Shown one piece after another: positions 1 to 64,000 of a stretch of DNA of 64,000 bases (positions are counted from its first letter, which is position 1; each line of letters opens with the position of its first letter). The notes beneath the pieces are model-generated. The model saw only the letters and a program-made list of their open reading frames with translations, was not told where the DNA came from and did not search any database. Location: assembly GCA_016839165.1 (NCBI GenBank), contig CP069300.1:1736001-1800000 (forward strand), written 5' to 3'. This DNA is from Bradyrhizobium sp. PSBB068 (lineage in GTDB: Bacteria; Pseudomonadota; Alphaproteobacteria; Rhizobiales; Xanthobacteraceae). A program made the translations under genes and the position numbers.

Positions 1-254
1 ACGGTCACCGCCGAGCCGAGGCGGATATTCTCCGTGCGCGCGGCGATGGCCGCCAGCACGGTCTCGGGCGAGGAGATCGCAAAATCGGCCCGGTGGTGCT
101 CGCCGAGCCCGATGAAATCGATTCCGAGCTGATCGGCCAGCACCGCTTCGTCGACGACGTTGCGGATCACCTGGGCGTGGGCCAGCGGCGCCCCGCCGGC
201 GTCGTTGGTGACGTCGCCGAACGTATCGAGCCCAAATTCGAGGGAGGTCGTCAT
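1..254 (-). CDS. LLM-class flavin-dependent oxidoreductase, N-terminal fragment
   Basis: This is the first 84 residues of a bacterial luciferase-like (LLM) oxidoreductase; the rest lies left of the window. The reading starts at ATG 254-252 with MTTSLEFGLDTFGD and continues with LADQLGIDFIGLGEHH. This is the usual first beta-strand and the GEHH segment of the FMN-dependent TIM-barrel fold. Family members oxidise aldehydes, sulfonates or other small molecules with reduced FMN. The substrate cannot be told from this fragment. An 8-bp inverted repeat lies about 20 bp upstream of the start. Confidence 0.85.
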   Translation of the reverse strand, partial: MTTSLEFGLDTFGDVTNDAGGAPLAHAQVIRNVVDEAVLADQLGIDFIGLGEHHRADFAISSPETVLAAIAARTENIRLGSAVT

Positions 255-275
255 CACATAGTCCAGTTTGTCGGC

Positions 276-294
276 GTGGCGGAGCATCCGCCAC
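276..294. promoter_or_regulatory. Short perfect dyad upstream of the LLM gene
   Basis: GTGGCGGA and TCCGCCAC form a perfect 8-bp inverted repeat with a 3-nt spacer, starting 22 bp upstream of the ATG at 254. It could be an operator or an mRNA hairpin in the leader. The function is inferred only from symmetry and position. Confidence 0.3.
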
Positions 295-465
295 GGGCCA
301 CCCATCGCACGCAGGCCGAGAGGTCGTGTTGCTTGCTGAGATGTCCGCAAGCCCGCGCTGTGGAGCCTTCAGTTGGAGATGGGACGGAAATATTACCGGT
401 TCGCGGCCCGACAAGGTCACGTCGCGAAACGCAGCGTTTCCAGGTCGCGGGGCGCCGCTGGCTGA

Positions 466-1389
466 TCAGCCCGGAACGACCAGGAAGCCGGCGCGCGGGA
501 AATGCACCACGACCGCGCCGGCGCGTTCGTCGGACCGGCGGATCGCGATGTGCTGGGCCGACAGCGAGACGATCTCGCCGCGGACCGGGACCTTGCCGTA
601 GTCATCCGGCATCACGCTGACGATGTCGCCCGGTTTGCGGCCGTTCGGATCGGCAGGGTCGCCGAAGACGGGCGACTCCGGCCGCGCCTTCGCCGCGATC
701 TCGAGCGCGTCGCCCGACGACATCTCGGTGCGCGTGCCGTGGCCGATGGCGCGGATGCGTTGCTCCCAGGCCGCAATGCGGGGCCAGGATTTCATCATCT
801 CGTCCATCGTGGCGAGGCTCTGCCGCGCGTACCACACGTTCATGTAGGCGCTGACGTCGGCGAGGCTGAACTCGCCGAAAAGAAACGGCCTGTTGTCACC
901 GAGTTGCGCCTCGATCCAGTCGACATTGGCGCGGAACTGGTCGCGCATCTGTGGCAGCGCCGCGGTCATGGCGGCAATGTCGAACTTGCCGCCACGCAGC
1001 TTCTCGCGGTCCGCGATAAAATCCTGCGGGACCTTGTCGCCGATGAAGCCGAATACGAGGTTCACCGTGCTCTGGAAGAATGGCCGGTCGGTCCACATGC
1101 CGAGCGCCCAGGGCATCCCGGCATGGCCTGCCGGAAACAGCGTCGGCGTTGGAAAGCGCCGCTCCAGTTCGCGGATGATGATCTGGGTGTCGCAATAGAT
1201 GTCGGCACCGATCTGCATCGTCGGCGTGCGGCGGTAGCCGCCGGTCATCGGCATCAGGTCCGGCCGCGGCATGATCCGGGAAATCCGCACCGAGTTCCAG
1301 GCGAGCTGCTTGAATCCGAAGATGACGCGGATCTTCTCGGAGAACGGCGACTGGTCGAAATGATGCAGGATCGGCGTGGGCTGCGACAT
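466..1389 (-). CDS. Glutathione S-transferase family protein
   Basis: A 307-residue cytosolic protein. Its N-terminus (ILHHFDQSPFSEKIRV, about residues 6-21) is the thioredoxin-like GST domain, with the SPFSEK segment at the glutathione-binding position. The middle (about 100-215) is the helical C-terminal GST domain, including FGEFSLADVSAYM. About 90 further residues at the C-terminus (KPGDIVSVMPDDYGKVPVRG) form a beta-rich tail beyond a normal GST of about 200-220 residues. The start at MSQPTP (ATG 1389) puts the GST fold at once in register; an open frame continues upstream but matches nothing. Family members conjugate or reduce electrophiles with glutathione; the substrate is unknown. It lies downstream of the SDR gene on the same strand, 112 bp away. 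Confidence 0.85.
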   Translation of the reverse strand: MSQPTPILHHFDQSPFSEKIRVIFGFKQLAWNSVRISRIMPRPDLMPMTGGYRRTPTMQIGADIYCDTQIIIRELERRFPTPTLFPAGHAGMPWALGMWTDRPFFQSTVNLVFGFIGDKVPQDFIADREKLRGGKFDIAAMTAALPQMRDQFRANVDWIEAQLGDNRPFLFGEFSLADVSAYMNVWYARQSLATMDEMMKSWPRIAAWEQRIRAIGHGTRTEMSSGDALEIAAKARPESPVFGDPADPNGRKPGDIVSVMPDDYGKVPVRGEIVSLSAQHIAIRRSDERAGAVVVHFPRAGFLVVPG

Positions 1390-1501
1390 GGCCTTCTCCC
1401 GGGACAGGTTGCGATCTCGAACGGACCTTGTCGCATAGCCTGACAAGATTTGCGCCGATCGCAATCGATTTTCCCGGGTGAAGGCGTGCCGCCACGGGCG
1501 C

Positions 1502-2260
1502 TCAGAACTGCTCCGCCCACGGCCGCAGATCAAGCTCCAGCGTCCAGGCGCTGCGATGCTGGTGATGCAGCACCCAATAGGCGTCGGCGATCGCAGCGAT
1601 GTTGAGCAGCCCGTCCGGTCCGCGATCGTCCTTCAACTGCGGACGCAGGCTCAGCAGGCGATCCCCCTCGATGCCGCCGTCGACCACGACGTGGCCGACA
1701 TGAATGCCCTGTGGCCCGAATTCCCGCGCAACGCTCTGCGCCAGCGCGCGCAGCGCCGCCTTGGCGGCGGCGAAGGGCGAATAATTGGCTTTGCCGCGCA
1801 GCGAGCCGCTGGCGCCGGTGAACACCAGCGTGCCGCCGCCGCGCGCGAGCAGCGCGGGGATCGCGGCCTGAGCGAGCTGGAAACCGCCGAGCGCGTGCTC
1901 GCGCCAGTGCTCCTCGAAACGCTGCTCGCTGACCTTGAGAAACGGCGCCGGCCGGTTGGAGCCCGCATTGTGCACGGCCATCGCGAGCGGCGCGAGCTTT
2001 TGTGCAGCCTCGACGAAGCGCGCGACGTCGGCCGCGGTGGAGGCATCGCCAACCACATGCGTGACCCTGGCGCCATCAGCAGCGAGTTCGGCGGCGGTTG
2101 CGGCGAGCTTCTCGGCATTGCGCCCGGCGATCGCGACGGGATAGCCGCCGGCGGCAAAACGGCGCGCGATCGCGGCGCCGAGGCCATTGGATGCGCCGAC
2201 GCCGGCAATCAGCACGCTGCCCTGCACGGCAATTGGTTCAAGGCCGGATCGGTTGTTCAT
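1502..2260 (-). CDS. SDR family protein with Phe at the catalytic Tyr position
   Basis: A 252-residue short-chain dehydrogenase/reductase fold. The cofactor motif GVGASNGLG (about residues 21-29) and the HNAG motif (N-A-G loop) are present. The active-site block reads TGASGS followed by NYSPFAAAKAALR, so the usual YxxxK is FxxxK: the acid/base tyrosine is replaced by Phe while the lysine is kept. Some SDR subgroups have this change, so it may bind NAD(P)H and do different or weak chemistry. The gene follows the TetR gene on the same strand after 37 bp, so the two are probably cotranscribed. Substrate unknown. Confidence 0.85.
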   Translation of the reverse strand: MNNRSGLEPIAVQGSVLIAGVGASNGLGAAIARRFAAGGYPVAIAGRNAEKLAATAAELAADGARVTHVVGDASTAADVARFVEAAQKLAPLAMAVHNAGSNRPAPFLKVSEQRFEEHWREHALGGFQLAQAAIPALLARGGGTLVFTGASGSLRGKANYSPFAAAKAALRALAQSVAREFGPQGIHVGHVVVDGGIEGDRLLSLRPQLKDDRGPDGLLNIAAIADAYWVLHHQHRSAWTLELDLRPWAEQF

Positions 2261-2297
2261 GGCTCACTCCATTCAAGCTGCCCGCGTAGCGGGAGGA

Positions 2298-2867
2298 TCA
2301 TTCGTCCGATGCCATTGCCACGATACCGTCGCGCACCGTGCGCAACACGGCGTCGGAGCGCCTCGAGTCGGTCAGCACGCGCGAGATCGCAAGCGCGCCG
2401 ACCATCGCACTGACTGCCAGGATTGCGCGGCTATCGTCATCATCATCGAATGTCTCGGCGACCTTGGCGATGAAGGATTCGATGTGCGGTTCCATCACCG
2501 CGCGGCATTGCGCGTCGGCGCGGCCGACATCGGAGATCAGCGCGCCGATCGCGCAGCCCGACTTGGGCTGGTCGCGATGGGCGCGGCTGAGATAGCTGCG
2601 CACCAGCGTGTTGATACTGACCGGCTTGTCGGGGTCGCGCGCTGCATGCGCCGACGCTTCACCGGCATTCAGCGCATGTTCCAGCGCCGCGGCGACCAGG
2701 TCGGAACGCGAGGCGAAATGCCCGTAGAATCCGCCATGGGTGAGCTTCACCTGCTGCATCAGGCTGCCGATGCTGAGCGCGTCGAGCCCCTTGTCGCGGA
2801 TCTGCGTTGCGGCCTCGTTCAGAATCCGCTCGCGGCTCCTGGCCTTGTCGGCCTGGGAATGGCCCAT
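2298..2867 (-). CDS. TetR/AcrR family transcriptional regulator
   Basis: A 189-residue regulator. The N-terminal helix-turn-helix is clear (ARSRERILNEAATQIRDKGLDALSI then LMQQVKLTHGGFYGHFASRSDLV, about residues 9-60). The C-terminal ligand domain contains GCAIGALISDVGR, as in the YcdC/NemR-like TetR group. It is divergent from the crotonase gene at 2970, and the shared gap carries a 22-bp palindrome that is the obvious operator. It probably represses itself, the SDR behind it and the crotonase. The ligand may be an acyl-CoA or an electrophile; this is inferred from neighbours only. Confidence 0.92.
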   Translation of the reverse strand: MGHSQADKARSRERILNEAATQIRDKGLDALSIGSLMQQVKLTHGGFYGHFASRSDLVAAALEHALNAGEASAHAARDPDKPVSINTLVRSYLSRAHRDQPKSGCAIGALISDVGRADAQCRAVMEPHIESFIAKVAETFDDDDDSRAILAVSAMVGALAISRVLTDSRRSDAVLRTVRDGIVAMASDE

Positions 2868-2915
2868 CTCAGTACCCCTGTTTGACTCTCATTCTGGATT
2901 ATGACCATCATGCAT

Positions 2916-2937
2916 CTGGATGACAAGCATCATCCAG
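2916..2937. promoter_or_regulatory. Palindromic operator between tetR and crotonase genes
   Basis: CTGGATGA, six bases, then TCATCCAG: a perfect 8-bp inverted repeat. It lies 49 bp upstream of the TetR start and 33 bp upstream of the crotonase start. A further half-site-like CTGGATTA begins at 2894, 22 bp (about two helical turns) to the left. The geometry fits a TetR dimer site controlling both directions. Confidence 0.65.
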
Positions 2938-2969
2938 AAAATAGTCAGTCACAAAGCAGGGAGCAACAG

Positions 2970-3758
2970 ATGTCGGGCAGCGCGAGCGAGGGTCGGGTCC
3001 GCCACGAGCGTCACGATCACATCCTGAAGATCATCATCGACAATCCCGCGAAGAAGAACGCCTTCAGCCCGGAGATGATGGCCGAGCTGTCCGACGCGCT
3101 GACACTGCTCGACAATGACGACGGTCTCTGGGTCGGCGTGCTCTGTGCTGCCGGCGGCAGCTTCACTGCAGGTCTCGACATGCCGAAATTCTTTGGCCCG
3201 ACCGCATCGCGCAAGCCGCTGCCGGAGGGCAACGTCGATCCCTTTGGATTGTCGAAGCGCTGCCGCAAGCCGATCGTCACGGCGGTGCAGGGCATCGTAT
3301 TCACCGTCGGCATCGAGATGATGCTGGCCGGCGATATCGTCGTCGCCGCCGATGACAGCCGGTTCTGCCAGATGGAGGCCAAGCGCGGCATCGCGCCGCT
3401 GGCCGGTGCGCATTTCCGCTACATCAGCCGCGCCGGGTGGGGTGATGCGATGTATCACCTCTTGCTGTGCGACGAGTTCACCGCAGCAGAAGCGCACCGG
3501 ATCGGCCTCGTGCAGGAGGTCGTGCCAGCGGGTCAGCAGGTGGAGCGTGCGATGGCGCTTGCCGGGATCATTGCGCGCAATGCGCCGCTTGGAATCCAGG
3601 TGACGAAAGAGGCGGGCCGCAAGTTCATCGAAGCCGGCGAGCAGGCGGCGATCGCGATCATCCCCGAGATCCGCGAACGCGTGCTCAACACGTCGGATGC
3701 GGCCGAAGGCATCAAGTCATTCGTGGAACGCCGCGCCGCCGTGTTCCAGGGGCGCTGA
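2970..3758 (+). CDS. Enoyl-CoA hydratase/isomerase (crotonase) family protein
   Basis: A 262-residue crotonase-fold protein. The oxyanion-hole segments are SFTAGLDMPKFF and GIVFTVGIEMMLAGDIVVAAD. The block QMEAKRGIAPLAGA keeps one Glu at the first catalytic position of enoyl-CoA hydratase. The second Glu position (AMEMVLTG in hydratases) reads AMYHLLLC, so it is not a textbook hydratase. ATG 2970 was chosen because GGGAG lies 7-8 bases upstream; an ATG at 2901 would place the operator inside the gene. It is divergent from TetR and is its likely target. The exact acyl-CoA reaction is unknown. Confidence 0.85.
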   Translation: MSGSASEGRVRHERHDHILKIIIDNPAKKNAFSPEMMAELSDALTLLDNDDGLWVGVLCAAGGSFTAGLDMPKFFGPTASRKPLPEGNVDPFGLSKRCRKPIVTAVQGIVFTVGIEMMLAGDIVVAADDSRFCQMEAKRGIAPLAGAHFRYISRAGWGDAMYHLLLCDEFTAAEAHRIGLVQEVVPAGQQVERAMALAGIIARNAPLGIQVTKEAGRKFIEAGEQAAIAIIPEIRERVLNTSDAAEGIKSFVERRAAVFQGR

Positions 3759-3806
3759 AGCATGATCCGGAAAAGTGCAAAGCGGGTTTTCCGGAAAGAT
3801 CATGCT
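3759..3806. repeat. Palindromic intergenic repeat, copy 1
   Basis: AGCATGATC at the left end pairs with GATCATGCT at the right, and CCGGAAAA inside pairs with TTTTCCGG. It starts just after the crotonase stop codon and is followed by a short AAAGCGCGAT tail. Copies of the same design lie at 10766-10812 and 41415-41462, so this is a dispersed family. It could fold in mRNA and act as a 3' end. Confidence 0.8.
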
Positions 3807-3858
3807 CGAACAAGGCGCTAAAGCGCGATGACGATCCTACCTGGTCTCATCGCGCCTT

Positions 3859-3886
3859 CGTCTCAGGGACGTTAGTCCCTGAGACG
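3859..3886. other. 12-bp perfect hairpin upstream of mipZ
   Basis: CGTCTCAGGGAC and GTCCCTGAGACG form a perfect 12-bp stem around GTTA. No U-tract follows on either strand, so it is not a classic intrinsic terminator. It sits between the crotonase 3' end and the mipZ leader and could be a protein-binding dyad or an RNA end. Confidence 0.45.
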
Positions 3887-3973
3887 TGCATTGCGTTCAC
3901 GGTACGTGCCCTCGATGCGGTTGTGACAATGATGTCGCAACCGCACGAATTTCGATCACGGTGATGTTGCGAC

Positions 3974-4066
3974 GACTCTTGTCGAGATTCGTCGAATCAG
4001 GGAGATTCAAAGCATTCATGAAATTTGATTTCGTCCTGCTTTGGCTCAAGCGTCCGGTAGGGATTC
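3974..4066. promoter_or_regulatory. Cluster of GANTC methylation sites upstream of mipZ
   Basis: GANTC occurs at 3974-3978, 3986-3990, 3994-3998, 4004-4008 and 4062-4066. That is five sites in 93 bp, four of them in 35 bp, against about one per 256 bp by chance. In alphaproteobacteria the CcrM methylase acts on GANTC, and GcrA/CcrM use such sites to time cell-cycle promoters. The position just upstream of a division gene suggests cell-cycle control. No other clear promoter motif was seen in 3887-4068. Confidence 0.6.
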
Positions 4067-4068
4067 CC

Positions 4069-4917
4069 ATGACAAACGCACGCGTCATCGTTGTAGGAAA
4101 CAACAAGGGCGGCTCCGGCAAGTCGACGATTGCCATGCACGTCGCCGTCGCGCTGATCAAGGCGGGTCAGCGCGTCGCCACCATCGATCTCGACAACAAG
4201 CAGAAATCGCTGACGCATTACGTCGATAACCGGCGGGACTGGGCGCGAGAGACCTCGCTCGATCTCGGCATCCCGGCACATATGTGCTTCGAGACGGTGA
4301 GCGGCAGGAGCAGCGAAGTCGAGACGCTCGGCCGCAGCGCGCTTGCCGAGATCGTCGAACGGCTCAGCCGGTCGCACGACTTCGTCGTCATCGACTGTCC
4401 CGGCCATGACACTTATCTGACGACGTTCACGCATGCGCTGGCGAATACGCTGATTACGCCGCTGAACGACAGCTTCGTCGACTTCGACGTCCTCGGCACC
4501 GTCGATCCGAACGACTTCAAGGTGACCGGCATCAGCCACTATTCGAAAATGGTGGAGGAGGCGCGGCGGCAGCGCAGCGCGAACGACCAGCCGGCATTCG
4601 AATGGGTGGTGCTGCGCAACCGTCTCTCCACGATCGGTTCGCGCAACAAGCGCGTGGTCGGCGAAGCCCTCGGCGAGCTATCGAAGACGCTGAACTTCCG
4701 CCTGGTCGACGGCTTGGCCGAACGTGTGATCTTCCGTGAATTCTACCCGCGCGGATTGACGGCGGTCGACGACGTCAATCAGCTCGCGATTGGCGGCCGC
4801 CCGACCATGTCGCATGTCACTGCATGGCTTGAGATGGAGCGGCTGATGACAGCGATCATGCTTGGCCATCTGGTGCGCCCGGCAGCCTCCTCCGAGGACA
4901 GCCGCGACGCGGCGTAA
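4069..4917 (+). CDS. mipZ: Division plane positioning ATPase MipZ
   Basis: A 282-residue P-loop ATPase of the ParA/MinD superfamily. Residues 1-20 carry the deviant Walker A motif (RVIVVGNNKGGSGKST, signature Lys13). A Walker B-like VVIDCPGHD and the MipZ-typical PLNDSFVDFDVLGTVDP and EWVVLRNRLSTIGSRN follow. In Caulobacter, MipZ binds the ParB-parS complex, forms a polar gradient and blocks FtsZ assembly away from midcell. ATG 4069 is used because the MipZ fold begins at once and GGTAGGGA precedes it; the frame is open further upstream without similarity. No parA or parB is adjacent, as expected for a stand-alone mipZ. GANTC sites precede it. Confidence 0.95.
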   Translation: MTNARVIVVGNNKGGSGKSTIAMHVAVALIKAGQRVATIDLDNKQKSLTHYVDNRRDWARETSLDLGIPAHMCFETVSGRSSEVETLGRSALAEIVERLSRSHDFVVIDCPGHDTYLTTFTHALANTLITPLNDSFVDFDVLGTVDPNDFKVTGISHYSKMVEEARRQRSANDQPAFEWVVLRNRLSTIGSRNKRVVGEALGELSKTLNFRLVDGLAERVIFREFYPRGLTAVDDVNQLAIGGRPTMSHVTAWLEMERLMTAIMLGHLVRPAASSEDSRDAA

Positions 4918-4932
4918 GGCGGCGTCGGCTCG

Positions 4933-6438
4933 CTATCGGCAATTGGTGTTGCCGGCATTGGCAATGGTCAGGAACGTGATCGTCGCGGGCGCGAAGGTGA
5001 TCGGTCCGGCCGCGGCAACCTCACCATTCAGCGCGGGGATCTGGTCGAAAGCCGCCAGCGCCAGCGGGCTGTCGTTGAGCCGAACGGTGCCGTCTGCGGG
5101 GTTTGCGCTCGCCAATGTGTATCGTTGCGAGGCGGCTGACAGGGTCAGCTTGCGCTGGTAACGCCGATCATTGTTGATGACGAGCAGGGCTACTCCGTCC
5201 GGCATGTCGCGTGCGCAATGCGCATAGACGTGGAGGCCGGGCTGCACGGTGACGCCGGCATCGAGCACGCTGGTTCCCATCAATCGCCGCCACAGCAGCG
5301 CGGCCCAGTAGTTCGGCCGCGGCAGATGGGTTCGCTCATCGAGCAGCCCGTAGTCGCTCGCCGCGAGCGTGTTGTGCATCACCACTTGAACGCCGGCCCT
5401 GGCGAGACGGCCGAGCTGATCGAGGTAGCGGAACGTATCGGTGAAGGTTGCAGCCCAGCGATTGCCACCGCAGGCAGTTTCCGCGGTCTCGGTCAGCCAG
5501 ATCGGTTTGCCCGATGCGAGCCGGTCGCGAAGCGTTCGGTAGAAGGCGAGCGTCTTCCCGGTTCGTGCCAGCCAGGCGTCCGACAGGGCGAACTTCGCGG
5601 TGCGATCGCCGGAGCAGCGCGCGGAGAGGGCGCCGTAATGATGATAGGAGACCTCGTCGATGCCCGCAGCCGACACCGCAAAGCGCGCGCGTGTATCGGC
5701 GCCGGTGCCGATCGTGCCTGGACCGAGGATCGTCACATCGGGCGCTGCGTCCTTCATGAAGGCACTGAACGCTGCAAAGTCGCGGCCGTAGGCTGCGGCG
5801 TCATAGCCTGCGGGAGCGCCGCCGATCGTCGGCAGATCGGGCTCGTTCATGAATTCCGCTGCGGCGATATGGCCACCGGCCGACCGCGTGAAGGCGAGAA
5901 GCTGCCGGGCCTGTTCCGCGCTCCATCGCCCCCCGGCGTCACGCGTGCCGGCGCTGATCGCAAAGGACGTGACGATGGGAGCGTCGACCGCGTGCGAGAA
6001 ATCGATCACCTCTCGCCATTGCTGCCGTGTCAGCACGCCGTTGAAGCCGGCCGGCGGTGCGGCCGGCGGCGTATCGGAATCGGCAAAGAACGTGCTGTTG
6101 GCCCAGGTTCCGCTCACGCGAAGATAGGCCGGAGCGAGCGCTGCGGCGAGTTTGCGCAGCCTGCCATCGCGCAGATCGATCGGTGTGCGCGGTGCCAATT
6201 GTTCCGTCTTGGCACTCGCATCGGCGGCCGCATAAGGCTTCCAGAACCGTCCGCCGGTCACCTCGACCATCTCGATGTTGTAGGACTGGAAGCGCGGGCC
6301 GATCGTGGCGACGCGCGGCATGGCGGCGACATCAAGCGTCGGCTCCGCCGCGATCGCCTTCGTGCCGAGGCAGGCGGCGATCGCCAGGACGACGACGCAT
6401 GCGAGGCGTCGAAGCGGATATGCCAAGCGGTCGCGCAC
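4933..6438 (-). CDS. Secreted glycoside hydrolase, GH79 (heparanase-like) family
   Basis: About 501 residues. The N-terminal part (RRLACVVVLAIAACLGTKAIAAEP) is a signal peptide with a likely cut after AIAA, so the enzyme acts outside the cytoplasm. The TIM-barrel catalytic domain has AEFMNEPD (acid/base Glu199) and WLTETAETACGG (nucleophile candidate Glu317), the arrangement of clan A heparanase/beta-glucuronidase enzymes. A C-terminal beta domain follows. The start is uncertain: GTG 6438 follows GGAGGG and gives a clean signal peptide, with TTG 6426 possible; the frame is open further upstream inside the next gene but is not credible there. The natural glycan is unknown. It sits at the end of a same-strand run with a sugar isomerase-like gene and a transporter. 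Confidence 0.75.
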   Translation of the reverse strand: MRDRLAYPLRRLACVVVLAIAACLGTKAIAAEPTLDVAAMPRVATIGPRFQSYNIEMVEVTGGRFWKPYAAADASAKTEQLAPRTPIDLRDGRLRKLAAALAPAYLRVSGTWANSTFFADSDTPPAAPPAGFNGVLTRQQWREVIDFSHAVDAPIVTSFAISAGTRDAGGRWSAEQARQLLAFTRSAGGHIAAAEFMNEPDLPTIGGAPAGYDAAAYGRDFAAFSAFMKDAAPDVTILGPGTIGTGADTRARFAVSAAGIDEVSYHHYGALSARCSGDRTAKFALSDAWLARTGKTLAFYRTLRDRLASGKPIWLTETAETACGGNRWAATFTDTFRYLDQLGRLARAGVQVVMHNTLAASDYGLLDERTHLPRPNYWAALLWRRLMGTSVLDAGVTVQPGLHVYAHCARDMPDGVALLVINNDRRYQRKLTLSAASQRYTLASANPADGTVRLNDSPLALAAFDQIPALNGEVAAAGPITFAPATITFLTIANAGNTNCR

Positions 6439-6497
6439 AGCCCCTCGCGTCCCTCCGAATTGCGGTTGTCGCAGGATGCGGCCGCGGCTCGTCCAAA

Positions 6498-7358
6498 TCA
6501 ACGCGGCGGCGGGCGTGGCGGCTCGTTCGCGATGCGCTCCCACAGCGCGCGGATCATGTCCTTCATGACCAGCGCGTCCTGCCATCGGTCGGACAATTCC
6601 CTGCCGTCGGGCCCGGTGATGGCATAGGGCGGCGGACCGAGCTCGCACAGGAAGGTCAGGGTTGCATCGGGCCCGGCGCGCTTCCGCCAGGAGCGGATGC
6701 CGTAGTCCCACCAGTCCATGAACAGCGACACCCAGCCCTGATGCTGCGCGAAGCCAAGCGAGATCTGCACCTGCTCGCGGCTCGCGATCCGGCCGTGGAT
6801 GCCCCAGGCATGGTCGAGAATGCGATGCATCATCGCATGATTGACATCGTCGACCGGCCAGGCGAATTCGCGGCCGACCAGATAGTGCGAGAGGTCGGCG
6901 GTCAGCCGCAGATCGGGAAAGCAGTCGAGCAGATCGAGCATGAAGAACAGGTCGGTCGTCATGCGGTCGCGATGGGTCTCGACATGCACGGGAACGCCGG
7001 CCTCCGCGGCAAGCCGTCGCCAGCCTTCGAGCAGGGGAATGCAGTCGGCGAGCCGGCGCGGCCGGACGTCCGGCTGCAGGTTGACGTGATCGGCGCCGAG
7101 CTCGGCGACCAGCTCGAGCACCGGCTTCAGGTCATCGACGCACTTCGGGTAGCATTGCGCCTGCCAGATCATGCCATGCGCGCGCAGGAAGCCCGTCACC
7201 TCGCGCGCGAAGGCCGGATCGATGAAGCGGACGCCGGCGCCGTCAAACCCGGCATCGCGGATCATCGCGAGCTGGGTTTGCAGCGGCCATTCGGCCTCAT
7301 CCGCCAGCCGCCGCTCCATCGCCCAGAGCGATTGCAGGACGCGCAGCTGCTGCGCCAC
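6498..7358 (-). CDS. Sugar phosphate isomerase/epimerase-like TIM-barrel protein
   Basis: A 286-residue AP-endonuclease-2/xylose-isomerase-like barrel. Strand motifs include IRDAGFDGAGVRFIDP, GADHVNLQPDVRP, VPVHVETHRDRM and RLTADLSHYLVG. The conserved Glu/His/Asp residues of this superfamily bind a divalent metal, and typical members isomerise or epimerise sugars or keto acids. The start ATG 7358 lies 3 bp after the transporter stop, so the two are cotranscribed. The reaction is not predictable from sequence; a link to the neighbouring glycosidase and transporter is an inference from order. Confidence 0.8.
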   Translation of the reverse strand: MAQQLRVLQSLWAMERRLADEAEWPLQTQLAMIRDAGFDGAGVRFIDPAFAREVTGFLRAHGMIWQAQCYPKCVDDLKPVLELVAELGADHVNLQPDVRPRRLADCIPLLEGWRRLAAEAGVPVHVETHRDRMTTDLFFMLDLLDCFPDLRLTADLSHYLVGREFAWPVDDVNHAMMHRILDHAWGIHGRIASREQVQISLGFAQHQGWVSLFMDWWDYGIRSWRKRAGPDATLTFLCELGPPPYAITGPDGRELSDRWQDALVMKDMIRALWERIANEPPRPPPR

Positions 7359-7361
7359 CGC

Positions 7362-8705
7362 TCAGGCCCGTGCCGGGATCGCGGCGGGCAGCTCGGCCTG
7401 CTCGCTGGCATCGGCCGCGATGTTCTCCTGATAGGTCTCCGGTCCGATCCAGATCGCAACCACCGTACAGGCCGACAGGAACATCGCGTAGCAGGCGACC
7501 GGCCACCAGGTGCCGTAGGCCGCCACCAGCGCGGTGGCGACGAACGGCGCCGGGCCGCCGGACAGCAGCGAGCCGAGCTCGCGCGCGAAGGCGAAGCCGG
7601 CGAAGCGGCGTTGCGGCGGGAACAGTTCGGCGAAATACGCCGCCTGCGGCCCGAACATCGCCGCCGTCACCACCGCGCGCGCCAGGATGAAGGCGAGCGC
7701 GATCATGATCCACTCCTTGGTGCCGACCATCCAGAAGAACGGGAAGGCGAGCGCCACGCCGGCCAGCGCGCCGAACATGTAGACCGGACGCCGTCCGATC
7801 CTGTCAGACAATGCCGCGAAGCCGAGGATCGCAAACAGCTCGACCGTGAACGCCAGCATCAGCGCGCTGAGCGCCTCCGCTTTGGGCACGCCGAGCGTGG
7901 TGATGACGTAGCTCAGGCCGAACACCGGGAAGAAATAGCCGAGCCCGTTCTCGGCCATCCGCGCGCCGAGCACGACGAAGAAGTTGCGCGGGTGCTGGCG
8001 CAAGGCCTCCATCGCGGGATTGCTCTCGACCTTGCCGCGCTTGACCACCGCCTCGGTATAGACCGGTGTCTCGGTGATGCGCATGCGGACGAAGATACCG
8101 ACCACGATCAGGAGGAAGCTAGCCAGGAAGGGCAGCCGCCATCCCCAGCTCATCAGCGCCTCGCGCGGCAGCATGGTCACCAGCGCGAAGGCGCCGGCGG
8201 CGAGCAGATTACCGACGGAGACGCCGAGCGGCGCGAAGCCGCCCCAGAAGCCCCGATGCTTCGGCGGTGCATTTTCAACCAGATAGATCACCGCGCCGCC
8301 ATATTCGGCGCCGGCGCCAAGGCCCTGGATGACGCGCATCGCGACCAGCAGGATCGGCGCCCAGACGCCGATCTGCGCATAGGTCGGCAGGAAGCCGATC
8401 GCCGTGGTGCCGATGCCGATCATCAGCAGGGTTGCGACCAGCACCGGCTTGCGGCCATAGCGGTCGCCGAGGATGCCGAACAACAGGCCGCCGAACGGTC
8501 GCACCACGAAGCCGACGCCGAAGGTCAGGAACGACAGCAGCGTGCCGACCACCGGATCGCTCTTCGGGAAGAACAACTCGCCGAACACCAGCGCGGCGGC
8601 GGTGCCGTAGAGGAAGAAGTCGTACCATTCGAGCGCAGAGCCGATGCTTGCGGCGAGAATCACACGCAGGCGCGATGTGCTGGCGCCATCTGCCATCTTG
8701 GTCAT
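7362..8705 (-). CDS. MFS transporter, metabolite:H+ symporter (MHS) type
   Basis: A 447-residue inner-membrane transporter with about 12 hydrophobic segments. The start ASIGSALEWYDFFLYGTAAALVFG and the loop FGILGDRYGRKPVL are signatures of the MHS group (KgtP, ShiA, ProP, citrate carriers), which import organic acids, quaternary amines or shikimate with protons. It lies between PhyH (separated by a strong hairpin) and the TIM-barrel gene (3 bp). The substrate is unknown. A promoter must lie in the AT-rich stretch 8706-8745. Confidence 0.9.
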   Translation of the reverse strand: MTKMADGASTSRLRVILAASIGSALEWYDFFLYGTAAALVFGELFFPKSDPVVGTLLSFLTFGVGFVVRPFGGLLFGILGDRYGRKPVLVATLLMIGIGTTAIGFLPTYAQIGVWAPILLVAMRVIQGLGAGAEYGGAVIYLVENAPPKHRGFWGGFAPLGVSVGNLLAAGAFALVTMLPREALMSWGWRLPFLASFLLIVVGIFVRMRITETPVYTEAVVKRGKVESNPAMEALRQHPRNFFVVLGARMAENGLGYFFPVFGLSYVITTLGVPKAEALSALMLAFTVELFAILGFAALSDRIGRRPVYMFGALAGVALAFPFFWMVGTKEWIMIALAFILARAVVTAAMFGPQAAYFAELFPPQRRFAGFAFARELGSLLSGGPAPFVATALVAAYGTWWPVACYAMFLSACTVVAIWIGPETYQENIAADASEQAELPAAIPARA

Positions 8706-8745
8706 TCGTTTCCCCGTTGTATTGATTTTTATGGTTTGAAAGCAG

Positions 8746-8774
8746 CAACGCCCGCGGCCTGGCCGCGGGCGTTG
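8746..8774 (-). terminator. Probable intrinsic terminator after the PhyH gene
   Basis: A 13-14 bp near-perfect stem (CAACGCCCGCGGC pairing with GCCGCGGGCGTTG) begins 9 bp after the PhyH stop codon. On the minus strand it is followed by a pyrimidine-rich CTGCTTTC. It probably ends the PhyH transcript and separates it from the MFS gene. Confidence 0.6.
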
Positions 8775-8783
8775 TCGTCAGTC

Positions 8784-9656
8784 TCAGGCGGCGCGCGTGA
8801 AGTAGGATTTCTTCGACGCGGATTGTGTCTCGTAGATTGATCCCTGCCGCTTGGCCGGCGGCAGCGGCATCCGCACCGGCACGTCGGTGAGCCGCGGTGC
8901 GACCACCGGTGGCCCCGCCAGCAGGCGGCTGTTGAACTCGTCGAAATCCTTCACGCCCATCAGCGGCCAGGCGTCACTGGCGGCGACTTCATAGAGCAAG
9001 AGGTTGCGCGGCCGGTTCGAGGTGTTGGTCGCCGAGCCGTGCAGCGCGCGCACATGATGGAAGGACATGCTGCCGGCCTTGCCCATGCAGGGCACCGCGC
9101 GCTTGATGTCGTCCTGGATCTGGTCCGGATCGATCAGGCCGGCGAAGCAGCCGTCCTCGCCATGGTGATCCCACATCGTGGCGCCGGTGTGCGTGCCTGG
9201 GGTCACCAGCATCGGGCCATTCTCGAGATCGCAATCGTCGAGCAGCACGCCGATCGCGAGGATGTCGTCATTGGTGTGCGGATAGAACGCCCAGTCCTGA
9301 TGCCACTCGACCGGCGAGCCGTATTGCGCCGACTTCATGTTGAGCTTGGAGCCGTGCAGGCGCAGCCCGGGACCGATCAGCTTGGTCAGGATCGAGATCA
9401 CGGCGGGGCTGCGGACGATCTCGTCGAAGATCGGGTGCACCTTGTGCGGCGCCTTGATGCGGCGGACGCGCGGGGTCTCCGGCGTGTGGCCCGGTTCGAG
9501 ATCGTAGACATCGGTGTGCTCGGTCACCGCGGCGGCGCCGGCCACCAGCTCCGCGAGCACCGTGCGCACCCGCCCCAGGGTCTCCTGGTCGAGCACCTCG
9601 GGGACCACGATCACCCCGTCGCGCTTGTAGGCTTGAGCCAGCTCGTCCGAAATCAT
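8784..9656 (-). CDS. Phytanoyl-CoA dioxygenase (PhyH) family protein
   Basis: A 290-residue Fe(II)/2-oxoglutarate oxygenase. The metal triad is visible as H119-Q-D121 (VEWHQDWAFYP) and H206 (ALHGSA), with R215 placed to bind 2-oxoglutarate. Also typical are the LENGPMLVTPGTH loop and the C-terminal NLLLYEV. Members hydroxylate diverse small molecules, not only phytanoyl-CoA. ATG 9656 has GGGAGA upstream; the open frame further upstream runs through the operators and is rejected. It is divergent from the LacI-type gene and is its most likely target. Confidence 0.9.
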   Translation of the reverse strand: MISDELAQAYKRDGVIVVPEVLDQETLGRVRTVLAELVAGAAAVTEHTDVYDLEPGHTPETPRVRRIKAPHKVHPIFDEIVRSPAVISILTKLIGPGLRLHGSKLNMKSAQYGSPVEWHQDWAFYPHTNDDILAIGVLLDDCDLENGPMLVTPGTHTGATMWDHHGEDGCFAGLIDPDQIQDDIKRAVPCMGKAGSMSFHHVRALHGSATNTSNRPRNLLLYEVAASDAWPLMGVKDFDEFNSRLLAGPPVVAPRLTDVPVRMPLPPAKRQGSIYETQSASKKSYFTRAA

Positions 9657-9678
9657 GCCGTTTCTCCCATTTTCATTG

Positions 9679-9716
9679 ATGTTAGCGCTAACATAAGGCA
9701 ATGCTAGCGCTAACAT
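9679..9716. promoter_or_regulatory. Tandem LacI/GntR-type operators
   Basis: 9679-9694 is a perfect 16-bp palindrome (ATGTTAGC/GCTAACAT). 9701-9716 is the same site with one change (ATGCTAGC/GCTAACAT). Centres are 22 bp apart, two helical turns. This resembles LacI-family operators with a central CG. The right site ends 1 bp before the first possible start of the regulator, and the left one lies 23 bp upstream of the PhyH start, so binding would shut both genes. Confidence 0.85.
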
Positions 9717-9717
9717 C

Positions 9718-10764
9718 ATGGCTTGGCAACCCGGAATCGTGCAGGCTCCCGCCATGAGCTCCGAACTGACCGAACCCGGGCCCGGCCCGGCCGGTGCCGC
9801 GCCCACCCTCTCCGAGGTGGCCAAGCGCGCCGGCGTGTCCTCGATCACGGTGAGCCGGGTGGTGCGGATGCCCGACCTGGTCGCCCCCGAGACCCGGGCG
9901 CGGGTCGAGCGGGCAATGCGTGATCTCGGTTATGTCCCGAACCTCGTGGCCGGCGCGCTGGCGAGCGCGCGGACCAATTCGGTCGGCGTGCTGGTGCCGA
10001 CCATCGCCAATTCGATCTTCGCCGACACGGTGCAGGGCCTGTCCGACAAGCTTGAGCCGCTCGGCTTCTCGGTGATCCTGGCGCAGTCGCGCTACGATGC
10101 GGCGCGCGAGGACCGCATGCTGGCGGCGCTGCTGTCGCGGCGGCCCGAGGCGATCATCATGGTCGGCTCGCCGGCGACCGAAGACGGCACCCGCCTGCTG
10201 CGCAACGCACGGATCCCGATCGTCGAGACCTGGGATCTGCCGGCCAACCCGATCGATGCGGTCGCGGGCTTCGACAATTACAAGGCCGGTGTCGCTGTCG
10301 CGAAGCATCTGGTCGCGCAGGGACGCAAGCAACTCGCCTTCATCGGGGGCGACGATCCGCGCGGCACGCGTCGCTGGTTCGGCTTCAGGGACGAGGCGCT
10401 GGCAGGCGGTCTCGCCGAGCCGCGAAGGTTGATCCTCGACCGCAAGGACTCCGGCAGCGTGGCGGCGCATGCGCGCCTGCCCGATGTCGACGCGGTGTTC
10501 GCTGCCAATGATGCGCATGCGATCGGCTTCATGTCAGGGCTGCGCAAGGCCGGCCTGCTGCGTGACGGGCCCGCATCGGCGCAGCCGGTTGCCGTGATCG
10601 GGCTTGGCGATCTCGAAATGGGCCAGCTGATTTCGCCGACATTGAGCACGATCAGCGTGCACGGCGATGCGATCGGGCGCACGGCGGCGACGCTGACGCT
10701 GGAGCGCGGCGGCGAACGCCGCGTCGATCTCGGCTTCGAACTGGTGCTGCGCGACAGCGGCTAA
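9718..10764 (+). CDS. LacI family transcriptional regulator
   Basis: Up to 348 residues. The HTH is PTLSEVAKRAGVSSITVSRVV (about residues 29-49), followed by the hinge RAMRDLGYVPNLVAGALAS. The rest is a periplasmic-binding-protein-like effector domain (NSVGVLVPTIANSIFADTVQG; DAVFAANDAHAIGFM). It resembles the GntR gluconate branch of LacI regulators. The start may be ATG 9718 or, better spaced from the operators, ATG 9754 (MSSELTE); both precede the HTH. It probably represses itself and the PhyH gene through the sites at 9679-9716. The effector is probably a sugar or sugar acid. Confidence 0.92.
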   Translation: MAWQPGIVQAPAMSSELTEPGPGPAGAAPTLSEVAKRAGVSSITVSRVVRMPDLVAPETRARVERAMRDLGYVPNLVAGALASARTNSVGVLVPTIANSIFADTVQGLSDKLEPLGFSVILAQSRYDAAREDRMLAALLSRRPEAIIMVGSPATEDGTRLLRNARIPIVETWDLPANPIDAVAGFDNYKAGVAVAKHLVAQGRKQLAFIGGDDPRGTRRWFGFRDEALAGGLAEPRRLILDRKDSGSVAAHARLPDVDAVFAANDAHAIGFMSGLRKAGLLRDGPASAQPVAVIGLGDLEMGQLISPTLSTISVHGDAIGRTAATLTLERGGERRVDLGFELVLRDSG

Positions 10765-10765
10765 A

Positions 10766-10812
10766 ACATGATCCGGAAAAAGTGCGTAGCGGTTTTCCGA
10801 GAAGATCATGCT
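10766..10812. repeat. Palindromic intergenic repeat, copy 2
   Basis: CATGATCCGG at the left and GATCATGCT at the right, with GGAAAA/TTTTCC inside, match the family seen at 3759-3806, including the AAAAGCGCGAT tail. It lies between the convergent lacI-like and hyfI-like genes and may serve both as a 3' end. Confidence 0.8.
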
Positions 10813-10827
10813 TAAAAGCGCGATCCC

Positions 10828-11361
10828 TCAGCGCGCCGCGCCGCCGGCGTCCACCTCCTCGAGCAAGCTGAGAAGACCACGCAGGATCGTCATCGGAGGC
10901 GGAGGGCATCCCGGAATGTGGAGATCGACCGGGACAATTGCGGAAACCCCGCCCACCACTGCGTAGCTGCCAGCAAAGCATCCGCCGTCCCTGGCGCAAT
11001 CGCCCGCCGCGACAACCCATTTCGGATCGGGCGTTGCATTGTAGGTTCGCTCCAGCGCCTCGCGCATGTTCTTCGTCACCGGACCCGTGACGAGCAGGAC
11101 ATCGGCGTGACGGGGTGACGCGACAAACCAGATTCCAAATCGCTCGACGTCATAATACGGATTGCTGAGCGCGTGAATTTCCAGCTCGCATCCGTTGCAC
11201 GAGCCGGCATCAACCTCGCGGATCGACAGGCTGCGGCCGAGGCGGCGCCTTGCGGTGCGGCCGACCGTGGCCGCGAGTTCCGCGATCGCGGCGTCATCGG
11301 GACGCGGCGCCTGCTCGGTCAATGGCTGGCGAAACAGACTCTGAAGCAGAAGTTTGCGCAT
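10828..11361 (-). CDS. hyfI: Small Fe-S subunit of Ehr/Hyf-like complex (HyfI/NuoB-like)
   Basis: A 177-residue homologue of HycG/HyfI and NuoB. All four ligands of the [4Fe-4S] cluster N2 equivalent are present: C55 and C58 (AGSCNGCELEI), C122 (AAGDCARDGG) and C152 (IPGCPPPP). It would sit on the cytoplasmic face and pass electrons at the interface with the HyfG-like subunit. It is the last gene of the operon, 12 bp after hyfG. The intact cluster site beside a large subunit without its metal site is the telling combination. Confidence 0.9.
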   Translation of the reverse strand: MRKLLLQSLFRQPLTEQAPRPDDAAIAELAATVGRTARRRLGRSLSIREVDAGSCNGCELEIHALSNPYYDVERFGIWFVASPRHADVLLVTGPVTKNMREALERTYNATPDPKWVVAAGDCARDGGCFAGSYAVVGGVSAIVPVDLHIPGCPPPPMTILRGLLSLLEEVDAGGAAR

Positions 11362-11373
11362 CGCGTCCGGTCC

Positions 11374-12885
11374 TCAGAGGTCGTGCCCTGAATAGGAGCA
11401 GTTGAACGACTTGTTGCACAGCGGGAAGTCCGCCACGATGTTGCCTTCGATGGCCGCCTCGAGCAGGGGCCATTGAAACCATGACGGATCGCGCAGATGA
11501 CATCGTTCGATCCGGCCATCGCTCAGGCGGAGCCATGCCAGGATGTCGCCCCGGAAACCTTCGACGAGCGCGATGCCCTCGCAAGGCTCCGGCGCAATCT
11601 GCAACGGCACCCTGATTGGGCCGGCCTCGAGTGCATCGAGGATCTGGCCTGCCAGCGACAGGCTCTGCTCGACCTCGCGGATCCGGATCCAGACGCGGGC
11701 GTTCACGTCGCCGTCGTAGAGCGTAGGCACATCGAAGCGCAGGCCATCATAGGGGTGATAGCCGGGGCTGCGGCGGGCATCGTAGGTGCGGCCGCTGGCG
11801 CGTCCGACATAGCCGCCGGCGCCGAATTGAGTTGCGAGTGCCGCGGTGACGATGCCGGTGCCGACGGTTCGGTCCTGCAACGATGCCGTGTTGTCATAGA
11901 GCTCGACCAGCGATGGAAAATGCCGGCGGATCTGCTCGAGCGCGGCCCGGATTGCCGCAGGTCCTTCGCCGGCGATGTCGCGTGCCAGGCCACCGGGAAC
12001 GACGATGTCGCGCATCAGGCGGTGGCCGAATGCGGCGTCAGCCGAGCGCAGCACCTGTTCGCGCAGCACGCCGCAATGCGCATGCATGAGCGCGAACGAC
12101 GCGTCGTTGCAGATCGCGCCGATGTCGCCGAGATGGTTGGCCAGCCGCTCGAGCTCGGCCATCAGCGCGCGCAGCAACACCGCGCGCGGCGGCACCGCAA
12201 TCTGCTGCGCGGCCTCGACGGCTTGCGCGAACGCCAGTGCATAGGCAACCGTGCTGTCGCCGGACACCCGGCCGGCCAACCGCGCGGCCTGCTCGACGGT
12301 GCGTCCCGCCATCAACCCTTCGACCCCCTTATGGGTGTAGCCGAGCCGCTGCTCGAGGCGAACCACGGTCTCGCCGCTGGCGGTGAAGCGGAAATGTCCG
12401 GGTTCGATGATGCCGGCATGCACGGGGCCGACCGCAATCTGGTGCAGGCTGTCACCTTCGGCCGGAAGGAACGGATAAGGCGCTGGATCCGGTGCCGCAT
12501 CGAGACGTTGGCCCAGCGGTGCCTGCATTTGCCAGCGACCATGATCGAGCCAGGGGCGGCTGTCCGGCGTCGCGGTGGCCACGAGTCCGAACAGGTCGTG
12601 GATGGTGCGCTCCGGTCGAAGCGCCGGGCGATGGCGGGCGGCGACGGAGGGGTAGCGGCGATCGGGGCAATCCAGGCTGATCACACCAATATTGGATGTG
12701 CTGTTGTCAAGCAGCGCCATATGCACGCGCGACGGCTCGCCCCACAGTCCGAGCAAGCTCAGGCTGCCGTCCGCAAGGGCGCCGGCGGCGGAGCGCCAGG
12801 TGCCGCCGTCGACGCTGACGCGCGGCCATGGGTGATGCCGTTCAACTCTGCGGCCTGCCCGGATCAGATCGATCAATGCCGGCAT
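11374..12885 (-). CDS. hyfG: HyfG/NuoCD-like large subunit lacking the Ni-Fe ligands
   Basis: A 503-residue fusion: a NuoC-like N-terminal part (about 1-135) and a NuoD/HycE-like part with GPVHAGIIEPGHFRF and LGYTHKGVEGLMAGR. In group 4 hydrogenases two CxxC pairs bind Ni-Fe. Here the first reads R206-V-S-G-D-S (hydrogenases: RVCGIC) and the C-terminus reads KSFNCSYSGHDL (hydrogenases: KSFDLCYSCTDR). Both pairs are lost. It therefore cannot be a Ni-Fe hydrogenase and fits the Ehr group. It lies 18 bp after the hyfF-like gene. The electron donor and acceptor are unknown. Confidence 0.9.
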   Translation of the reverse strand: MPALIDLIRAGRRVERHHPWPRVSVDGGTWRSAAGALADGSLSLLGLWGEPSRVHMALLDNSTSNIGVISLDCPDRRYPSVAARHRPALRPERTIHDLFGLVATATPDSRPWLDHGRWQMQAPLGQRLDAAPDPAPYPFLPAEGDSLHQIAVGPVHAGIIEPGHFRFTASGETVVRLEQRLGYTHKGVEGLMAGRTVEQAARLAGRVSGDSTVAYALAFAQAVEAAQQIAVPPRAVLLRALMAELERLANHLGDIGAICNDASFALMHAHCGVLREQVLRSADAAFGHRLMRDIVVPGGLARDIAGEGPAAIRAALEQIRRHFPSLVELYDNTASLQDRTVGTGIVTAALATQFGAGGYVGRASGRTYDARRSPGYHPYDGLRFDVPTLYDGDVNARVWIRIREVEQSLSLAGQILDALEAGPIRVPLQIAPEPCEGIALVEGFRGDILAWLRLSDGRIERCHLRDPSWFQWPLLEAAIEGNIVADFPLCNKSFNCSYSGHDL

Positions 12886-12903
12886 GTCTCGTTCTCCCTC
12901 GCG

Positions 12904-14352
12904 CTAGCCCAGGAGGTTGGCGACGTGTTGGAACCAGACAACGAGCGGTCTCGGAAGATAGATGCCCGCAGTCAGCACCAGCGCGAAATGCGCGAACATC
13001 GGCAAATAGGACGCTTCGGCCGGCGCCGCACTGCCGCGCGGCTCGCCGAACGCAAGGCTCGTCAGGCGCAGCACGAGCGCGCCGAAGGCGAGCAGCAGGC
13101 CAAAGACCAGCGGGATCGCGAGCAGCGGCTGGCGCGCGAAGGTCGAGCTGACGATGAGAAATTCGCTCATGAAGATACCGAGCGGCGGCAGACCGGCGAT
13201 TGCGACAACGCCGATCACCAGGCCCCAGCCGAGCGCGGGATGGGTTTCAGTCAGGCCGCGAATGTTGGCGATCCGCTGCGTGCCCTTCACCTGCGCGATG
13301 TGGCCGACCGCGTAGAAGATCCCCGACTTTGTCAGGCTGTGCATCACCATGTGCAGCAGGCCGGCGAAGTTGGCGAGCGGGCCGCCCATCCCGAATGCAA
13401 ACACGATGATGCCCATATGCTCGATCGAGGAATAGGCGAACAGCCGTTTGATATCGCGGCGGCGGTAGAGCATGAAGGCCGCGAACAGCAACGAGGTCAG
13501 CCCCATCGTCACCATCAGCGGACCCGGTGATATCGCGTCCGGATTGGCGGCAAGCAGGATCTTGAAGCGGAGCACCGCGTAGAGCGCGACGTTGAGCAGC
13601 AGGCCGGAGAGCACGGCGGAGATCGGGGTCGGGCCCTCGGCGTGCGCATCCGGCAGCCAGGCGTGCAGCGGCGCGAGGCCAACCTTGGTCCCGTATCCGA
13701 GCAGCAGGAAGATGAAGGCAACGTTGAGCAATGCCGAATCGAATGCCGCGGCGCGGCTGACCAGCACTGTCCAGACCATCGCGTCCTGACCCTCGCCGAC
13801 GACCGGCAGCGCGGCCATGTAGACCAGGATGGTACCAAACAGCGCGAGCGCGATGCCGACGCTGCCGAGGATGAAATATTTCCAGGCAGCCTCCAGCGCC
13901 GCGTGGGTCCGGTAGATGCCGACCATCAAGACGGTGGTGAGCGTCGCGATCTCGATCGCGACCCACATCAGGCCGATATTGTTCGACACGAATGCGAGGT
14001 TCATGCCGAACATCATGACCTGATACATGGCATGGTAGAATCGCAGATAGCGCGGCGTCAGCCGTCCGGTCTCGAGCTCATGAGCAATGTAGCTCGCGCT
14101 GAACACGCTCGTGGTTAGACCGACGAAGGTGTTGAGCACGATGAAGACGATGTTGAGATCATCGACCAGCAGATACGGGCCGGGTTGCGGGCGGGCGACG
14201 ACGAGCAGCGAAAGCGCAGCCAGGAAGGTGCTGAAGCTGGCAACGATATTGAGCCCCGCGGTCAGCCGATAGCCGGGCAGCGCCGCCAGCACCGCTGCGG
14301 CGCAGATCGGTATCAGGAGAATCCAGGCAACGGCATCCGACGCCGCGTTCAT
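12904..14352 (-). CDS. hyfF: Antiporter-like membrane subunit (HyfF/NuoN-like)
   Basis: A 482-residue membrane protein of the ND2/4/5 proton-pump family with about 14 hydrophobic segments. The key charges are present: the Glu in LMWVAIEIATL, the Lys in EAAWKYFILGS, the Lys and following motif in GYGTKVGLAPLHAWLPDAHAEGP, and the Lys in MHSLTKSGIFY. These form the half-channels in complex I antiporter subunits, so ion pumping is plausible. The start overlaps the hyfE stop by 4 nt. Confidence 0.92.
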   Translation of the reverse strand: MNAASDAVAWILLIPICAAAVLAALPGYRLTAGLNIVASFSTFLAALSLLVVARPQPGPYLLVDDLNIVFIVLNTFVGLTTSVFSASYIAHELETGRLTPRYLRFYHAMYQVMMFGMNLAFVSNNIGLMWVAIEIATLTTVLMVGIYRTHAALEAAWKYFILGSVGIALALFGTILVYMAALPVVGEGQDAMVWTVLVSRAAAFDSALLNVAFIFLLLGYGTKVGLAPLHAWLPDAHAEGPTPISAVLSGLLLNVALYAVLRFKILLAANPDAISPGPLMVTMGLTSLLFAAFMLYRRRDIKRLFAYSSIEHMGIIVFAFGMGGPLANFAGLLHMVMHSLTKSGIFYAVGHIAQVKGTQRIANIRGLTETHPALGWGLVIGVVAIAGLPPLGIFMSEFLIVSSTFARQPLLAIPLVFGLLLAFGALVLRLTSLAFGEPRGSAAPAEASYLPMFAHFALVLTAGIYLPRPLVVWFQHVANLLG

Positions 14353-15011
14353 CGCCGCTCCCCCCTGAACTCATCGAGCGCACCGACATCGACGGTGTCG
14401 AAGCGCTCCCGGATCCGGAACAGGAACACGCCGATGACGATGAACGCGATCAGGATCGAGAAAGCCACGCTGATCTCCACGACCAGCGGCATGCCCTTGG
14501 CGCCGGTCGCGGCCAGCACCAATCCGTTTTCCAGCGACATGAAGCCGACGACCTGGCTGACGGCGTTGCGCCGCGTCACCATGACGAGCAGTCCCAGCAG
14601 CACCACCGACAGCGCGAAGGCGAGATCTTCCCTCGCCAGCGGATCGGCCGCGCCGGTCACCCGCAGCATCAGTACCATCGAGAGGGCGACGAGGCCCATG
14701 CCGGCCAGCATGGTCGGGCCGATACCGACTGCGGTCTCGATATCGCGATGAATGCCGAGCTGCTTGACGATCCGGTGCAGCGCCACCGGAATGATGATCG
14801 CCTTGAAGACCAGTGCGATGACCGCGGTCACGTAGAGATGCGGTGCGTTCTGGATGAATGCCTGCCAGGCGACGGAGAGCGCGAGCACCACGGCATGAGC
14901 TGCAAAGATGTTCAGCAACGCATACAGGCGATCCTGATACAGCATCATGAAGCTGATCAGCACGAGCCCGCCGGCGAGCAGATGAGCAATGTCGAAGGCG
15001 AGGTTGTGCAT
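14349..15011 (-). CDS. hyfE: Membrane subunit HyfE-like
   Basis: A 220-residue protein with about six hydrophobic segments, similar to HyfE of hydrogenase 4. Its second half (QVVGFMSLENGLVLAATGAKGMPLVVE) resembles NuoK, with the membrane Glu in SLENG. In related complexes this small subunit links the pump modules. The ATG overlaps the preceding hyfC stop by 1 nt (TGATG) and its own stop overlaps the hyfF start, so translation is coupled. Confidence 0.9.
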   Translation of the reverse strand: MHNLAFDIAHLLAGGLVLISFMMLYQDRLYALLNIFAAHAVVLALSVAWQAFIQNAPHLYVTAVIALVFKAIIIPVALHRIVKQLGIHRDIETAVGIGPTMLAGMGLVALSMVLMLRVTGAADPLAREDLAFALSVVLLGLLVMVTRRNAVSQVVGFMSLENGLVLAATGAKGMPLVVEISVAFSILIAFIVIGVFLFRIRERFDTVDVGALDEFRGERR

Positions 15012-15967
15012 CAGAAGCCTCGCGATACGAACCGGAGAAGCGTACCGAGCAGGCCCAGCATGAGCGCGGCGCCGAGGAACTCGGGAACACGGAAGACCCG
15101 CACCTTCGCCGTCGCGGTCTCGAACATCGCAAGCAGGAAGCTTGCGATCACGAGCTTGAGGATGTAGGCGGCGACGCTCACGAGGTAGGATAGCGGGCCT
15201 GCGCCTTCGGTGGTGATCTGCCAGGGAAAGAACACGCAGATGATCAGCGAGACGTAGAGCTGGAGCTTGAGAAAGGCGCCGAACTCGATCATGGCGAGAT
15301 GGCGTCCGGAATATTCCAGGATCATCGCCTCATGCACCATGGTCAGCTCCAGATGCGTGGCCGGGTTGTCGATTGGAATACGGGCGTTCTCGGCGAGCGC
15401 CACCATGATGAGGGCAATCATCGCCATGCCGAGCGAGACGCGCAGGCCCACTTCGGATGACGCCATGAAGGTCGCGACCGTCGACAGCTGGGTCGAGCCG
15501 GCGATTAGCGCGACGCAGAACACCATCAACAGCATGGCCGGTTCGGCGAGCGCGGCGATCATCACCTCGCGGCTGGAGCCGATGCCGCCGAAGCTGGTGC
15601 CGACATCCATGCCGGCAAGCGCGAGGAAGAAGCGCGCGCTGCCGAGCAGGGCGACGATTGCGATCAGGTCGGCACTCCAGCTGAACTCAAGGCCGGTGGC
15701 AAATGTCGGGACCAATGCCGCGGCGACCCAGATCGCGGCGAACGTGATGTAGGGTGTGACGCGGAACAGCCAGGACGCGTTTTCGGCCAGAACGACTTCC
15801 TTGCGAAGCAACCGCAGCAGATCACGATACGGCTGGACGATCGATGGTCCTTTGCGGCGTAGCAGGCGAGCCTTCATCTTGCGCACGACGCCGGTCAGGA
15901 GCGGCGCAAGCAGCAGAACAAGCGTCATCTGGCCCAGTTGAACGAGGATGTCCGAGATCACGACCAT
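15011..15967 (-). CDS. hyfC: Membrane anchor subunit HyfC/HycD (NuoH-like)
   Basis: A 318-residue homologue of NuoH/HycD with about eight hydrophobic segments. Conserved NuoH features are KGPSIVQPYRDLLRLLRKE, ALAENARIPIDNPATHLELTMVHEAMILEYSGRH and the C-terminal KVRVFRVPEFLG. In complex I this subunit carries the quinone tunnel and contacts NuoB/NuoD. ATG 15967 overlaps the end of hyfB by 10 nt and gives the standard N-terminus; the open frame beyond is inside hyfB. Confidence 0.92.
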   Translation of the reverse strand: MVVISDILVQLGQMTLVLLLAPLLTGVVRKMKARLLRRKGPSIVQPYRDLLRLLRKEVVLAENASWLFRVTPYITFAAIWVAAALVPTFATGLEFSWSADLIAIVALLGSARFFLALAGMDVGTSFGGIGSSREVMIAALAEPAMLLMVFCVALIAGSTQLSTVATFMASSEVGLRVSLGMAMIALIMVALAENARIPIDNPATHLELTMVHEAMILEYSGRHLAMIEFGAFLKLQLYVSLIICVFFPWQITTEGAGPLSYLVSVAAYILKLVIASFLLAMFETATAKVRVFRVPEFLGAALMLGLLGTLLRFVSRGF

Positions 15968-17973
15968 ATCGCGAGCGCCAGCAGCAATGTGACGAGGGTT
16001 GCGAAGACCAGGCTGAGATAGCGGCGGATGGTGAGGAACTGGAGCTGGTTCAGCCGATCGGCAAAGAACCACACCGTTTCGGTCACCGGCGTGTAGAGCC
16101 GTTCCCAGACTGGATCGTGCATGTCGATCCTGAGGCGGGCCGGCCGCAAGTCACCCGGCGGCGGCATGTCGACGTGTTCGCGGGCCTGGAAGATCAATGT
16201 GCCGAACACGCGGCGGATCGGCTGGACGAAGCTTACTCCGGAATATTGCGCCGCCGGAGCCGGATCGGTAAAGCCGCAACCCCAGGCGGGCCCGCGCCTG
16301 ATCGCGCGCGATGCAAACCGATGGATGAAATACACGGCAAGCGATGCCGCAGCCGTGATGAAGATGAAGACGAGCAATCCGTTGTAGGAGCTGCGGCTCT
16401 CCTCGATCGGAACGATCGAAAGCCAGGCGTCGCTCGCCTGAACCGGCATTCGGTTGCCGATCACGGCCATTGCGACGGGCGACAGCGCGTCGATCACCAG
16501 GCCCGGCAGAATTCCGGCGAGGAAGCACAGCGCGGCGAGGCCAAACATCGCGGCGAGGCTATAGCGATCGACCTCGCCGGCGGCCTCAGCGGCCGGGCTT
16601 CGCGCGCGGCCGAGGAAGGTGATCCCGAAGGCCTTGACGAAGCACGCGGCCGCGAGCGCTGCCGCCAGCGCCAGCAACGCGCCGACCGCGGGCACCATGA
16701 TCTTCAGCATCCATTGTGGCAGATCGGGGCTTTGCAGGACCGCCTGGAACATCAGCCATTCCGATACGAACCCGTTGAACGGCGGAAGCGCCGAGATCGC
16801 AACGCAGCCGACGAGAAAGACGAAGCTGGTAAGCGGCATGCGGTGGATCAGGCCGCCCAGTTTCTCCATGTCGCGTTCGCCGGTGGCCGTCAGCACCGCA
16901 CCGGCGCCGAAGAACAGCAGGCTCTTGAAGAACGAATGGTTGAGGACGTGGAACAGCGCGGCTGTGAAAGCGAGGGCCGCCGCCAGGCCGTAGCCGTTCG
17001 CCTGAAACGCCAATGCGAGACCGAGGCTCGCGAACACGACGCCGATGTTCTCGATCGTGCTGTAGGCGAGCAGGCGCTTGAGATCCTTCTCCATCAGCGC
17101 ATAGAGGATCCCCATCACCGCGGTCACTCCGCCGAGCACGAGAACGACGACACCCGCCGACCAGTTCGGCGGTCCGAGCAGATCGAACACGACGCGGATG
17201 AATCCGTAGACCGCGACCTTCGTCATCACGCCGCTCATCAGCGCCGAGACATGGCTCGGGGCCGCGGGGTGAGCGAGCGGCAGCCATACATGCAGCGGGA
17301 CCAGGCCGGCCTTCGACCCGGCGCCGAGCAGCATCAGCGCAAGCACCAGCGCGGCTTCGAACGGCGTGTGCTGGACGCCGCGCATGGCCGCAAAGCTGTA
17401 ACTGCCGCCGGCTCCCGACAGCAGGCCAAACGCAAGCAGCAGAGCCAGGGTCCCGAAGCTTGCCATCACGAGATAGACGTAGCCCGCCCGAGCATTGTCT
17501 GCTTCACGGTGGTGCGCCATGACGAGCGCCCACGACGCGAGCGACATGAATTCCCAGCACAGCAGATAGGTGAACGCGTCGTCGGCAAGCACAACGAGAT
17601 TCATTCCGGCGAGGAACGCCGGAAAGAACGGCAGGACGCGTTGCGGCGTCGATTCGTGGCTGCCGTAGCCGAGCCCATACAGGCTTGCGGCCGCACCGCC
17701 GAGATTGACCACCGCGAGAAAGAATGCGGCGAGCGCATCGAGACGGAAATGCGAGCCCAGCCAGGGCAGGCCGACCGGCAACATCAGTTCGGTCGCATTG
17801 CTGTGGGCGATCAGCGCGTGCAGCGCCGCGGCCAGCGCGATCGCCGAGATGGCAAAGGTCGCGCCGTAGACGACGGCTGTCGATCGGCGTGATCGGCTGG
17901 TGGCAATCGCGAGAATGGTCGTCGCCAGCAGCGCGGCTACACACCAGAGCTGCTGGGCGACCGTTGAGATCAC
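15958..17973 (-). CDS. hyfB: Antiporter-like membrane subunit HyfB (NuoL-like)
   Basis: A 671-residue ND5/MrpA-like protein with about 16 hydrophobic segments. The pump motif is intact: LLCWEFMSLASW (Glu), GAGSKAGLVPLHVWLPLAHPAAPSHVS (Lys), LNHSFFKSLLFFGAG (Lys). The extended C-terminus (GPAWGCGFTDPAPAAQYSGVSFVQPIRRVFG) is typical of HyfB/HycC. Translation starts at GTG 17973 and overlaps the XRE gene stop by 4 nt (GTGA). It is the first structural gene of the complex and, with HyfF, the likely ion-translocating unit. Confidence 0.92.
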   Translation of the reverse strand: MISTVAQQLWCVAALLATTILAIATSRSRRSTAVVYGATFAISAIALAAALHALIAHSNATELMLPVGLPWLGSHFRLDALAAFFLAVVNLGGAAASLYGLGYGSHESTPQRVLPFFPAFLAGMNLVVLADDAFTYLLCWEFMSLASWALVMAHHREADNARAGYVYLVMASFGTLALLLAFGLLSGAGGSYSFAAMRGVQHTPFEAALVLALMLLGAGSKAGLVPLHVWLPLAHPAAPSHVSALMSGVMTKVAVYGFIRVVFDLLGPPNWSAGVVVLVLGGVTAVMGILYALMEKDLKRLLAYSTIENIGVVFASLGLALAFQANGYGLAAALAFTAALFHVLNHSFFKSLLFFGAGAVLTATGERDMEKLGGLIHRMPLTSFVFLVGCVAISALPPFNGFVSEWLMFQAVLQSPDLPQWMLKIMVPAVGALLALAAALAAACFVKAFGITFLGRARSPAAEAAGEVDRYSLAAMFGLAALCFLAGILPGLVIDALSPVAMAVIGNRMPVQASDAWLSIVPIEESRSSYNGLLVFIFITAAASLAVYFIHRFASRAIRRGPAWGCGFTDPAPAAQYSGVSFVQPIRRVFGTLIFQAREHVDMPPPGDLRPARLRIDMHDPVWERLYTPVTETVWFFADRLNQLQFLTIRRYLSLVFATLVTLLLALAIWS

Positions 17974-18242
17974 GTCTGCACCTTCGGCGAGCCTGACCCG
18001 GCCCTCAATCGTACGCCGCGGCCGCCGCCGCTGCTGACGGCGCCCTCGCCGATGACCTCGACGCCGGCCGCACCGAGTGCGTCGATCAGTTTCACCAGCG
18101 AGTCGACATTGCCTCGAATGGTGCCTTCGCTTGCTTCCATGCGCTGGATGGTCGGCACCGACAACCCGGACAGCTCGGCGAGCTGCCGCTGGTCGATGCC
18201 AAGCAAGGCTCTTGCAGCCCGAAGCTGCGCTGCAGTGATCAT
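17970..18242 (-). CDS. Small XRE-family HTH regulator heading the Ehr operon
   Basis: A 90-residue protein. Residues 4-58 are a Cro/C1-type helix-turn-helix (AAQLRAARALLGIDQRQLAELSGLSVPTIQRMEASEG). The tail GVEVIGEGAVSSGGGRGVRLR is a short beta segment seen in many small rhizobial HTH proteins. It is the first gene of the operon and is translationally coupled to hyfB, so it is probably an autoregulator of the complex. The AT-rich region upstream carries direct and inverted repeats that could be its site. Confidence 0.88.
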   Translation of the reverse strand: MITAAQLRAARALLGIDQRQLAELSGLSVPTIQRMEASEGTIRGNVDSLVKLIDALGAAGVEVIGEGAVSSGGGRGVRLRAGSGSPKVQT

Positions 18243-18295
18243 CGATCGGGCCGTCGGTTGGGAGTCGGGTCTAGCTGAATGTCATCTATGCATAT

Positions 18296-18328
18296 TAAGT
18301 AATGATGTTGCAAGTGCAATAAGTAATG
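18296..18328. promoter_or_regulatory. Repeat-rich candidate operator/promoter of the Ehr operon
   Basis: TAAGTAATG occurs at 18296-18304 and 18320-18328 as a 24-bp-spaced direct repeat, flanking the inverted repeat TTGCA-AG-TGCAA at 18308-18319. The region 18290-18350 is much more AT-rich than its surroundings and lies 54-86 bp upstream of the XRE start. This is the likely operon promoter and the XRE binding region. Confidence 0.5.
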
Positions 18329-18402
18329 TTTTATACATCATTTATGGGCGGACTATCGGCGCGATCGATGCCGCGTGCGGGCAAGAATCCGCTGCTGGGT
18401 GC

Positions 18403-19302
18403 TCAGTCGGCGATCTTTCGGTAGACGTCCGCAGCGCGGCGCAGCAGCTTGCTCTTGCGCTTCCGCTCGTGCACGCGCTGGTGCTTGGCCTTGCGCTCCT
18501 GGGCGCGCTGCGCCAGGGCATCAGCACTTTCGACCAACGCGCGGCGCACCTCGTCATCGTTCAACTCGCCGAGCAGCTGCTGTCCCTTTCGCAGATGCTT
18601 CAGCACGTTCCGCCATGATGCGTAGACATCGGCAGGCAAGCCGCCCTCCGAGAACTCGATGGCGTAGCGCAGCCGCTTGCTGGCGAGCCGGACGCGGTGG
18701 CGCTTGTTCTTGCCCATGCCTTGCAGCCCGCGGCTCCTCTGGCACAGCTTGCCATGCCACCGCGCGAGCCGGCGGGCGTGAAACACTGCGACCGGTACCG
18801 CACGCCGCTGCGCGGCGCGGCGGTTCTGCCGCGTGGTCCAGGGGCCGCTGCCGACCCAGTCCCACATGCCGTCGAACCATCGCCAGTATCGGTCGCTTTG
18901 CAGCGCTTCCTTGAGGGCGTCGAACGCGTCGGTTCGCGCCGTCTGGAGCATGCGCTCCTCGGGCAAGCCCTTGCTGTTCGCGATCGCCACGTCGAGATCG
19001 CGCGTCGCGCCGAGATGGGCGCTCAGCCATTTCAGTTCGGACTTCAATCGCGTCCATTCGCTGTCGGCCACCATCGGGCCGTAGAAGGCGACCGCCGCCT
19101 TCAGCCGGGTCAGTGCGATCCGGGTCTGGTGGAGCGCTGCGGGATCGCCGGAGCTCAGCGCCTCGTGGTTGGTCGCGACCTCCTCGAGGCATTCGGACAG
19201 GATCAGGCGAAACGCGGTCTCGCAACGCATGGCCTGGCTGAGATGACGCGGCCGCTTCGGGCGGACGACGCGCTCCCTGTCCGGACTTGCCGCTGCCGAC
19301 AT
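18403..19302 (-). CDS. CHAD domain-containing protein
   Basis: A 299-residue, very basic helical protein. It matches the CHAD domain, with conserved His and Arg/Lys on its helices: LHQTRIALTRLKAAVAFYGP, HLGATRDLDV and HRVRLASKRLRYAIEF. CHAD domains bind polyphosphate, often beside CYTH phosphatases or on polyP granules; no CYTH domain is present here. ATG 19302 follows GGGAG at close spacing. A hairpin and a TTGATCG/CGATCAA dyad lie in its upstream region. The role in polyphosphate binding is inferred from the family. Confidence 0.88.
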   Translation of the reverse strand: MSAAASPDRERVVRPKRPRHLSQAMRCETAFRLILSECLEEVATNHEALSSGDPAALHQTRIALTRLKAAVAFYGPMVADSEWTRLKSELKWLSAHLGATRDLDVAIANSKGLPEERMLQTARTDAFDALKEALQSDRYWRWFDGMWDWVGSGPWTTRQNRRAAQRRAVPVAVFHARRLARWHGKLCQRSRGLQGMGKNKRHRVRLASKRLRYAIEFSEGGLPADVYASWRNVLKHLRKGQQLLGELNDDEVRRALVESADALAQRAQERKAKHQRVHERKRKSKLLRRAADVYRKIAD

Positions 19303-19365
19303 GACACTCCCGTGGCGCCGCCGGAGCCGCAACGCAAATGCGGCTCCCGGATGGAGATTTCCCGT

Positions 19366-19383
19366 TTGATCGTTGTCGATCAA
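19366..19383. promoter_or_regulatory. Inverted repeat upstream of the CHAD gene
   Basis: TTGATCG-TTGT-CGATCAA is a perfect 7-bp inverted repeat, 64 bp upstream of the CHAD start. The half-site spacing (TTGA-N10-TCAA) does not fit FNR/FixK. A smaller hairpin (GGAGCCGC/GCGGCTCC) lies at 19323-19347, nearer the start. Function unknown. Confidence 0.35.
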
Positions 19384-19533
19384 GGGTTTTCTGCGCGGCC
19401 GCGATGCGACGCTCCGGCGGCGCGATCAAAATGTCGCAATCGACCCCGCTCGACGGGGCTCATTCCAGCCAGCATATGGGTTCTGTCGCCGGAGTTTTTG
19501 GAGGTGTCGCAACCGATGGCGGCAAATATCAAA

Positions 19534-19577
19534 ATGTTTCGCGTGCGAAACATGTTGATATTTCGTACGCGAAATAT
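19534..19577. promoter_or_regulatory. Two palindromic MarR operators
   Basis: 19534-19553 is ATGTTTCGC-GT-GCGAAACAT and 19558-19577 is ATATTTCG-TACG-CGAAATAT. Both are 20-bp palindromes with the core TTTCG..CGAAA, and their centres are 24 bp apart. The second ends 12 bp before the MarR start at 19590, so occupancy would block transcription. This is a typical autorepression layout. Confidence 0.8.
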
Positions 19578-19589
19578 ATAACGGCGTGT

Positions 19590-20024
19590 ATGAAAGCGGA
19601 ACACCGGCTGATCTTCCTTCTGACCGTGGCCTATCGACGGCTGCAACGCGCCATCGATCAGGAGACGGCCGCGCACGATCTGACGTCGGCCCAGGCCGGC
19701 GTGCTGTTCTTCCTCGGCCGCAACGACGGCGCGCTGATCGGCGACGTGTCGCAGGCGCTCGACATCGTGCCGTCGGCGATGACCGGTCTTGCCGACCGGA
19801 TGGAGCGCGCGGGCCTCGTGAAGCGCCGGCGCGACGGCGAGGACGGGCGCAGCCAGCGGCTCCATCTGACCTCGGCGGGGCAGGAGCTCGGCAAGCGTGC
19901 CGCGACGCGGACCAGGGTGATCAACAACCGCCTGATGGATGGCTTCTCGGAAGCCGAGATCGACGTGGTATCGCGCTGGCTGACCAGCCTGCAAGACAAG
20001 TTTCCAAAGGACAGGGACGGTTAG
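19590..20024 (+). CDS. MarR family transcriptional regulator
   Basis: A 144-residue winged-helix regulator. The recognition region is ALIGDVSQALDIVPSAMTGLADRMERAGLVKRRRDGEDGRSQRLHLT, with the DxRxxxxxLT-like wing of MarR proteins. ATG 19590 is preferred because the two operators lie just upstream; the longer open frame would read through them. It lies 76 bp before the crotonase-fold gene on the same strand and probably controls it together with itself. The ligand may be an aromatic acid or CoA ester, as in many MarR-crotonase pairs. Confidence 0.92.
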   Translation: MKAEHRLIFLLTVAYRRLQRAIDQETAAHDLTSAQAGVLFFLGRNDGALIGDVSQALDIVPSAMTGLADRMERAGLVKRRRDGEDGRSQRLHLTSAGQELGKRAATRTRVINNRLMDGFSEAEIDVVSRWLTSLQDKFPKDRDG

Positions 20025-20100
20025 CGTTCGCGAGCGAAGCCGGCACCCGTTCGCGCGAAGCGAACGCGTCAGACAAGCAGCAAGCAACAGGAGTGAGAGC

Positions 20101-20868
20101 ATGAGTGAGGTGGTCGTAACGCTGGACGGTGGCGTCCTCACCGTGACGATGGCGCGTCCGGACAAGAAGAATGCGATTACCAATGCGATGTATGGCGCAA
20201 TGGCCGATGCGCTGCAGCGCGCTGAAAGCGATACCGCGATCCGCGCCGTGCTGTTGCAGGGCGACGGCGACAGTTTTACTGCCGGCAACGAGCTCGTCGA
20301 TTTCGCCGCGGTGTCGCGCGGCGTGCAGGGCGAGCGTCACGTGAGCCGTTTCCTTGGCTGTCTTGCCAAGGCGACGCGGCCGCTGGTTGCGGCCGTGCAG
20401 GGCAATGCGGTCGGCATCGGCACCACCATGTTGCTGCATTGCGACCTCGTCTACCTCGCGCCGACCGCGCGGCTGATCACGCCGTTCGTCAATCTGGCGC
20501 TGGTGCCGGAGGCGGCCTCGACCTACCTGCTGCCGCAACGGATCGGCTATGCGCGCGCCTATGCGATGTTCGCGCTGGGTGAACCGGTCGAGGCCGAGAC
20601 TGCGGTCTCCATCGGTCTTGCCAATGCCGTCGTGCCGCTCGCGGATCTTCGTGCCAAGGCACGCGCTGCTGCTGACGCATTGGCGAAGCGGCCGTTCGGC
20701 TCGCTGCAGCACACCAAGGCGTTGATGCGCGATCCCGCTGGGATCAGCGCGCAAATGGCGCGCGAGGGCAAGATCTTCCAGGAGCGGCTGATGAGCGCCG
20801 AAGCGCGCGAGGCGTTTGCGGCCTTTGCCGAGCGTCGCCAGCCGGATTTCTCCAAGATCAGCGGTTAG
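20101..20868 (+). CDS. Enoyl-CoA isomerase-like crotonase family protein
   Basis: A 255-residue crotonase-fold protein. The oxyanion-hole segments are SFTAGNELVDF and GNAVGIGTTMLLHCDLVY. The block LITPFVNLALVPEAASTYLLP lacks the first hydratase Glu but has the Glu of the PEAAS motif, which marks delta3-delta2-enoyl-CoA isomerases (ECI type). It would shift double bonds in acyl-CoA beta-oxidation. It is preceded by the MarR gene and followed by a GC-rich hairpin. Confidence 0.88.
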   Translation: MSEVVVTLDGGVLTVTMARPDKKNAITNAMYGAMADALQRAESDTAIRAVLLQGDGDSFTAGNELVDFAAVSRGVQGERHVSRFLGCLAKATRPLVAAVQGNAVGIGTTMLLHCDLVYLAPTARLITPFVNLALVPEAASTYLLPQRIGYARAYAMFALGEPVEAETAVSIGLANAVVPLADLRAKARAAADALAKRPFGSLQHTKALMRDPAGISAQMAREGKIFQERLMSAEAREAFAAFAERRQPDFSKISG

Positions 20869-20880
20869 GCTTGGCGCCCC

Positions 20881-20914
20881 GGGGCCGCTACGCGGGGGCG
20901 GCCCCATCGCTTTT
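20881..20914 (+). terminator. Possible terminator after the isomerase gene
   Basis: GGGGCCGC and GCGGCCCC form a perfect 8-bp stem with a 9-nt loop, starting 12 bp after the stop codon. A TTTT run follows at a distance of about 6 nt. The spacing of the T-run is not ideal. Confidence 0.4.
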
Positions 20915-20982
20915 GGGTTGACGGCTTCGCCGGCATCGAACATCTCGTGGCGGGGCACAGTGCAACCCCGACGAGGCCAGCC

Positions 20983-21873
20983 ATGACCGACAGTCACACC
21001 CTGCGCGGCGACGGGATTGCCGCAACCATCAACGCCCAAGGCGCCGAATTGTCGTCGCTCAGGAATGCCGAGGGAAGGGAGCTGCTGTGGCAGGCCGGCC
21101 CGCAATGGCCACGCCATGCGCCGATCCTGTTCCCGATCGTCGGCCGGTTGAAGAACGACAGGCTTCGCCACGACGGCAAGACCTATCCGATGACGCAGCA
21201 CGGCTTCGCGCGCGATCGCCGCTTTGCCTGGGTGGAGCAGGGGACCCAGTCGTGCAAGCTCGCGCTGTCAGACGATGCGGAAACGCGGGCGCGCTATCCT
21301 TTCGCGTTCAGGCTGGAGGTCACCTATGCCGTTGACGGCGCAGATCTCGAGGTCGGTTTCGAGATCATCAACACCGGCGACGAGATGCTGCCGGCCTCGC
21401 TCGGCGGTCATCCCGCGTTCAATTGGCCGCTGGTGCCGGGGCTGCCGAAGGAGGCCTACACGCTGACTTTCGGCAAGACTGAACCCGCGCCGATCCGGCG
21501 GTTGAAGGATGGATTGATGCGGCCGCAGCCTGAGCCCAATCCGGTCAAGGGCAGAACGCTTGCGCTGACGGAGGAGCTGTTCGATGACGACGCGATGGTC
21601 TTCGATCAGATCGCAAGTACATCGATCCTGTTCACGGCGACACTGGGCCCGGCAGCAGCCACGCAAGGCCCGGCGATCGAAATCTCCTGGCGTGGATTCC
21701 GCGAGCTTGGCGTCTGGTCGAAGGTTGGCGGGGCCCCGTTCCTCTGCATCGAGCCGTGGCACGGTTATGCCAGTCCGGCGGAGTTCGAAGGCGAGTTCGC
21801 CGACAAGCCCGGCCTGCTGCAGATTGCGCCCGGCGCGCGCCGATCGCTCAGCTACCGGATTCGCGTGAGCTGA
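20983..21873 (+). CDS. Aldose 1-epimerase (galactose mutarotase) family protein
   Basis: A 296-residue beta-sandwich enzyme. Family landmarks are GAELSSLRNAEGRELLWQAGPQWPRHAPILFPIVGRL, the His in TQHGFARDRRF, GGHPAFNWPL (catalytic His) and WHGYASPAEF. It resembles the YeaD/LacX-like subgroup that interconverts sugar anomers, often of unknown specificity. ATG 20983 is used (GAGG just upstream); the frame is open 12 codons further. It stands alone and is convergent with the SDR at 21985. I see nothing certain in the 111-bp gap that follows. Confidence 0.88.
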   Translation: MTDSHTLRGDGIAATINAQGAELSSLRNAEGRELLWQAGPQWPRHAPILFPIVGRLKNDRLRHDGKTYPMTQHGFARDRRFAWVEQGTQSCKLALSDDAETRARYPFAFRLEVTYAVDGADLEVGFEIINTGDEMLPASLGGHPAFNWPLVPGLPKEAYTLTFGKTEPAPIRRLKDGLMRPQPEPNPVKGRTLALTEELFDDDAMVFDQIASTSILFTATLGPAAATQGPAIEISWRGFRELGVWSKVGGAPFLCIEPWHGYASPAEFEGEFADKPGLLQIAPGARRSLSYRIRVS

Positions 21874-21984
21874 CGAAACGGCATCGCTTGCGTGATCCGC
21901 TCAATGCGCGCGGTTGCCGACGGCGGATTTTCGTGCGCCCAGGCCTCATGCGCGGCGAGATCGCGGTCGATCGTGCTCGGGAAC

Positions 21985-22719
21985 TTAGTTGAACGCCATG
22001 CCGCCGCTCATCGCGATGGTCTGTCCGGTCATGTAGGGATTGTTGACCAGCAGCATCACGGCCTGCGCGACTTCCTCGACGGTGCCGAAGCGGCCGACCG
22101 GGATGCGGCTGACCAGGCTACTCTGTCCCTTCATCATGTCGGTCTCGATCAGTGAGGGCGCCACCGCGTTGACGGTGATGCCTTCCTTGACGAGGCGCGC
22201 GGCATAACCGCGGGTCAAGCCTTCCACAGCCGCCTTCGATGCATTGTAGTGCGGCCCGATTGCACCGGCGCCACGCGCGGCACCGGAGGAGATGTTGACG
22301 ATGCGGCCCCATTTCCGGGTGCGCATCATCGGCAGCACCGCCTGCGTGCAGAGAAACGCCGATTTGAGGTTGACCGTGATGGTGCGGTCGAAATCCTCCT
22401 CGGTGAGGTCGTCGACACCCCTGACGATCGCGATGCCGGCATTGTTGACGAGAATGTCGACCGGGCCGAGCTCGGATTTGGCACGTTCGACCAGCGCGGC
22501 GACGGCGGCTGCTTCCGAGACGTCGGCGGCAATCGCAACCGCCCGGCTGCCGGCGGCAATGATGCCCTTCGCCAATGTCTCGGCTTCGGCCGAGCGTTCG
22601 CGGTAATTGATCGCGACGGCAGCACCGGCCTCCGCCAGCATCTTGACGATCGCAGCACCAATGCCGCGCGATCCGCCGGTCACCAGCGCCACATGTCCGT
22701 GCAGACTGTTTGTCGTCAT
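21985..22719 (-). CDS. FabG-like SDR family oxidoreductase
   Basis: A 244-residue classical SDR with all key motifs: TGGSRGIG for the cofactor, NNAG, the catalytic Ser in NISSGA, and Tyr/Lys in HYNASKAA. The length and the C-terminus (NPYMTGQTIAMSGGMAF) match 3-oxoacyl-reductase-like enzymes. It would reduce a ketone or oxidise an alcohol with NAD(P)H; the substrate is unknown. It is divergent from the DUF3830 gene, with a 197-bp gap holding GC-rich dyads but no clear operator. Confidence 0.9.
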   Translation of the reverse strand: MTTNSLHGHVALVTGGSRGIGAAIVKMLAEAGAAVAINYRERSAEAETLAKGIIAAGSRAVAIAADVSEAAAVAALVERAKSELGPVDILVNNAGIAIVRGVDDLTEEDFDRTITVNLKSAFLCTQAVLPMMRTRKWGRIVNISSGAARGAGAIGPHYNASKAAVEGLTRGYAARLVKEGITVNAVAPSLIETDMMKGQSSLVSRIPVGRFGTVEEVAQAVMLLVNNPYMTGQTIAMSGGMAFN

Positions 22720-22916
22720 CTGGGCACCCTGTTTGACGTGCCCTCACAGGTTCGCAAACGGGGCGACGCGGCGCAATGCAACCCTGCTCAAATCTGCGTT
22801 GCCGCAGCCGGCATGCGGCGAAAAACCGGCTTCCGGGGCCGGAATCGGCCTTGCGTCCGGCGCGGGCCGGCGGCAATGGTTGGGGTATCACTTCTTCCAG
22901 CTACCACGAGAGTCCG

Positions 22917-23330
22917 ATGAGCAAACTGATTGTCCGCGCCGGCGATTTCACCTTTGACGCCCGTTTCGAGGAACAGCTGGCGCCGAAGACGGTCGCCGCG
23001 TTCCGCAAGGCGATGCCGTTCGAGAGCCAGGCGATCCACGTGCGCTGGAGCGGCGAAGGCGTCTGGATGCCGCTCGGCGATCTCGATTTCGGCGTCTCCT
23101 ACGAGAACCACACCAGCTATCCGGCGCCGGGCCAGATCATCCTCTATCCCGGCGGCATCAGCGAGACCGAGATCCTGCTCGCCTATGGCGGCGTGCACTT
23201 CGCCAGCAAGATGGGCCAGCTCGCCGGCAATCATTTCATCACGCTGACCTCGGGGCTGGAGAACCTCACCGCGTTCGGCAAGACCGTGCTGTGGAAGGGC
23301 GCGCAGAACATCCGGTTCGAGGAAATCTGA
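22917..23330 (+). CDS. DUF3830 family protein
   Basis: A 137-residue protein matching DUF3830, a cyclophilin-like beta-barrel family. Recognisable segments are LIVRAGDFTFDARFEEQLAPKTVAAF, HVRWSGEGVWMPLGDL, SYPAPGQIILYPGGISETEILLAYGG and AGNHFITL. No enzymatic activity is established that I know of. DUF3830 genes recur next to PuuE-type allantoinases and amidohydrolases, and here the stop at 23330 is 1 nt before the GTG start of the puuE-like gene, so the two are coupled. A role in the same ureide or amide pathway is inferred. Confidence 0.85.
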   Translation: MSKLIVRAGDFTFDARFEEQLAPKTVAAFRKAMPFESQAIHVRWSGEGVWMPLGDLDFGVSYENHTSYPAPGQIILYPGGISETEILLAYGGVHFASKMGQLAGNHFITLTSGLENLTAFGKTVLWKGAQNIRFEEI

Positions 23331-23331
23331 T

Positions 23332-24270
23332 GTGACCGAGGCCCGCTATCCGCGCGATCTCCGCGGCTACGGCCGCAACCCGCCGGATCCGAAATGGCCG
23401 GATGCTGCGCGGATCGCCGTGCAGTTCGTGGTCAATTTCGAGGAGGGTGGCGAGAACAACATCCTGCACGGCGATCGCGCCTCGGAAGCGTTCCTGTCGG
23501 ACGTGCTCGGCGCGCAGCCCTGGGTCGGCCAGCGTCACGCCAATATCGAAACGATGTTCGAATATGGCTCGCGCGCCGGCTTCTGGCGGCTGTGGCGGAT
23601 GTTCACCGAGCGGAAGCTGCCGGCGACGGTGTTCGGCGTCGCGATGGCGCTGAAGCGCAATCCGGATGTGGTCGCCGCGATGCAGGAGGCGGGCTGGGAT
23701 ATCGCAAGCCACAGCCTGCGCTGGGTCGAGCACAGGGACATGTCGGAGGACGAGGAGCGCGCGGAGATCGCGCGCGCCATCGCCGTGCATACCGAGGCGA
23801 CCGGCGCGCGGCCGCTCGGCTGGTACACCGGCCGCTCCTCGATCAACACGCTGCGGATTTTGATGGAAGCGGGCGGTCTGCGCTATCTCTGCGATTCCTA
23901 TGCCGACGATCTGCCGTACTGGATCAAGGCTGCCGGCACCGAGCCGCATCTCGTGATCCCCTATACGCTCGATGCCAACGACATGCGCTTCATCAACGCA
24001 CAGGGTTTTGGCGGCGGCGACGAGTTCTACACCTATCTGAAGGATAGTTTCGACGTGCTCTATGCCGAGGGCGCGACGTCACCGAAAATGATGTCGGTCG
24101 GCCTGCATTGCCGTGTCGTCGGCCGTCCTGGTCGCGCGGCCGCGCTGATGCGCTTCCTCGATTACATCGGGAAGCACGAGCACGTCTGGGTGCCGACCCG
24201 GCTTCAGATCGCCGAGCACTGGCAGGCCAATCTCAGGCATCTCGCTGAGCAGGCGTTCGAGATCGGCTAG
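23332..24270 (+). CDS. puuE: Allantoinase PuuE-like polysaccharide deacetylase family protein
   Basis: A 312-residue protein starting at GTG 23332. It closely follows the PuuE pattern: YPRDLRGYGRNPPDPKWPDAARIAVQFVVNFEEGGENNILHGD, EYGSRAGFWRL, DIASHSLRW, GWYTGRSSINT and the C-terminal SVGLHCRVVGRPGR. PuuE is a cofactor-independent allantoinase of the NodB/polysaccharide deacetylase fold that opens the hydantoin ring of allantoin to allantoate. Some residues deviate from canonical PuuE, so a related cyclic ureide or imide may be the real substrate. It is coupled to the DUF3830 gene and faces the BMP-importer operon. Confidence 0.82.
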   Translation: MTEARYPRDLRGYGRNPPDPKWPDAARIAVQFVVNFEEGGENNILHGDRASEAFLSDVLGAQPWVGQRHANIETMFEYGSRAGFWRLWRMFTERKLPATVFGVAMALKRNPDVVAAMQEAGWDIASHSLRWVEHRDMSEDEERAEIARAIAVHTEATGARPLGWYTGRSSINTLRILMEAGGLRYLCDSYADDLPYWIKAAGTEPHLVIPYTLDANDMRFINAQGFGGGDEFYTYLKDSFDVLYAEGATSPKMMSVGLHCRVVGRPGRAAALMRFLDYIGKHEHVWVPTRLQIAEHWQANLRHLAEQAFEIG

Positions 24271-24341
24271 CGCGGTCGTTAGCGACTCGTGGCCACTTCG
24301 CCTCGCCTGCGGCAGGGCAATCGCATATGGCAAAGAACTTC

Positions 24342-24474
24342 GTCGTCCCGGACAAGCGCAGCGCAGATCCGGGACCCAAAACCACAGGGCGTGGTGATAA
24401 AATCGAGCTGGGGGCACAGCCTTGTTCAACAACAAGGCCCTGTGGTTATTGGTCCCGGCCTACGCCGGGACGAC
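24342..24474. repeat. 133-bp nested inverted repeat element
   Basis: The ends are GTCGTCCCGG and CCGGGACGAC. Inside are GGGACC/GGTCCC and ACCACAGGG/CCCTGTGGT, so the element folds into one long hairpin. It fills the gap between the convergent puuE and ABC ATPase genes. The outer GTCGTCC end is shared with the element at 58752-58873, suggesting related non-autonomous repeats. No coding capacity. Confidence 0.75.
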
Positions 24475-24508
24475 ACCGAACTTTTGTCATGCTGCCTGCG
24501 GGGAAAGG

Positions 24509-24536
24509 CCGGAACGCATCGCCAGATGCGTTCCGG
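24509..24536. repeat. Short hairpin of the GATGCG repeat family
   Basis: CCGGAACGCATC-GCCA-GATGCGTTCCGG is a perfect 12-bp stem. The same stem type recurs inside the elements at 47355-47510 and 59961-60084. It lies 14 bp beyond the ABC ATPase stop and may form the 3' end of that operon's mRNA. Confidence 0.65.
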
Positions 24537-24549
24537 GTGAGGGAGAACC

Positions 24550-26082
24550 TCAATGCCCCGCCATATGCCGGCCGATCTCGGTGAGGTCGGCTTCGCTGGC
24601 CCGGGCCTCGTGGACGAACGCGCCGTGGAACATCACGACCAGCCGATCCGACAACTCCAAGAGCTCGTCGAGGTCTTCGCTGACCAAAAGCACCGCCGCG
24701 CCACGGTTGCGGGCGGCCATGATCTCGGCATGGATCTGCGCCACCGCAGCGAAGTCGAGCCCGAAGCAGGGATTGGCGGCGATCAGCACTTCGACGTCGC
24801 CCGACAGCTCGCGTGCCAGCACCGCGCGCTGCACGTTGCCGCCGGAGAGCGCGGCAATCGGCGTCTCCGGCGTGCGGGTCTTGATCTTGTAGCGGTTGAT
24901 CTTGCGCTCCGCATCGCTCCTGAACGCTTTGCCGTTCAGCCACCAGCCGCCGCGGGCGAACGGGGCGCGGTCGAATTCACGAAACGCGATGTTGTCGGCG
25001 ACGCTCATGCCGCCGACACAGGCGTTCTTCAGCGGCTCCTCCGGCAGCAGTGACATCCTGTGCCGCCGCATCTCCTCGCGGCTCGCCGCATAGGCCTCGC
25101 CCTGGACGCGGATCACGCCGCTCTCGGCCTCGCGCTGGCCGGCCAGCACCTCGACCAGTTGGCGCTGGCCGTTGCCGGAGACGCCGGCGATGCCGACGAT
25201 CTCGCCGCTCTTCACCGTCAGCGAGACGCCATGCACCGCGATCGCGCCGGCATCGTCAAGCGCGGTGAGTCTGTCGAGCTCGAGCCGCGCTGCGCCGGTC
25301 TCGCCGGTGCGCGGCGGCTGCACCGTCAGCTGCTCGGCGCCGATCATGGTGCGGGCCATCTCGTCGGGCGTGAGGTCGGCGACCCGGCCGGTGCCGGCGA
25401 GCTTGCCGCGGCGCAGGATCGTCACCTCGTCGGCAAACGCCATCACCTCGCGGAACTTGTGCGTGATCATCAGGATGGTCAGTTCGCCCGCGACGACCAT
25501 CGCGCGCAGCATGCCGAGCACTTCGTCGGCTTCGCCCGGCGTCAGCACCGAGGTCGGCTCGTCCAGGATCAGGAAGCGGCGCTTCAGATAGAGCTGCTTG
25601 AGGATCTCGCATTTCTGCCGTTCGCCGGCGGAGATGTCGGAGACTTTTGCGTCGAGCGGCACCTTGAACGGCATCCGCGCCAGGAAGGCCTCAAGCTCCT
25701 TCTTCTCCTTGCGCCAATCGACGATCGAGGGCACGTCGTCGCGTGCCAGGACCAGGTTCTCGGCGACCGTCATCGCCGGCACGAGGGTAAAGTGCTGGTA
25801 GACCATGCCGAGACCGAGCGCATGCGCGTTCTTCGGATTGGCTATGCTCTGCTGGCGGCCGCCGACGATGATGTCGCCCTCGGTGGCGTGGTAATAGCCC
25901 ATGATGCATTTCACGAGCGTGCTCTTGCCCGCGCCGTTCTCGCCCAGCAGGGCGTGGAACGAGCCGGGGCGCACTTTCAGTTCGACATTGTCGAGCGCGA
26001 GAAAGTCGCCGAACCGCATCGTCACGGCGATGGCGTCGACGCCGAACGCGCCTGACGGTGCGGGCGGTTCGCCGATGATCAC
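24550..26082 (-). CDS. ABC importer ATPase, double-domain (BMP/nucleoside type)
   Basis: A 510-residue fusion of two ABC ATPase domains, as in RbsA/YufO-type importers. The first domain has Walker [10 protein letters not shown], signature [12 protein letters not shown] and Walker [12 protein letters not shown]. The second has the degenerate [10 protein letters not shown] and the signature [15 protein letters not shown], normal for this class. It starts at GTG 26082, overlapping the cysteine hydrolase stop by 4 nt (GTGA). It powers the two permeases encoded upstream. It is the last gene of the operon. Confidence 0.93.
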
Positions 26083-26762
26083 GACAGCGCTCCGATCAGG
26101 TCGGCGGATCTGGTCACCGCGCCGAACACGCCGCCCTGCATCTTGATCATCTTCAGCGCGTGGTCGTGGTTGCTCCGGTCGGTCGCGCCGCAGCAGTCCT
26201 CGACCAGCACGCATTCGAAGCCGCGGTCGTTGGCCTCGCGCATCGTGGTGTGGACGCAGACGTCGGTGGTGATGCCGGTCAGCACGATGTTCTCGATGCC
26301 GCGCAGCCGCAGCATCAGTTCGAGGTCGGTGGCGCAGAACGAGCCCTTGCCGGGCTTGTCGATGATGGGCTCGCCCGGCAGCGGCGCCAGATCGGGGATG
26401 ATGTCCCAGCCCGGCTCGCCGCGCACCAGGATGCGGCCGCACGGACCGGGGTCGCCGATCCCGGCGCCGATCTGGCGCGAGCGCCAGCGTTTGTTGTCTG
26501 GCAGGTCGGCCAGGTCAGGCCGGTGGCCTTCGCGGGTGTGGATGATGTGAAAACCCTGCGCGCGCATCACCGCGAGCAGCTTCTTGATCGGCTCGATCGG
26601 CGCCCGCGTGAGCGAGAGGTCATAGCCCATCTTGTCGACATAGCCGCCGACGCCGCAGAAATCGGTCTGCATGTCGATGATGATGAGCGCGGTGTTCTCC
26701 GGCCGCAGGTCGCCGTTGTAGGGCCAGGCGTAGGGCTCGGATTTGATGAAGCGCTCGGGCAT
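26079..26762 (-). CDS. biuH: Biuret hydrolase-like cysteine hydrolase (isochorismatase family)
   Basis: A 227-residue isochorismatase-fold amidohydrolase. The Asp-Lys-Cys triad is D30 ([10 protein letters not shown]), K136 (IDKPGKGSF) and C169 ([10 protein letters not shown]); Q209 (KMQGG) follows. The sequence runs parallel to the Rhizobium leguminosarum biuret hydrolase, including YPWPYNG-, MGYDLSL-, [12 protein letters not shown] and [18 protein letters not shown] blocks, with a constant offset of the catalytic residues as I recall them. BiuH converts biuret to allophanate and ammonia. Lying inside an ABC importer operon, it probably acts on the imported solute. A related ureide or amide is the alternative. 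Confidence 0.8.
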
Positions 26763-26777
26763 GAATGATCTCGCGGT

Positions 26778-27704
26778 CTATCGGGTGATGGACAATTCGG
26801 CCGGTGCGCCGGTCAGCGTGCGCTTCGGCGAGCAGGTGATGATCATGATCGCCAGGGTCAGGATGTAGGGCGCGGCGTTGAACAAATGATAGCCGGAGGT
26901 AATGCCGACCGATTGCAGCGCCGGCCCGAGGGCTGCGGCGCCGCCGAAGGCGAGCGAGGCCCACAGGCACAGCATCGGGTCCCAGCGCGCGAAGATCACC
27001 AGCGCCACGGCGGTGATGCCTTGTCCCGAGGAGAGGCCTTCGTTCCAGCTGCCGGGATAGAACAGCGACAGGAACGAGCCGCCGATGCCGGCGAGGAAGC
27101 CACCGACCATGGTGGCGCGCAGCCTGATCAGAAGCACCGAATGGCCCATCGCACGCGCCGCGTCCGCGCTCTCGCCGGCGGTGCGGATCAACAGGCCCCA
27201 GCGCGTGGTCCTGAATGCCCAGTACAGCAGCGGCGCGATCGCGACGCCGATCAGGAACAGCACGTTGATGCGCAGCGCCGCGCGGAGCTGCGGGATGTCG
27301 CTCCACCAGCCGAAATCGATCGCCGGCAGCCGTGCCGCGGTCGGCTCGATCAGTGGCTTGCCGAGGAAGAACGCGAGTCCGGTGCCGAGCAGCATCAGCG
27401 CGATGCCGACCGCGATGTCGTTGACGCGCGGCAGCGAGCAGATCCCGGCATGCAGCGCGCCGAACAGCGCGCCGGTGATGCCGGCCGCGAGCACGCCGAG
27501 CCATGGCGAGCCGGAGAGATAGGAGATGCCATAGGCGCTCAGCGCGCCCATCACCAGCGTGCCCTCGAGACCGAGATTGATGCGGCCGGATCGCTCGGTG
27601 ATGCACTCGCCGAGGCTGACGAACAAAAACGGCGTCGAGACGCGGATGGCGCCGCCGAACACAGCGAGCGGGACGGTCCAGAGCCCGAGCGATGCGTCCG
27701 CCAT
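26778..27704 (-). CDS. ABC transporter permease (BMP/nucleoside type), second
   Basis: A 308-residue inner-membrane permease of the BPD_transp_2 family (YufQ/RbsC-like), with 8-9 hydrophobic segments. The cytoplasmic coupling region is TTRWGLLIRTAGESADAARAMGHSVLLIRLRATMVGG, and the early ERSGRINLGLEGTLVMGA is typical. It starts 1 bp after the first permease's stop and pairs with it in the importer. The hydrolase gene begins 15 bp downstream. Confidence 0.92.
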   Translation of the reverse strand: MADASLGLWTVPLAVFGGAIRVSTPFLFVSLGECITERSGRINLGLEGTLVMGALSAYGISYLSGSPWLGVLAAGITGALFGALHAGICSLPRVNDIAVGIALMLLGTGLAFFLGKPLIEPTAARLPAIDFGWWSDIPQLRAALRINVLFLIGVAIAPLLYWAFRTTRWGLLIRTAGESADAARAMGHSVLLIRLRATMVGGFLAGIGGSFLSLFYPGSWNEGLSSGQGITAVALVIFARWDPMLCLWASLAFGGAAALGPALQSVGITSGYHLFNAAPYILTLAIMIITCSPKRTLTGAPAELSITR

Positions 27705-27705
27705 G

Positions 27706-28815
27706 TCAGGACTTTCCCTTCAGGAAGCCGATCCGTCCGTAAAGCGCGTCGCTCGCCAGTACGAACACGAAGATGATGCCTTGCAGCACCAGCACCGAGG
27801 CGTCGGGCAGGCCGAGCCGCCGCTGCAACAGTCCGCCGGAGGCCGAGATGCCGCCGAGCAGGATCGCCACCGGAATGATCGCCAGCGGATTCTGCCGCGC
27901 CAGGAACGCGACCAGGATGCCGGTGAAGCCGTAGCCCGCGGCGAGGTTGGCGTTGGTGCGGCCCTGCACCGCCGCGACCTCGATCATGCCGGCGAGCCCG
28001 GCGCAGCTGCCGGCGAGGAAGCAGACGGTCAGGATCAGCTTGCCGACCGAAAGCCCGACGATCTTGGCGGCGCGGATGTTGCCGCCGGCAACGCGCGCGG
28101 CGAAGCCGAACGTGGTGTGATAGATCAGGATGTAGGCGGCAATGGCTGCCACCAGGCCGAACACCAGGCCCCAATGCACGTCGGTGCCGGGAATCGTGCC
28201 GATCATGTTGGCGGCGCCGATCTCGCGGGTCGACGGCTTGTTAAGGCTCGCCGGATCGCGCATCGGTCCCTCGACCAGATGGTTGAGGATCGCCAGCGCG
28301 ATATACACCAGCAGCAGGCTCGAGATCGTCTCGTTGACCCCGCGATACTGCCGCAGGCCGCCCGACAGCATGATCCAGAGGCCGCCGCCGATCATGCCCG
28401 CGATCACCATCGCGATCTGCACCACGAGCGGCGCCGCACCTTGCAGCGCCAGCGCCGCCGATGTCGCCGACAGCGCGCCGATCAGCAGCGCGCCTTCGCC
28501 TCCGATGATCACCATGCCGAGCTGCGCCGGCAGCGCCGTGCACAGCGCGGTCAGGATCAGGGGCGCGGCGCGGGTCAGCGTGTTCTGCCAGGAGAAGGCG
28601 GTGCCGAACGCGCCGTAATACATGTAGAAATAGAGATCGAGCGGGTTCTTGCCGTAGAGCGCGACGAAGATGCCGAACACCGCGAGCGCGCCGACCAGCG
28701 CCGCGCCGGGGATCAGGATATATTCGATGCTCGCGCCGTAGCGCTGGAGGAAGCCGGGATCGGCGGCCGGAGCAACGCCGGCCGCCTCCACCGATTCCGC
28801 CGCCTCGGTCGTCAC
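27706..28815 (-). CDS. ABC transporter permease (BMP/nucleoside type), first
   Basis: A 369-residue permease of the YufP/BPD_transp_2 type, with an N-terminal tail of about 25 residues and about 9-10 hydrophobic segments. Landmarks are LPAQLGMVIIGGEGALLIGA, YRGVNETISSLLLVYIA and GFAARVAGGNIRAAKIVGLSVGKLIL. The start is GTG 28815, overlapping the binding-protein stop by 4 nt (GTGA); the longer open frame lies in the binding-protein gene. It forms the membrane channel with the second permease. Confidence 0.92.
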   Translation of the reverse strand: MTTEAAESVEAAGVAPAADPGFLQRYGASIEYILIPGAALVGALAVFGIFVALYGKNPLDLYFYMYYGAFGTAFSWQNTLTRAAPLILTALCTALPAQLGMVIIGGEGALLIGALSATSAALALQGAAPLVVQIAMVIAGMIGGGLWIMLSGGLRQYRGVNETISSLLLVYIALAILNHLVEGPMRDPASLNKPSTREIGAANMIGTIPGTDVHWGLVFGLVAAIAAYILIYHTTFGFAARVAGGNIRAAKIVGLSVGKLILTVCFLAGSCAGLAGMIEVAAVQGRTNANLAAGYGFTGILVAFLARQNPLAIIPVAILLGGISASGGLLQRRLGLPDASVLVLQGIIFVFVLASDALYGRIGFLKGKS

Positions 28816-29921
28816 GCGGTGGCTCCGATCACGCCCTCGACCAGATAGTCCATCTTCTCGAGTTCGGGATCCTGCTGGCCGCGATCGGTGCCGCCGGCGA
28901 TCACCGTCTTGCCCTTGTTGTCGGCGATCGGGCCCTTGAAGATCGTGTATTCGCCGGACATGAACTTGGCCTTGACGTCGTCGGCATGCTTGCGTGCTTC
29001 CGCCGAGACCATCTCGCCATAGGGCGAGACCTTGACGATCTCTTCCTTCAGGCCGCCGCGATAGAAGTTCGGGATCGCTTCGCCCGCCACGATCATCTTG
29101 ACGAACTTCGGATACAGCGCCTCCCAGTTCCACTCGGCGCCGGTGAGATAGGCCTTCGGGGCCAACGGCGACTGGTTGACGTGATAGCCGCACACCATCG
29201 CGCCGCGGCGCGCGGCGTTCTCGACCATCGTCTTCGGTCCGTCGACATGGCAGGTCAGCACGTCGACGCCCTGGTCGATCAGGCTGTTGGTGGCCTCGGC
29301 TTCCTTGACCGGCATCGACCAGTCGCCGGTGAAGATCACCTGCGTCGTCGCCTTCGGATTGGCGAGCCGGGCGCCGAGCGTGAAGGCGTTGATGTTGCGC
29401 AGCACCTGCGGGATCGGCTTGGCGGCGACGAAGCCGAGCTTGCCGCTCTTGGTCGAATAGCCGGCGACGATGCCGGAGATGTATTGCGCCTCGTCGATGT
29501 AGCCGAAATAGCTGCCGGCGTTCTTCGGGTCCTTGTCGGTCCACAGGCCGCCGCAATGCTCGAAGTGCATCTTCGGAAACTTGGCCGCCATCTTGAGAAC
29601 GTGCGGGTTGTAGTAGCCGAACGAGGTCGGAAACAGCAGCGAGGCGCCGTCGAGGTTGATCATGGACTCGATGGTCTTCTCGACCGCGTCGGTCTCCGGC
29701 ACCTTCTCTTCCTCGACCACCTTGATGCCGGGCAGCTTCTTCAGCGCCGCGGCGCCCTGGGCGTGGGCCTGGTTGTAGCCGTAGTCGTCGCGGGACCCGA
29801 CATAGATGAAGCCGACCGTGGTTTCCGCAGCCGCAGCGCCGCGAACGCCGAGCGAGCTGCCTAGCGCCAATGCCGCGCTTCCCTGCAATAAATGCCTTCT
29901 CGAAATCCTGCTAAAATCCAT
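28812..29921 (-). CDS. BMP family ABC transporter substrate-binding protein
   Basis: A 369-residue periplasmic binding protein. The N-terminus (FSRISRRHLLQGSAALALGSSLGVRGAAAAE) has a twin-arginine SRRHLL motif and a hydrophobic stretch, so Tat export is likely. The mature part matches the BMP/Med family (VGFIYVGSRDDYGYNQAH, HVDGPKTMVENAARRGAMVCGY, VIAGGTDRGQQDPELEKMDYLVEGVIG). This family binds nucleosides, purines or related ureides. ATG 29921 follows an excellent GGAGGGAG ribosome site. First gene of the importer operon; a sigma-54-type promoter lies 75-90 bp upstream. Confidence 0.93.
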   Translation of the reverse strand: MDFSRISRRHLLQGSAALALGSSLGVRGAAAAETTVGFIYVGSRDDYGYNQAHAQGAAALKKLPGIKVVEEEKVPETDAVEKTIESMINLDGASLLFPTSFGYYNPHVLKMAAKFPKMHFEHCGGLWTDKDPKNAGSYFGYIDEAQYISGIVAGYSTKSGKLGFVAAKPIPQVLRNINAFTLGARLANPKATTQVIFTGDWSMPVKEAEATNSLIDQGVDVLTCHVDGPKTMVENAARRGAMVCGYHVNQSPLAPKAYLTGAEWNWEALYPKFVKMIVAGEAIPNFYRGGLKEEIVKVSPYGEMVSAEARKHADDVKAKFMSGEYTIFKGPIADNKGKTVIAGGTDRGQQDPELEKMDYLVEGVIGATA

Positions 29922-29995
29922 CGCCTGCTCCCTCCGGCGGGGCGGGCCCGCCTGTCCTTGTGCAGCCGCCGTAACGGCGGCGCTTGACAGAGTGT

Positions 29996-30011
29996 CGCAA
30001 GCTTCATGCCA
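29996..30011 (-). promoter_or_regulatory. Sigma-54-type promoter for the BMP importer/biuH operon
   Basis: Read on the minus strand the sequence is TGGCATG-AAGC-TTGCG. It has the -24 GG and -12 GC exactly 12 bases apart, against the consensus TGGCACG-N4-TTGCW (two differences). The start of transcription would be near 29985, 64 bp before the ATG at 29921. Sigma-54 promoters often serve nitrogen-limitation genes, which fits the operon. The remaining gap to 30280 holds the repeats at 30114-30141 and nothing else I can support. Confidence 0.55.
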
Positions 30012-30113
30012 GAGCACGTTTGGCGATCACGGTTCCGTAAGTAGCTGATTATGAATGCGAACGACGGTCGACGTGGTTCGCCTTTGGAATCGGCAGAGCC
30101 AAAATTGCCTAAT

Positions 30114-30141
30114 TTGTATGCGATCAATCCTCATTGTATGC
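30114..30141. promoter_or_regulatory. Direct repeats TTGTATGC between the divergent ureide operons
   Basis: TTGTATGC occurs at 30114-30121 and 30134-30141, 20 bp apart (about two helical turns), each preceded by CCTNATT-like sequence. The second copy lies in ATTG-TATG-CAAT, a half-palindrome reminiscent of FadR/VanR-type GntR sites. They lie about 105-140 bp upstream of the sigma-54-like promoter, a usual distance for an activator site, and 140-165 bp upstream of the hydrolase gene at 30281. Confidence 0.35.
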
Positions 30142-30280
30142 AATGCCGTTAAGCAGCCGCTAACCGCCGAGCGGCCGATGCGCGCCCGGCCGGAAGGCGG
30201 CATTTGCCGGCTGGTGAATCGGACCGGGCCTGCTACGAGTGGAGTGGGCTCCGGCGCCGGTTCGACCGATGGGAAACAGT

Positions 30281-31540
30281 ATGAGCGAGAAGAATCCGTC
30301 TTCCCTTGGCGACGAGATCGTGGCGCGGATCGATCAGCTCGCGGCGATCTCGGAGACGCCGGAGCATCTGGCGCGCATTTTCCTCACCGAGGAGCATCGC
30401 AAGGCGGCCGACCTCATCCTGTCCTGGATGCGCGAGGCCGGCATGAGCGCGCATCTCGATGCGATCGGCAATGTCTGCGGCCGCTACGAGGGCGAGCGGC
30501 CGGGCCTGCCGGCGTTGATGCTCGGCTCGCATTACGACACCGTGCGCGATGCCGGAAGGTGGGACGGCCCGCTTGGCGTCATCACCGCGATCGCCTGCGT
30601 CGCCGACCTCAACCGGCGGGGCAAGCGGCTGCCGTTCGCAATCGAGATCGTGGGCTTCGCGGACGAGGAGGGCGTGCGCTTCGCCTCGACCCTGCTCGGC
30701 AGCCGGGCGGTTGCCGGCACGTTCGACGAGAGCGTGCTCAACACAAGCGACCGCGCCGGCATCTCGATGCGCGATGCGCTGATCGCCTTCGGCCTCGATC
30801 CCGATCATATCGGCAAGGCGGCGCGCGTGCGTCGCGAGCTGCTCGGCTATGTCGAGCTGCACATCGAGCAGGGGCCCGTGCTGGAACAGAAGGCGCTGCC
30901 GGTCGGTGTCGTCTCCGCGATTTCAGGTGCGACGCGGCTCGCCGCCAGTCTCACAGGATTCGCCGGCCATGCCGGCACCGTGCCGATGCCGCTGCGGCGG
31001 GATGCGCTGGCGGGCGCCGCCGAATGCATCGTTGCGATCGAGCAATTCTGCCGGAGCGATGAAGCCGGCCTCGTCGGCACCGTCGGCTATATCAACGCGA
31101 TGCCCGGCGCCACCAACGTGATCCCGGGCAAGGTGTCCTTCACCATGGACATCCGCTCGCAGAGCGACATGCATCGCAAACGCGCGGTCGCCGACATCGT
31201 GCGGCAGATCGAGGCGATCGCAAAGCGACGCGAGCTCGCGCTGCAGATCGACGTCACCCACGAGAACCGCAGCGTGCCCTGCGCGCCATGGCTGAAGGCG
31301 CAGATCGCCGAGGCTGTCGCAGCCGAGGGCCATACCGTGTTCGAACTGCCGAGCGGGGCAGGGCACGACGGCATGGCGATGGTCGATGTCGCCGATATCG
31401 GCATGATCTTCGTGCGCTGCCGCGGCGGGATCAGCCACAATCCGGCCGAGCACGTCGAGCTCGCCGACGCCGACACCGGCGCGCGGGTGCTGCTGCGTTT
31501 CGTCGAGAATTTCCGACCGCACGGTACAGTGAATATGTGA
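30281..31540 (+). CDS. Allantoate amidohydrolase/N-carbamoyl amino acid hydrolase-like Zn enzyme
   Basis: A 419-residue M20-type binuclear metallohydrolase of the AllC/HyuC/beta-ureidopropionase group. Metal ligands are visible: H84 (GSHYDTV), D95 (GRWDGPLGV), E130 (FADEEGVRF), H194 (ELHIEQGPVLE) and H386 (GISHNPAEH). The lid domain (about 215-325) has GFAGHAGTVPMPLRRDAL. Family members hydrolyse allantoate, ureidoglycolate, ureidopropionate or N-carbamoyl amino acids. ATG 30281 has TGGGA upstream and is preferred over 30239 and 30269. It diverges from the BMP importer, so it probably works on the imported ureide. Allantoate is a good guess given the PuuE-like gene nearby. Confidence 0.85.
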   Translation: MSEKNPSSLGDEIVARIDQLAAISETPEHLARIFLTEEHRKAADLILSWMREAGMSAHLDAIGNVCGRYEGERPGLPALMLGSHYDTVRDAGRWDGPLGVITAIACVADLNRRGKRLPFAIEIVGFADEEGVRFASTLLGSRAVAGTFDESVLNTSDRAGISMRDALIAFGLDPDHIGKAARVRRELLGYVELHIEQGPVLEQKALPVGVVSAISGATRLAASLTGFAGHAGTVPMPLRRDALAGAAECIVAIEQFCRSDEAGLVGTVGYINAMPGATNVIPGKVSFTMDIRSQSDMHRKRAVADIVRQIEAIAKRRELALQIDVTHENRSVPCAPWLKAQIAEAVAAEGHTVFELPSGAGHDGMAMVDVADIGMIFVRCRGGISHNPAEHVELADADTGARVLLRFVENFRPHGTVNM

Positions 31541-31670
31541 AGGTGCCGCGGCTGGGCGGTCGTCCGTCCGTGCCGAATCTGGACAGATTTGATCGCCGTT
31601 GCCTGGCACAGTCGGCCTATTTGCGCGCCGGCCGTGAACGGCTAGACTTGGTGCCAACGGGGGGAAGGAC

Positions 31671-32909
31671 ATGCGGTCGTCCGTCGTCCAGGACGTTCAG
31701 TTCCCAAAACAACCGGCGCTGCAGCTGATCTACGACACTGCACCGATCGGTCTCGCCTACCTCTCTCCGGACTGCCGTTATCTCCAGATCAATCAGCGGC
31801 TCACCGAGATCTGCGGCATCTCGGTCGAAGGCCATCTCGGACGCACCGTGCATGATTGCGTGCCCGCGCTGGCCACCGCGGTCGAAGGCATCGTTCGCTC
31901 GATCATGGAGACCGGCGAGCCCGTGACCGGCGTCGAGGTCTACGGCCAGCGTCCGGGCCACAATGACGAGCGATGCTGGATCACGCATTGGCATCCGCAG
32001 CGCGAGCCGAACGGCAGCATCGTCGGCGTCAACGTTGCGGCTGAGGAGATCACCGATCGCAAGCGCAGCGAACGCGAGATCCGCGCGGCGCGGGATGCGG
32101 CCGAGAAGGCCTTGCATCATCTGCAGGAGACCCAGGCGTCGCTGATCGAGGCGGAGAAGCTCGCGGCGCTGGGCCGGCTGGTGGCCGGCGTCGCGCATGA
32201 GATCAACAGCCCGGTCGGCACCAGCCTCACGGTCGCCTCGGTGCTGGAGCAGAAATGCGCCGACTTCGCCGCCGAGGCAGCGCGCGGCAAGCTGAAGCGC
32301 TCGAGTCTGAGCGATTTCATCGAGGTCGTCGAAAGCGCGTCGTCGCTCTTGGTCGGCAACCTCAAGCGCGCAGCGGACCTGGTGCAGTCATTCAAGCAGG
32401 TCGCCGTCGATCGCAGCTATTTCGATCGCAGCGCGTTCGATCTCGGCGAGGTGACGGAACAAGTTCTTTCGAACCTGCGCCCGGCGTTGCCGAAGAACAA
32501 TCTGGCGCTCGAGGTCGATTGTCCGTCGGGTCTGGCGATGAACAGCTATCCCGGTCCTTACGGTCAGGTGCTGACCAATCTGTTCGTCAATGCGGTCGCG
32601 CATGCATTTCCGGACGGCAAGGGCGGCACCATCACGATCCGGCTGCGCGCGTCAGGCGCGGACCGGGTCGAGATCCTGTTCGCCGATGACGGCTGCGGGA
32701 TGGACCGCGACGTGCTGCGGCAGGCCTTCGATCCCTTCTTCACCACGCGCCGCGACATCGGCCGGATCGGGCTTGGCCTGCACATCGTGCACAACATCGT
32801 CACCAACCGTCTGGGCGGAGAACTGCATCTCGACAGTGCCCCAGGCATGGGAACGCGCGTGCGGATCACGCTGCCGCTCATCGCCCCGCAGCGCGGGACG
32901 GACAGCTGA
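31671..32909 (+). CDS. Orphan PAS-domain sensor histidine kinase
   Basis: A 412-residue soluble histidine kinase. Residues about 15-130 form a PAS/PAC sensor (YDTAPIGLAYLSPDCRYLQINQRLTEI), followed by a short coiled coil (about 132-165). The dimerisation box contains H176 (GVAHEINSPVG). The ATPase domain has the N-box NLFVNAVAHAF and the glycine boxes DDGCGMD and GLGLHIVHNIV. There is no membrane segment, so it senses a cytoplasmic signal. No response regulator is adjacent. The start at ATG 31671 follows a GGGGGGAAGG ribosome site. Confidence 0.9.
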   Translation: MRSSVVQDVQFPKQPALQLIYDTAPIGLAYLSPDCRYLQINQRLTEICGISVEGHLGRTVHDCVPALATAVEGIVRSIMETGEPVTGVEVYGQRPGHNDERCWITHWHPQREPNGSIVGVNVAAEEITDRKRSEREIRAARDAAEKALHHLQETQASLIEAEKLAALGRLVAGVAHEINSPVGTSLTVASVLEQKCADFAAEAARGKLKRSSLSDFIEVVESASSLLVGNLKRAADLVQSFKQVAVDRSYFDRSAFDLGEVTEQVLSNLRPALPKNNLALEVDCPSGLAMNSYPGPYGQVLTNLFVNAVAHAFPDGKGGTITIRLRASGADRVEILFADDGCGMDRDVLRQAFDPFFTTRRDIGRIGLGLHIVHNIVTNRLGGELHLDSAPGMGTRVRITLPLIAPQRGTDS

Positions 32910-33059
32910 GGCCGGATCAGGTAGCCGAGAAGGAAATACTCCCCGGCCAGGGAGTCGGAAAACGTCCTTCCAAGGTACGGGTGCAAAAGGCATTCCGGGA
33001 CCCTTGCTTCTGCCCCCGCCGTCGCGACATTGTCACGGCAGTCCCTGATGGTCGCGACG

Positions 33060-33281
33060 ATGAGCCAATCCGCATTCGATCCCTTCGGTGAGCCGGTTCC
33101 CGCGGTCGATTCCTCGGCCGGGAGCGAGGCCGTGTCGAAATGGCTGAAGACCGCGGGCACCGGCGTGTTCTGGGTGCTGGTGGTCGGCATCGTGCTGGCA
33201 CGCGCGGTGTATTTCGAGCCCGGCGTGTTCAGCTTCGAGCGTGTCGTTGCCTGGGCGCAGGGTCTGTTCGCCGCGCTCTGA
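33060..33281 (+). CDS. Small single-span membrane protein, unknown
   Basis: A 73-residue reading (MSQSAFDPFGEPVPAVD...). The N-terminal half is hydrophilic, and one hydrophobic segment (GTGVFWVLVVGIVLARAVYF, about residues 37-56) is a likely membrane anchor. It ends with a short amphipathic tail. Codon use is like neighbouring genes. The ribosome site is weak, and ATGs at 33030 and 33048 are alternatives. No family recognised. Confidence 0.5.
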   Translation: MSQSAFDPFGEPVPAVDSSAGSEAVSKWLKTAGTGVFWVLVVGIVLARAVYFEPGVFSFERVVAWAQGLFAAL

Positions 33282-33373
33282 GGCGCAGGATGGTTTGGTC
33301 TCGGCCTATCTCTCGTATAAGGGCTCTTACTCTCTCGATAGACCGTAATCACTCAACCGATTCGCTGCGTGAT

Positions 33374-33403
33374 ATGAAAGAAGCCGCGAACGGAGGCGGC
33401 TTC
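33374..33403 (-). terminator. Intrinsic terminator downstream of the coiled-coil gene
   Basis: GAAGCCGC and GCGGCTTC form a perfect 8-bp stem (33380-33403) with an 8-nt loop. On the minus strand TTTC follows the stem directly. It starts 12 bp after the stop of the gene at 33415-33840. Confidence 0.6.
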
Positions 33404-33414
33404 GGTTTGCAGAG

Positions 33415-33840
33415 CTAGCTGCGTCTAGCCTGCTCGGCTGCAAGACGAGCATCGATCGCGTCGAGGACGGCGAGTTGTGCCTGTTCGACCGACGCTATGG
33501 CGTAGTCGACGGCGAATCCGGCGTCTTCTTCCAGAAGGTTTGCGCGGTCCTCGGCGAGGTTCGCCTTGATATCATGCTTTGCCTGGAGCGCGTACGCCTT
33601 CAAGGTGTTCACGTCCGCAGTGATCTTTGCTTGCAGCGCTTGCCTGTCTCTGCTGGCAGACTCGCCGACCGACTTGATTTGCTGGCTGATCTTTTCGACT
33701 GCTGTCTTTGCAGCCGAAAGCGCCTCCGTTTTGCGCGCTTCGATCTTGTCACGCGCTTCCTTTTGTGCGGCTGCAAACGCAGCTTCGGCGTTTCTTGCGC
33801 GCACCGACAATTCGGCGAGTTGTTCAGAAAGGGGCTTCAT
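33415..33840 (-). CDS. Coiled-coil protein of unknown function under a FixK-type promoter
   Basis: A 141-residue protein rich in Ala, Glu, Lys and Gln (about residues 5-110 predicted as continuous helix/coiled coil), ending in DYAIASVEQAQLAVLDAIDARLAAEQARRS. No signal peptide, membrane segment or known domain is seen. Base composition is less GC-rich than its neighbours. A near-ideal AAGGAGGAG ribosome site precedes ATG 33840, and a FixK/FNR box with a well-spaced -10 element lies upstream, so strong expression under low oxygen is expected. Function unknown. Confidence 0.8.
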   Translation of the reverse strand: MKPLSEQLAELSVRARNAEAAFAAAQKEARDKIEARKTEALSAAKTAVEKISQQIKSVGESASRDRQALQAKITADVNTLKAYALQAKHDIKANLAEDRANLLEEDAGFAVDYAIASVEQAQLAVLDAIDARLAAEQARRS

Positions 33841-33879
33841 GCGCTCCTCCTTCAGTTGAACGTTTCACGACCGGCTCGC

Positions 33880-33921
33880 AAATAACGTGCTCTCGTCCGA
33901 GCCATGTTGATTTGGATCAAC
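33880..33921 (-). promoter_or_regulatory. FixK/FNR-dependent (class II) promoter
   Basis: 33908-33921 is TTGATTTGGATCAA, a perfect TTGA-N6-TCAA box (on the minus strand TTGATCCAAATCAA). A -10-like TTATTT lies at 33885-33880 on the minus strand. Its centre is 32 bp from the box centre, the spacing of class II FNR promoters (box at about -41.5). Transcription would start near 33873, about 33 bp before the ATG at 33840. FixK2 drives microaerobic genes in Bradyrhizobium. I see no other structure in the rest of the gap, 33922-34145. Confidence 0.75.
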
Positions 33922-34145
33922 TTACTTGGAAACGAGCAGTAAGCGGCCGCGCGGAGCGAAGTCTCTATTGGTCAAAAGCGTTGGTTTCAGCCATCCGGCA
34001 TTCGGGTCCGGACCGTTCTCGAATCCGGCGGTACGTATGCGCTCCGCATTTTCGTTTAATCGCGTCTTCGGGTTACAAGAAGATGATATTGCCAGGGTCG
34101 GATCGCGTCTCGGCTTTGCCTGCGAAAGCGGGCGTTACTCCGGTC

Positions 34146-35078
34146 TCATCGCGCTCTGGCGGCCCGCGTCCGCGGCGCCGTGTTCGCGGCCCTTGTCTCC
34201 CGGATGATCCCCTCGAACGCGACCGCCGCCGGCACATCCAGCCGGCCGGGCGATTTGAGCTGCCACAGCGTGCGCTCGATGTGGACGCCCTTGATCGGGA
34301 TCACCTTCAGTTTTCCGAGCTTGACCTGATCGTCGATCGTTGCAACCGATACGATCGCGACCCCGACACCCGCTGCGACCGCCTGCTTGATCGCCTCGGT
34401 GCTGCCGATCTCCAGCGTCCGCTGCGGCTCGACGCGGTGGGCGGCCAGCGCCTGTGCCACCACCTCGCGCGTGCCGGAGCCCGGCTCGCGCACGATCAGG
34501 ATCTCTTCGTTGAGCTGGCGGACGTCGATCGGGCCTGCGGCAGCCGCGAAGCGATGATCAGGGCCTGCGATCAACACCATCACGTCGGTGCGCCAGGCGT
34601 CGCTGGTCAGGTTCTCGTCCTCGACCGGCCCTTCGACCAGCGCGATCTCGATCTCATGCCCGAGCATCAGCGCCGCGATGTCGCTGGTGTTGGCGCTCAC
34701 GACATGCAGGTCGATGCCGGGAAAGGCGCGGTGGAACACGCCGAGATATTCCGGGACCATGTAGGTCGCGATCGTCGTGCTGGCGCCGATCCGCAGCGAG
34801 CCGCTGTCGAGGTTGCGCAGCGCCTGCAATTCGTCCTCGGCGGCGCGCTCGGCCGCGAACAGCGTCTCGGCATGCCGGGCCAGCGCCGCGCCCTCCCGGG
34901 TCGGCCGCACCCCCTTCGGTGTGCGGTCGAGCAGCCGGCAGCCGACCTGCAGCTCAAAATCCCGCACCCCCTTGGAGATCGCCGGCTGGCTGATGTGCAG
35001 GAGGTCGGCAGCGCGGGAAAAACTTCCAGTCCTCGCCACGGCCGCGAACAGGCGGAGCAGGTGCAGGTTGAGGGACAT
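34146..35078 (-). CDS. LysR family transcriptional regulator
   Basis: A 310-residue LysR regulator. The N-terminal winged HTH is NLHLLRLFAAVARTGSFSRAADLLHISQPAISKGVRDFE (about residues 4-42). A linker helix and the type 2 periplasmic-binding-like effector domain follow (about 92-295), with the lobe motif REPGSGTRE as in CysB/CbbR-like members. It is divergent from the yeiH-like gene and probably its activator or repressor. This LysR-YeiH arrangement is common; in E. coli the neighbour of yeiH is YeiE. Confidence 0.92.
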   Translation of the reverse strand: MSLNLHLLRLFAAVARTGSFSRAADLLHISQPAISKGVRDFELQVGCRLLDRTPKGVRPTREGAALARHAETLFAAERAAEDELQALRNLDSGSLRIGASTTIATYMVPEYLGVFHRAFPGIDLHVVSANTSDIAALMLGHEIEIALVEGPVEDENLTSDAWRTDVMVLIAGPDHRFAAAAGPIDVRQLNEEILIVREPGSGTREVVAQALAAHRVEPQRTLEIGSTEAIKQAVAAGVGVAIVSVATIDDQVKLGKLKVIPIKGVHIERTLWQLKSPGRLDVPAAVAFEGIIRETRAANTAPRTRAARAR

Positions 35079-35138
35079 AACTTCTCTCTATCGGGGCAGT
35101 CCGAAAAGATATTAGCCAATGAGTGGGGTCTGGCGCAT

Positions 35139-35164
35139 AAAATCTTCTCCGAAAAGAGGATTTT
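35139..35164. promoter_or_regulatory. Inverted repeat abutting the yeiH start codon
   Basis: AAAATCTTCT-CCGAAA-AGAGGATTTT is a 10-bp inverted repeat with one mismatch. It ends exactly at the base before the GTG start at 35165, so its right arm contains the AGAGGA ribosome site. As DNA it is a candidate LysR site; as RNA it could hide the ribosome site. Confidence 0.45.
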
Positions 35165-36235
35165 GTGCCGGAACAAGAACAACATCAGGGGCGGATGCAG
35201 GGGGTGCTGAAGGGCATCATCCTGCTCATTCCGGGCATTCTGCTCTGCGGAGCGGTCACCGTCATCTCACTCGGCATCCAGGCCGCCGAGGAGCGGGTTT
35301 TCGACCACCCCTATATCGAGGCGCTGGTGGTCGCGATCCTGCTCGGGATGGCGGTGCGGACCGCCTGGGACCCGTCCGAGCGCTGGCGCTCGGGGATCGC
35401 CTTCAGCGCCAAGCAGCTGCTCGAGGTCGCGGTGATGCTGCTCGGCGCGTCGATCAGCTTCGCCGCGATCCTGGCGTCGGGCTGGCTCCTGATCGGCGCC
35501 ATCGCCGCGACGGTCGTGGTCATGCTGGCGGTGAGCTATGGCCTCGCCCGCCTGCTCGGGCTGAAGACCAAACTCGCGATCCTGATCGCCTGCGGCAACT
35601 CGATCTGCGGCAATTCCGCGATCGCGGCGGTGGCGCCGGTGATCGAGGCCGATGGCGACGACATCGCCTCGTCGATCTCGTTCACCGCCATCCTCGGCGT
35701 GCTGATGGTGCTCGGCCTGCCGCTCCTGATCCCGCTCCTGAAGCTGACCGCGACGCAATACGGCATTCTCGCCGGGCTCACGGTCTATGCCGTGCCGCAG
35801 GTGCTGGCGGCGACCGTGCCGGCCGGCATCGTCTCGACCCAGATCGGCACGCTGGTGAAGCTGGTGCGCGTCCTGATGCTGGGCCCGATCGTGGTCGCCC
35901 TCTCGCTGGTCGTGGCGCGGCGGCGCGAGGGCGGGCCGGCGAAGGAGGGCGCGGCAAAGACCGCCTCGATCAGCCCGTTCAAGCTGGTGCCGTGGTTCAT
36001 CATCGGTTTCCTGGTGCTGGCCGCGCTGCGCTCGTTCCAGCTGGTGCCCGACATCGCGATCGCACCGGTGACCAGGACGGCGGCGATCCTCACCGTGCTC
36101 TCGATGGCCGCGCTCGGCCTTGGCGTCGATGTGCGTGTGCTCTCGACCGTCGGCGGCCGGGTGACGGCCGCGGTGACGCTGTCGCTGATGCTGCTCTTGG
36201 GCTTGAGCATCGGTCTCGTGCACTGCTTCAAATAG
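35165..36235 (+). CDS. YeiH family putative sulfate exporter
   Basis: A 356-residue inner-membrane protein with about 10 hydrophobic segments. Family blocks are YIEALVVAILLGMAVRTAW, KQLLEVAVMLLGASISF, KTKLAILIACGNSICGNSAIAAVAPVI and VTRTAAILTVLSMAALGLGVDVRVL. The YeiH/UPF0324 family is annotated as a sulfate exporter, based mainly on taurine-degrading bacteria; the true substrate is uncertain. GTG 35165 has AGAGGA just upstream; ATG 35195 is an alternative. It is regulated in all likelihood by the divergent LysR gene. Confidence 0.88.
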   Translation: MPEQEQHQGRMQGVLKGIILLIPGILLCGAVTVISLGIQAAEERVFDHPYIEALVVAILLGMAVRTAWDPSERWRSGIAFSAKQLLEVAVMLLGASISFAAILASGWLLIGAIAATVVVMLAVSYGLARLLGLKTKLAILIACGNSICGNSAIAAVAPVIEADGDDIASSISFTAILGVLMVLGLPLLIPLLKLTATQYGILAGLTVYAVPQVLAATVPAGIVSTQIGTLVKLVRVLMLGPIVVALSLVVARRREGGPAKEGAAKTASISPFKLVPWFIIGFLVLAALRSFQLVPDIAIAPVTRTAAILTVLSMAALGLGVDVRVLSTVGGRVTAAVTLSLMLLLGLSIGLVHCFK

Positions 36236-36253
36236 CCGCTTGCGGCGGCTATT
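36231..36253. terminator. Dyad spanning the stops of convergent yeiH and amiF genes
   Basis: AATAGCCGC and GCGGCTATT form a perfect 9-bp stem with a 5-nt loop. Each arm contains the stop codon of one of the two convergent genes (36233-36235 and 36249-36251). There is no T-run, so it would be a weak bidirectional terminator or a processed 3' end. Confidence 0.4.
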
Positions 36254-37262
36254 CGGCGGCTTTCGCGGTCTTGCCGAACATCCGTGTCGGTGCGGCAAAG
36301 CCGCAGGACGTGCCGTCGGTGATCTTGACCTGATCCTCCCAGGGCAGACGGAAGCGGCCGGACACCATGTCCTGCATGAAGGTGTAGGGGCAATCCATCG
36401 CGCCGCCCTTCACCGCGACATAGCCGCGGTGCCACAGCTGATAGATGTTGTTCTCGACGCCCCAATTGATCCGCGCCTCGCGCACGAGGTCGGGCCGCAC
36501 CTCGGCGGTGATGATCTCGTCGGCCCGCCCGGTGGTGCCGTGCGCGATGATGCTGCCGTCGAAATTGACGATCATGCCTTCGCCCATCGAGTCGAACGAG
36601 CCGTCCGAGCCGCACATGCAGACATTGGCGGTCACCATCAGGTTCTGGAACGCATTGGCCTGGTTGGTGAAGCGCCAGCTGTCGCGGATCGGCGCGGTGT
36701 ATCCCGCGGTGCGGATCATGATCTCGGCGCCCTTGTAGGCGCATTCGCGCGCCATTTCCGGGAACATGCCGTCGTGGCAGATGATCAGCGCGAGCTTCGC
36801 GCCCTTCGGTCCGTCGATCACCGGAATGCCGATGTCGCCCGGCTCCCACGGCTCGACCGGAATCCAGGGATGGAATTTGCGGTAGTAGAGCTTGATCTCG
36901 CCGTGATCGTCGATGATCAGTCCTGAATTGTAGGGATTGCCGTGCGGGTTGAACTCCATGATGGAGAAGCAGCCCCAGATCTTGTTGTCGATGCAGGCCT
37001 GCCTGAAGGCTGCGACTTCGGGCCCGTCGAGCCGGCACATGATCTCCGGATTGGTATCCATCGAGAGGCCATGCAGCGAATATTCGGGAAACACGACCAA
37101 GTCCATGGTGGCGAGATTGCGCCGCGCCTTGCCGACCATCCAGACGATGCGCTCGGTCTGCCGCGCCAGATCGGCCCTGGTCGCGACCACGGGCAGCTGC
37201 AGCTGCACCAGTCCGATCACGACGCCGTTGGGTGACTTGTTGAGGCCGCCAAGTCCGTTCAT
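36249..37262 (-). CDS. amiF: Formamidase (nitrilase superfamily)
   Basis: A 337-residue nitrilase-fold amidase. The triad is E60 (DLVVFPEYSLHG), K129 (LYYRKFHPW) and C162 (ALIICHDGMFPE). The sequence follows AmiF of Helicobacter closely (IEPWYPGDLGMP-, RLSWGLENNIYNLGHRGYVA- and LPWEDHMKIKDGS-type blocks), including the length. Formamidase releases ammonia and formate from formamide; short aliphatic amides are an alternative. It is divergent from a cysteine hydrolase gene, and a sigma-54-type promoter lies about 75-90 bp upstream, so induction by nitrogen limitation is likely. Confidence 0.9.
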   Translation of the reverse strand: MNGLGGLNKSPNGVVIGLVQLQLPVVATRADLARQTERIVWMVGKARRNLATMDLVVFPEYSLHGLSMDTNPEIMCRLDGPEVAAFRQACIDNKIWGCFSIMEFNPHGNPYNSGLIIDDHGEIKLYYRKFHPWIPVEPWEPGDIGIPVIDGPKGAKLALIICHDGMFPEMARECAYKGAEIMIRTAGYTAPIRDSWRFTNQANAFQNLMVTANVCMCGSDGSFDSMGEGMIVNFDGSIIAHGTTGRADEIITAEVRPDLVREARINWGVENNIYQLWHRGYVAVKGGAMDCPYTFMQDMVSGRFRLPWEDQVKITDGTSCGFAAPTRMFGKTAKAAE

Positions 37263-37300
37263 GCCTGTCCTCCCGCCTGTTGAAATGGGCTGTCATTTCG

Positions 37301-37320
37301 CGAACGATGATCTTCGTTCG
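37301..37320. promoter_or_regulatory. Palindrome in the amiF/cysteine hydrolase gap
   Basis: CGAACGA-TGATCT-TCGTTCG is a perfect 7-bp inverted repeat. It lies about 76 bp upstream of the -24 element of the plus-strand promoter, a suitable place for an enhancer-binding activator, and inside the predicted leader of amiF. The protein is unknown. Confidence 0.45.
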
Positions 37321-37335
37321 GTCGGGCTCCCAGCT

Positions 37336-37351
37336 AGCAACGATCATGCCA
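37336..37351 (-). promoter_or_regulatory. Sigma-54-type promoter for amiF
   Basis: On the minus strand: TGGCATG-ATCG-TTGCT. It differs from the consensus TGGCACG-N4-TTGCW at one base, with GG and GC at the correct spacing. Transcription would begin near 37325, about 63 bp before the amiF ATG at 37262. Confidence 0.65.
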
Positions 37352-37395
37352 GCAGGATCGGACGATCGGCAAATCAGCTGCCGGTGATTGCGTCG

Positions 37396-37411
37396 TGGCA
37401 CGCGGTTTGCT
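37396..37411 (+). promoter_or_regulatory. Sigma-54 promoter for the cysteine hydrolase gene
   Basis: TGGCACG-CGGT-TTGCT matches the sigma-54 consensus TGGCACG-N4-TTGCW at every fixed base. The predicted transcription start is near 37422, about 29 bp before ATG 37451. It is one of a back-to-back pair with the minus-strand element at 37336-37351. Confidence 0.8.
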
Positions 37412-37450
37412 TAATCAAGCGCGGGTCTTCTCGCATTCGGAGCGTGCGCC

Positions 37451-38128
37451 ATGGCGAATTCAGGCGGGACCATCGCGGCGGAGCCGGCGCCGATCACGCT
37501 CGACTGGAGCAGGACCGCGCTCGTCATCATCGACATGCAGCGCGATTTCATGGAGCCTGGCGGCTTCGGCGAGACGCTCGGCAACGACGTCAGCCAGCTC
37601 GCCCGCGCGGTGCAGCCGATCGCCGCGGTGCTCGCGGTGGTGCGCGACGCAGGCCTGCTCGTGGTTCATACCCGTGAGGGCCATCTGCCCGATCTGTCCG
37701 ACGCGCCGCCGGCCAAGCTCGAGCGCGGCGCGCCGTCCTTACGGATCGGCGATCCCGGACCGATGGGACGGATCCTGATCCGCGGCGAGGCCGGGCATGA
37801 CATCATCCCCGAACTCTATCCGCTGGACAGCGAGATCGTGATCGACAAGCCCGGCAAGGGCGCGTTCTACGCCACCGAGCTCAGTGACATCCTCAGGAAA
37901 TACGGCATCGAGAATCTGCTGGTCTGCGGCGTCACCACCGAAGTCTGCGTCAACACCACGGTGCGCGAGGCCAACGACCGCGGTTATCGCTGCGTCGTGA
38001 TCTCGGACGGCTGCGCGTCCTACTTCCCGGAATTCCATGAGATGGGCCTGAAGATGATCAAGGCCCAGGGCGGCATTTTCGGCTGGGTCGCCGATTCCGC
38101 CGCAGTGCTGAAGGCGCTCGCCGGCTAG
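37451..38128 (+). CDS. Cysteine hydrolase (isochorismatase family)
   Basis: A 225-residue isochorismatase-fold hydrolase. The triad is D28 ([10 protein letters not shown]), K133 ([11 protein letters not shown]) and C166 (TTEVCVNTT). It shares [25 protein letters not shown] with the biuret hydrolase-like protein at 26079-26762, so both belong to the same amide/ureide hydrolase branch. Exact substrate unknown; ureidoacrylate, biuret-like compounds or other carbamoyl amides are candidates. It diverges from amiF, with a perfect sigma-54 promoter upstream. The 164-bp gap after it is AT-richer, and I see nothing certain in it. Confidence 0.88.
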
Positions 38129-38292
38129 GGCACGACGCCAAATTTCGGAATATTAGAATAATATCCCTGAGTTGCCCGACGTGTCAAGTTGCATCGTCGA
38201 AGGTTGGCCGCCGACGGCTACTTTGCATGGGGTTGTTTTGCGATATTTTGGCCGAGCCCCCGTGACGGCCGATAACTTCATATTGGCCTGGT

Positions 38293-39117
38293 CTAGCCAC
38301 CCTTCACCGCGCCCGCCGTCAGCCCGGCGACGATCTGCCGCTGCGCCATCACTGTGAGCAGCAGCACCGGCGCCGTCACGATCAAAGCGGCGGCGGCGAG
38401 CGGGCCCCAGCTCAATTGGTCGAACGAGATCATGTTGTAGACTGCGACCGGCAGCGTGCGGGTCTCGCGCCCGGCCAGCACGATGCCGAAGACGAAGTTG
38501 TTCCAGGAGAAAATCACCGCGAGGATGAAGGCGACCGCAAGCCCGGGCCTCGCGATCGGCAGCGCGACATGGCGGAACACCTGCCACCGCGTGGCGCCGT
38601 CGATCAGCGCGGCTTCCTCCAGCTCCAGCGGCGTGGTCTCGAAATAGCCGATCATGATCCAGATCACGATCGGCACCGTGACCACGAGATGGATGATGAT
38701 CTGCGGCACCAGCGTGCCGAGCAGGCCGAGCCACTGGAACAGCAGGAACAGCGGGATCAGATACGACAGGCCCGGCGTGATGCGCGCGATCAGGATCACG
38801 ATCGCCGATTTGTGCGCCGCCATCCGCGCAATCCCGTAGCCCGCCGGCACGCCGACCAGCATCGCAAGGCCCGTGGCGCAGCCGGTGACGATCAGGCTGT
38901 TGCTGAAATAGGTCAGGAAGCGGTTGGACGCGAACACGTCGGCATAGTTCTTCCAGGCGATGTGCTCCGGGAAGAACACCGGCGGATAGGAGGCGTTGTC
39001 GATCTCGAATTTCAGCGACAGCGAGCCCATCCAGAGGAAGAACAGGATCGCCGGCGAGACGATGACGAACACCGACAGCCACAGCCCGATCTGCCCGAGG
39101 ATCTGACGCAGGTTCAT
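38293..39117 (-). CDS. ABC transporter permease, carbohydrate (CUT1) type, MalG-like
   Basis: A 274-residue inner-membrane permease with six hydrophobic segments. The coupling (EAA) loop is LELEEAALIDGATRWQVFRHVALPIARPGL. This is the second permease of a CUT1-type importer. ATG 39117 overlaps the stop of the first permease by 4 nt (ATGA); the frame is open nine codons further upstream. No ATPase gene follows in the window, so a shared or distant ATPase must power it. Confidence 0.92.
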   Translation of the reverse strand: MNLRQILGQIGLWLSVFVIVSPAILFFLWMGSLSLKFEIDNASYPPVFFPEHIAWKNYADVFASNRFLTYFSNSLIVTGCATGLAMLVGVPAGYGIARMAAHKSAIVILIARITPGLSYLIPLFLLFQWLGLLGTLVPQIIIHLVVTVPIVIWIMIGYFETTPLELEEAALIDGATRWQVFRHVALPIARPGLAVAFILAVIFSWNNFVFGIVLAGRETRTLPVAVYNMISFDQLSWGPLAAAALIVTAPVLLLTVMAQRQIVAGLTAGAVKGG

Positions 39118-40052
39118 GCCTCGCTCCCGAGCTGCGAGGTCCACAGCAGGCGCTTGCGCAAGTACAGCAGCAGCGCCGCCAGCGCGACGATGAGGAGGAA
39201 GAACACCACCGCGATCGCCGAGCCGTAGCCGAGGTCGTAATAGACGAAGGCGACGCTGTAGAGATAGACGTTGATGGTCTCCGACGCCGAACCCGGCCCG
39301 CCCTGGGTGATCGCGAAGATGATGTCGAAACTCTTCACCGCATCGATCATCCGGATCATTCCGGCGATGAACAGGAACGGCATGATCAGAGGTAGCGTGA
39401 TGAAGCGGAACACCTGCCAGAAATTGGCGCCGTCGATCTGCGCGCTCTCATAGGGTTCGGTCGGGATCGCGGCGAGGCCGCCGAGCACGATCAGCATCAC
39501 CAGCGGCGTCCATTGCCAGGTCTCGACCAGCACCAGCGAGGGGATCACCGTCGTCGGGTTGAACACCCAGAGCTGCGGCGGCAGGCCGACCAACGACAGC
39601 AGATAGTTCAGCACGCCGAGCTGCGGGTGGAACATCATGGTCCACACCAGTGCGATCGCCACCGGGGTTGCCATCATCGGCATGATGAAGATGCCGCGCA
39701 GAAAGCCGCGCGCGGCGAATTTCTGGTGAAACACGACAGCCGCCAGCGTGCCAAACACCAGCGGCAGCACGACCGACAGCGCCGTGTAGGACAGCGTGTG
39801 GCCGACCGCTTCGACGAAGCGCGGATCGGTCGGCAGCCGCAAATAGTTGGCGAGCCCGACGAAGGTGGTGGGCGAGCCGACCTTCCATTCCTGGAAGCTC
39901 ATCCAGATCGTGAAGACCCACGGGAAGATGATGACCGCGAGCACCACCACCAGGGCCGGGATCACGAAGGGCCAGTAGGATGGCTTGCGCCATTCGCGCT
40001 CCGGCGCGGCGGTTTCGGCCGCGGCCGGAGAAGCTTGTGTCACCACGCTCAC
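39114..40052 (-). CDS. ABC transporter permease, carbohydrate (CUT1) type, MalF-like
   Basis: A 312-residue permease with six hydrophobic segments after a short polar N-terminus. The coupling loop is PTEPYESAQIDGANFWQVFRFITLPLIMPFL, followed by FDIIFAITQGGPGSASETINVYLY, characteristic of MalF/UgpA-like proteins. It starts 4 nt inside the end of the binding-protein gene and is coupled to it. The solute may be a sugar or polyol, but related systems carry other organics. Confidence 0.92.
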   Translation of the reverse strand: MSVVTQASPAAAETAAPEREWRKPSYWPFVIPALVVVLAVIIFPWVFTIWMSFQEWKVGSPTTFVGLANYLRLPTDPRFVEAVGHTLSYTALSVVLPLVFGTLAAVVFHQKFAARGFLRGIFIMPMMATPVAIALVWTMMFHPQLGVLNYLLSLVGLPPQLWVFNPTTVIPSLVLVETWQWTPLVMLIVLGGLAAIPTEPYESAQIDGANFWQVFRFITLPLIMPFLFIAGMIRMIDAVKSFDIIFAITQGGPGSASETINVYLYSVAFVYYDLGYGSAIAVVFFLLIVALAALLLYLRKRLLWTSQLGSEA

Positions 40053-41371
40053 GCTTTTTCACTGCGCTCCAGGATCGGGCGGAACTGATCGTGCGCCTTC
40101 TTCAATTCGGTGGCGGGATCGGCGCCCGACAGCGTCGCGGTCAGCGCCGCGCCGACGATGTCGCGATACTCGGCGACCGGGATGATCACCGGCAGGCCAA
40201 GCTTCGAGATCTTCGAGGAATCGATCACCGATTGCAGCCATTCCTTGGTCTTGACGCCCTTCGCAACCTCGGGATCGTCGACGATCGAGCTACGGAACGG
40301 CACGCCGCCACCAGCCTGGATCAAGCGCGTGCCCTGGCCGCGCGAGACCGCCCATTGGCAGAGCAGATAGGCGGCTTCCTTGTTCTTGCTGGCGGCGGCG
40401 ATGCCGAGGCCGTCACCATACGTGGATGAGAAGTGGCCCTTGGGTCCGGCCGGGACCACGGTGTAGCCGACCTTGCCGGGCACGCGCGAGGCGGTTGGAT
40501 CTTCGATCGGTGGCGCCCAGCCGGTGGCGTCGATCCACATCGCGGCGCGTCCCTGGGTAAAGGAAGCCATCGACTCCATCCAGTTGAAGCCGGCGACGCC
40601 GGGCGGCGCGCATTTGGTCAGCAGCCGCTGATAGAGTTTGGTGGCTTCAATAGCCTCGGGACCGTCGGACAGGATGTTGCCCTTGGCATCGAGGAATTCG
40701 CCGCCATAATTCAAATAGAAGTTGCTCCACATCGCCATGTTGGCGTTGCGCAGGCCGCGGCCGACGAAACCGTAGACGCCTTCCTTCGGGTCGGTCAGCT
40801 TCTCGGCAGCGACCGCCATCTCGTCCAGCGTCTTCGGGACTTCGACGCCCTTTTTCTGGAACAGATCCTTGTTGTAGTAGAGGATGAAGTAGTCGACCGA
40901 CCACGGCAGCGACAGCATCTGGCCCTTGTCGTTGCGCGCATATTGCAGGCCAGCTGCGGAGAAGTCGCTCTCGACCAGATCCGGCAGCGTCAAGCTTGGA
41001 TCCTTGAGGAAGCCCGACATGTCGGCGAGCCAGCCGGCTTTCTCGAATTGCCGCTTCTGCACGTGATAGCTGAGGTGAACGACATCGAAGCTCGGCTTGC
41101 CCGAGGACAGCTCGATCACGCATTTCTGGCGCTGCTGTTGCTCCGGGACTTGCTCCGATTCCACCTTGACGCCGGTGAGCTCGGTGAATTCCTTGATGTA
41201 TTTTTGCAGATTGTCGCCGCGCGGTCCCTTGGCGAGGCTGACTTCGAGCGAGGTGCCGGAATATTTCTTCCAGTTGACCTCGGCGCGGGCCGGAAATCCG
41301 GCCAATCCAACCGCGCCTGCGGCTGCCGTGCCGGCCAGCATCTGCCGGCGCGAGATCAGGTGATGCGACAT
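40049..41371 (-). CDS. ABC transporter extracellular solute-binding protein, family 1
   Basis: A 440-residue periplasmic binding protein of the MalE/UgpB class. The N-terminus HLISRRQMLAGTAAAGAVGLAGFPARAE has a twin-arginine motif and an ARA-E cut site, so Tat export is likely. Inside are LPWSVDYFILYYNKDLFQKKGVEVPKTLDEM and the hinge-region FTQGRAAMWID typical of the family. The ATG at 41371 follows AGGGGAGAG. First gene of the three-gene importer operon. A palindromic repeat lies upstream. Solute unknown. Confidence 0.92.
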   Translation of the reverse strand: MSHHLISRRQMLAGTAAAGAVGLAGFPARAEVNWKKYSGTSLEVSLAKGPRGDNLQKYIKEFTELTGVKVESEQVPEQQQRQKCVIELSSGKPSFDVVHLSYHVQKRQFEKAGWLADMSGFLKDPSLTLPDLVESDFSAAGLQYARNDKGQMLSLPWSVDYFILYYNKDLFQKKGVEVPKTLDEMAVAAEKLTDPKEGVYGFVGRGLRNANMAMWSNFYLNYGGEFLDAKGNILSDGPEAIEATKLYQRLLTKCAPPGVAGFNWMESMASFTQGRAAMWIDATGWAPPIEDPTASRVPGKVGYTVVPAGPKGHFSSTYGDGLGIAAASKNKEAAYLLCQWAVSRGQGTRLIQAGGGVPFRSSIVDDPEVAKGVKTKEWLQSVIDSSKISKLGLPVIIPVAEYRDIVGAALTATLSGADPATELKKAHDQFRPILERSEKA

Positions 41372-41414
41372 GTTTCTCTCCCCTGGGACGGTTCTTGTTT
41401 GGGAGAGATACTAG

Positions 41415-41462
41415 AGCATGATCTGGAAAAGTGAACACCGGTTTTCCGGACGGATCGAGCAT
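41415..41462. repeat. Palindromic intergenic repeat, copy 3
   Basis: AGCATGATCTGG at the left, GGAAAA/GTTTTCC inside, and a decayed right end (GATCGAGCATC). It is the most diverged of three copies, the others being 3759-3806 and 10766-10812. It lies between the binding-protein gene and the VOC gene. Confidence 0.7.
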
Positions 41463-41556
41463 CAACCGATGCAGGTACAGCATCGATGCGATCAAAGTTC
41501 GCATCGATGCTTGAGTGGCGACGCCGCATGATGCAGCGCCGCGCGACGTCGGGCAG

Positions 41557-42411
41557 CTATGCCTTGACGAAGGCGAGCAGGGTGCCGTTCGCGGAAGCCG
41601 GCGGCACGGTGATGCCGTTGCCGCCCTTCACGCCGGTCGCGCCGAGCGCTTTCTCGGTCGCGGCAAGGTCGGCTGCGATGACGAGGCCGGCGCCGCCGCG
41701 ATCGGACAGGCCATCCAGCGACACGCCGGGATAGCGCTTGCCGAGTTGATCCCTGGTCAGGAACACGAAGTCGGCGCGATCGCCGCCGGACGGCATCGCA
41801 ATCGCACCGTCGGCATCGTTCCTGACGGCGATGTCGATCATCTTGGAGAGATGCGCGGCGTCAGTCGCGGGATCGGGCGAGACGATGAGGACCTGCTTGA
41901 GGCGCTTTGCCCCATTGGCGTGCGTCATCAATTCGGGAATCCACACCGTCTCGCGGGTCTTGTGCTGGCAGGCGAAGATGCGGACGCCGCCGGGCGCTTC
42001 TGCCGTCGGCCATTGGAAGGTGCGGAATTTTGCCGCGGAGATGGTGCCGTTCGGCAAGGTCACCGGGCGCTCGAAATCGGTCGGCCCAACCGGCGGATAG
42101 CCGCGCGCGCGGATCTCCTCGGCGCCTTCGGCGGAATCCACCGCGGTGAACGCGATCCGCTCGATGCCTTCGCCACGCTTCTCGAGGAAGGCGCGCGCCG
42201 GGGCATTGTGTTCGGTCGGCGTCAGCACGCCGAGCAATTCCATGTAGTCGGGGTCGAACATGATGGTGTAGTTGCCCGATCCCATATGCGCGCTGTGGGT
42301 GCCGCGCGGCGACACGGTGAAGCCGAGCCGTTTGTAATTTTCGGCGGCCTTGTCGAGGTCCTTGACCATGACCACGGCGTGATCGATTCCGATGACGTTC
42401 TTGAGTGCCAC
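41557..42411 (-). CDS. VOC family (glyoxalase-like) protein
   Basis: A 284-residue protein. The first half begins IGIDHAVVMVKDLDKAAENYKRLGFTVSPRGTHSAHMGSGNYTIMF, a typical vicinal-oxygen-chelate domain with His13 as a metal ligand candidate, followed by DYMELLG. The second half is a more diverged VOC repeat (RLKQVLIVSPDPATDAAHLSKM). This two-repeat type is often annotated as a glyoxalase-like domain protein. Reaction unknown. It is divergent from the FAD oxidoreductase gene, with a 78-bp gap. Confidence 0.85.
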   Translation of the reverse strand: MALKNVIGIDHAVVMVKDLDKAAENYKRLGFTVSPRGTHSAHMGSGNYTIMFDPDYMELLGVLTPTEHNAPARAFLEKRGEGIERIAFTAVDSAEGAEEIRARGYPPVGPTDFERPVTLPNGTISAAKFRTFQWPTAEAPGGVRIFACQHKTRETVWIPELMTHANGAKRLKQVLIVSPDPATDAAHLSKMIDIAVRNDADGAIAMPSGGDRADFVFLTRDQLGKRYPGVSLDGLSDRGGAGLVIAADLAATEKALGATGVKGGNGITVPPASANGTLLAFVKA

Positions 42412-42489
42412 TTCTTGTCTTCCCGGCTGGAATGAGTGAGTAGAGTAAAGCTAACCAGAATGACCGGGCACCCGCAAGAAAGGATCATG

Positions 42490-43857
42490 ATGAGCAGCAA
42501 TGCCGTGCGCTGGCCCAATTCGCTCTGGGCCGCCGTGACGCCGTCAGGCCCCGATTGCCCCGAATTGACCGGCGCGCAGCAGGCTGATGTCGTCATCATC
42601 GGCGGCGGCTTCACCGGGCTGTCGACCGCGCTGCATCTGCGCGAGGCCAATGTCGACGTCGCGATCGTCGAGGCGGCCGAGCCGGGCTGGGGCGCCTCGG
42701 GCCGCAACAACGGGCAGGTGATCCCGACGCTGTCGCGCCCCGATCCCGATGACATCATCAAGCGGCATGGCTCCGCCGGTGAGCGCTTCGTCGCGATGCT
42801 GCGCGACAGCGCGGCCATGCTGTTCGAAATCGTCAAGCGCTACGATATCGCGGCCGAGCAGGAGCAGGCCGGCTGGGTGCAGCCGGTGCACTCGCCTGGC
42901 CGCATCAAGATCGCGGAGCGGCGGGTGCAGCAATGGTCGAAATTCGGCGCGCCGGTCGAATTGCTCTCGCGCGACCAGACCCGCGACATGCTCGGCTCGG
43001 ATGCCTGGTACGGCGGTTTCTGGAACAGGACCGGCGGTCACGTCAATCCGCTGGCACTGGCGCGCGGCCTTGCGCGCACCGTGCTCGGCCTCGGTGGACG
43101 GATCTATGCCCGTTCGCCGGCGCTGAGTTTCGAGCGCCGCGGCGATCGCTGGGTGGTGAAGACCGAGAAGGGCGAAATCTCGGGTCGTGCGCTGGTGGTC
43201 GCGACCAATGCCTATAGCGGCGAGTTCGCGAAATCGTTGGTGCCCGAGATCGCGACCGAGGTGATGCCGGTGCTGTCCTGGCAGATGGCGACGCAGCCGC
43301 TGTCGGACAACGTCCGCAAAACCATCATCCCCGGCCGGCAGGCGATGTCGGACACCCATGGCGAGCTGTATTTCGCGCGCTACGATGCCCGCAATCGCCT
43401 CGTCACCGGCGGCGCCGTGCTCGGGTTCGGCGACAAGACCGGGCGGCTGAAGGCGCGGTTGACCGAGCGGTTGCAGCGATTGTGGCCGCAGATCGGCGAG
43501 GTCTCGTTCGACTATGTCTGGAACGGCTATGTCGGGATGACCGCGGATTTCCTGCCGCGGATGCACCGGCTCGGACCGAACGCCTATGGCTGGACCGGCT
43601 GCAACGGCCGCGCCGTCGCGCTGACCATCCCGCTCGGCCGCGAATTGGCGCGGGCAGTCCAGGGCGTGCCCGACAATGAGCTGGCGCTGCCGTTCACCGA
43701 GCCGGTGCAGTATGTGGCGCACGGCTTGTTGCGCAAGCTCGCGCCCTGGATGCTGGTGCTCTACCGGCGCCGCGACGCCCAGGAACCGGTCAGGGGCGAT
43801 CGCTTCGAGCTGCTGCGCTGGGCGGAGCAAGTGCTCGCCTCGCACCGCTCCAGGTAA
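42490..43857 (+). CDS. FAD-dependent oxidoreductase, DadA/PuuB-like
   Basis: A 455-residue flavoprotein. The dinucleotide fold is VVIIGGGFTGLSTALHL with the acidic end VAIVEAAEPGWGASGRNNGQVIPTLS, as in gamma-glutamylputrescine oxidase and related DAO-fold amine oxidases. The C-terminal FAD contact is WNGYVGMTADFLPRMHRL...GWTGCNGRAVALTIPLG. It would oxidise an amine or amino acid to an imine with O2 or a quinone. The start lies among ATG 42487/42490 just after AAAGGA. It sits between two importers; a link to either is inferred. Confidence 0.88.
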   Translation: MSSNAVRWPNSLWAAVTPSGPDCPELTGAQQADVVIIGGGFTGLSTALHLREANVDVAIVEAAEPGWGASGRNNGQVIPTLSRPDPDDIIKRHGSAGERFVAMLRDSAAMLFEIVKRYDIAAEQEQAGWVQPVHSPGRIKIAERRVQQWSKFGAPVELLSRDQTRDMLGSDAWYGGFWNRTGGHVNPLALARGLARTVLGLGGRIYARSPALSFERRGDRWVVKTEKGEISGRALVVATNAYSGEFAKSLVPEIATEVMPVLSWQMATQPLSDNVRKTIIPGRQAMSDTHGELYFARYDARNRLVTGGAVLGFGDKTGRLKARLTERLQRLWPQIGEVSFDYVWNGYVGMTADFLPRMHRLGPNAYGWTGCNGRAVALTIPLGRELARAVQGVPDNELALPFTEPVQYVAHGLLRKLAPWMLVLYRRRDAQEPVRGDRFELLRWAEQVLASHRSR

Positions 43858-43883
43858 GGACCGCCGCCAAGCGCGTGGCCCGA

Positions 43884-45509
43884 TCAGGCGATCAAGGCAT
43901 CGCGCTTGCGCGTGAAGTCGCCGCCGGGGATCGCCGAAAGCAGCGCCTGCGTATAGGGATGCTGCGGCCTGCCGAACACCTCGGCGGTCATCCCTTGCTC
44001 GACCACGGCGCCATCCTTCATGACCGCGATGAGGTCGCAGATCTGCGCGGCGACGCGCAGATCGTGTGTGATGAAGATGATGGACAGGCCGAGCTGCTGC
44101 CGCAGCTCGGCGAGCAACCTCAAGACTTGTGCCTGCACCGAGACGTCGAGCGCCGAGACCGGCTCGTCCGCGACCAGCACGTCGGGCCTGAGTGCCAATG
44201 CCCGTGCCAGCCCGATGCGCTGTCGCTGGCCGCCGGAGAATTCGTGCGGGAAGCGGTCGCCGGCGGAAGGGTCGAGCCCGACCAGCTCGAACAGTTTTCG
44301 TGCTTCCGCAATCGCGGTGGCGCGTCCGGTGCCATGCACGATCGGCCCCTGCGCCACCAGCTCGGTCGCCTTGCGGCGCGGATTGAGCGAGGCGAACGGG
44401 TCCTGGAACACCATCTGGATGTGGCGGGTCTCGCGCCTGATCTCGTCGCGGCCGAGCTTCGCCCAGTCCTTGCCGGCGAGTACGATCGAGCCGGCATCGG
44501 GGTCGATCAGCCGCACGATGCAGCGCGCCAGCGTCGATTTGCCCGAGCCGGACTCGCCGACGATGCCGAGCGTCGCGCCGCGCGGCAGGCGCAGCGAGAC
44601 GTTCTTGACGGCTTCCGTGATCCGCGCGCCGCGACCGAGGAAGCCGCCGGTGCGATAGGTCTTGGAGACGCCGTCGATGGTCAGGATGGTCTTGCCGGAC
44701 AGGATGCGCGGCGGTGGCGTCGTCAGCGGCGGCACGGCGGCAATCAATTGCCTTGTATAGGGATGCTGCGGATCGTTCAGTACCGTGTCGGCCGCGCCTT
44801 GCTCGACGATGGCGCCGTGCTGCATCACCACGACGCGATCGGCGATCTCGGCGACCACACCGAAATCATGGGTGATGAACAGCACCGCGGTCTTCTTGCG
44901 CTGCTGCAGATCGCGGATCAGTTTCAGGATCTGCGCCTGGGTCGTGACGTCGAGCGCGGTGGTCGGCTCGTCCGCGATCAGGAGTTTCGGGTCGAGCGCC
45001 AGCGCCATCGCGATCATGGCGCGCTGGCGTTGGCCGCCGGACAGCTCGTGCGGGTAGGCTTTCGCAGCCGCCTTCGGATCGGAGATCCGAACGTCTTCGA
45101 GCAGCGCCAGCACCCGCGCGTTGATCTCAGCCTTGGACAGGCCGGTGTGGATCGCAAACATCTCGCCGATCTGGTCGCCGATGGTGCGCAACGGATTGAG
45201 CGCGGTCATCGGCTCCTGGAAGATCATCGCGATCCCCGCGCCGCGGACCTCGCGCATGGCGGCGCCATCTGCGGCGCAGAGGTCGCGGCCCTCGAACATC
45301 ATCCGGCCCCGTTCGATCGTCACCTCGTTGGGCAGAAGCCGCATGATGGCGTTGGCCATCATCGACTTGCCGGAGCCGGACTCGCCGACCACGCAGAGGA
45401 TCTCGTTCGACGCGACAGACAATGAGACGTCGGACAGCGCATGCGGCCGGTCGGCGCCCCTGGGCAGGCGCACGGTCAGGCCGTCGAGCGAAAGGACAGC
45501 TTCGCTCAT
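43884..45509 (-). CDS. Dpp/Opp-type ABC transporter ATPase, fused DppD-DppF
   Basis: A 541-residue fusion of two complete ABC ATPases. Each half has Walker A ([10 protein letters not shown] and [10 protein letters not shown]), signature ([15 protein letters not shown] and [15 protein letters not shown]) and Walker B with H-loop ([24 protein letters not shown]). The [11 protein letters not shown] and [11 protein letters not shown] tails are the oligopeptide-type Fe-S/C-terminal region in reduced form. The start ATG 45509 overlaps the permease stop by 4 nt. It energises the peptide/nickel-type importer encoded upstream. Confidence 0.95.
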
Positions 45510-46336
45510 CGGCTCTTCAGCCTCGGATTGAGCGCATCGTTGAGGCCCTGGCCGACCAGCGACACCGCCAGCACGGTGACGAGGATCGCGATGCCGGGGA
45601 TTGCCGAGACGTACCACTGCACGCGCAGCACGTCGCGGCCGAGCCCGATCAGATTGCCCCAGGAGGCGACGTTGGGATCGGACAGCCTTAAGAAAGCGAG
45701 CGCGCTTTCCAGCAGGATCGCGACCGCCATCACCACGCTGGCATAGACGATGACCGGCGGCAGCGCGTTGGGCAGGATCTCGCCGAGGATCAACTGGAGG
45801 TCCTTCATGCCGAGCGTCTTGCCGGCCTGGACGAATTCGCGGTTGCGCAGCGACAGGAACTCGGCGCGGGTCAGCCGCGCCGGCGCCGGCCACGACACCA
45901 CGCCGACTGCAATGGTCACCGTGGTCAGGGTCGAGCCGAACACCGCGACCAGCACCAGCAGCAGCACGAAGTTCGGCAAGGTCTGGAACGCCTCGGTGAT
46001 CCGCATCAGGACATTGTCGACCCAGCCGCCATAATAGCCCGCGAAGGCGCCGACCAGGATGCCGATCACGATCGCGATCACGGTGGCGACCCCGCCGATC
46101 AGGAGCGAAATCCGCGCGCCGTAGAAGATCTGGGCGGCGATGTCGCGCCCGGAATTGTCGGTACCGAGCAGGAATCGCGGGTTGGAGAACGGCCAGACCA
46201 GCGGCCGGCCCGCCAGCGCGAGCGGATCGCGCGGATACAGGAAGCCGGCGCTGACGGCCATCGCGATGATGAGCAGCAGCAGGATCAGGCCGATCACCGC
46301 AGCCGGGCTGCGGAAGTAGCGTTTCACCGCATCCAT
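45506..46336 (-). CDS. Dpp/Opp-type ABC transporter permease, DppC-like
   Basis: A 276-residue permease with an N-terminal anchor segment (VIGLILLLLIIAMAVSAGFL) and the DppC motif GTDNSGRDIAAQIFYGARISLLIG. The coupling loop reads REFVQAGKTLGMKDLQLILGEILPNALPPVIVYAS. It pairs with the DppB-like permease; the gap between the two genes is 2 bp. Confidence 0.94.
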   Translation of the reverse strand: MDAVKRYFRSPAAVIGLILLLLIIAMAVSAGFLYPRDPLALAGRPLVWPFSNPRFLLGTDNSGRDIAAQIFYGARISLLIGGVATVIAIVIGILVGAFAGYYGGWVDNVLMRITEAFQTLPNFVLLLVLVAVFGSTLTTVTIAVGVVSWPAPARLTRAEFLSLRNREFVQAGKTLGMKDLQLILGEILPNALPPVIVYASVVMAVAILLESALAFLRLSDPNVASWGNLIGLGRDVLRVQWYVSAIPGIAILVTVLAVSLVGQGLNDALNPRLKSR

Positions 46337-46338
46337 CG

Positions 46339-47316
46339 TCAGCCCTCCGCCGCGATGCGCGGATCGAGCCGCGCGTAGAGCAGGTCGACCACGAAGTTCA
46401 CCGATATCACGAGCAGCGCGGACACGAAGACGATGCCGAGCAGTGTGTTGAGGTCGCGCTGCACGACCGATTCATAGGCGAGGCGGCCGAGGCCGGGCAG
46501 CGAGAACACGCTCTCCACCACGACAGAGCCGCCGAGCATGGTGCCGGCCTGCAATCCGATCAGCGTCACCATCGGCAGCAGCGCGTTGCGCAGCACGTGG
46601 CGGGTGATGACGTGCGTCTCGTCCAGCCCCTTGGCGCGGGCGGTGCGGACGAAATCGAGGTTCAAGACCTCGAGCATCGAAGCGCGCATAATGCGCAGAT
46701 AGATCGCAAGGAAGATCAGCCCGAGCGTCAGCGTCGGCAGCACCAGGTGGGCGGCGATGTCGAGCACGCGCCAGATCCCGGTCTGCACGGTGCCGATGTC
46801 TTCGAAGCCGCCCGGCGGCAGCCATTGCAGATAGACCGAGAACACCACGATCGCCATCAGCCCGAACCAGAACGAAGGCGTGGCGTAGAAGATCAGGCCG
46901 AGTGTGGAGATCAGCGTATCCGGCCAGCGGTTGACGCCACGCGAGGCGATCACGCCGAACACGAGGCCGAAGAAGAACGCAAACGACAGCGACGCGGTCA
47001 TCAACAGGATGGTCGGCGGCAGCCGTTCCAGGATCACGGTCGCCACCGGCTTGCCGTAGATCGAGGAGAATCCGAGATCGAGCCGCACCAGATGCCACAG
47101 ATAATTGCCGAGCTGCGCCGGAACCGAGAGGTCGAGCCCGTAAAACTTGCGCAGCGCCTCGGCGGTCGCGGCATCGCCGCCGCCCATCTGCGCCATCAGC
47201 GCATCGACGGTGTCGCCGGGTGCGAGCTGCAACAGCAGGAACACGCCGATCAGGATCAGGAACAAGGTCGGAATCGAGGCGGCGAGCCGCCGCCCCGCAA
47301 GGCTCAGGATACGCAT
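46339..47316 (-). CDS. Dpp/Opp-type ABC transporter permease, DppB-like
   Basis: A 325-residue permease with an N-terminal anchor (ASIPTLFLILIGVFLLLQLAPGD) and the coupling loop DFVRTARAKGLDETHVITRHVLRNALLPMVTLIGLQ, ending VDLLYARLDPRI, all typical of DppB. It is separated from the binding-protein gene by a 199-bp gap filled with a hairpin-rich repeat. Confidence 0.94.
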   Translation of the reverse strand: MRILSLAGRRLAASIPTLFLILIGVFLLLQLAPGDTVDALMAQMGGGDAATAEALRKFYGLDLSVPAQLGNYLWHLVRLDLGFSSIYGKPVATVILERLPPTILLMTASLSFAFFFGLVFGVIASRGVNRWPDTLISTLGLIFYATPSFWFGLMAIVVFSVYLQWLPPGGFEDIGTVQTGIWRVLDIAAHLVLPTLTLGLIFLAIYLRIMRASMLEVLNLDFVRTARAKGLDETHVITRHVLRNALLPMVTLIGLQAGTMLGGSVVVESVFSLPGLGRLAYESVVQRDLNTLLGIVFVSALLVISVNFVVDLLYARLDPRIAAEG

Positions 47317-47354
47317 GCTTCATCTATAGCGGTTTCAGACGACGTGGACACTGG

Positions 47355-47510
47355 CCTCTCGGTCACCTCGCCCCGCTTGCGGGGAGAGGTCGGATCGCAT
47401 CGTCAGATGCGATCCGGGTGAGGGGGTACAGGTCTGTCGATGGATCGAAATTGCGGAGAGGGCCCCTCACCACAACCCTCTCCCCGTGAAGAAACGGGGA
47501 GCGGGAGAAG
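47355..47510. repeat. Hairpin-rich repeat between binding-protein and permease genes
   Basis: Contains CGGATCGCATC-GTCA-GATGCGATCCG (47391-47416), CTCCCCGT/ACGGGGAG (47480-47501) and CCCGC-TT-GCGGG (47372-47383). The stems are shared with the elements at 50957-51074, 59961-60084 and 24509-24536. Inside an operon it probably stabilises or attenuates mRNA so that the binding protein is made in excess over the permeases. Confidence 0.75.
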
Positions 47511-47515
47511 CGGCC

Positions 47516-49129
47516 TCATGCACTCAGCCAAAGATCGTGCCAGCTCGCCGAGCCCCAGCGTGGGGTGTTGGAGTGGTTGCGCGCCTTGGCCGTAATCACG
47601 GTGACGAAGATCTGCTCGATCGGCATCCAGACCGGCAGCTCGGTGTTCACCTCCTTGACGAATTCGGCGTACAGCGCCTTGCGCTTCACCGGATCGACTT
47701 CGGTGGCGGCATTGTCGATGGTGGCATCGACGGTCTTGTCCTCCCAGCCCCATTGGTTGGTCCACGGCGCGCCCTTGGGCTGGCCGGAGCGGTACCACAC
47801 CGTGGTCGAGACCGCGGGATCGTTGCGGTACTGGTGCCAGCCGGTGGCGAGGTCGAAGGCGTGATCGTCATAGACCTGCTTGAGGAAGCCGCCGCCGTCG
47901 TTCCGCACGATGTCGACCTGGATGCCGACTTCGCCCAGCGACTGCTGGATGAAGGTCGACCACAGCGAGATGTCCTCGCCCCACGGCGCCGGCAAGAGCT
48001 TCAGCGCGAAGCGGTTGCCGCCACTGGCCTTGAAGCCGGCCTCATCGAGCAGCGCGATCGCCTTGGCCTTGTCATAGGGATATTGCGGCGTGTTCGGCCC
48101 GGGATAGAAGTCGGTCGAGGTCGAGGGGATCGGGCCGGTGCCGAGCTTGGCGAAATCGCCCAGGAAATTCTCGATGAAGAACGGCACGTTGATCGCATGC
48201 GCGATGGCGCGGCGAACGCGGATGTCGGACAATTCCTTGCGGCGGAAGTTGAACTCGATGGTGTTGGTGCGGGCGTTGCCCTCATTGCCCTTGGTCTGGA
48301 CGATGAAGCGCTTGTCCTTGCCGAGCCGGGCCATGTCCGAGATCGTCAGCCCGGAGAACGGGCTGTAATGCAGCTCGCCGGCCTCCATCTGCGCGGCCGC
48401 GGCGGCGCGGTCGGTGATCACCTTCCAGACGATGCGGTCGAGATAAGGCGCGTTCGGCCGCCAGTAATCCGGGTTGCGGTCGGCGATGATGTATTGCCCG
48501 CGCTCATATTTGACGAATTTGAACGGGCCGGTGCCGACCGGCGCCAGATTGGTCGGGTTCTGGCGGATATCGCCGCTCTCATAGAGATGTTTTGCGGAGA
48601 CATAGCCGAGGTCGGGCAGGGCGCGGAGCAGCAGGTTCAGCGGCATCGGCCGCTCGTAGCGGAAGATCGCGGTCTGCGGATCGGGCGTATCGACCGAGGT
48701 GAGGAACAGCTGCAGCGTCGATCCGTAGTTGAGGATCTTCTTCCACATGTTCATCGCGGTGAAGGCGACGTCCTCCGAGGTGAACGGCTTGCCATCGTGC
48801 CATGTGATGCCCTTGCGCAGCTTGAAGGTGACGGTCTTGCCGTCCGGCGTCGCCTCCCAGCTCTCGGCCAGCACGCCGACCGGCTGTCCCTGGGCATCGA
48901 GGTCGACCAGGTTCTCCTGGATCTTGCCGCCGATGATGTAGACCCCGGTGGAGGCCTGGATGCTCGGATTGAGCTGGCGCTGCTCGGCGCCGTAGTGGAC
49001 GTTGAACACGCCGCCCTTGCGCGGGGTCTCCTGCGCGAAGGCCCGCATCGGATTGATGACATTTGCCGCAATCGCGGCCGAGGTCAGCAGGGCCGTGCGG
49101 CGGTTGATCTCGAGGCGGCTCAAATCCAT
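47516..49129 (-). CDS. ABC transporter substrate-binding protein, family 5
   Basis: A 537-residue periplasmic binding protein of the DppA/OppA class. The N-terminus LSRLEINRRTALLTSAAIAANVINPMRAFAQE has paired arginines and a hydrophobic stretch ending in AFA-Q; export could be Tat. Landmarks are LAESWEATPDGKTVTFKLRKGITWHDGKPFTSEDVAFT and the C-terminal lobe DKAKAIALLDEAGF. Solutes of this family include peptides, nickel, glycosides and opines; none can be assigned. First gene of the importer operon. Confidence 0.94.
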   Translation of the reverse strand: MDLSRLEINRRTALLTSAAIAANVINPMRAFAQETPRKGGVFNVHYGAEQRQLNPSIQASTGVYIIGGKIQENLVDLDAQGQPVGVLAESWEATPDGKTVTFKLRKGITWHDGKPFTSEDVAFTAMNMWKKILNYGSTLQLFLTSVDTPDPQTAIFRYERPMPLNLLLRALPDLGYVSAKHLYESGDIRQNPTNLAPVGTGPFKFVKYERGQYIIADRNPDYWRPNAPYLDRIVWKVITDRAAAAAQMEAGELHYSPFSGLTISDMARLGKDKRFIVQTKGNEGNARTNTIEFNFRRKELSDIRVRRAIAHAINVPFFIENFLGDFAKLGTGPIPSTSTDFYPGPNTPQYPYDKAKAIALLDEAGFKASGGNRFALKLLPAPWGEDISLWSTFIQQSLGEVGIQVDIVRNDGGGFLKQVYDDHAFDLATGWHQYRNDPAVSTTVWYRSGQPKGAPWTNQWGWEDKTVDATIDNAATEVDPVKRKALYAEFVKEVNTELPVWMPIEQIFVTVITAKARNHSNTPRWGSASWHDLWLSA

Positions 49130-49410
49130 ACGCGGGTCTCCAGAACTTACATAAAGGCTTGCATCGGGCGGCCGGCCGATCGGCGTGGCGCCCCTCTGTG
49201 ATGTTACCTTGGAATGGGAACCCGAGTCGAACCCAAGTCGTTTTCTAATGGCTCGGCCTTTTGGAGGATCGTTTCCGAAACCTGAAGTGGCGCATTGCGG
49301 CGCGTCGCAACCCGGATTGCGCGCCGCGTCGTCGCAGGCCGGCGGCGCGAGATGTGTTCGGGTGATTCTCTCGAGCGGCCGCTTCGGGAGCCCCGAAGCC
49401 GCGCAAACGC

Positions 49411-49470
49411 TATAATTTTAGGGGTCGGAAGTGCCTTGACTGGAAAAAACACTGGAAAAATCACTGATTC
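49411..49470 (+). promoter_or_regulatory. Candidate promoter and 12-bp tandem repeats upstream of HU
   Basis: A consensus TATAAT is at 49411-49416, although its -35 side is poor. It is followed by ACTGGAAAAA at 49439-49448 and again at 49451-49460, with a third partial ACTGATT, a period of 12 bp. A-tracts in phase like this bend DNA, which could matter for HU autoregulation. The rest of the gap 49130-49572 holds an imperfect dyad near 49506-49523 and no gene I can support. Confidence 0.4.
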
Positions 49471-49572
49471 GGGGGCTGTCCACAGCGATATTGCTGGGGT
49501 GAGTGCAGAAAACACTGTTTTTCTCGGCGTTTTCCGCCATATCGTGCCCACTCCAGAATCAATGGAGCAACC

Positions 49573-49872
49573 ATGGCTACCCAACTGTCGAAGTCGCAAG
49601 TGATCGAGAAGATCGCGACCACCACCGAACTCTCCAAGCGCGACGTCAAGAACGTTTTGGACTCGCTCGTCGATGTCGGCCACAAGGAGCTGAAGAAGGC
49701 CGGGGTGTTCCTCGTCCCCGGCTTCGCGAAGTTCGTTGTCGTCAAGAAGCCTGCGACCAAGGCGCGCAAGGGCACCAACCCCTTCACCGGCGAAGAGATG
49801 ATGTTCAAGGCCAAGCCGGCCCGGAAGATCGTCCGCGCACGGCCGGTCAAGGCCGCCAAGGACGCGGTTTAA
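49573..49872 (+). CDS. hup: HU family DNA-binding protein
   Basis: A 99-residue HU/IHF-fold protein. Helices: LSKSQVIEKIATTTELSKRDVKNVLDSLVDVGHKELKKAG. The beta arm FLVPGFAKFVVVKKPATKARKGTNPFTGEEMMFKAKPARKIVRARPVKAAKDAV replaces the usual GRNPQTGE loop with GTNPFTGE. A basic tail extends it past a 90-residue HU. It bends and compacts DNA non-specifically in the nucleoid. A strong terminator follows, so it is monocistronic. Confidence 0.93.
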   Translation: MATQLSKSQVIEKIATTTELSKRDVKNVLDSLVDVGHKELKKAGVFLVPGFAKFVVVKKPATKARKGTNPFTGEEMMFKAKPARKIVRARPVKAAKDAV

Positions 49873-49878
49873 GAATAG

Positions 49879-49906
49879 AAGGCCTCCGGTGACGGAGGCC
49901 TTTTGC
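49879..49906 (+). terminator. Rho-independent terminator of the HU gene
   Basis: AAGGCCTCCG-GTGA-CGGAGGCCTT, a perfect 10-bp stem 6 bp after the stop codon, runs into TTTTGCTTTT. It is the clearest intrinsic terminator in the window. Confidence 0.92.
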
Positions 49907-49993
49907 TTTTGAGCCGTCGCTTCCTGCCGTAGGTTGCTGCCTGCCAAAGCAAGACCCTGGCACTTCGGCTTCGACTGGATCGAAGCCGAAGTG

Positions 49994-50773
49994 CTAGACC
50001 ACCGGCGAGCGGCCACCGTCGACATTGATGGCGGTGCCGGTGATGTAGGATCCCTGTTCCGAGGCCAGGAAGCAGGCGAGGTTGGCGAATTCCTCCGCCG
50101 TGCCGATGCGGCCGAGCGGCGTCCCCCTGGCAAGGCCCTTGGCGAATTCCTCGAAATCCGTGTTCGGCGCCTGGGCAGCATGCCGCTTGACCCATTGATC
50201 GCTCATGATCAGGCCGACCAGCAACGCATTCACCAGGATGTTGTGCTCGCCGCCCTCATTGGCCATGACCTTGGTCAGCGCCATGCCGGCCGCGCGCGAC
50301 ACCGAGGTCGGCGCCGAATTGCCGGCCGGCGCCTTGGCGAAAGTGTTGAGCACGTTGATGATGCGGCCCCATTTGCGCTGCTTCATGCCCGGCCAGACCA
50401 GCCGGCTGAAGCGGATCGCGGCGAACAGTTTGAGGTCGAGGTCCTCCTGCCAGGCCTCGTCGCTGATGCTCTCGAACGCCAGCGTGCGCGCGGTGCCGGC
50501 GTTGTTGACCAGCACGTCGATCCCGCCGAGATCGGCGACGATCTTGTCATGGGCCTTGCTGATGTCGGCGGCCTTGGCGACGTCGCAGACGTAATCCCGC
50601 ACCACGAGCCCGTCCTTGGCGAGCGCCTCGCGCGCCGCCGCGAGATCGGCTGCGCCGCGGGCGAGGATCGCGACCTTGGCGCCGGACTCCGCAAACCGCC
50701 GCGCCACCGCGATCCCGATGCCCTTGCTGCCGCCGGTGACCACCGCGACGCGGTCTTTCATCGATAGGTTCAT
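49994..50773 (-). CDS. SDR-fold protein with a degenerate active site
   Basis: A 259-residue SDR-like protein. The cofactor motif TGGSKGIG, the acidic CDVA loop and NNAG are intact, and the C-terminus SYITGTAINVDGG is normal. The active-site region reads INVLNTFAKAPAGNSAPTSVSRAAG where SDRs have xNISS...YxASKAA. The catalytic Ser, Tyr and Lys positions are therefore Asn, Thr and Arg. It may bind NAD(P) without standard chemistry. ATG 50773 follows CGGAGA; MKDR four codons later is an alternative. A tiny ORF lies just upstream. Confidence 0.88.
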   Translation of the reverse strand: MNLSMKDRVAVVTGGSKGIGIAVARRFAESGAKVAILARGAADLAAAREALAKDGLVVRDYVCDVAKAADISKAHDKIVADLGGIDVLVNNAGTARTLAFESISDEAWQEDLDLKLFAAIRFSRLVWPGMKQRKWGRIINVLNTFAKAPAGNSAPTSVSRAAGMALTKVMANEGGEHNILVNALLVGLIMSDQWVKRHAAQAPNTDFEEFAKGLARGTPLGRIGTAEEFANLACFLASEQGSYITGTAINVDGGRSPVV

Positions 50774-50814
50774 TGTTGTTTTCTCCGATGGATCAAGGTC
50801 CCGGAGCGACGCTA

Positions 50815-50895
50815 TCAAACCGACAGCGCGACCAACAAGGTCATGCAGAGCAGGTGTGCCGTGACGATCAGGGCGAGATGGAGCGGGCCGGACAT
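50815..50895 (-). CDS. Possible 26-residue membrane peptide
   Basis: An ATG (50895-50893) preceded by GGAG at a 6-nt spacing opens a 26-codon frame ending in TGA. The product, MSGPLHLALIVTAHLLCMTL then LVALSV, is almost entirely hydrophobic and would form one membrane helix. It lies 41 bp upstream of the degenerate SDR gene on the same strand. Coding is not proven: a frame this short can arise by chance. Confidence 0.35.
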   Translation of the reverse strand: MSGPLHLALIVTAHLLCMTLLVALSV

Positions 50896-50956
50896 CGGGG
50901 GTCTCCATGGTTATGCGGGGTGAGTCACCTCGTCAGGTGAGCACGTCGCTCGGCTC

Positions 50957-51074
50957 CCTCTCCCGCTTGCGGGGGAGGGTTGGGGTGCGGGTCTCTTCCC
51001 GAGGCATATCGTGGAGAGAGCCCCCACCCACCGCGCGCTGAGCGCGCGTCGGCCTCCCCCGCAAGCGGGAGAGG
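50957..51074. repeat. 118-bp nested inverted repeat element, copy 1
   Basis: The ends are CCTCTCCCGCTTGCGGGGG and CCCCCGCAAGCGGGAGAGG, with further internal stems. The same ends delimit the element at 59961-60084. It lies between the SDR/peptide region and the sulfonate-binding protein gene. No coding capacity. Confidence 0.85.
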
Positions 51075-51138
51075 CGGAACGGAGTCTACGGACACCAACG
51101 TCATACGCGTCCTTTTCAAGGGGAGGTGTGCGCGCGGC

Positions 51139-52125
51139 CTAGTTCGAGCTCGCGCCAGCCGTAAAGCTGCGATCGACGGCCTTGCTGACATCGAGCGTCT
51201 TGCCGAGGATGCCATAGCGCGTGGCGCGGTCAGATGCGGCCTGTACCTCCTTCACCACGGCCTCGTCGATCGCGATCGGCGAGGTCTTCTGCGCGGTGTA
51301 GGCGGCGAGCAGCACGTCTTCCGGCAGCTTGGTGAGCTCGGCCGTGCTCCCAGCGTATTCCGCGAGATGGTCGAGTGACCACAGCCGCGCCTTGTTGAGC
51401 CGCTGCACAAGGTCCTGCACCGCGGCGCGCTTGGTCGCGATCGCGTTGTCGGATGCGACGATGAAGGTGATGGTCGGCGTCAGGCCCTCGCCGTCGGCGA
51501 CGACCCGCGCCTTGTCCTTCAATGTCGCGTAGGAGATGTAGGGCTCCCACACCGCCCAGGCGTCGATCGAGCCGGCGAGCAGCGCGATCTTGGCATCGAC
51601 CGGGCCGAGCGGGGCGAAGGTCGCATCCTCGATCCGGCTGCCGGCCTTCTCCAGCGTCGCGTTGATCAGGAACTGGCCCCAGCCGCCGCGCGTGCCGGCA
51701 AGGCGCTTGCCCTTCAGGTCGGCCGCCGACTTGATCGGCGAATCCCCGCGCACCAGGATCGCCTGCGTCCGCGCGTCGGACCGGGTGCCGCCGATCGCCT
51801 TGATCGGCGCGCCCGAGGCATAGACCGTAAGGAAGGACAGATCGCCGGTATAGCCGACTTCCAGCGCGCCGGCATTGATCGCTTCCAGGATCGGGGCAGC
51901 GGCCGGGAATTCCGACCACTCGATCTTGTAGGGCAGGTCCTTGGCGAGGCCGGAGATCTCGAGCAGCGAGCGGTTGCCTCCCTTCTGGTCGCCGACCCGC
52001 AGCACGATCGCGTCGGCCGCGAACGCCGCCGCCGATGTTGACAGCGTGATCACCGCCGTGATCAGCGCGGCCGCGGTGCGGCGAGTGAGGGAATGGCGAG
52101 AGCCCGAGCGGGCGAGTTTGTGCAT
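51139..52125 (-). CDS. Aliphatic sulfonate-type ABC substrate-binding protein (SsuA-like)
   Basis: A 328-residue periplasmic binding protein with a signal peptide (RTAAALITAVITLSTSAAAFAAD). The SsuA-type start IVLRVGDQKGGNRSLLEISG and LPYKIEWSEFPAAAPILEAINAGALEVGYTGD are clear, with the second lobe GSIDAWAVWEPYISY. It resembles the protein at 57768-58709 closely enough to be a duplicate. It stands alone on the minus strand, divergent from the main ssu run, and would feed the SsuC/SsuB transporter. Ligand probably an alkanesulfonate or sulfate ester. Confidence 0.9.
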   Translation of the reverse strand: MHKLARSGSRHSLTRRTAAALITAVITLSTSAAAFAADAIVLRVGDQKGGNRSLLEISGLAKDLPYKIEWSEFPAAAPILEAINAGALEVGYTGDLSFLTVYASGAPIKAIGGTRSDARTQAILVRGDSPIKSAADLKGKRLAGTRGGWGQFLINATLEKAGSRIEDATFAPLGPVDAKIALLAGSIDAWAVWEPYISYATLKDKARVVADGEGLTPTITFIVASDNAIATKRAAVQDLVQRLNKARLWSLDHLAEYAGSTAELTKLPEDVLLAAYTAQKTSPIAIDEAVVKEVQAASDRATRYGILGKTLDVSKAVDRSFTAGASSN

Positions 52126-52601
52126 GTCGGTTTTTCTTTCTGATTCAGTCGTTGCTCGGCGAAAGGCGCGGCAGCGTTCGACCAAGTCTATGAGCAAGCC
52201 GCTCGCCGTCAACGAAACGGAAATCTGAATTCGCGGACGCTACGACAAGGATGATCTCGTCGAGCAGGTCGCGCGTAGAAGACATCGTGCGTGCGGTCGC
52301 TAGCCGCTCAAATTTGATGCAATCGCAGTGTCCGCGCCGCGTCTCTGCGCCGTGCCGACAGCGAAAATCCTTTCATCGTCGCGCGATGCGATCGTGGAGA
52401 GATCGGCTGCCGCACCGACCACATTCGAAATTCCATTTCATTGACGGTGAACTTGTCGCGCCGCATCATTTGAGGGTTGCTTTGAGTGCAATAGCGCCGG
52501 AGAAATCCGCTTTTTCTGAACCTTGAGCTTCGAACGACGGGGCGTGCAGGTCATGACGATTTGCGCGTGGGGCGGAGCCTTGCCGAAATGCAGGAGTGAA
52601 A
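52126..52601. other. Intergenic region between divergent sulfonate-binding protein genes
   Basis: 476 bp without a credible gene. It must carry promoters for both directions. I looked for CysB/Cbl-like, FNR and sigma-54 motifs and found none I can support. The last 15 bases contain the AGGAG ribosome site for the gene at 52602. Confidence 0.6.
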
Positions 52602-53693
52602 ATGTCGACCAACAAGAAGACGGTGATGGATCGCCGCACATTGCTGCGTGCGGGCGCCGCAGCAGCCTTTGCCGCGCCGATCGGCGCCTATAGCGCGCAG
52701 GCCTTCGCGCCGCGCCCGATCACGCCGGCGATCGACTTCTCCGAATTCCCGATCTGCAAGACCGCGTCCGATACGCCGCCGCTGTCAGGTGCGCCGCGCA
52801 AGCTGAAACTGTCGTGGAACGCCGGTGCGGTCTGCCTCGCGCCGCTTCCGGTTGCGATCGACCACGGCTTCTTCCAGAAGCAGAACCTCGATGTCGAGCT
52901 CGTCAATTATTCCGGCTCGACCGACCAGTTGCTGGAGGCGATCGCCACCGGCAAGAGCGATGCCGGGCTCGGCATGGCGCTGCGCTGGCTGAAGCCGCTC
53001 GAACAGGGGTTTGACGTCAAGATCGCCGCCGGCACCCATGGCGGCTGCATGCGGGTGTTGACCCGCACCAGTTCCGGCATCGGCAAGCTCGCCGACCTCA
53101 AGGGCAAGATCGTCGCGGTCGGCGACCTCGCCGGCCCCGACAAGAACTTCTTCTCGATCCAGCTCTCCAAGCTCGGCATCGATCCGGTCAAGGACGTCGA
53201 CTGGCGCGCCTATCCGGGCAATCTCTTGAACGTCGCGGTCGAGAAGGGCGAGGTGCAGGCGTTCCTGTCGTCCGACCCGCTGGCCTATCTCTGGCTGAAG
53301 GATACGCAATACAAGGAGGTTGCCTCCAATCTCGACGGCGAATACCGCGACAAGAGCTGCTGCATCGTCGGCCTGCGCGGCAGCCTGGTCCGCGAGGAGC
53401 CGCACGTCGCGCGTGCCATAACGCAGGCGCTGCTCGATGCCGCGATGTTCACCTCGCAGAACCCGGACAAGGCGGCGAAATCGTTCCAGCCCTACGCGCC
53501 GAAGGCGGCGAGCCTCGCCGATCTCGAAGCGATGGCGCGTTACCACACCCATCACCATCATCCGACCGGCGAGGTGCTGAAGCGCGAGCTGAAGGGCTAC
53601 GCCGACGATCTGAAATCGGTGCAGGTGTTCAAGCAGAGCACGGATACGGCCAAATTCGCGGAGCGGATCTATGTCGACGTATTCAGTGTCTGA
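52602..53693 (+). CDS. ABC transporter substrate-binding protein (SsuA/NitT/TauA-like), Tat-exported
   Basis: A 363-residue binding protein. The N-terminus MDRRTLLRAGAAAAFAAPIGAYSAQAFA has a twin-arginine motif. The mature part (KLKLSWNAGAVCLAPLPVAIDHGFFQKQNLDVELVNYSGSTDQLLEAIATGKSDAGLGMALRWL) is the NMT1/SsuA-like fold. A His-rich run, YHTHHHHPTGE, near the C-terminus could bind metal. ATG 52602 follows AGGAG; GTG 52596 is possible. It overlaps the permease gene by 23 nt and is thus part of the transporter operon. Confidence 0.9.
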   Translation: MSTNKKTVMDRRTLLRAGAAAAFAAPIGAYSAQAFAPRPITPAIDFSEFPICKTASDTPPLSGAPRKLKLSWNAGAVCLAPLPVAIDHGFFQKQNLDVELVNYSGSTDQLLEAIATGKSDAGLGMALRWLKPLEQGFDVKIAAGTHGGCMRVLTRTSSGIGKLADLKGKIVAVGDLAGPDKNFFSIQLSKLGIDPVKDVDWRAYPGNLLNVAVEKGEVQAFLSSDPLAYLWLKDTQYKEVASNLDGEYRDKSCCIVGLRGSLVREEPHVARAITQALLDAAMFTSQNPDKAAKSFQPYAPKAASLADLEAMARYHTHHHHPTGEVLKRELKGYADDLKSVQVFKQSTDTAKFAERIYVDVFSV

Positions 53694-54687
53694 CGCGACC
53701 GCCGCGGCCGCGCCGCGCGCTGCGGTCACATTCGCGGATATCTCCGGCAGCTACGGTGTCGGGCTTGCGGCTAGCCTTGCATGGGCGGCGTTCGGTCTCT
53801 CATGCCTCTATTGGCCCGATGTCGGTGACTGGTCGCGGACCGGATCGCTCGGCATCGGCGCCATCGTCATCGCGGCCTTTATCCTGTTCGGCACGTTCAG
53901 CGCGGATTATCTCGGCAGCGCCGGGCAGGCGCTGCGCAAGCGTGCGCCGTGGCTGCTGGCTTTCGGCGCCTTCGTCACGTTATGGGAGGTCGCGACCGCG
54001 AAATTCGCCTGGCTGCCGCTGCCGTTCTTCCCGCCGCCGCAGGCGATCCTTGAAGTCTATACCGACGACCTGCCAAAGCTGCTCGACAGCGTGTTCGCCT
54101 CGGTCAAGCTGCAGCTCGGCGGCTACATCATCGGCGCAACCGTCGGCTTCGTCACCGGCGTCTCGATCGGCTGGTCGCAGAAGATCGGCTACTGGGTGCA
54201 TCCGGTGCTGCGCTTCATCGGTCCGCTGCCGGCCACGGCCTGGCTGCCGATCGCCTTCTTCACCTTCCCGTCGAGCTGGAGCGCCTCGACCTTCCTGATC
54301 GCGCTTGCCACCGGCTTCCCGGTGACGGTCTTGACCTGGTCAGGTGTCGCCAGCGTCAGCAGCGCCTATTACGACGTCGCGCGCACGCTCGGCGCCAAGC
54401 CGTCATTCCTGGTGCTCAAGGTCGCGATCCCCGCCGCGCTGCCGCATGTGTTCGTCGGCCTGTTCATGGGGCTCGGCTCGTCCTTTGCGGTTCTCGTCGT
54501 CGCCGAGATGATCGGCGTCAAGGCGGGGCTCGGCTGGTATCTGCAATGGGCGCAGGGCTGGGCGGCGTATTCCAACATGTATGCGGCGCTGATCGTGATG
54601 TCGCTGCTCTGCTCCGGCGCGATCACGCTGCTGTTCAAGACCCGCGACCGCCTGCTGGTCTGGCAGAAGGGCGTCGTCAAATGGTAG
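53671..54687 (+). CDS. Sulfonate-type ABC transporter permease (SsuC-like)
   Basis: A 338-residue permease. About 100 N-terminal residues with three extra hydrophobic segments precede the usual SsuC/TauC core, which begins at WLLAFGAFVTLWEVATA. The coupling loop is SSAYYDVARTLGAKPSFLVLKVAIPAALPHVFVGL. The longer N-terminus is unusual against the 250-280 residues of SsuC. It overlaps the binding-protein gene upstream by 23 nt and the ATPase gene downstream by 7 nt. Confidence 0.92.
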   Translation: MSTYSVSDATAAAAPRAAVTFADISGSYGVGLAASLAWAAFGLSCLYWPDVGDWSRTGSLGIGAIVIAAFILFGTFSADYLGSAGQALRKRAPWLLAFGAFVTLWEVATAKFAWLPLPFFPPPQAILEVYTDDLPKLLDSVFASVKLQLGGYIIGATVGFVTGVSIGWSQKIGYWVHPVLRFIGPLPATAWLPIAFFTFPSSWSASTFLIALATGFPVTVLTWSGVASVSSAYYDVARTLGAKPSFLVLKVAIPAALPHVFVGLFMGLGSSFAVLVVAEMIGVKAGLGWYLQWAQGWAAYSNMYAALIVMSLLCSGAITLLFKTRDRLLVWQKGVVKW

Positions 54688-55478
54688 TGCAGTCCGCCGC
54701 CGAGGCGATCACCTATCCCGCCGTCGGCGCCGAGCTCGACATCGAGGGCGTCAGCCACGCCTTCGATATCGACGGCGCGACCCTGCCGGTGCTCGACAAT
54801 GTCAGCCTTTCGATCGCACCCGGCGAGTTCGTCGCGCTGCTCGGCCCGTCCGGTTGCGGCAAGTCGACTTTGCTGCGGCTGGTCGCGGGGCTCGAGAAGC
54901 CGCGCGCCGGCTCGCTGCGGGAGGATGATGCGCGCATCACGGGCCCGCATCCGTCGCGTGTCGTCGTGTTCCAGGATCCGACGCTGTTTCCGTGGCGCAC
55001 GGTCTGGGACAATGTGGCGCTCGGGCTGGAGGCGCAGGGCATCCTGAAGGCGCAACGGCACCGCGTCGATGAGGTCATCGAGCTGGTCGGCCTGTCCTCG
55101 TTCCGCAACGCCTATCCACACCAGCTTTCCGGCGGCATGGCACAGCGCGTGGCGCTGGCGCGCGCGCTGGTCAACGATCCGAAGATCCTGGTGCTCGACG
55201 AGCCGCTCGGCAAGCTCGACTCGCTGACGCGGATCGCGATGCAGTCCGAGCTCGTGGCGTTGTGGCAGCGCAAGGGGTTTACCACGCTGCTGGTCACCCA
55301 TGACGTCGAGGAGGCGCTGGTGCTCGCCAACCGCGTCATCGTGCTCTCCGACCGGCCGGCGCGGATCAAGGCCGACATCGCGGTCGCCAGGCCGTATCCG
55401 CGGCATCGCGGCGATCCCTATCTCGCGGACCTGCGCAAGCAGATCCTCGGGCTGCTCGGGCTGGAGGCGACGTGGTGA
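54681..55478 (+). CDS. Sulfonate-type ABC transporter ATPase (SsuB-like)
   Basis: A 265-residue ABC ATPase: Walker A LLGPSGCGKSTLLRL, Q-loop VVFQDPTLFPWRTVWDNVALGLE, signature LSGGMAQRVALARAL, Walker B ILVLDEPLGKLD and the H-loop LLVTHDVEEA. The FPWRTVWDNV wording is typical of SsuB/TauB/NrtD. ATG 54681 overlaps the permease end; its own stop overlaps the flavin enzyme's start by 7 nt. Confidence 0.94.
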   Translation: MVVQSAAEAITYPAVGAELDIEGVSHAFDIDGATLPVLDNVSLSIAPGEFVALLGPSGCGKSTLLRLVAGLEKPRAGSLREDDARITGPHPSRVVVFQDPTLFPWRTVWDNVALGLEAQGILKAQRHRVDEVIELVGLSSFRNAYPHQLSGGMAQRVALARALVNDPKILVLDEPLGKLDSLTRIAMQSELVALWQRKGFTTLLVTHDVEEALVLANRVIVLSDRPARIKADIAVARPYPRHRGDPYLADLRKQILGLLGLEATW

Positions 55479-56644
55479 CGACGGCGGCGAGGGAGCTGCC
55501 GCAGGCGAATGAGCCGGAACACATTGCGCGTGCGTTGCGGCTCGCCGATGTGTTTGCCGGCCGTGCCGCCGCACATGACCGTGACGCCAGCTTTCCATTC
55601 GAGAATTTCGCCGATCTGTCGCGCGAAGGCCTGCTGGCGCTGACCGTGCCAGCGGCGCTTGGCGGGAGCGGGGCGGGCGCGCGCGATGCCACGCGCGTGC
55701 TCGGCATCATCGGCAAGGCCGATCCGTCGACCGCGCTGGTGCTGTCGATGCATTACATCCAGCATCTGGTGATGGCGCGCAGCACGCGTTGGCCTGCCCG
55801 GCTGTCGCGCAAGCTTGCGAAGGAGACGGTGGAGGGCGTGGCGCTGATCAACGCGCTGCGGGTCGAGCCCGAGCTCGGCTCGCCCGCGCGCGGCGGCCTG
55901 CCGGCGACCATTGCGCGCCGCACCGAAACCGGCTGGCGGCTGACCGGCCGCAAGATCTATTCGACCGGAGCCCCGATCCTGAAATGGTACGCGGTCTGGG
56001 CGAAAACCGACGAACAGGACACCCGTGTCGGCCAGTTTCTGGTTCCGGCCGGATTGCCGGGAACACGGATCGAGGAAACCTGGGATCATCTCGGCCTGCG
56101 CGCCAGCGGCAGCCACACCGTGGTCTTCGACGACGTCGTGTTCCCGTTGGACTACGAGATCGACGTCCGCAAGCCCGACGATTGGAAGGTTCCGGACGTT
56201 ACCCAGGCGACCGTGCATGCGATCTTCGTTGCCGCGATCTATGACGGTATCGCCCGCGCCGCCCGCGACTGGCTGGTCAAATTCCTCAAGGAGCGGGTGC
56301 CCGCCAATCTCGGCGCGCCGCTGGCGACGCTGCCACGGATGCAGGAGGTGGCCGGCGGCATCGAGGCGCGGCTTGCGGTGAATGCGCGGCTGATCGACAG
56401 CTTTGCTTCCGATTTCGATAATGGCTTTCCGCTGTCCGCGATCGAGTCTAACATCATCAAGCTGACGGTGACCAATAACGCCGCAGCAGTGGTGGAGGAT
56501 GCCTTGTCGCTGACCAGCAATCACGGCCTGTCGCGAACCAATCCGCTGGAGCGGCATTATCGCGATGTATTGTGCGGCCGCGTCCATACTCCGCAGGATG
56601 ATTCCACCCGCGTCGCCGCCGGACGCTTTGCGCTGGGCGTCTGA
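55472..56644 (+). CDS. Acyl-CoA dehydrogenase-fold flavin enzyme (SfnB/DszC-like)
   Basis: A 390-residue acyl-CoA dehydrogenase-fold protein. It has FAD-contact segments (STGAPILKWYAVWAKT; HLGLRASGSHTVVFDDVVFP) and the C-terminal helix bundle ending LSRTNPLERHYRDVLCGRVHTPQDD. In sulfur clusters, relatives such as DszC, SfnB and SfnC are FMNH2-dependent monooxygenases of sulfur compounds rather than dehydrogenases. It starts at GTG 55472 or the next GTG (55475) after GGAGG. Its place between SsuB and SsuD supports a desulfonation role. Confidence 0.87.
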   Translation: MVTTAARELPQANEPEHIARALRLADVFAGRAAAHDRDASFPFENFADLSREGLLALTVPAALGGSGAGARDATRVLGIIGKADPSTALVLSMHYIQHLVMARSTRWPARLSRKLAKETVEGVALINALRVEPELGSPARGGLPATIARRTETGWRLTGRKIYSTGAPILKWYAVWAKTDEQDTRVGQFLVPAGLPGTRIEETWDHLGLRASGSHTVVFDDVVFPLDYEIDVRKPDDWKVPDVTQATVHAIFVAAIYDGIARAARDWLVKFLKERVPANLGAPLATLPRMQEVAGGIEARLAVNARLIDSFASDFDNGFPLSAIESNIIKLTVTNNAAAVVEDALSLTSNHGLSRTNPLERHYRDVLCGRVHTPQDDSTRVAAGRFALGV

Positions 56645-56676
56645 AACAACGGCCAACAACAACGGAGTTATCAGCC

Positions 56677-57771
56677 ATGCCGGTCGAGTTCATCGGCTTC
56701 ATCACCAACAACAATGCGTCCGAGACCATCGTGCGGTCAGGTCCGGTGCTCGATCCGCCCTATATCGAGACGGTCGCCAAGGCCCATGAGCTGGCCGGCT
56801 TCGATCGCGCGCTGCTGGCGTTCCATTCGACGACTCCCGATGCCTTGCAGGTCGCGCAGCATGTGCTCACCATCACCAAGCAGCTGAAGGTGATGATCGC
56901 GCAGCGTCCGGGCTTCACTGCGCCGACGCTGTTGGCGCGCCAGCTCGCGACGCTGGACCAGTTCTACGGCGGCAGGGTTTCGCTGCATGTCATCACCGGC
57001 GGCAACGCGATCGAGCTGCGCCAGGACGGCAACACGCTCGACGACAAGGACGAGCGCTACGCCCGCACCAGCGAATTCCTCGACGTGGTCCGGCTGGAAT
57101 GGACCAGCGAGAAGCCGTTCAGCTACAGCGGCAAGTATTACAATGTCGAGAACGGCTTCTCGCAGGTGAAGCCGTTGCAGAAGGGCGGCATCTACACCTT
57201 CGTCGGCGGCGGTTCGGATGCCGCGGTCGAGGTCGCCGGCAAGCACGCCGATACGTTCGCGCTGTGGGGCGAATCCTACGCCCAGGTGCGCGACGTCACC
57301 GCGCGGGTGCGCGCGGCCGCGGCCAAGCATGGCCGGCCGACGCCGCGCTTCAGCCTGTCGGTGCGGCCGATCCTGGCCGACACCGAGGAGAAGGCGTGGA
57401 AGAAGGCCGAACACATCCTCGAGCGCGCCACCGCGCTGCAGGACCAGACCGGCTACCGCCGTCCCAACCACGCGACCGACGGCGCCAAGCGGCTGCTGGC
57501 GCTGGCCGATCAGGGCCAGCGCATCGACAAGCGGCTGTGGACCGAGATCGCAAAGCTCACCGGCGCCAACAGCAACACGACAGCGCTGGTCGGCACGCCC
57601 GAGCAGGTCGCCGAAGTGTTCGGTGATTACTATGATCTCGGCGTCAGCCACTTCCTGATCCGCGGCTTCGATCCGCTGGTCGACGCCATCGACTACGGCC
57701 GCGCGCTGATCCCGTTGACCCGCAAGCTGATCGACGCACGCGACCAGCAGCGCGGGATCGCCGCCGAATGA
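56677..57771 (+). CDS. ssuD: FMNH2-dependent alkanesulfonate monooxygenase-like protein (SsuD-like)
   Basis: A 364-residue luciferase-fold monooxygenase. It matches SsuD-type sequences in LAGFDRALLAFHSTTPDALQVAQHVL, QRPGFTAPTLLARQLATLDQFYGGRVSLHVITGGN and FVGGGSDAAVEVAGKHADTFALWGE. SsuD cleaves alkanesulfonates to aldehyde and sulfite with reduced FMN from a separate reductase; no ssuE-like reductase gene is seen in the window. The stop overlaps the next binding-protein gene by 4 nt. Confidence 0.9.
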   Translation: MPVEFIGFITNNNASETIVRSGPVLDPPYIETVAKAHELAGFDRALLAFHSTTPDALQVAQHVLTITKQLKVMIAQRPGFTAPTLLARQLATLDQFYGGRVSLHVITGGNAIELRQDGNTLDDKDERYARTSEFLDVVRLEWTSEKPFSYSGKYYNVENGFSQVKPLQKGGIYTFVGGGSDAAVEVAGKHADTFALWGESYAQVRDVTARVRAAAAKHGRPTPRFSLSVRPILADTEEKAWKKAEHILERATALQDQTGYRRPNHATDGAKRLLALADQGQRIDKRLWTEIAKLTGANSNTTALVGTPEQVAEVFGDYYDLGVSHFLIRGFDPLVDAIDYGRALIPLTRKLIDARDQQRGIAAE

Positions 57772-58709
57772 TCCGCTTCATCGTCGCGGCGGCGCTTGTG
57801 TTCGCCGCCATCGATGTCGCCGCCGCGCAGACCATCCTGCGTGTCGGCGACCAGAAGGGCAATTCGCAGGCCGTGATGGAAGCGGCCGGCGTCTTGAAGG
57901 ACGTTCCCTACAAGATCGAGTGGAAGGAGTTCGCCGCGGCGGCGCCGCTGCTGGAGGCCTTGGGTGCGGGCGCGATCGACACCGGCCTGGTCGGCGATGC
58001 GCCGTTCACGTTCGCGGCTGCTGCCAAAATTCCGGTTAAGGCGATCGCGGCGGTACGCCAGTCGCGCGACGGGCTTGCGATCGTGGTGCCGGAAAATTCC
58101 GCGATCAAGAGCTTCGACGATCTGCGCGGCAAGAAGATCGCGACCGGCCGCGGCTCGATCGGCCATCAGCTGATCCTGGCGGCGCTGGAATCGAAGGGCT
58201 GGCAGGCGAGCGACGTGCAGATCGTGTTCCTCGCGCCGTCGGACGCCAAGGTCGCCTACTCGCAAGGCTCGGTCGATGCCTGGTCGACCTGGGAGCCGTA
58301 TGTGAGTCAGGAAGAGGTGCTGTTCAAGTCGCGCCGCGTCATCACGGCCGACGGCATCACGCCCGGCCTCGGCTTCCAGGTCGCAACCCCGGACGCGATC
58401 AAGGCCAAGCGCGCCGAGCTCGAGGATTTCGTGCGCCGCCTCGCCACCGCGCGCGCCTGGTCGCAGCACAATGTCGAGGGCTATGCTGCGACTTGGGGCC
58501 GGCTGATGAACATCCCGCCCGCAGTTGCGGTGAACTGGCTGGCGCGCGCCAAGATCCGCATCGCGCCGATCGACGACGGCGTGGTCGCCGACGAGCAGAA
58601 GACCATCGACCTCTACGACCGCTGGGGCCTGATCCGGCAGAAGATCAACGCCGCCGATATTGTCGATCGCTCGTTTGCTGCGGCGGTGGAGAAGGGTGCG
58701 GGGCTGTAG
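57768..58709 (+). CDS. Aliphatic sulfonate-type ABC substrate-binding protein (SsuA-like), second copy
   Basis: A 313-residue binding protein with a Sec signal (MIRFIVAAALVFAAIDVAAAQ). The start TILRVGDQKGNSQAVMEAAG and DVPYKIEWKEFAAAAPLLEALGAGAIDTGLVGDAPF align with the protein at 51139-52125, so these are paralogues. GSVDAWSTWEPYVSQEE marks the second lobe. It is the last gene of the ssu run and is coupled to ssuD by a 4-nt overlap. A repeat element follows. Confidence 0.92.
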   Translation: MIRFIVAAALVFAAIDVAAAQTILRVGDQKGNSQAVMEAAGVLKDVPYKIEWKEFAAAAPLLEALGAGAIDTGLVGDAPFTFAAAAKIPVKAIAAVRQSRDGLAIVVPENSAIKSFDDLRGKKIATGRGSIGHQLILAALESKGWQASDVQIVFLAPSDAKVAYSQGSVDAWSTWEPYVSQEEVLFKSRRVITADGITPGLGFQVATPDAIKAKRAELEDFVRRLATARAWSQHNVEGYAATWGRLMNIPPAVAVNWLARAKIRIAPIDDGVVADEQKTIDLYDRWGLIRQKINAADIVDRSFAAAVEKGAGL

Positions 58710-58751
58710 AGCGCGACAGCATAGGCGGCAGGCGCTGCAAATCACCATCAG

Positions 58752-58873
58752 CGTCGTCCTGGCGAAAGCCAGGACCCATTACCCCAATCGTCTGTTTTGG
58801 ACGAGGCTGGTGCCGCTATCCCGCTCATCATCAAATTCGGTGGTTATGGGTCCTGGCTTTCGCCAGGACGACG
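58752..58873. repeat. 122-bp element with 28-bp perfect terminal inverted repeats
   Basis: The ends read CGTCGTCCTGGCGAAAGCCA and onward at 58752-58779, and are mirrored exactly at 58846-58873. Each arm itself contains a small CTGGCG-AAA-GCCAG hairpin. The centre (about 66 bp) has no coding sense. The form is that of a non-autonomous palindromic element; its GTCGTCC end is shared with 24342-24474. The gap beyond it, to 59080, shows nothing else. Confidence 0.85.
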
Positions 58874-59080
58874 GGCGTGGAGAGGATGCGCTGACACTCA
58901 TCACGCTAACGAATCCGTGATCACCAAAATATCCATTCGTCCCGCGCCAGCCGCACGGCAAGGATTTTCCTCACGTCGTACATTCCGGAACAGCAACGTT
59001 GCTATTTTCGCCGCGCCCTTGTCACCCCGGCCGCCGCCGCCAAGATCAAAAGCACCAACAATCGAGTCCGGGAGATCACC

Positions 59081-59926
59081 GTGGGCCTTCAAGAAACTCG
59101 CATCGAGTCGCTGCCGTTTGTGACCGCTGAACTGAATTACCTCGCGCCGACGCCGGGCAAGCCCCGGACTTACGCTTTCGATCCGCCGCCCGGCGAACCC
59201 AAATCCACCGCGCTGCCCGAACCCCACAATGTCCCGATCTTCGACGGGCGCCTGATCGCCGACAGCTTCTCGCTCGATCGCGAAGGTTTTGCGCTGGTCA
59301 AGCATCCGACCAGCGTGAAGGACTATTACGACGACAACGAAGTCCGCAACGTCTACTACCCCGCCGTCGAAGCCTTCCTGAAGGCGACGTTGAACGCGGA
59401 CCGTGTCTTCATCTTCGATCACACCGTGCGCAAGCGCGTCGAGGGGGCGGCTGACATCCGCGGCGGCGGACCGCGCCAGCCCGCAACCCGCGTCCATGTC
59501 GACCAGACCGCCGTGTCGGGCCTCAACCGCGTGTTCGAGCATCTGCCGGACGAAGCCGAGCAGCTCGTCAAAGGTCGCGTCCAGGTGATCAATCTGTGGC
59601 GCCCGATCCGCGGTCCGCTGCGTGATTCACCGCTGGCGATGGCCGACGGCACCACCGTCGCGCCGGAGGATCTGATCGCCTCCGACCTGATCTACCCGAA
59701 CCGCAGCGGGGAGACCTATTCGGTGAAGTACAATCCGAACCACCGCTGGTTCTACATTCCCGAGATGACGCCGGACGAGGCGATCCTGCTGAAATGCTAT
59801 GATTCGGCGACCGACGGCCGCACCCGGTTCGGGCCGCACACCGCGTTCGTCGATCCGACCACGCCGGCGGACGCCGCGCCGCGCGAAAGCATCGAGCTCC
59901 GCACGCTGGTGTTTCATAAGCAGTAG
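59081..59926 (+). CDS. CmcJ/NvfI-family Fe(II)/2-oxoglutarate oxygenase
   Basis: A 281-residue protein of the CmcJ/NvfI (7-alpha-cephem-methoxylase P8-like) family. The metal triad is visible as H139-V-D141 (TRVHVDQTAVSG) and H253 (RFGPHTAFVDP). The core N-terminal block VRNVYYPAVEAFLKATLNADRVFIFDHTVRKR and INLWRPIRGPLRDSPLAMAD are family hallmarks. Fungal relatives oxygenate natural products; bacterial roles are mostly unknown. GTG 59081 follows GGGAG. It stands alone, followed by a repeat. Confidence 0.87.
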   Translation: MGLQETRIESLPFVTAELNYLAPTPGKPRTYAFDPPPGEPKSTALPEPHNVPIFDGRLIADSFSLDREGFALVKHPTSVKDYYDDNEVRNVYYPAVEAFLKATLNADRVFIFDHTVRKRVEGAADIRGGGPRQPATRVHVDQTAVSGLNRVFEHLPDEAEQLVKGRVQVINLWRPIRGPLRDSPLAMADGTTVAPEDLIASDLIYPNRSGETYSVKYNPNHRWFYIPEMTPDEAILLKCYDSATDGRTRFGPHTAFVDPTTPADAAPRESIELRTLVFHKQ

Positions 59927-59960
59927 TCGCGATCAGGTTAGCCGCAAATTCGGTGCGCTC

Positions 59961-60084
59961 CCTCTCCCGCTTGCGGGGGGGAGGGTCCGGGTGGGGGCTC
60001 TCTCCACGAGTTGCGTCGTGGAGAGAGCCCCCACCCGGACCGCATCGGACGATGCGATCCGGCCTCCCCCGCAAGCGGGAGAGG
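59961..60084. repeat. 124-bp nested inverted repeat element, copy 2
   Basis: Outer arms CCTCTCCCGCTTGCGGGGG and CCCCCGCAAGCGGGAGAGG. Next inside are GGGTCCGGGTGGGGGCTCTC and its complement around GAGAGCCCCCACCCGGAC, and a small ACGA-GTTG-CGTCGT-type tip. It closely matches 50957-51074. Not coding. Confidence 0.85.
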
Positions 60085-60181
60085 CAAGAAAGCTCAGCCC
60101 GATCCGCATGCCTATAAAGTTGGCAGCATCAGCCCAATAATGTTACGCCCTCCCCAAGGCTGCTTGGGAAATGGGCGATTC

Positions 60182-61441
60182 ATGGACGGCGTGGTGACGA
60201 AGGAGGAGGCGGGGATCGGGTTCCGCGCCCTGGTTCTTGCGCTCCTGGCATTGGCCTCGGCCCACATGCTGTCGACGCTGCTGCGGACGATCCCGGCGAT
60301 CAGCCTCGACCTGATGGCGCGGGATTTCGGTACCTCACCGCAGGCGCTGGCGAGCCTTACCTCGATCTATCATTTCTCCTTTGCCGCTTCGCAAATCCCG
60401 GTGGGCGCCGCGATGGACCGCTTTGGCGTGCGGCCGGTGTCGCTGAGCCTGCTCGGCGGTACCGTGGTCGGGACGCTGGTCTCGGCGCTGGCCACCGGCC
60501 CCGCGAGCTTCGTGCTCGGACAATTGATGCTCGGCATCGCCACCTCCGGCATGCTGATGTGCCCGATGACGCTCGCCGCCAAGCAGATGTCGGCGGCGAA
60601 GTTCGGCTTGTGGTCCGGCCTGATCCTCTCGATCGGCAATATCGGCATGCTGCTGTCGGCGAGCCCGCTCGCCTTCGTCGTCGATCAGTTCGGCTGGCGG
60701 GCCGGCTTCTGGGTTTCGGCTGGATTCGGAATTGCGGTGCTGATCGCGGTGTTTGCGCTGGTGCCGCGGCAGCCGGCGGTGCATGCGGATGATTCCTCGC
60801 CGCTGCATCAGATGGCCGAGGTGCTGCGGCTCGGCCTGTCGCGCGGCCTGCGCGGGCTGATCGCGCTGTCGCTGGTCTCGCTCGGCGCGTCGCTGGTGCT
60901 GCGCGGCCTGTGGGGCGGGCCGTGGCTGATGGATGTGAAGGGCTTGAGCCGGATCGAGGCCGGCAACGTGCTCGGCCTGTTCACGCTGGCGATGATCGTC
61001 GGCCCGGCCTGCATCGGCGCCTTCGATCGCAAGTTCGGGCACCGCCGCACCATGGTGGCGGCAACGCATGCCATCGCCGCATTGCTGTTGGTAGCGATGG
61101 CCGCCGGCGCGCCGCATTTCCCGGTCTCGAATCTGTTCGGCGTTGCCGTGATGCCGACGCAATATGACCTGGTGCTGCTGATCCTGATCGGGCTGGCGAC
61201 GTCGGCGCAGCCGCTGATCTATGGCATGACGCGGCAGCTCGTGGACGCCCAGAACACCGGCAAGGCGCTGTCGTCGGTCAATCTCGCGTTCTTCCTCGGC
61301 GCAGCGCTGTTGCAATCGAGCACCGCCGGCGTTGCGGCGCTGTTCGGGCTGCCTGCCGTGCTGCTGTTCATCGCCGCCGCGCTGGTGATCGGGGTCGTGC
61401 TGTTTTGGGTCTATACCTCGACGGCGGTGACGATAAGATAG
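60182..61441 (+). CDS. MFS transporter
   Basis: A 419-residue major facilitator with 12 hydrophobic segments. Motif A-like loop: GAAMDRFGVRPVSLSLLGG; mid-protein loop about residues 195-220. ATG 60182 has GGGA upstream; ATG 60140 (MLRPPQG) is an alternative. The stop lies 29 bp before the hydantoinase B gene, so it probably imports the substrate of that enzyme. Substrate not predictable. Confidence 0.88.
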   Translation: MDGVVTKEEAGIGFRALVLALLALASAHMLSTLLRTIPAISLDLMARDFGTSPQALASLTSIYHFSFAASQIPVGAAMDRFGVRPVSLSLLGGTVVGTLVSALATGPASFVLGQLMLGIATSGMLMCPMTLAAKQMSAAKFGLWSGLILSIGNIGMLLSASPLAFVVDQFGWRAGFWVSAGFGIAVLIAVFALVPRQPAVHADDSSPLHQMAEVLRLGLSRGLRGLIALSLVSLGASLVLRGLWGGPWLMDVKGLSRIEAGNVLGLFTLAMIVGPACIGAFDRKFGHRRTMVAATHAIAALLLVAMAAGAPHFPVSNLFGVAVMPTQYDLVLLILIGLATSAQPLIYGMTRQLVDAQNTGKALSSVNLAFFLGAALLQSSTAGVAALFGLPAVLLFIAAALVIGVVLFWVYTSTAVTIR

Positions 61442-61470
61442 CGGTCTGTTCCACTGCTTCCGGAAGTCAC

Positions 61471-63129
61471 GTGTCCACGCCTGCCAAGATCGATCCGATC
61501 ACTCGTTCCGTCGTCCAGCACCGCCTGTCGTCGATCGTCAAGGAGATGGGCGAAGCCATGCTTCGCACCTCCTATTCGCAGATCCTCAATTCCAGCCGCG
61601 ATTTCTCGCTGGCGATCTGCGATACCAGCGGGCGGTTGATCGCGCAGGCCGATCACATTCCGGTGCATGTCGGCGCGCTGCCGTGGGCGACGCTCGCGGT
61701 CGAAGAGCGCTTCAAGGATGTCGCGCCGGGCGACGTCATCCTGCTCAACGATCCCTATCAGGGCGGCAGCCATCTGCCCGATCTCACCGCCTTCGTGCCG
61801 GTATTCGATGGCGGAAAAAGGCTGCTATGGACCATCGTGCGGGCGCATCAGAGCGACATCGGCGGCGCCACCCATGGCGCTTACAATCCGGCGGCGACCG
61901 AGATCTATCAGGAAGGCATCCGGATTCCGCCGATCAAGCTCTATGAGGCCGGCAAGCCGCGCGAGGACCTGCTCGACCTGCTGGCTTTGAACATCCGCAA
62001 CCCCCGCGAATTCCGCGGCGACCTCGCGGCGATGCTCGGCGCGGCGCATCTCGGCGAGCGGCGGGTCGCAAAGCTGTTCAGCGAATTCGGCGCCGAGACG
62101 GTCGAAGCCGCGATCGAAGCCATTCTCGATGCGACGGAGCAGCAGACCCGCGCCGTGGTGTCGACCTGGAGGGATGGTGTGTTCTACGGCGAGGCGCTGC
62201 TCGACGATGACGGCCACGGCCGCACCGACATCAAGATCGCCGCCAAGGTGACCAAGAAGGGCAGCGACATTGAGGTCGATCTCACCGGCTCCGATCCGCA
62301 GTCGACTAGTTTTGTCAATTCGTCGCACGCCAACATGCAGGCTGCGGTGGCGATGGCGTTTGCCTATCTGATCGACGCCGATATTCCCAAGAACACAGGC
62401 GCGCTGCGGCCGCTGAAAGTGGTGGCGAAGCAGGGCACCATCGTGTGGGCCGATCCCGGCCGTCCGGTGACCTTGTGCACCAGCCATCCCTCCAACGAAA
62501 TCGTGGAGGCGATCATCAAGGCGATGTCGGCGTCCTGTCCGGATCGCGTGATGGGTGGCTGGGGGCGAAGATTCCGCATCGCGATCCAGGGCGAGGATCC
62601 GCGCAACGGACGCAATTTCATCTGGCACATGTTCCAGGCGCGGCCCGGCGGCGGCGCGTCGCCCGGCGGCGACGGCTATTCCTCGATCGGCGAGTGGCAT
62701 TCGGTGGGCGGGCTCAAATTCGGCAGCATCGAGGTCGCCGAAGTGCGCTTTCCGCTGCATTTCCGCCAGCACGAGTTCCGGCCGGATTCCGGCGGCGATG
62801 GCCAGCATCGCGGCGGCCTCGGTGTGGCGCTCGACATGGTGCTGGAGACCGAGAGGCCGGCCAAGGGCAACACCGCCGGCGACGGCGCGCGCCACGGCCC
62901 GTGCGGCATGCTCGGCGGCAAGGATGGCGAGCCGCATCACTATCGCCTCCTGTCGGAAGGCCGCGCGCCGCGCGTGCTGAAGACCAAGGAGGTCGGCATA
63001 GAGCTGCGCCCCGGTGATTGCCTCGAGATCCGCTCGTCGGGCGGCGGCGGCTGGGGGCCGCCTGAGAAGCGCTCGGCTGAGGCGCGCGCGCGCGACGTCG
63101 CGCAAGGTCTGGTTTCGAAGGCGGTATAG
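61471..63129 (+). CDS. hyuB: Hydantoinase B/oxoprolinase family protein (HyuB)
   Basis: A 552-residue protein of the hydantoinase B/oxoprolinase family. Landmarks are IDPITRSVVQHRLSSIVKEMGEAMLRTSYSQILNSSRDFS, DVILLNDPYQGGSHLPDLTAFVPVF, RAHQSDIGGATHGAYNP and the C-terminal GDCLEIRSSGGGGWGPPEKR. With subunit A it performs ATP-dependent opening of hydantoins or 5-oxoproline, or carboxylation as in acetone/acetophenone carboxylases. GTG 61471 follows GGAAG at 5 nt; the frame is open further but inside the transporter's end. Subunit A follows 7 bp later. Confidence 0.92.
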   Translation: MSTPAKIDPITRSVVQHRLSSIVKEMGEAMLRTSYSQILNSSRDFSLAICDTSGRLIAQADHIPVHVGALPWATLAVEERFKDVAPGDVILLNDPYQGGSHLPDLTAFVPVFDGGKRLLWTIVRAHQSDIGGATHGAYNPAATEIYQEGIRIPPIKLYEAGKPREDLLDLLALNIRNPREFRGDLAAMLGAAHLGERRVAKLFSEFGAETVEAAIEAILDATEQQTRAVVSTWRDGVFYGEALLDDDGHGRTDIKIAAKVTKKGSDIEVDLTGSDPQSTSFVNSSHANMQAAVAMAFAYLIDADIPKNTGALRPLKVVAKQGTIVWADPGRPVTLCTSHPSNEIVEAIIKAMSASCPDRVMGGWGRRFRIAIQGEDPRNGRNFIWHMFQARPGGGASPGGDGYSSIGEWHSVGGLKFGSIEVAEVRFPLHFRQHEFRPDSGGDGQHRGGLGVALDMVLETERPAKGNTAGDGARHGPCGMLGGKDGEPHHYRLLSEGRAPRVLKTKEVGIELRPGDCLEIRSSGGGGWGPPEKRSAEARARDVAQGLVSKAV

Positions 63130-63136
63130 GGCAGCG

Positions 63137-64000
63137 ATGTATACGATTGGCGTTGACGTCGGCGGCACCTACACCGACCTGGTTGCGACTGATCAAAGCG
63201 GGCGAACCGTGTTCGCGAAATCGCCGTCCACGCCGGCCGATCAGTCGGTCGGCGTGATGGCCGGATTGGAAGAGCTGGCGCGGCGTCTCGGCGTCACGCG
63301 CGCGGCGATGCTGGCCGCCACCGATCGCCTGGTGCACGGCACGACGGTTGCGACCAACGCGTTGCTGGAACGCAAGGGCGCCAAGGTCGCGCTGCTCACC
63401 ACCGAGGGGCATCGCGACGTCGTCGAGATGCGCGAAGGCCTGAAGCCGGATCGCTACGATCTGCGCACGCCGCCGCCCGAGCCGCTGGTGCCGCGCGAGC
63501 GCCGCTTCGGCGTGCGCGAGCGGCTGAAGGCCGACGGCAGCGCCGCTGTTGCGCTCGATGCCGCCGCGCTCGGCGATGTCATCGCCGAGGTCAAGCGCTC
63601 CGGCGCGAATTCGGTCGCGGTCTGCTTCCTGCACGCCTATCTCAACCCGGTGCATGAGCTTGCCGCGGTCGAGCGGCTGGCGAAGGAACTGCCTGATGTC
63701 AGCGTGTCGCGCTCCAGCGACGTGCTGCCGCAGATCAAGGAATATGAGCGCGTCTCGACCACGATCGTGAACGCCTATGTCGAGCCGACGGTGCGGCGCT
63801 ATCTGACCAATCTGGAGCGCAGCCTGCATGAAGCCGGCTTCAAGGGCTCGCTGTTCGTCGTGCTGTCGCACGGCGGCATGGCGCCGGTGGAGGAAGCCTC
63901 GCGGCTCGCTGCCGGCACCGTGCTGTCGGGCCCGGCCGGCGGCATCTCCGGCAGCCGCCGCTGCGCCGAGATGCTTGGGATTCCCGATCTCGTGCCGTTC
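63137..64000 (+). CDS. hyuA: Hydantoinase A/oxoprolinase family protein (HyuA), N-terminal part
   Basis: The first 288 residues of subunit A; the gene continues beyond the window. The start MYTIGVDVGGTYTDLVATDQ is the ATP-binding actin-like DxGGT motif, followed by LVHGTTVATNALLERKGAKVALLTTEGHRDVVEMREG, EYERVSTTIVNAYVEPTVRRY and GTVLSGPAGGISGS, all typical. It is the partner of the preceding subunit B. Whether the complex is a hydantoinase, oxoprolinase or carboxylase cannot be decided here. Confidence 0.93.
   Translation, partial: MYTIGVDVGGTYTDLVATDQSGRTVFAKSPSTPADQSVGVMAGLEELARRLGVTRAAMLAATDRLVHGTTVATNALLERKGAKVALLTTEGHRDVVEMREGLKPDRYDLRTPPPEPLVPRERRFGVRERLKADGSAAVALDAAALGDVIAEVKRSGANSVAVCFLHAYLNPVHELAAVERLAKELPDVSVSRSSDVLPQIKEYERVSTTIVNAYVEPTVRRYLTNLERSLHEAGFKGSLFVVLSHGGMAPVEEASRLAAGTVLSGPAGGISGSRRCAEMLGIPDLVPF

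Follow-up and report, generated by a model that had tools for sequence, protein, structure and literature searches.

An Ehr-class hyfBCEFGI operon in which the nickel site of the hydrogenase-like large subunit appears to be replaced by a conserved polar pocket

We analyzed a 64,000-nucleotide stretch of DNA (the window) and conclude that it carries, at 10828-18242 on the minus strand, an intact operon, XRE regulator-hyfB-C-E-F-G-I, that, judged by sequence, is a member of the Ehr (hyfBCEFGI) class. The predicted six-subunit complex, HyfBCEFGI, would combine a complete complex-I-type membrane arm (HyfC, HyfE, and two antiporter-like pumps) with a peripheral arm predicted to hold a single proximal [4Fe-4S] site of hydrogenase type, together with a NiFe/quinone pocket rebuilt as a conserved polar site. 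Ehr complexes are common and stand where hydrogenase and complex I meet in evolution; that they are widespread is already known, and they have been named in print. New here are the putative upstream XRE operator and the lack of any other frequently recurring neighbor, the ferredoxin domain that deeper relatives carry fused to the small subunit and that is missing in the window's clade, and the Thermaceae and Actinomycetota relatives that lack the proximal-cluster cysteines. The seven ORFs, all on the minus strand, overlap or are separated by gaps of at most 18 bp, and their Pfam/NCBIfam identities agree with the seven-gene, hydrogenase-4-like operon of a preliminary description of this DNA. 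The first gene encodes a 90-aa XRE/HTH_3 regulator (17970-18242; PF01381) and is followed by genes for the antiporter-like HyfB (671 aa, GTG start; 15958-17973; NF005086, 1.2e-271), the NuoH-like membrane anchor HyfC (15011-15967; PF00146, 2.6e-39), the membrane subunit HyfE (220 aa; 14349-15011; NF008556, 5.5e-22, below cut-off), the antiporter-like HyfF (482 aa; 12904-14352; NF005043, 1e-276), the NuoC- plus NuoD-like large subunit HyfG (503 aa; 11374-12885; PF00346, PF00329), and the NuoB-like small subunit HyfI (177 aa; 10828-11361; PF01058, E 1.7e-33). The start of HyfC is most plausibly the ATG at 15967 rather than the mechanically called GTG at 16072, because the pRL11 orthologue shows the identical 10-bp overlap with hyfB.

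When HyfG was aligned with E. coli HycE (7z0s, E 2.4e-55), RVCGIC was found to be replaced by RVSGDS (residues 206-211, codons 12253-12270) and DPCYSC by NCSYSG, the latter within the segment NKSFNCSYSGHDL (residues 491-503, codons 11377-11415) that stands in place of the DPCxxC region. HycE C241, C244, C531, and C534 correspond to HyfG S208, S211, S497, and G500, and all four nickel cysteines are thus absent, as the preliminary description had it for both Ni-Fe cysteine pairs; its comparison of RVSGDS with RVCGIC also stands, but the second hydrogenase motif, given there as LCYSCTDR, should read DPCYSCTDR (HycE and HyfG of E. coli). HyfG C496 aligns with the proline of DPCYSC and is no nickel ligand. 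Only 2 of 135 unique family members have a cysteine at any of the four nickel-ligand positions, one each, which excludes a sequencing error at both motif sites, and the genome yielded just one further NiFe large subunit (C1:5.09 Mb, unmatched by PF00346), which has its own adjoining small subunit and belongs to a separate hydrogenase rather than serving this complex. The former NiFe pocket of HyfG now has near-invariant E161, D210, D261, K492, N495, and G500 (133/135 unique rows for each of the first three, 134/135 for K492, and 135/135 for G500), residues being placed in the pocket by homology to those named in PMC9474812 and PMC7684303. Because this rebuilt pocket is near-invariant, because dN/dS is 0.04-0.18 for all seven operon genes against the close relative L048 (reaching 0.22 against three other relatives), and because the pump and [4Fe-4S] ligands are kept, the cysteine loss appears to represent replacement by a new conserved polar site and not decay; to call the nickel site lost is correct for the cysteines but understates what now occupies their place. 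Residues R362, E404, R445, and H251 of HyfG, equivalent to the proton-path residues R395, E437, R478, and H284 of HycE (PMC9474812), are conserved in 138/138 rows. At the position of D261, NuoCD has an aligned Asp and HycE a Phe, and the positions of the quinone-headgroup residues of complex I, Nqo4 H38 and Y87 (PMC7684303), align with I160 and G209.

Alignment with HycG confirmed that the cluster ligands of HyfI (C55, C58, C122, and C152) are intact, with hydrogenase-type CxxC spacing, and all four are kept in 131/132 unique family rows. The pump lysines and glutamates, likewise reported as intact beforehand, are indeed kept in HyfB (E141, K221, K350, and E405), HyfC (E144, D202, E209, and E220), HyfE (E161 and E179), and HyfF (E134, K223, and E397). 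No CxxCxxCxxxC motif was found among window ORFs of at least 40 aa, in keeping with the earlier view that the locus has no ferredoxin-like subunit.

In the passages of PMC6349859 and PMC10284858 that describe it, Ehr is a class with a group-4-like large subunit devoid of Ni/Fe-coordinating cysteines, a Mrp/complex-I-type membrane arm, and no known function; HyfG, together with the Mrp antiporter-like HyfB and HyfF, matches this description, and the earlier assessment of the complex as functionally open agrees with it. In a midpoint-rooted tree, in which the C. metallidurans CH34 cluster (L156) is the one published Ehr sequence placed, a 45-row clade that groups the window with that cluster splits from Hyf/Hyc plus Nuo with support of 100/98. 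The C-terminal extension of the large subunit of group 4 NiFe hydrogenases is cleaved; HyfG lacks both CxxC pairs of these enzymes, and the extension is absent in 138/138 rows, with E. coli HycE and HyfG, and also L046/L047, having 32 C-terminal residues beyond the end of the window's HyfG. Unlike Mrp antiporters, in which no hydrogenase-like peripheral arm accompanies the antiporter subunits, the operon encodes HyfG and HyfI. E. coli FHL-1 (HycBCDEFG) and hydrogenase-4 (HyfA-J) share homologous large, small, and membrane subunits, the proximal-cluster CxxC, and a glutamate (Glu193) equivalent to E161, but the window has no HyfA, D, H, or J, no nickel cysteines, Asn-495 in place of the canopy Asp-529, and no C-terminal maturation peptide. 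Respiratory complex I (NuoBCDH and antiporters) resembles the window's complex in fold, in the D261 equivalent, and in its E-channel and pump residues, and differs in having a NADH module and NuoI, the quinone-headgroup His and Tyr of NuoD, and a tandem CC rather than CxxC. The MBS sulfane reductase of Pyrococcus furiosus is also a complex-I relative that lost its NiFe site, but it has a three-Cys proximal cluster in a shortened motif, a hydrophobic pocket, no E21 equivalent, and 2/4 nickel-site cysteines (PMC7684303), whereas the window has the CxxC with all four cluster cysteines, E161, a polar pocket, and 0/4. The published hyfBCEFGI/Ehr clusters nearest to the window's are those of C. necator H16 and C. 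metallidurans CH34 (PMC2864759), At. ferrooxidans (PMC7735108), Nitrospira (PMC5596200, PMC12342949), Sulfobacillus (PMC4378227), and Thermus (PMC13019369); all are alike in having six or seven genes, no NiFe ligands, and no assigned function. The CH34 cluster lies within the window's 40-row clade and also lacks a ferredoxin domain; from sequence comparison only, it differs in forming a separate betaproteobacterial-type subclade, and the window's branch differs from the published clusters in being headed by the 90-aa XRE regulator, which has a putative operator of its own. Thermaceae-type Ehr differs in its small subunit, which is fused to a ferredoxin-like domain and lacks the proximal-cluster cysteines.

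We tentatively favor, short of holding it probable, a reading of the complex as a redox-linked ion translocator, in which a soluble redox protein encoded elsewhere would exchange electrons directly with the HyfI cluster and a small polar ligand would be bound or converted beside the cluster, around E161/D210/D261/K492. The ligand would be neither H2, nor quinone bound as in complex I, nor polysulfide as in MBS; the β1-β2 loop (E161) would move and be protonated, and this change would be passed through the HyfC glutamates to HyfF and HyfB, which would move H+ or Na+. No candidate partner gene recurred beside the cassette among the neighbors examined, which fits a partner encoded elsewhere, and, apart from XRE-type genes, each neighbor was found again in at most 10 of the 80 named loci, neighbor genes having been called by a composition heuristic that weakly coding or short genes may escape. 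A ferredoxin domain is fused to the small subunit in 3/137 small-subunit rows, all on deeper branches, and is absent from the window's clade. Electron input is thus probably ancestral in Ehr, and the absence of an input subunit from the window's clade looks derived; Rhodococcus L159, however, lacks the domain yet branches outside this clade, so either there was more than one loss of the domain or its history is unsure, which also weighs against the redox-linked reading.

Other observations count against this reading as well. L159 keeps its cluster, but its HyfF lacks E134, K223, K302, and E397. Moreover, electron flow to the pocket seems not to be universal in Ehr, because cluster-less relatives keep the central pump residues. 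All four proximal-cluster cysteines are missing in 71 of the 120 homologues listed for the Allomeiothermus small subunit, and such losses are seen in Thermaceae and Actinomycetota relatives (e.g. Gaiellaceae and Mycobacterium branderi); both cluster-less operons checked (L160 and L169) keep 11/11 HyfF pump residues and 9/10 and 7/10, respectively, in HyfB; in 50 Thermaceae-type large subunits, E161, D261, and K492 persist (K492 in 47/50, with 3 gaps). These findings speak for a ligand-gated, non-redox cation/proton antiporter, a Mrp-like transporter that has reused a hydrogenase as its head and kept a structural or sensing Fe-S cluster, a reading that we consider to be on the unlikely side: the four cysteines are all but invariant in the window's family, cluster-less small subunits still carry one CP...CxxCxxC motif in their fused ferredoxin-like domain, the Thermaceae pocket is itself altered (the RxSGDS loop is one residue shorter, and His mostly replaces D254), and, of the HyfC charges checked, L160 keeps 14/17 and L169 only 9/17. 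The broader proposition that Ehr complexes are hydrogenase-derived ion translocators whose heads perform no redox catalysis, with a conserved polar ligand pocket gating the pumps and Fe-S clusters as remnants or sensors that disappear one by one (the ferredoxin domain in the window's clade, the proximal cluster in the Thermaceae and Actinomycetota relatives) from complexes that retain their pump subunits, seems doubtful. The cluster-less relatives offer a natural test of whether electrons must reach the coupling pocket for a complex-I-type pump arm to be driven, and so bear on how complex I itself couples; the rebuilt pocket supplies specific residues for mutation.

It is improbable, in our estimate, that a formate or CO dehydrogenase encoded elsewhere docks as the electron input. 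An FDH-Ehr is proposed in PMC6349859, a CODH adjoins Ehr in Ca. Nitrospira nitrosa (PMC5596200), and the statement that there is no formate dehydrogenase gene holds for the window but not for the genome, where 13 Fdh-alpha matches, all of them outside the window, include two that exceed the cut-off. However, no recurrent dehydrogenase was seen in the neighbor comparison, a ferredoxin-type docking subunit is absent, and genomes with Ehr do not carry form I CoxL more often than others (7/35 versus 38/262, p 0.45); the neighbor and CoxL comparisons thus lent this linkage no support, and it was set aside. It is quite improbable that the complex is a minimal complex I acting as a quinone oxidoreductase: the pocket is located where complex I binds quinone and D261 is shared with NuoCD rather than HycE, but the headgroup His and Tyr are replaced and the tandem-Cys coordination of N2 is missing. 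A decaying hydrogenase, or one with a non-cysteine metal site, is scarcely credible in spite of the clear descent from the HycE/HyfG fold, given the strong purifying selection, the near-invariant replacement pocket, and the absence of the maturation extension.

The host is a soil bacterium with a genome of Bradyrhizobium type, and window-type Ehr was found in 35/297 sampled genomes of its order, its own included. Genomes with Ehr have RuBisCO form I more often than those without (18/35 versus 57/262, p 0.0006, a statistic that ignores kinship), but kinship may explain the excess because all 9 sampled genomes of the window's genus have RuBisCO and only 5 have Ehr, and the association was set aside as evidence. 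In the Burkholderiales-type loci L128, L132, L156, and L157, the operon has spermidine-synthase-like (PF01564) genes nearby. Among the PF01564 places of 55 Ehr genomes, 80 in all, 3 (in 2 genomes) fall no more than 12 kb from the gene for an Ehr large subunit (Ehr coordinates covering 40 of the 55). Five other loci have PuuR-like XRE-cupins as regulators, but these score below the PuuR cut-off, and the alphaproteobacterial neighbors scanned (L016, L027, and L054) are general methyltransferases. A polyamine link is a weak lead.

The XRE protein probably regulates the operon that encodes it. Of 131 loci searched (some truncated), 59 have a similar gene directly upstream of hyfB in the same orientation, and the operator TGATGT-N5-ACATCA, allowing at most one mismatch, occurs in 20/57 de-duplicated upstream regions, the window included, against a block-shuffled mean of 0.03. 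In the window, the putative operator TGATGTATAAAACATTA (18324-18340, minus strand; one mismatch) is followed just downstream by a promoter-like TTGCAC-N16-TAATAT (18292-18319, minus strand), and inspection by eye shows similar boxes in several orthologues. Control by FNR/FixK is unsupported: loose scans gave 32/121 versus 11.8 (TTGATN4ATCAA, at most two mismatches) and 28/121 versus 13.0 (TTGAN6TCAA, at most one mismatch) with whole-region shuffles, but a strict TTGATN4ATCAA scan with local shuffles gave 3/121 versus 1.2, with 5/132 in the downstream control. RpoN-like and NifA-like upstream sites were near chance (41 versus 40.4 and 15 versus 12.2, respectively). We also note that the window's direct repeat CATTACTTA occurs in 7/60 upstream regions (shuffle mean 2.5, maximum 6).

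The window (G000:C1:1736001-1800000, in a 7.67-Mb genome of two contigs) carries seven tightly coupled ORFs at 10828-18242, all on the minus strand, which encode an XRE/HTH_3 regulator (90 aa) and, as the preliminary description had it, Hyf-type subunits: HyfB, HyfC, HyfE, HyfF, HyfG, and HyfI. Among PDB sequences, the large subunit HyfG best matched HycE of Escherichia coli formate hydrogenlyase-1 (FHL; 7z0s, E 2.4e-55), ahead of any complex I subunit, and the small subunit HyfI best matched HycG. Alignment bore out the loss of both Ni-Fe cysteine pairs, with HycE C241, C244, C531, and C534 replaced by S208, S211, S497, and G500 in window HyfG, and the four proximal-cluster cysteines described as intact are indeed present in HyfI with hydrogenase-type CxxC spacing. 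Membership of the energy-converting hydrogenase-related (Ehr) class was upheld by a 51-row tree (IQ-TREE), in which the Ehr clade (45 rows) splits from Hyf/Hyc and Nuo (100/98) and 40 rows, including the window and Cupriavidus metallidurans CH34, form a clade (100/99). The nearest named relatives by HyfG are Bradyrhizobium. We conclude that the window operon is real, intact, and well conserved, and that the class to which it belongs is known but still unexplained. The Ehr class is described in PMC6349859 and PMC10284858, and hyfBCEFGI/Ehr clusters in PMC2864759, PMC5596200, PMC7735108, and PMC4378227; PMC6688271 was also consulted. Some HyfG orthologues bear misleading public names ("hydrogenase expression protein HypE" and "NADH-quinone oxidoreductase subunit C"), and L075, from a contig titled Terriglobia, sits among alphaproteobacterial rows in the tree, reflecting transfer or misbinning.

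For comparison, we gathered 141 loci from genomes (L015-L047 and L128-L147), named genome contigs (L048-L127), and plasmid stretches (L154-L161), L154 and L066 being one and the same record. A large subunit scored >80 bits in 139 of the 141 (two in L157); we set aside L045, which belongs to another subfamily, as well as L046 and L047, which are true hydrogenases with CxxC in place. The 138 large-subunit rows, which include the window and the deeper branches L157b, L159, L160, and L161, gave 135 unique rows once three duplicate pairs were removed. Judged by these alignments, the former Ni-Fe site of HyfG is rebuilt, not lost. Conserved among the 135 rows were H156 (132), I160 (132), and E161 (133) on the N-terminal side; S208 (129), G209 (133), and D210 (133) in the RVSGDS loop; D254 (131), D261 (133), and H288 (132) in the middle; and D466 (133), N491 (133), K492 (134), N495 (132), S497 (128), Y498 (133), G500 (135), and D502 (134) on the C-terminal side. 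Cysteine occupied a former Ni position in only two of them (L061 and L140, both at 208); C496 is not universal (115/135, with Leu in 14). The 32-residue C-terminal extension of E. coli HycE/HyfG was seen in none of the 138 rows. When the comparison was broadened to 70 sequences, D210, D254, D261, K492, and G500 were present in every one, and R206, S208, N260, and H288 were variable; named members of this sample come from Planctomycetes, Omnitrophica, Anaeromyxobacter, NC10, and Methanoperedens. The pocket of L143 (genome G339) has diverged (GPVFGGVEASSQF, SHAGCDL) in a large subunit that is otherwise window-type.

D261 aligns with Phe of HycE and with an Asp of NuoCD, the latter pairing with the quinone His of complex I. 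Of the HycE proton gate, canopy, and path residues named in PMC9474812, gate Glu193 is retained as E161, and all 138 rows keep Arg478 of the canopy and R395, E437, and H284 of the path, whereas Asp192, adjacent to the gate, and canopy Asp529 are replaced by Ile160 and Asn495. The two residues at the quinone headgroup of complex I, Nqo4 H38 and Y87 (PMC7684303), align with I160 and G209, so neither is present. From these comparisons, the HyfG pocket is, at the level of sequence, neither a NiFe site nor the complex I quinone site. Nor is it of the type found in membrane-bound sulfane reductase, where the proximal cluster has three ligands, the pocket is hydrophobic, and an E21 equivalent is lacking (PMC7684303).

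Across the whole genome, PF00346 (49-kDa) matched only NuoD and window HyfG; PF01058 matched window HyfI, NuoB, and one hydrogenase small subunit; and PF00374 matched one other NiFe large subunit (C1:5.09 Mb, motif RACGIC), which adjoins that small subunit. These whole-genome searches therefore found no intact group 4 large subunit able to serve the window complex. The absence of a formate dehydrogenase holds only locally, because none of 13 Fdh-alpha matches lies inside the window but two elsewhere exceed the cut-off. In line with the reported lack of a ferredoxin-like subunit, the ferredoxin motif CxxCxxCxxxC occurs in no window ORF of at least 40 aa.

The pump lysines and glutamates proved as intact as had been claimed: HyfF E134, K223, and E397, HyfB E141, K221, K350, and E405, HyfC E144, D202, E209, and E220, and HyfE E161 and E179 were each retained in at least 97% of rows (125-133 rows, leaving out L045-L047, L157b, and L161) and align with the same residues in E. 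coli Hyf subunits. dN/dS ranged from 0.04 (hyfE) to 0.18 (hyfG) against L048 and from 0.04 to 0.22 against L015, L050, and L053 (Nei-Gojobori, in-house script). Three loci (L129, L131, and L146) have two hyfB-like genes in tandem before hyfC, possibly an extra pump. The likeliest mechanism, which we advance tentatively, is that the complex would be a redox-linked ion translocator involving a soluble partner, with the HyfG pocket taking a ligand.

That the Ehr complex works without redox chemistry seems improbable, and this reading is kept alive by cluster-less relatives. All four proximal-cluster cysteines are missing from 71 of the best 120 listed homologues of the Allomeiothermus silvanus small subunit, 44 of which form a Meiothermus/Calidithermus/Thermus/Deinococcus-type set, with two named Gaiellaceae and one Acidimicrobiales among the other 27. 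They are likewise missing from the small subunit of a Mycobacterium branderi plasmid operon (L169:8848-9642), as from that of the A. silvanus plasmid operon (L160:15260-16132). These two annotated operons keep the central pump residues (HyfF 11/11 checked residues and HyfE 4/5 in both; HyfB 9/10 and HyfC 14/17 in L160, 7/10 and 9/17 in L169), and the fused domain of each retains a single CP...CxxCxxC motif. Among 50 large subunits of the Thermaceae type, both E161 and D261 were invariant, K492 was present in 47 with 3 gaps, D254 was His in 47, and the RxSGDS loop was one residue shorter, its acid shifted by one. Absent Ni motifs in Thermus are noted in PMC13019369, in the accessible part of which we found no mention of the proximal-cluster cysteines; no description of their loss appeared in the paper listings and passages covered by our searches, which is not proof of absence.

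A ferredoxin domain is fused to the N terminus of the Ehr small subunit in 3 of 137 rows (L045:7698-8486, L161:15086-15919, and that of a second Variovorax operon, L157:2487-3236), with Pfam support in L161 and L157. The fused rows branch outside the 40-row window clade, as does L159 (Rhodococcus plasmid), which lacks the domain; the domain was therefore probably an early feature that disappeared in the window's clade and perhaps independently in L159. L157b and L160 sit on long branches that cannot be joined reliably. L159 HyfF lacks E134, K223, K302, and E397, with the Fe-S ligands retained. Mycobacterium tuberculosis Rv0082-Rv0087 presumably has the same gene order as L159.

The hyf operon is a self-contained cassette. 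The order B-C-E-F-G-I was constant among the complete window-type loci read; missing genes or swapped neighbors in some loci are ascribed to contig ends and overlapping ORFs. Across 80 named loci (>30% identity, 60% of length), neighbor clusters comprised an XRE-type gene (29), an ABC-transporter-ATPase-like gene (10), and a methyltransferase-like gene (6), and no other family occurred in more than five. A direct search placed an XRE gene just upstream of hyfB in 59/131 loci; ribbon-helix-helix or PuuR-like XRE-cupin genes take this position in some betaproteobacterial-type loci. The window copy of a putative XRE operator, TGATGT-N5-ACATCA, lies at 18340-18324 and is followed by TTGCAC-N16-TAATAT. 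Of 57 de-duplicated XRE upstream regions, 20 contain the operator pattern when up to one mismatch is allowed (block-shuffled mean, 0.03) and 31 when up to two are allowed (0.39); these counts are descriptive because the consensus was derived from the same regions. In Nitrospira moscoviensis, H2 did not raise Ehr expression (PMC12342949). Immediately upstream of the operon, and on its strand, is a CHAD-domain gene (PF05235; 18403-19383).

The window type (E <= 1e-140) occurs in 35 of 297 genomes of the order and five of nine in the genus. In a phylum sample, 73 of 398 genomes matched at 1e-60, and 62 of these reached at least 1e-131; one of the 11 weaker matches is a fragment. Plasmid records matching at 1e-30 numbered 81, annotated hycE/hyfG hydrogenases included, and an annotated cassette lies on conjugative pRL11 of Rhizobium johnstonii. 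In Burkholderiales-type loci, spermidine-synthase-like genes (PF01564) adjoin the operon (L128:16033-16800, L132:5657-6493, L156:14468-15283, and, in L157, 5567-6301 and 14504-15262).
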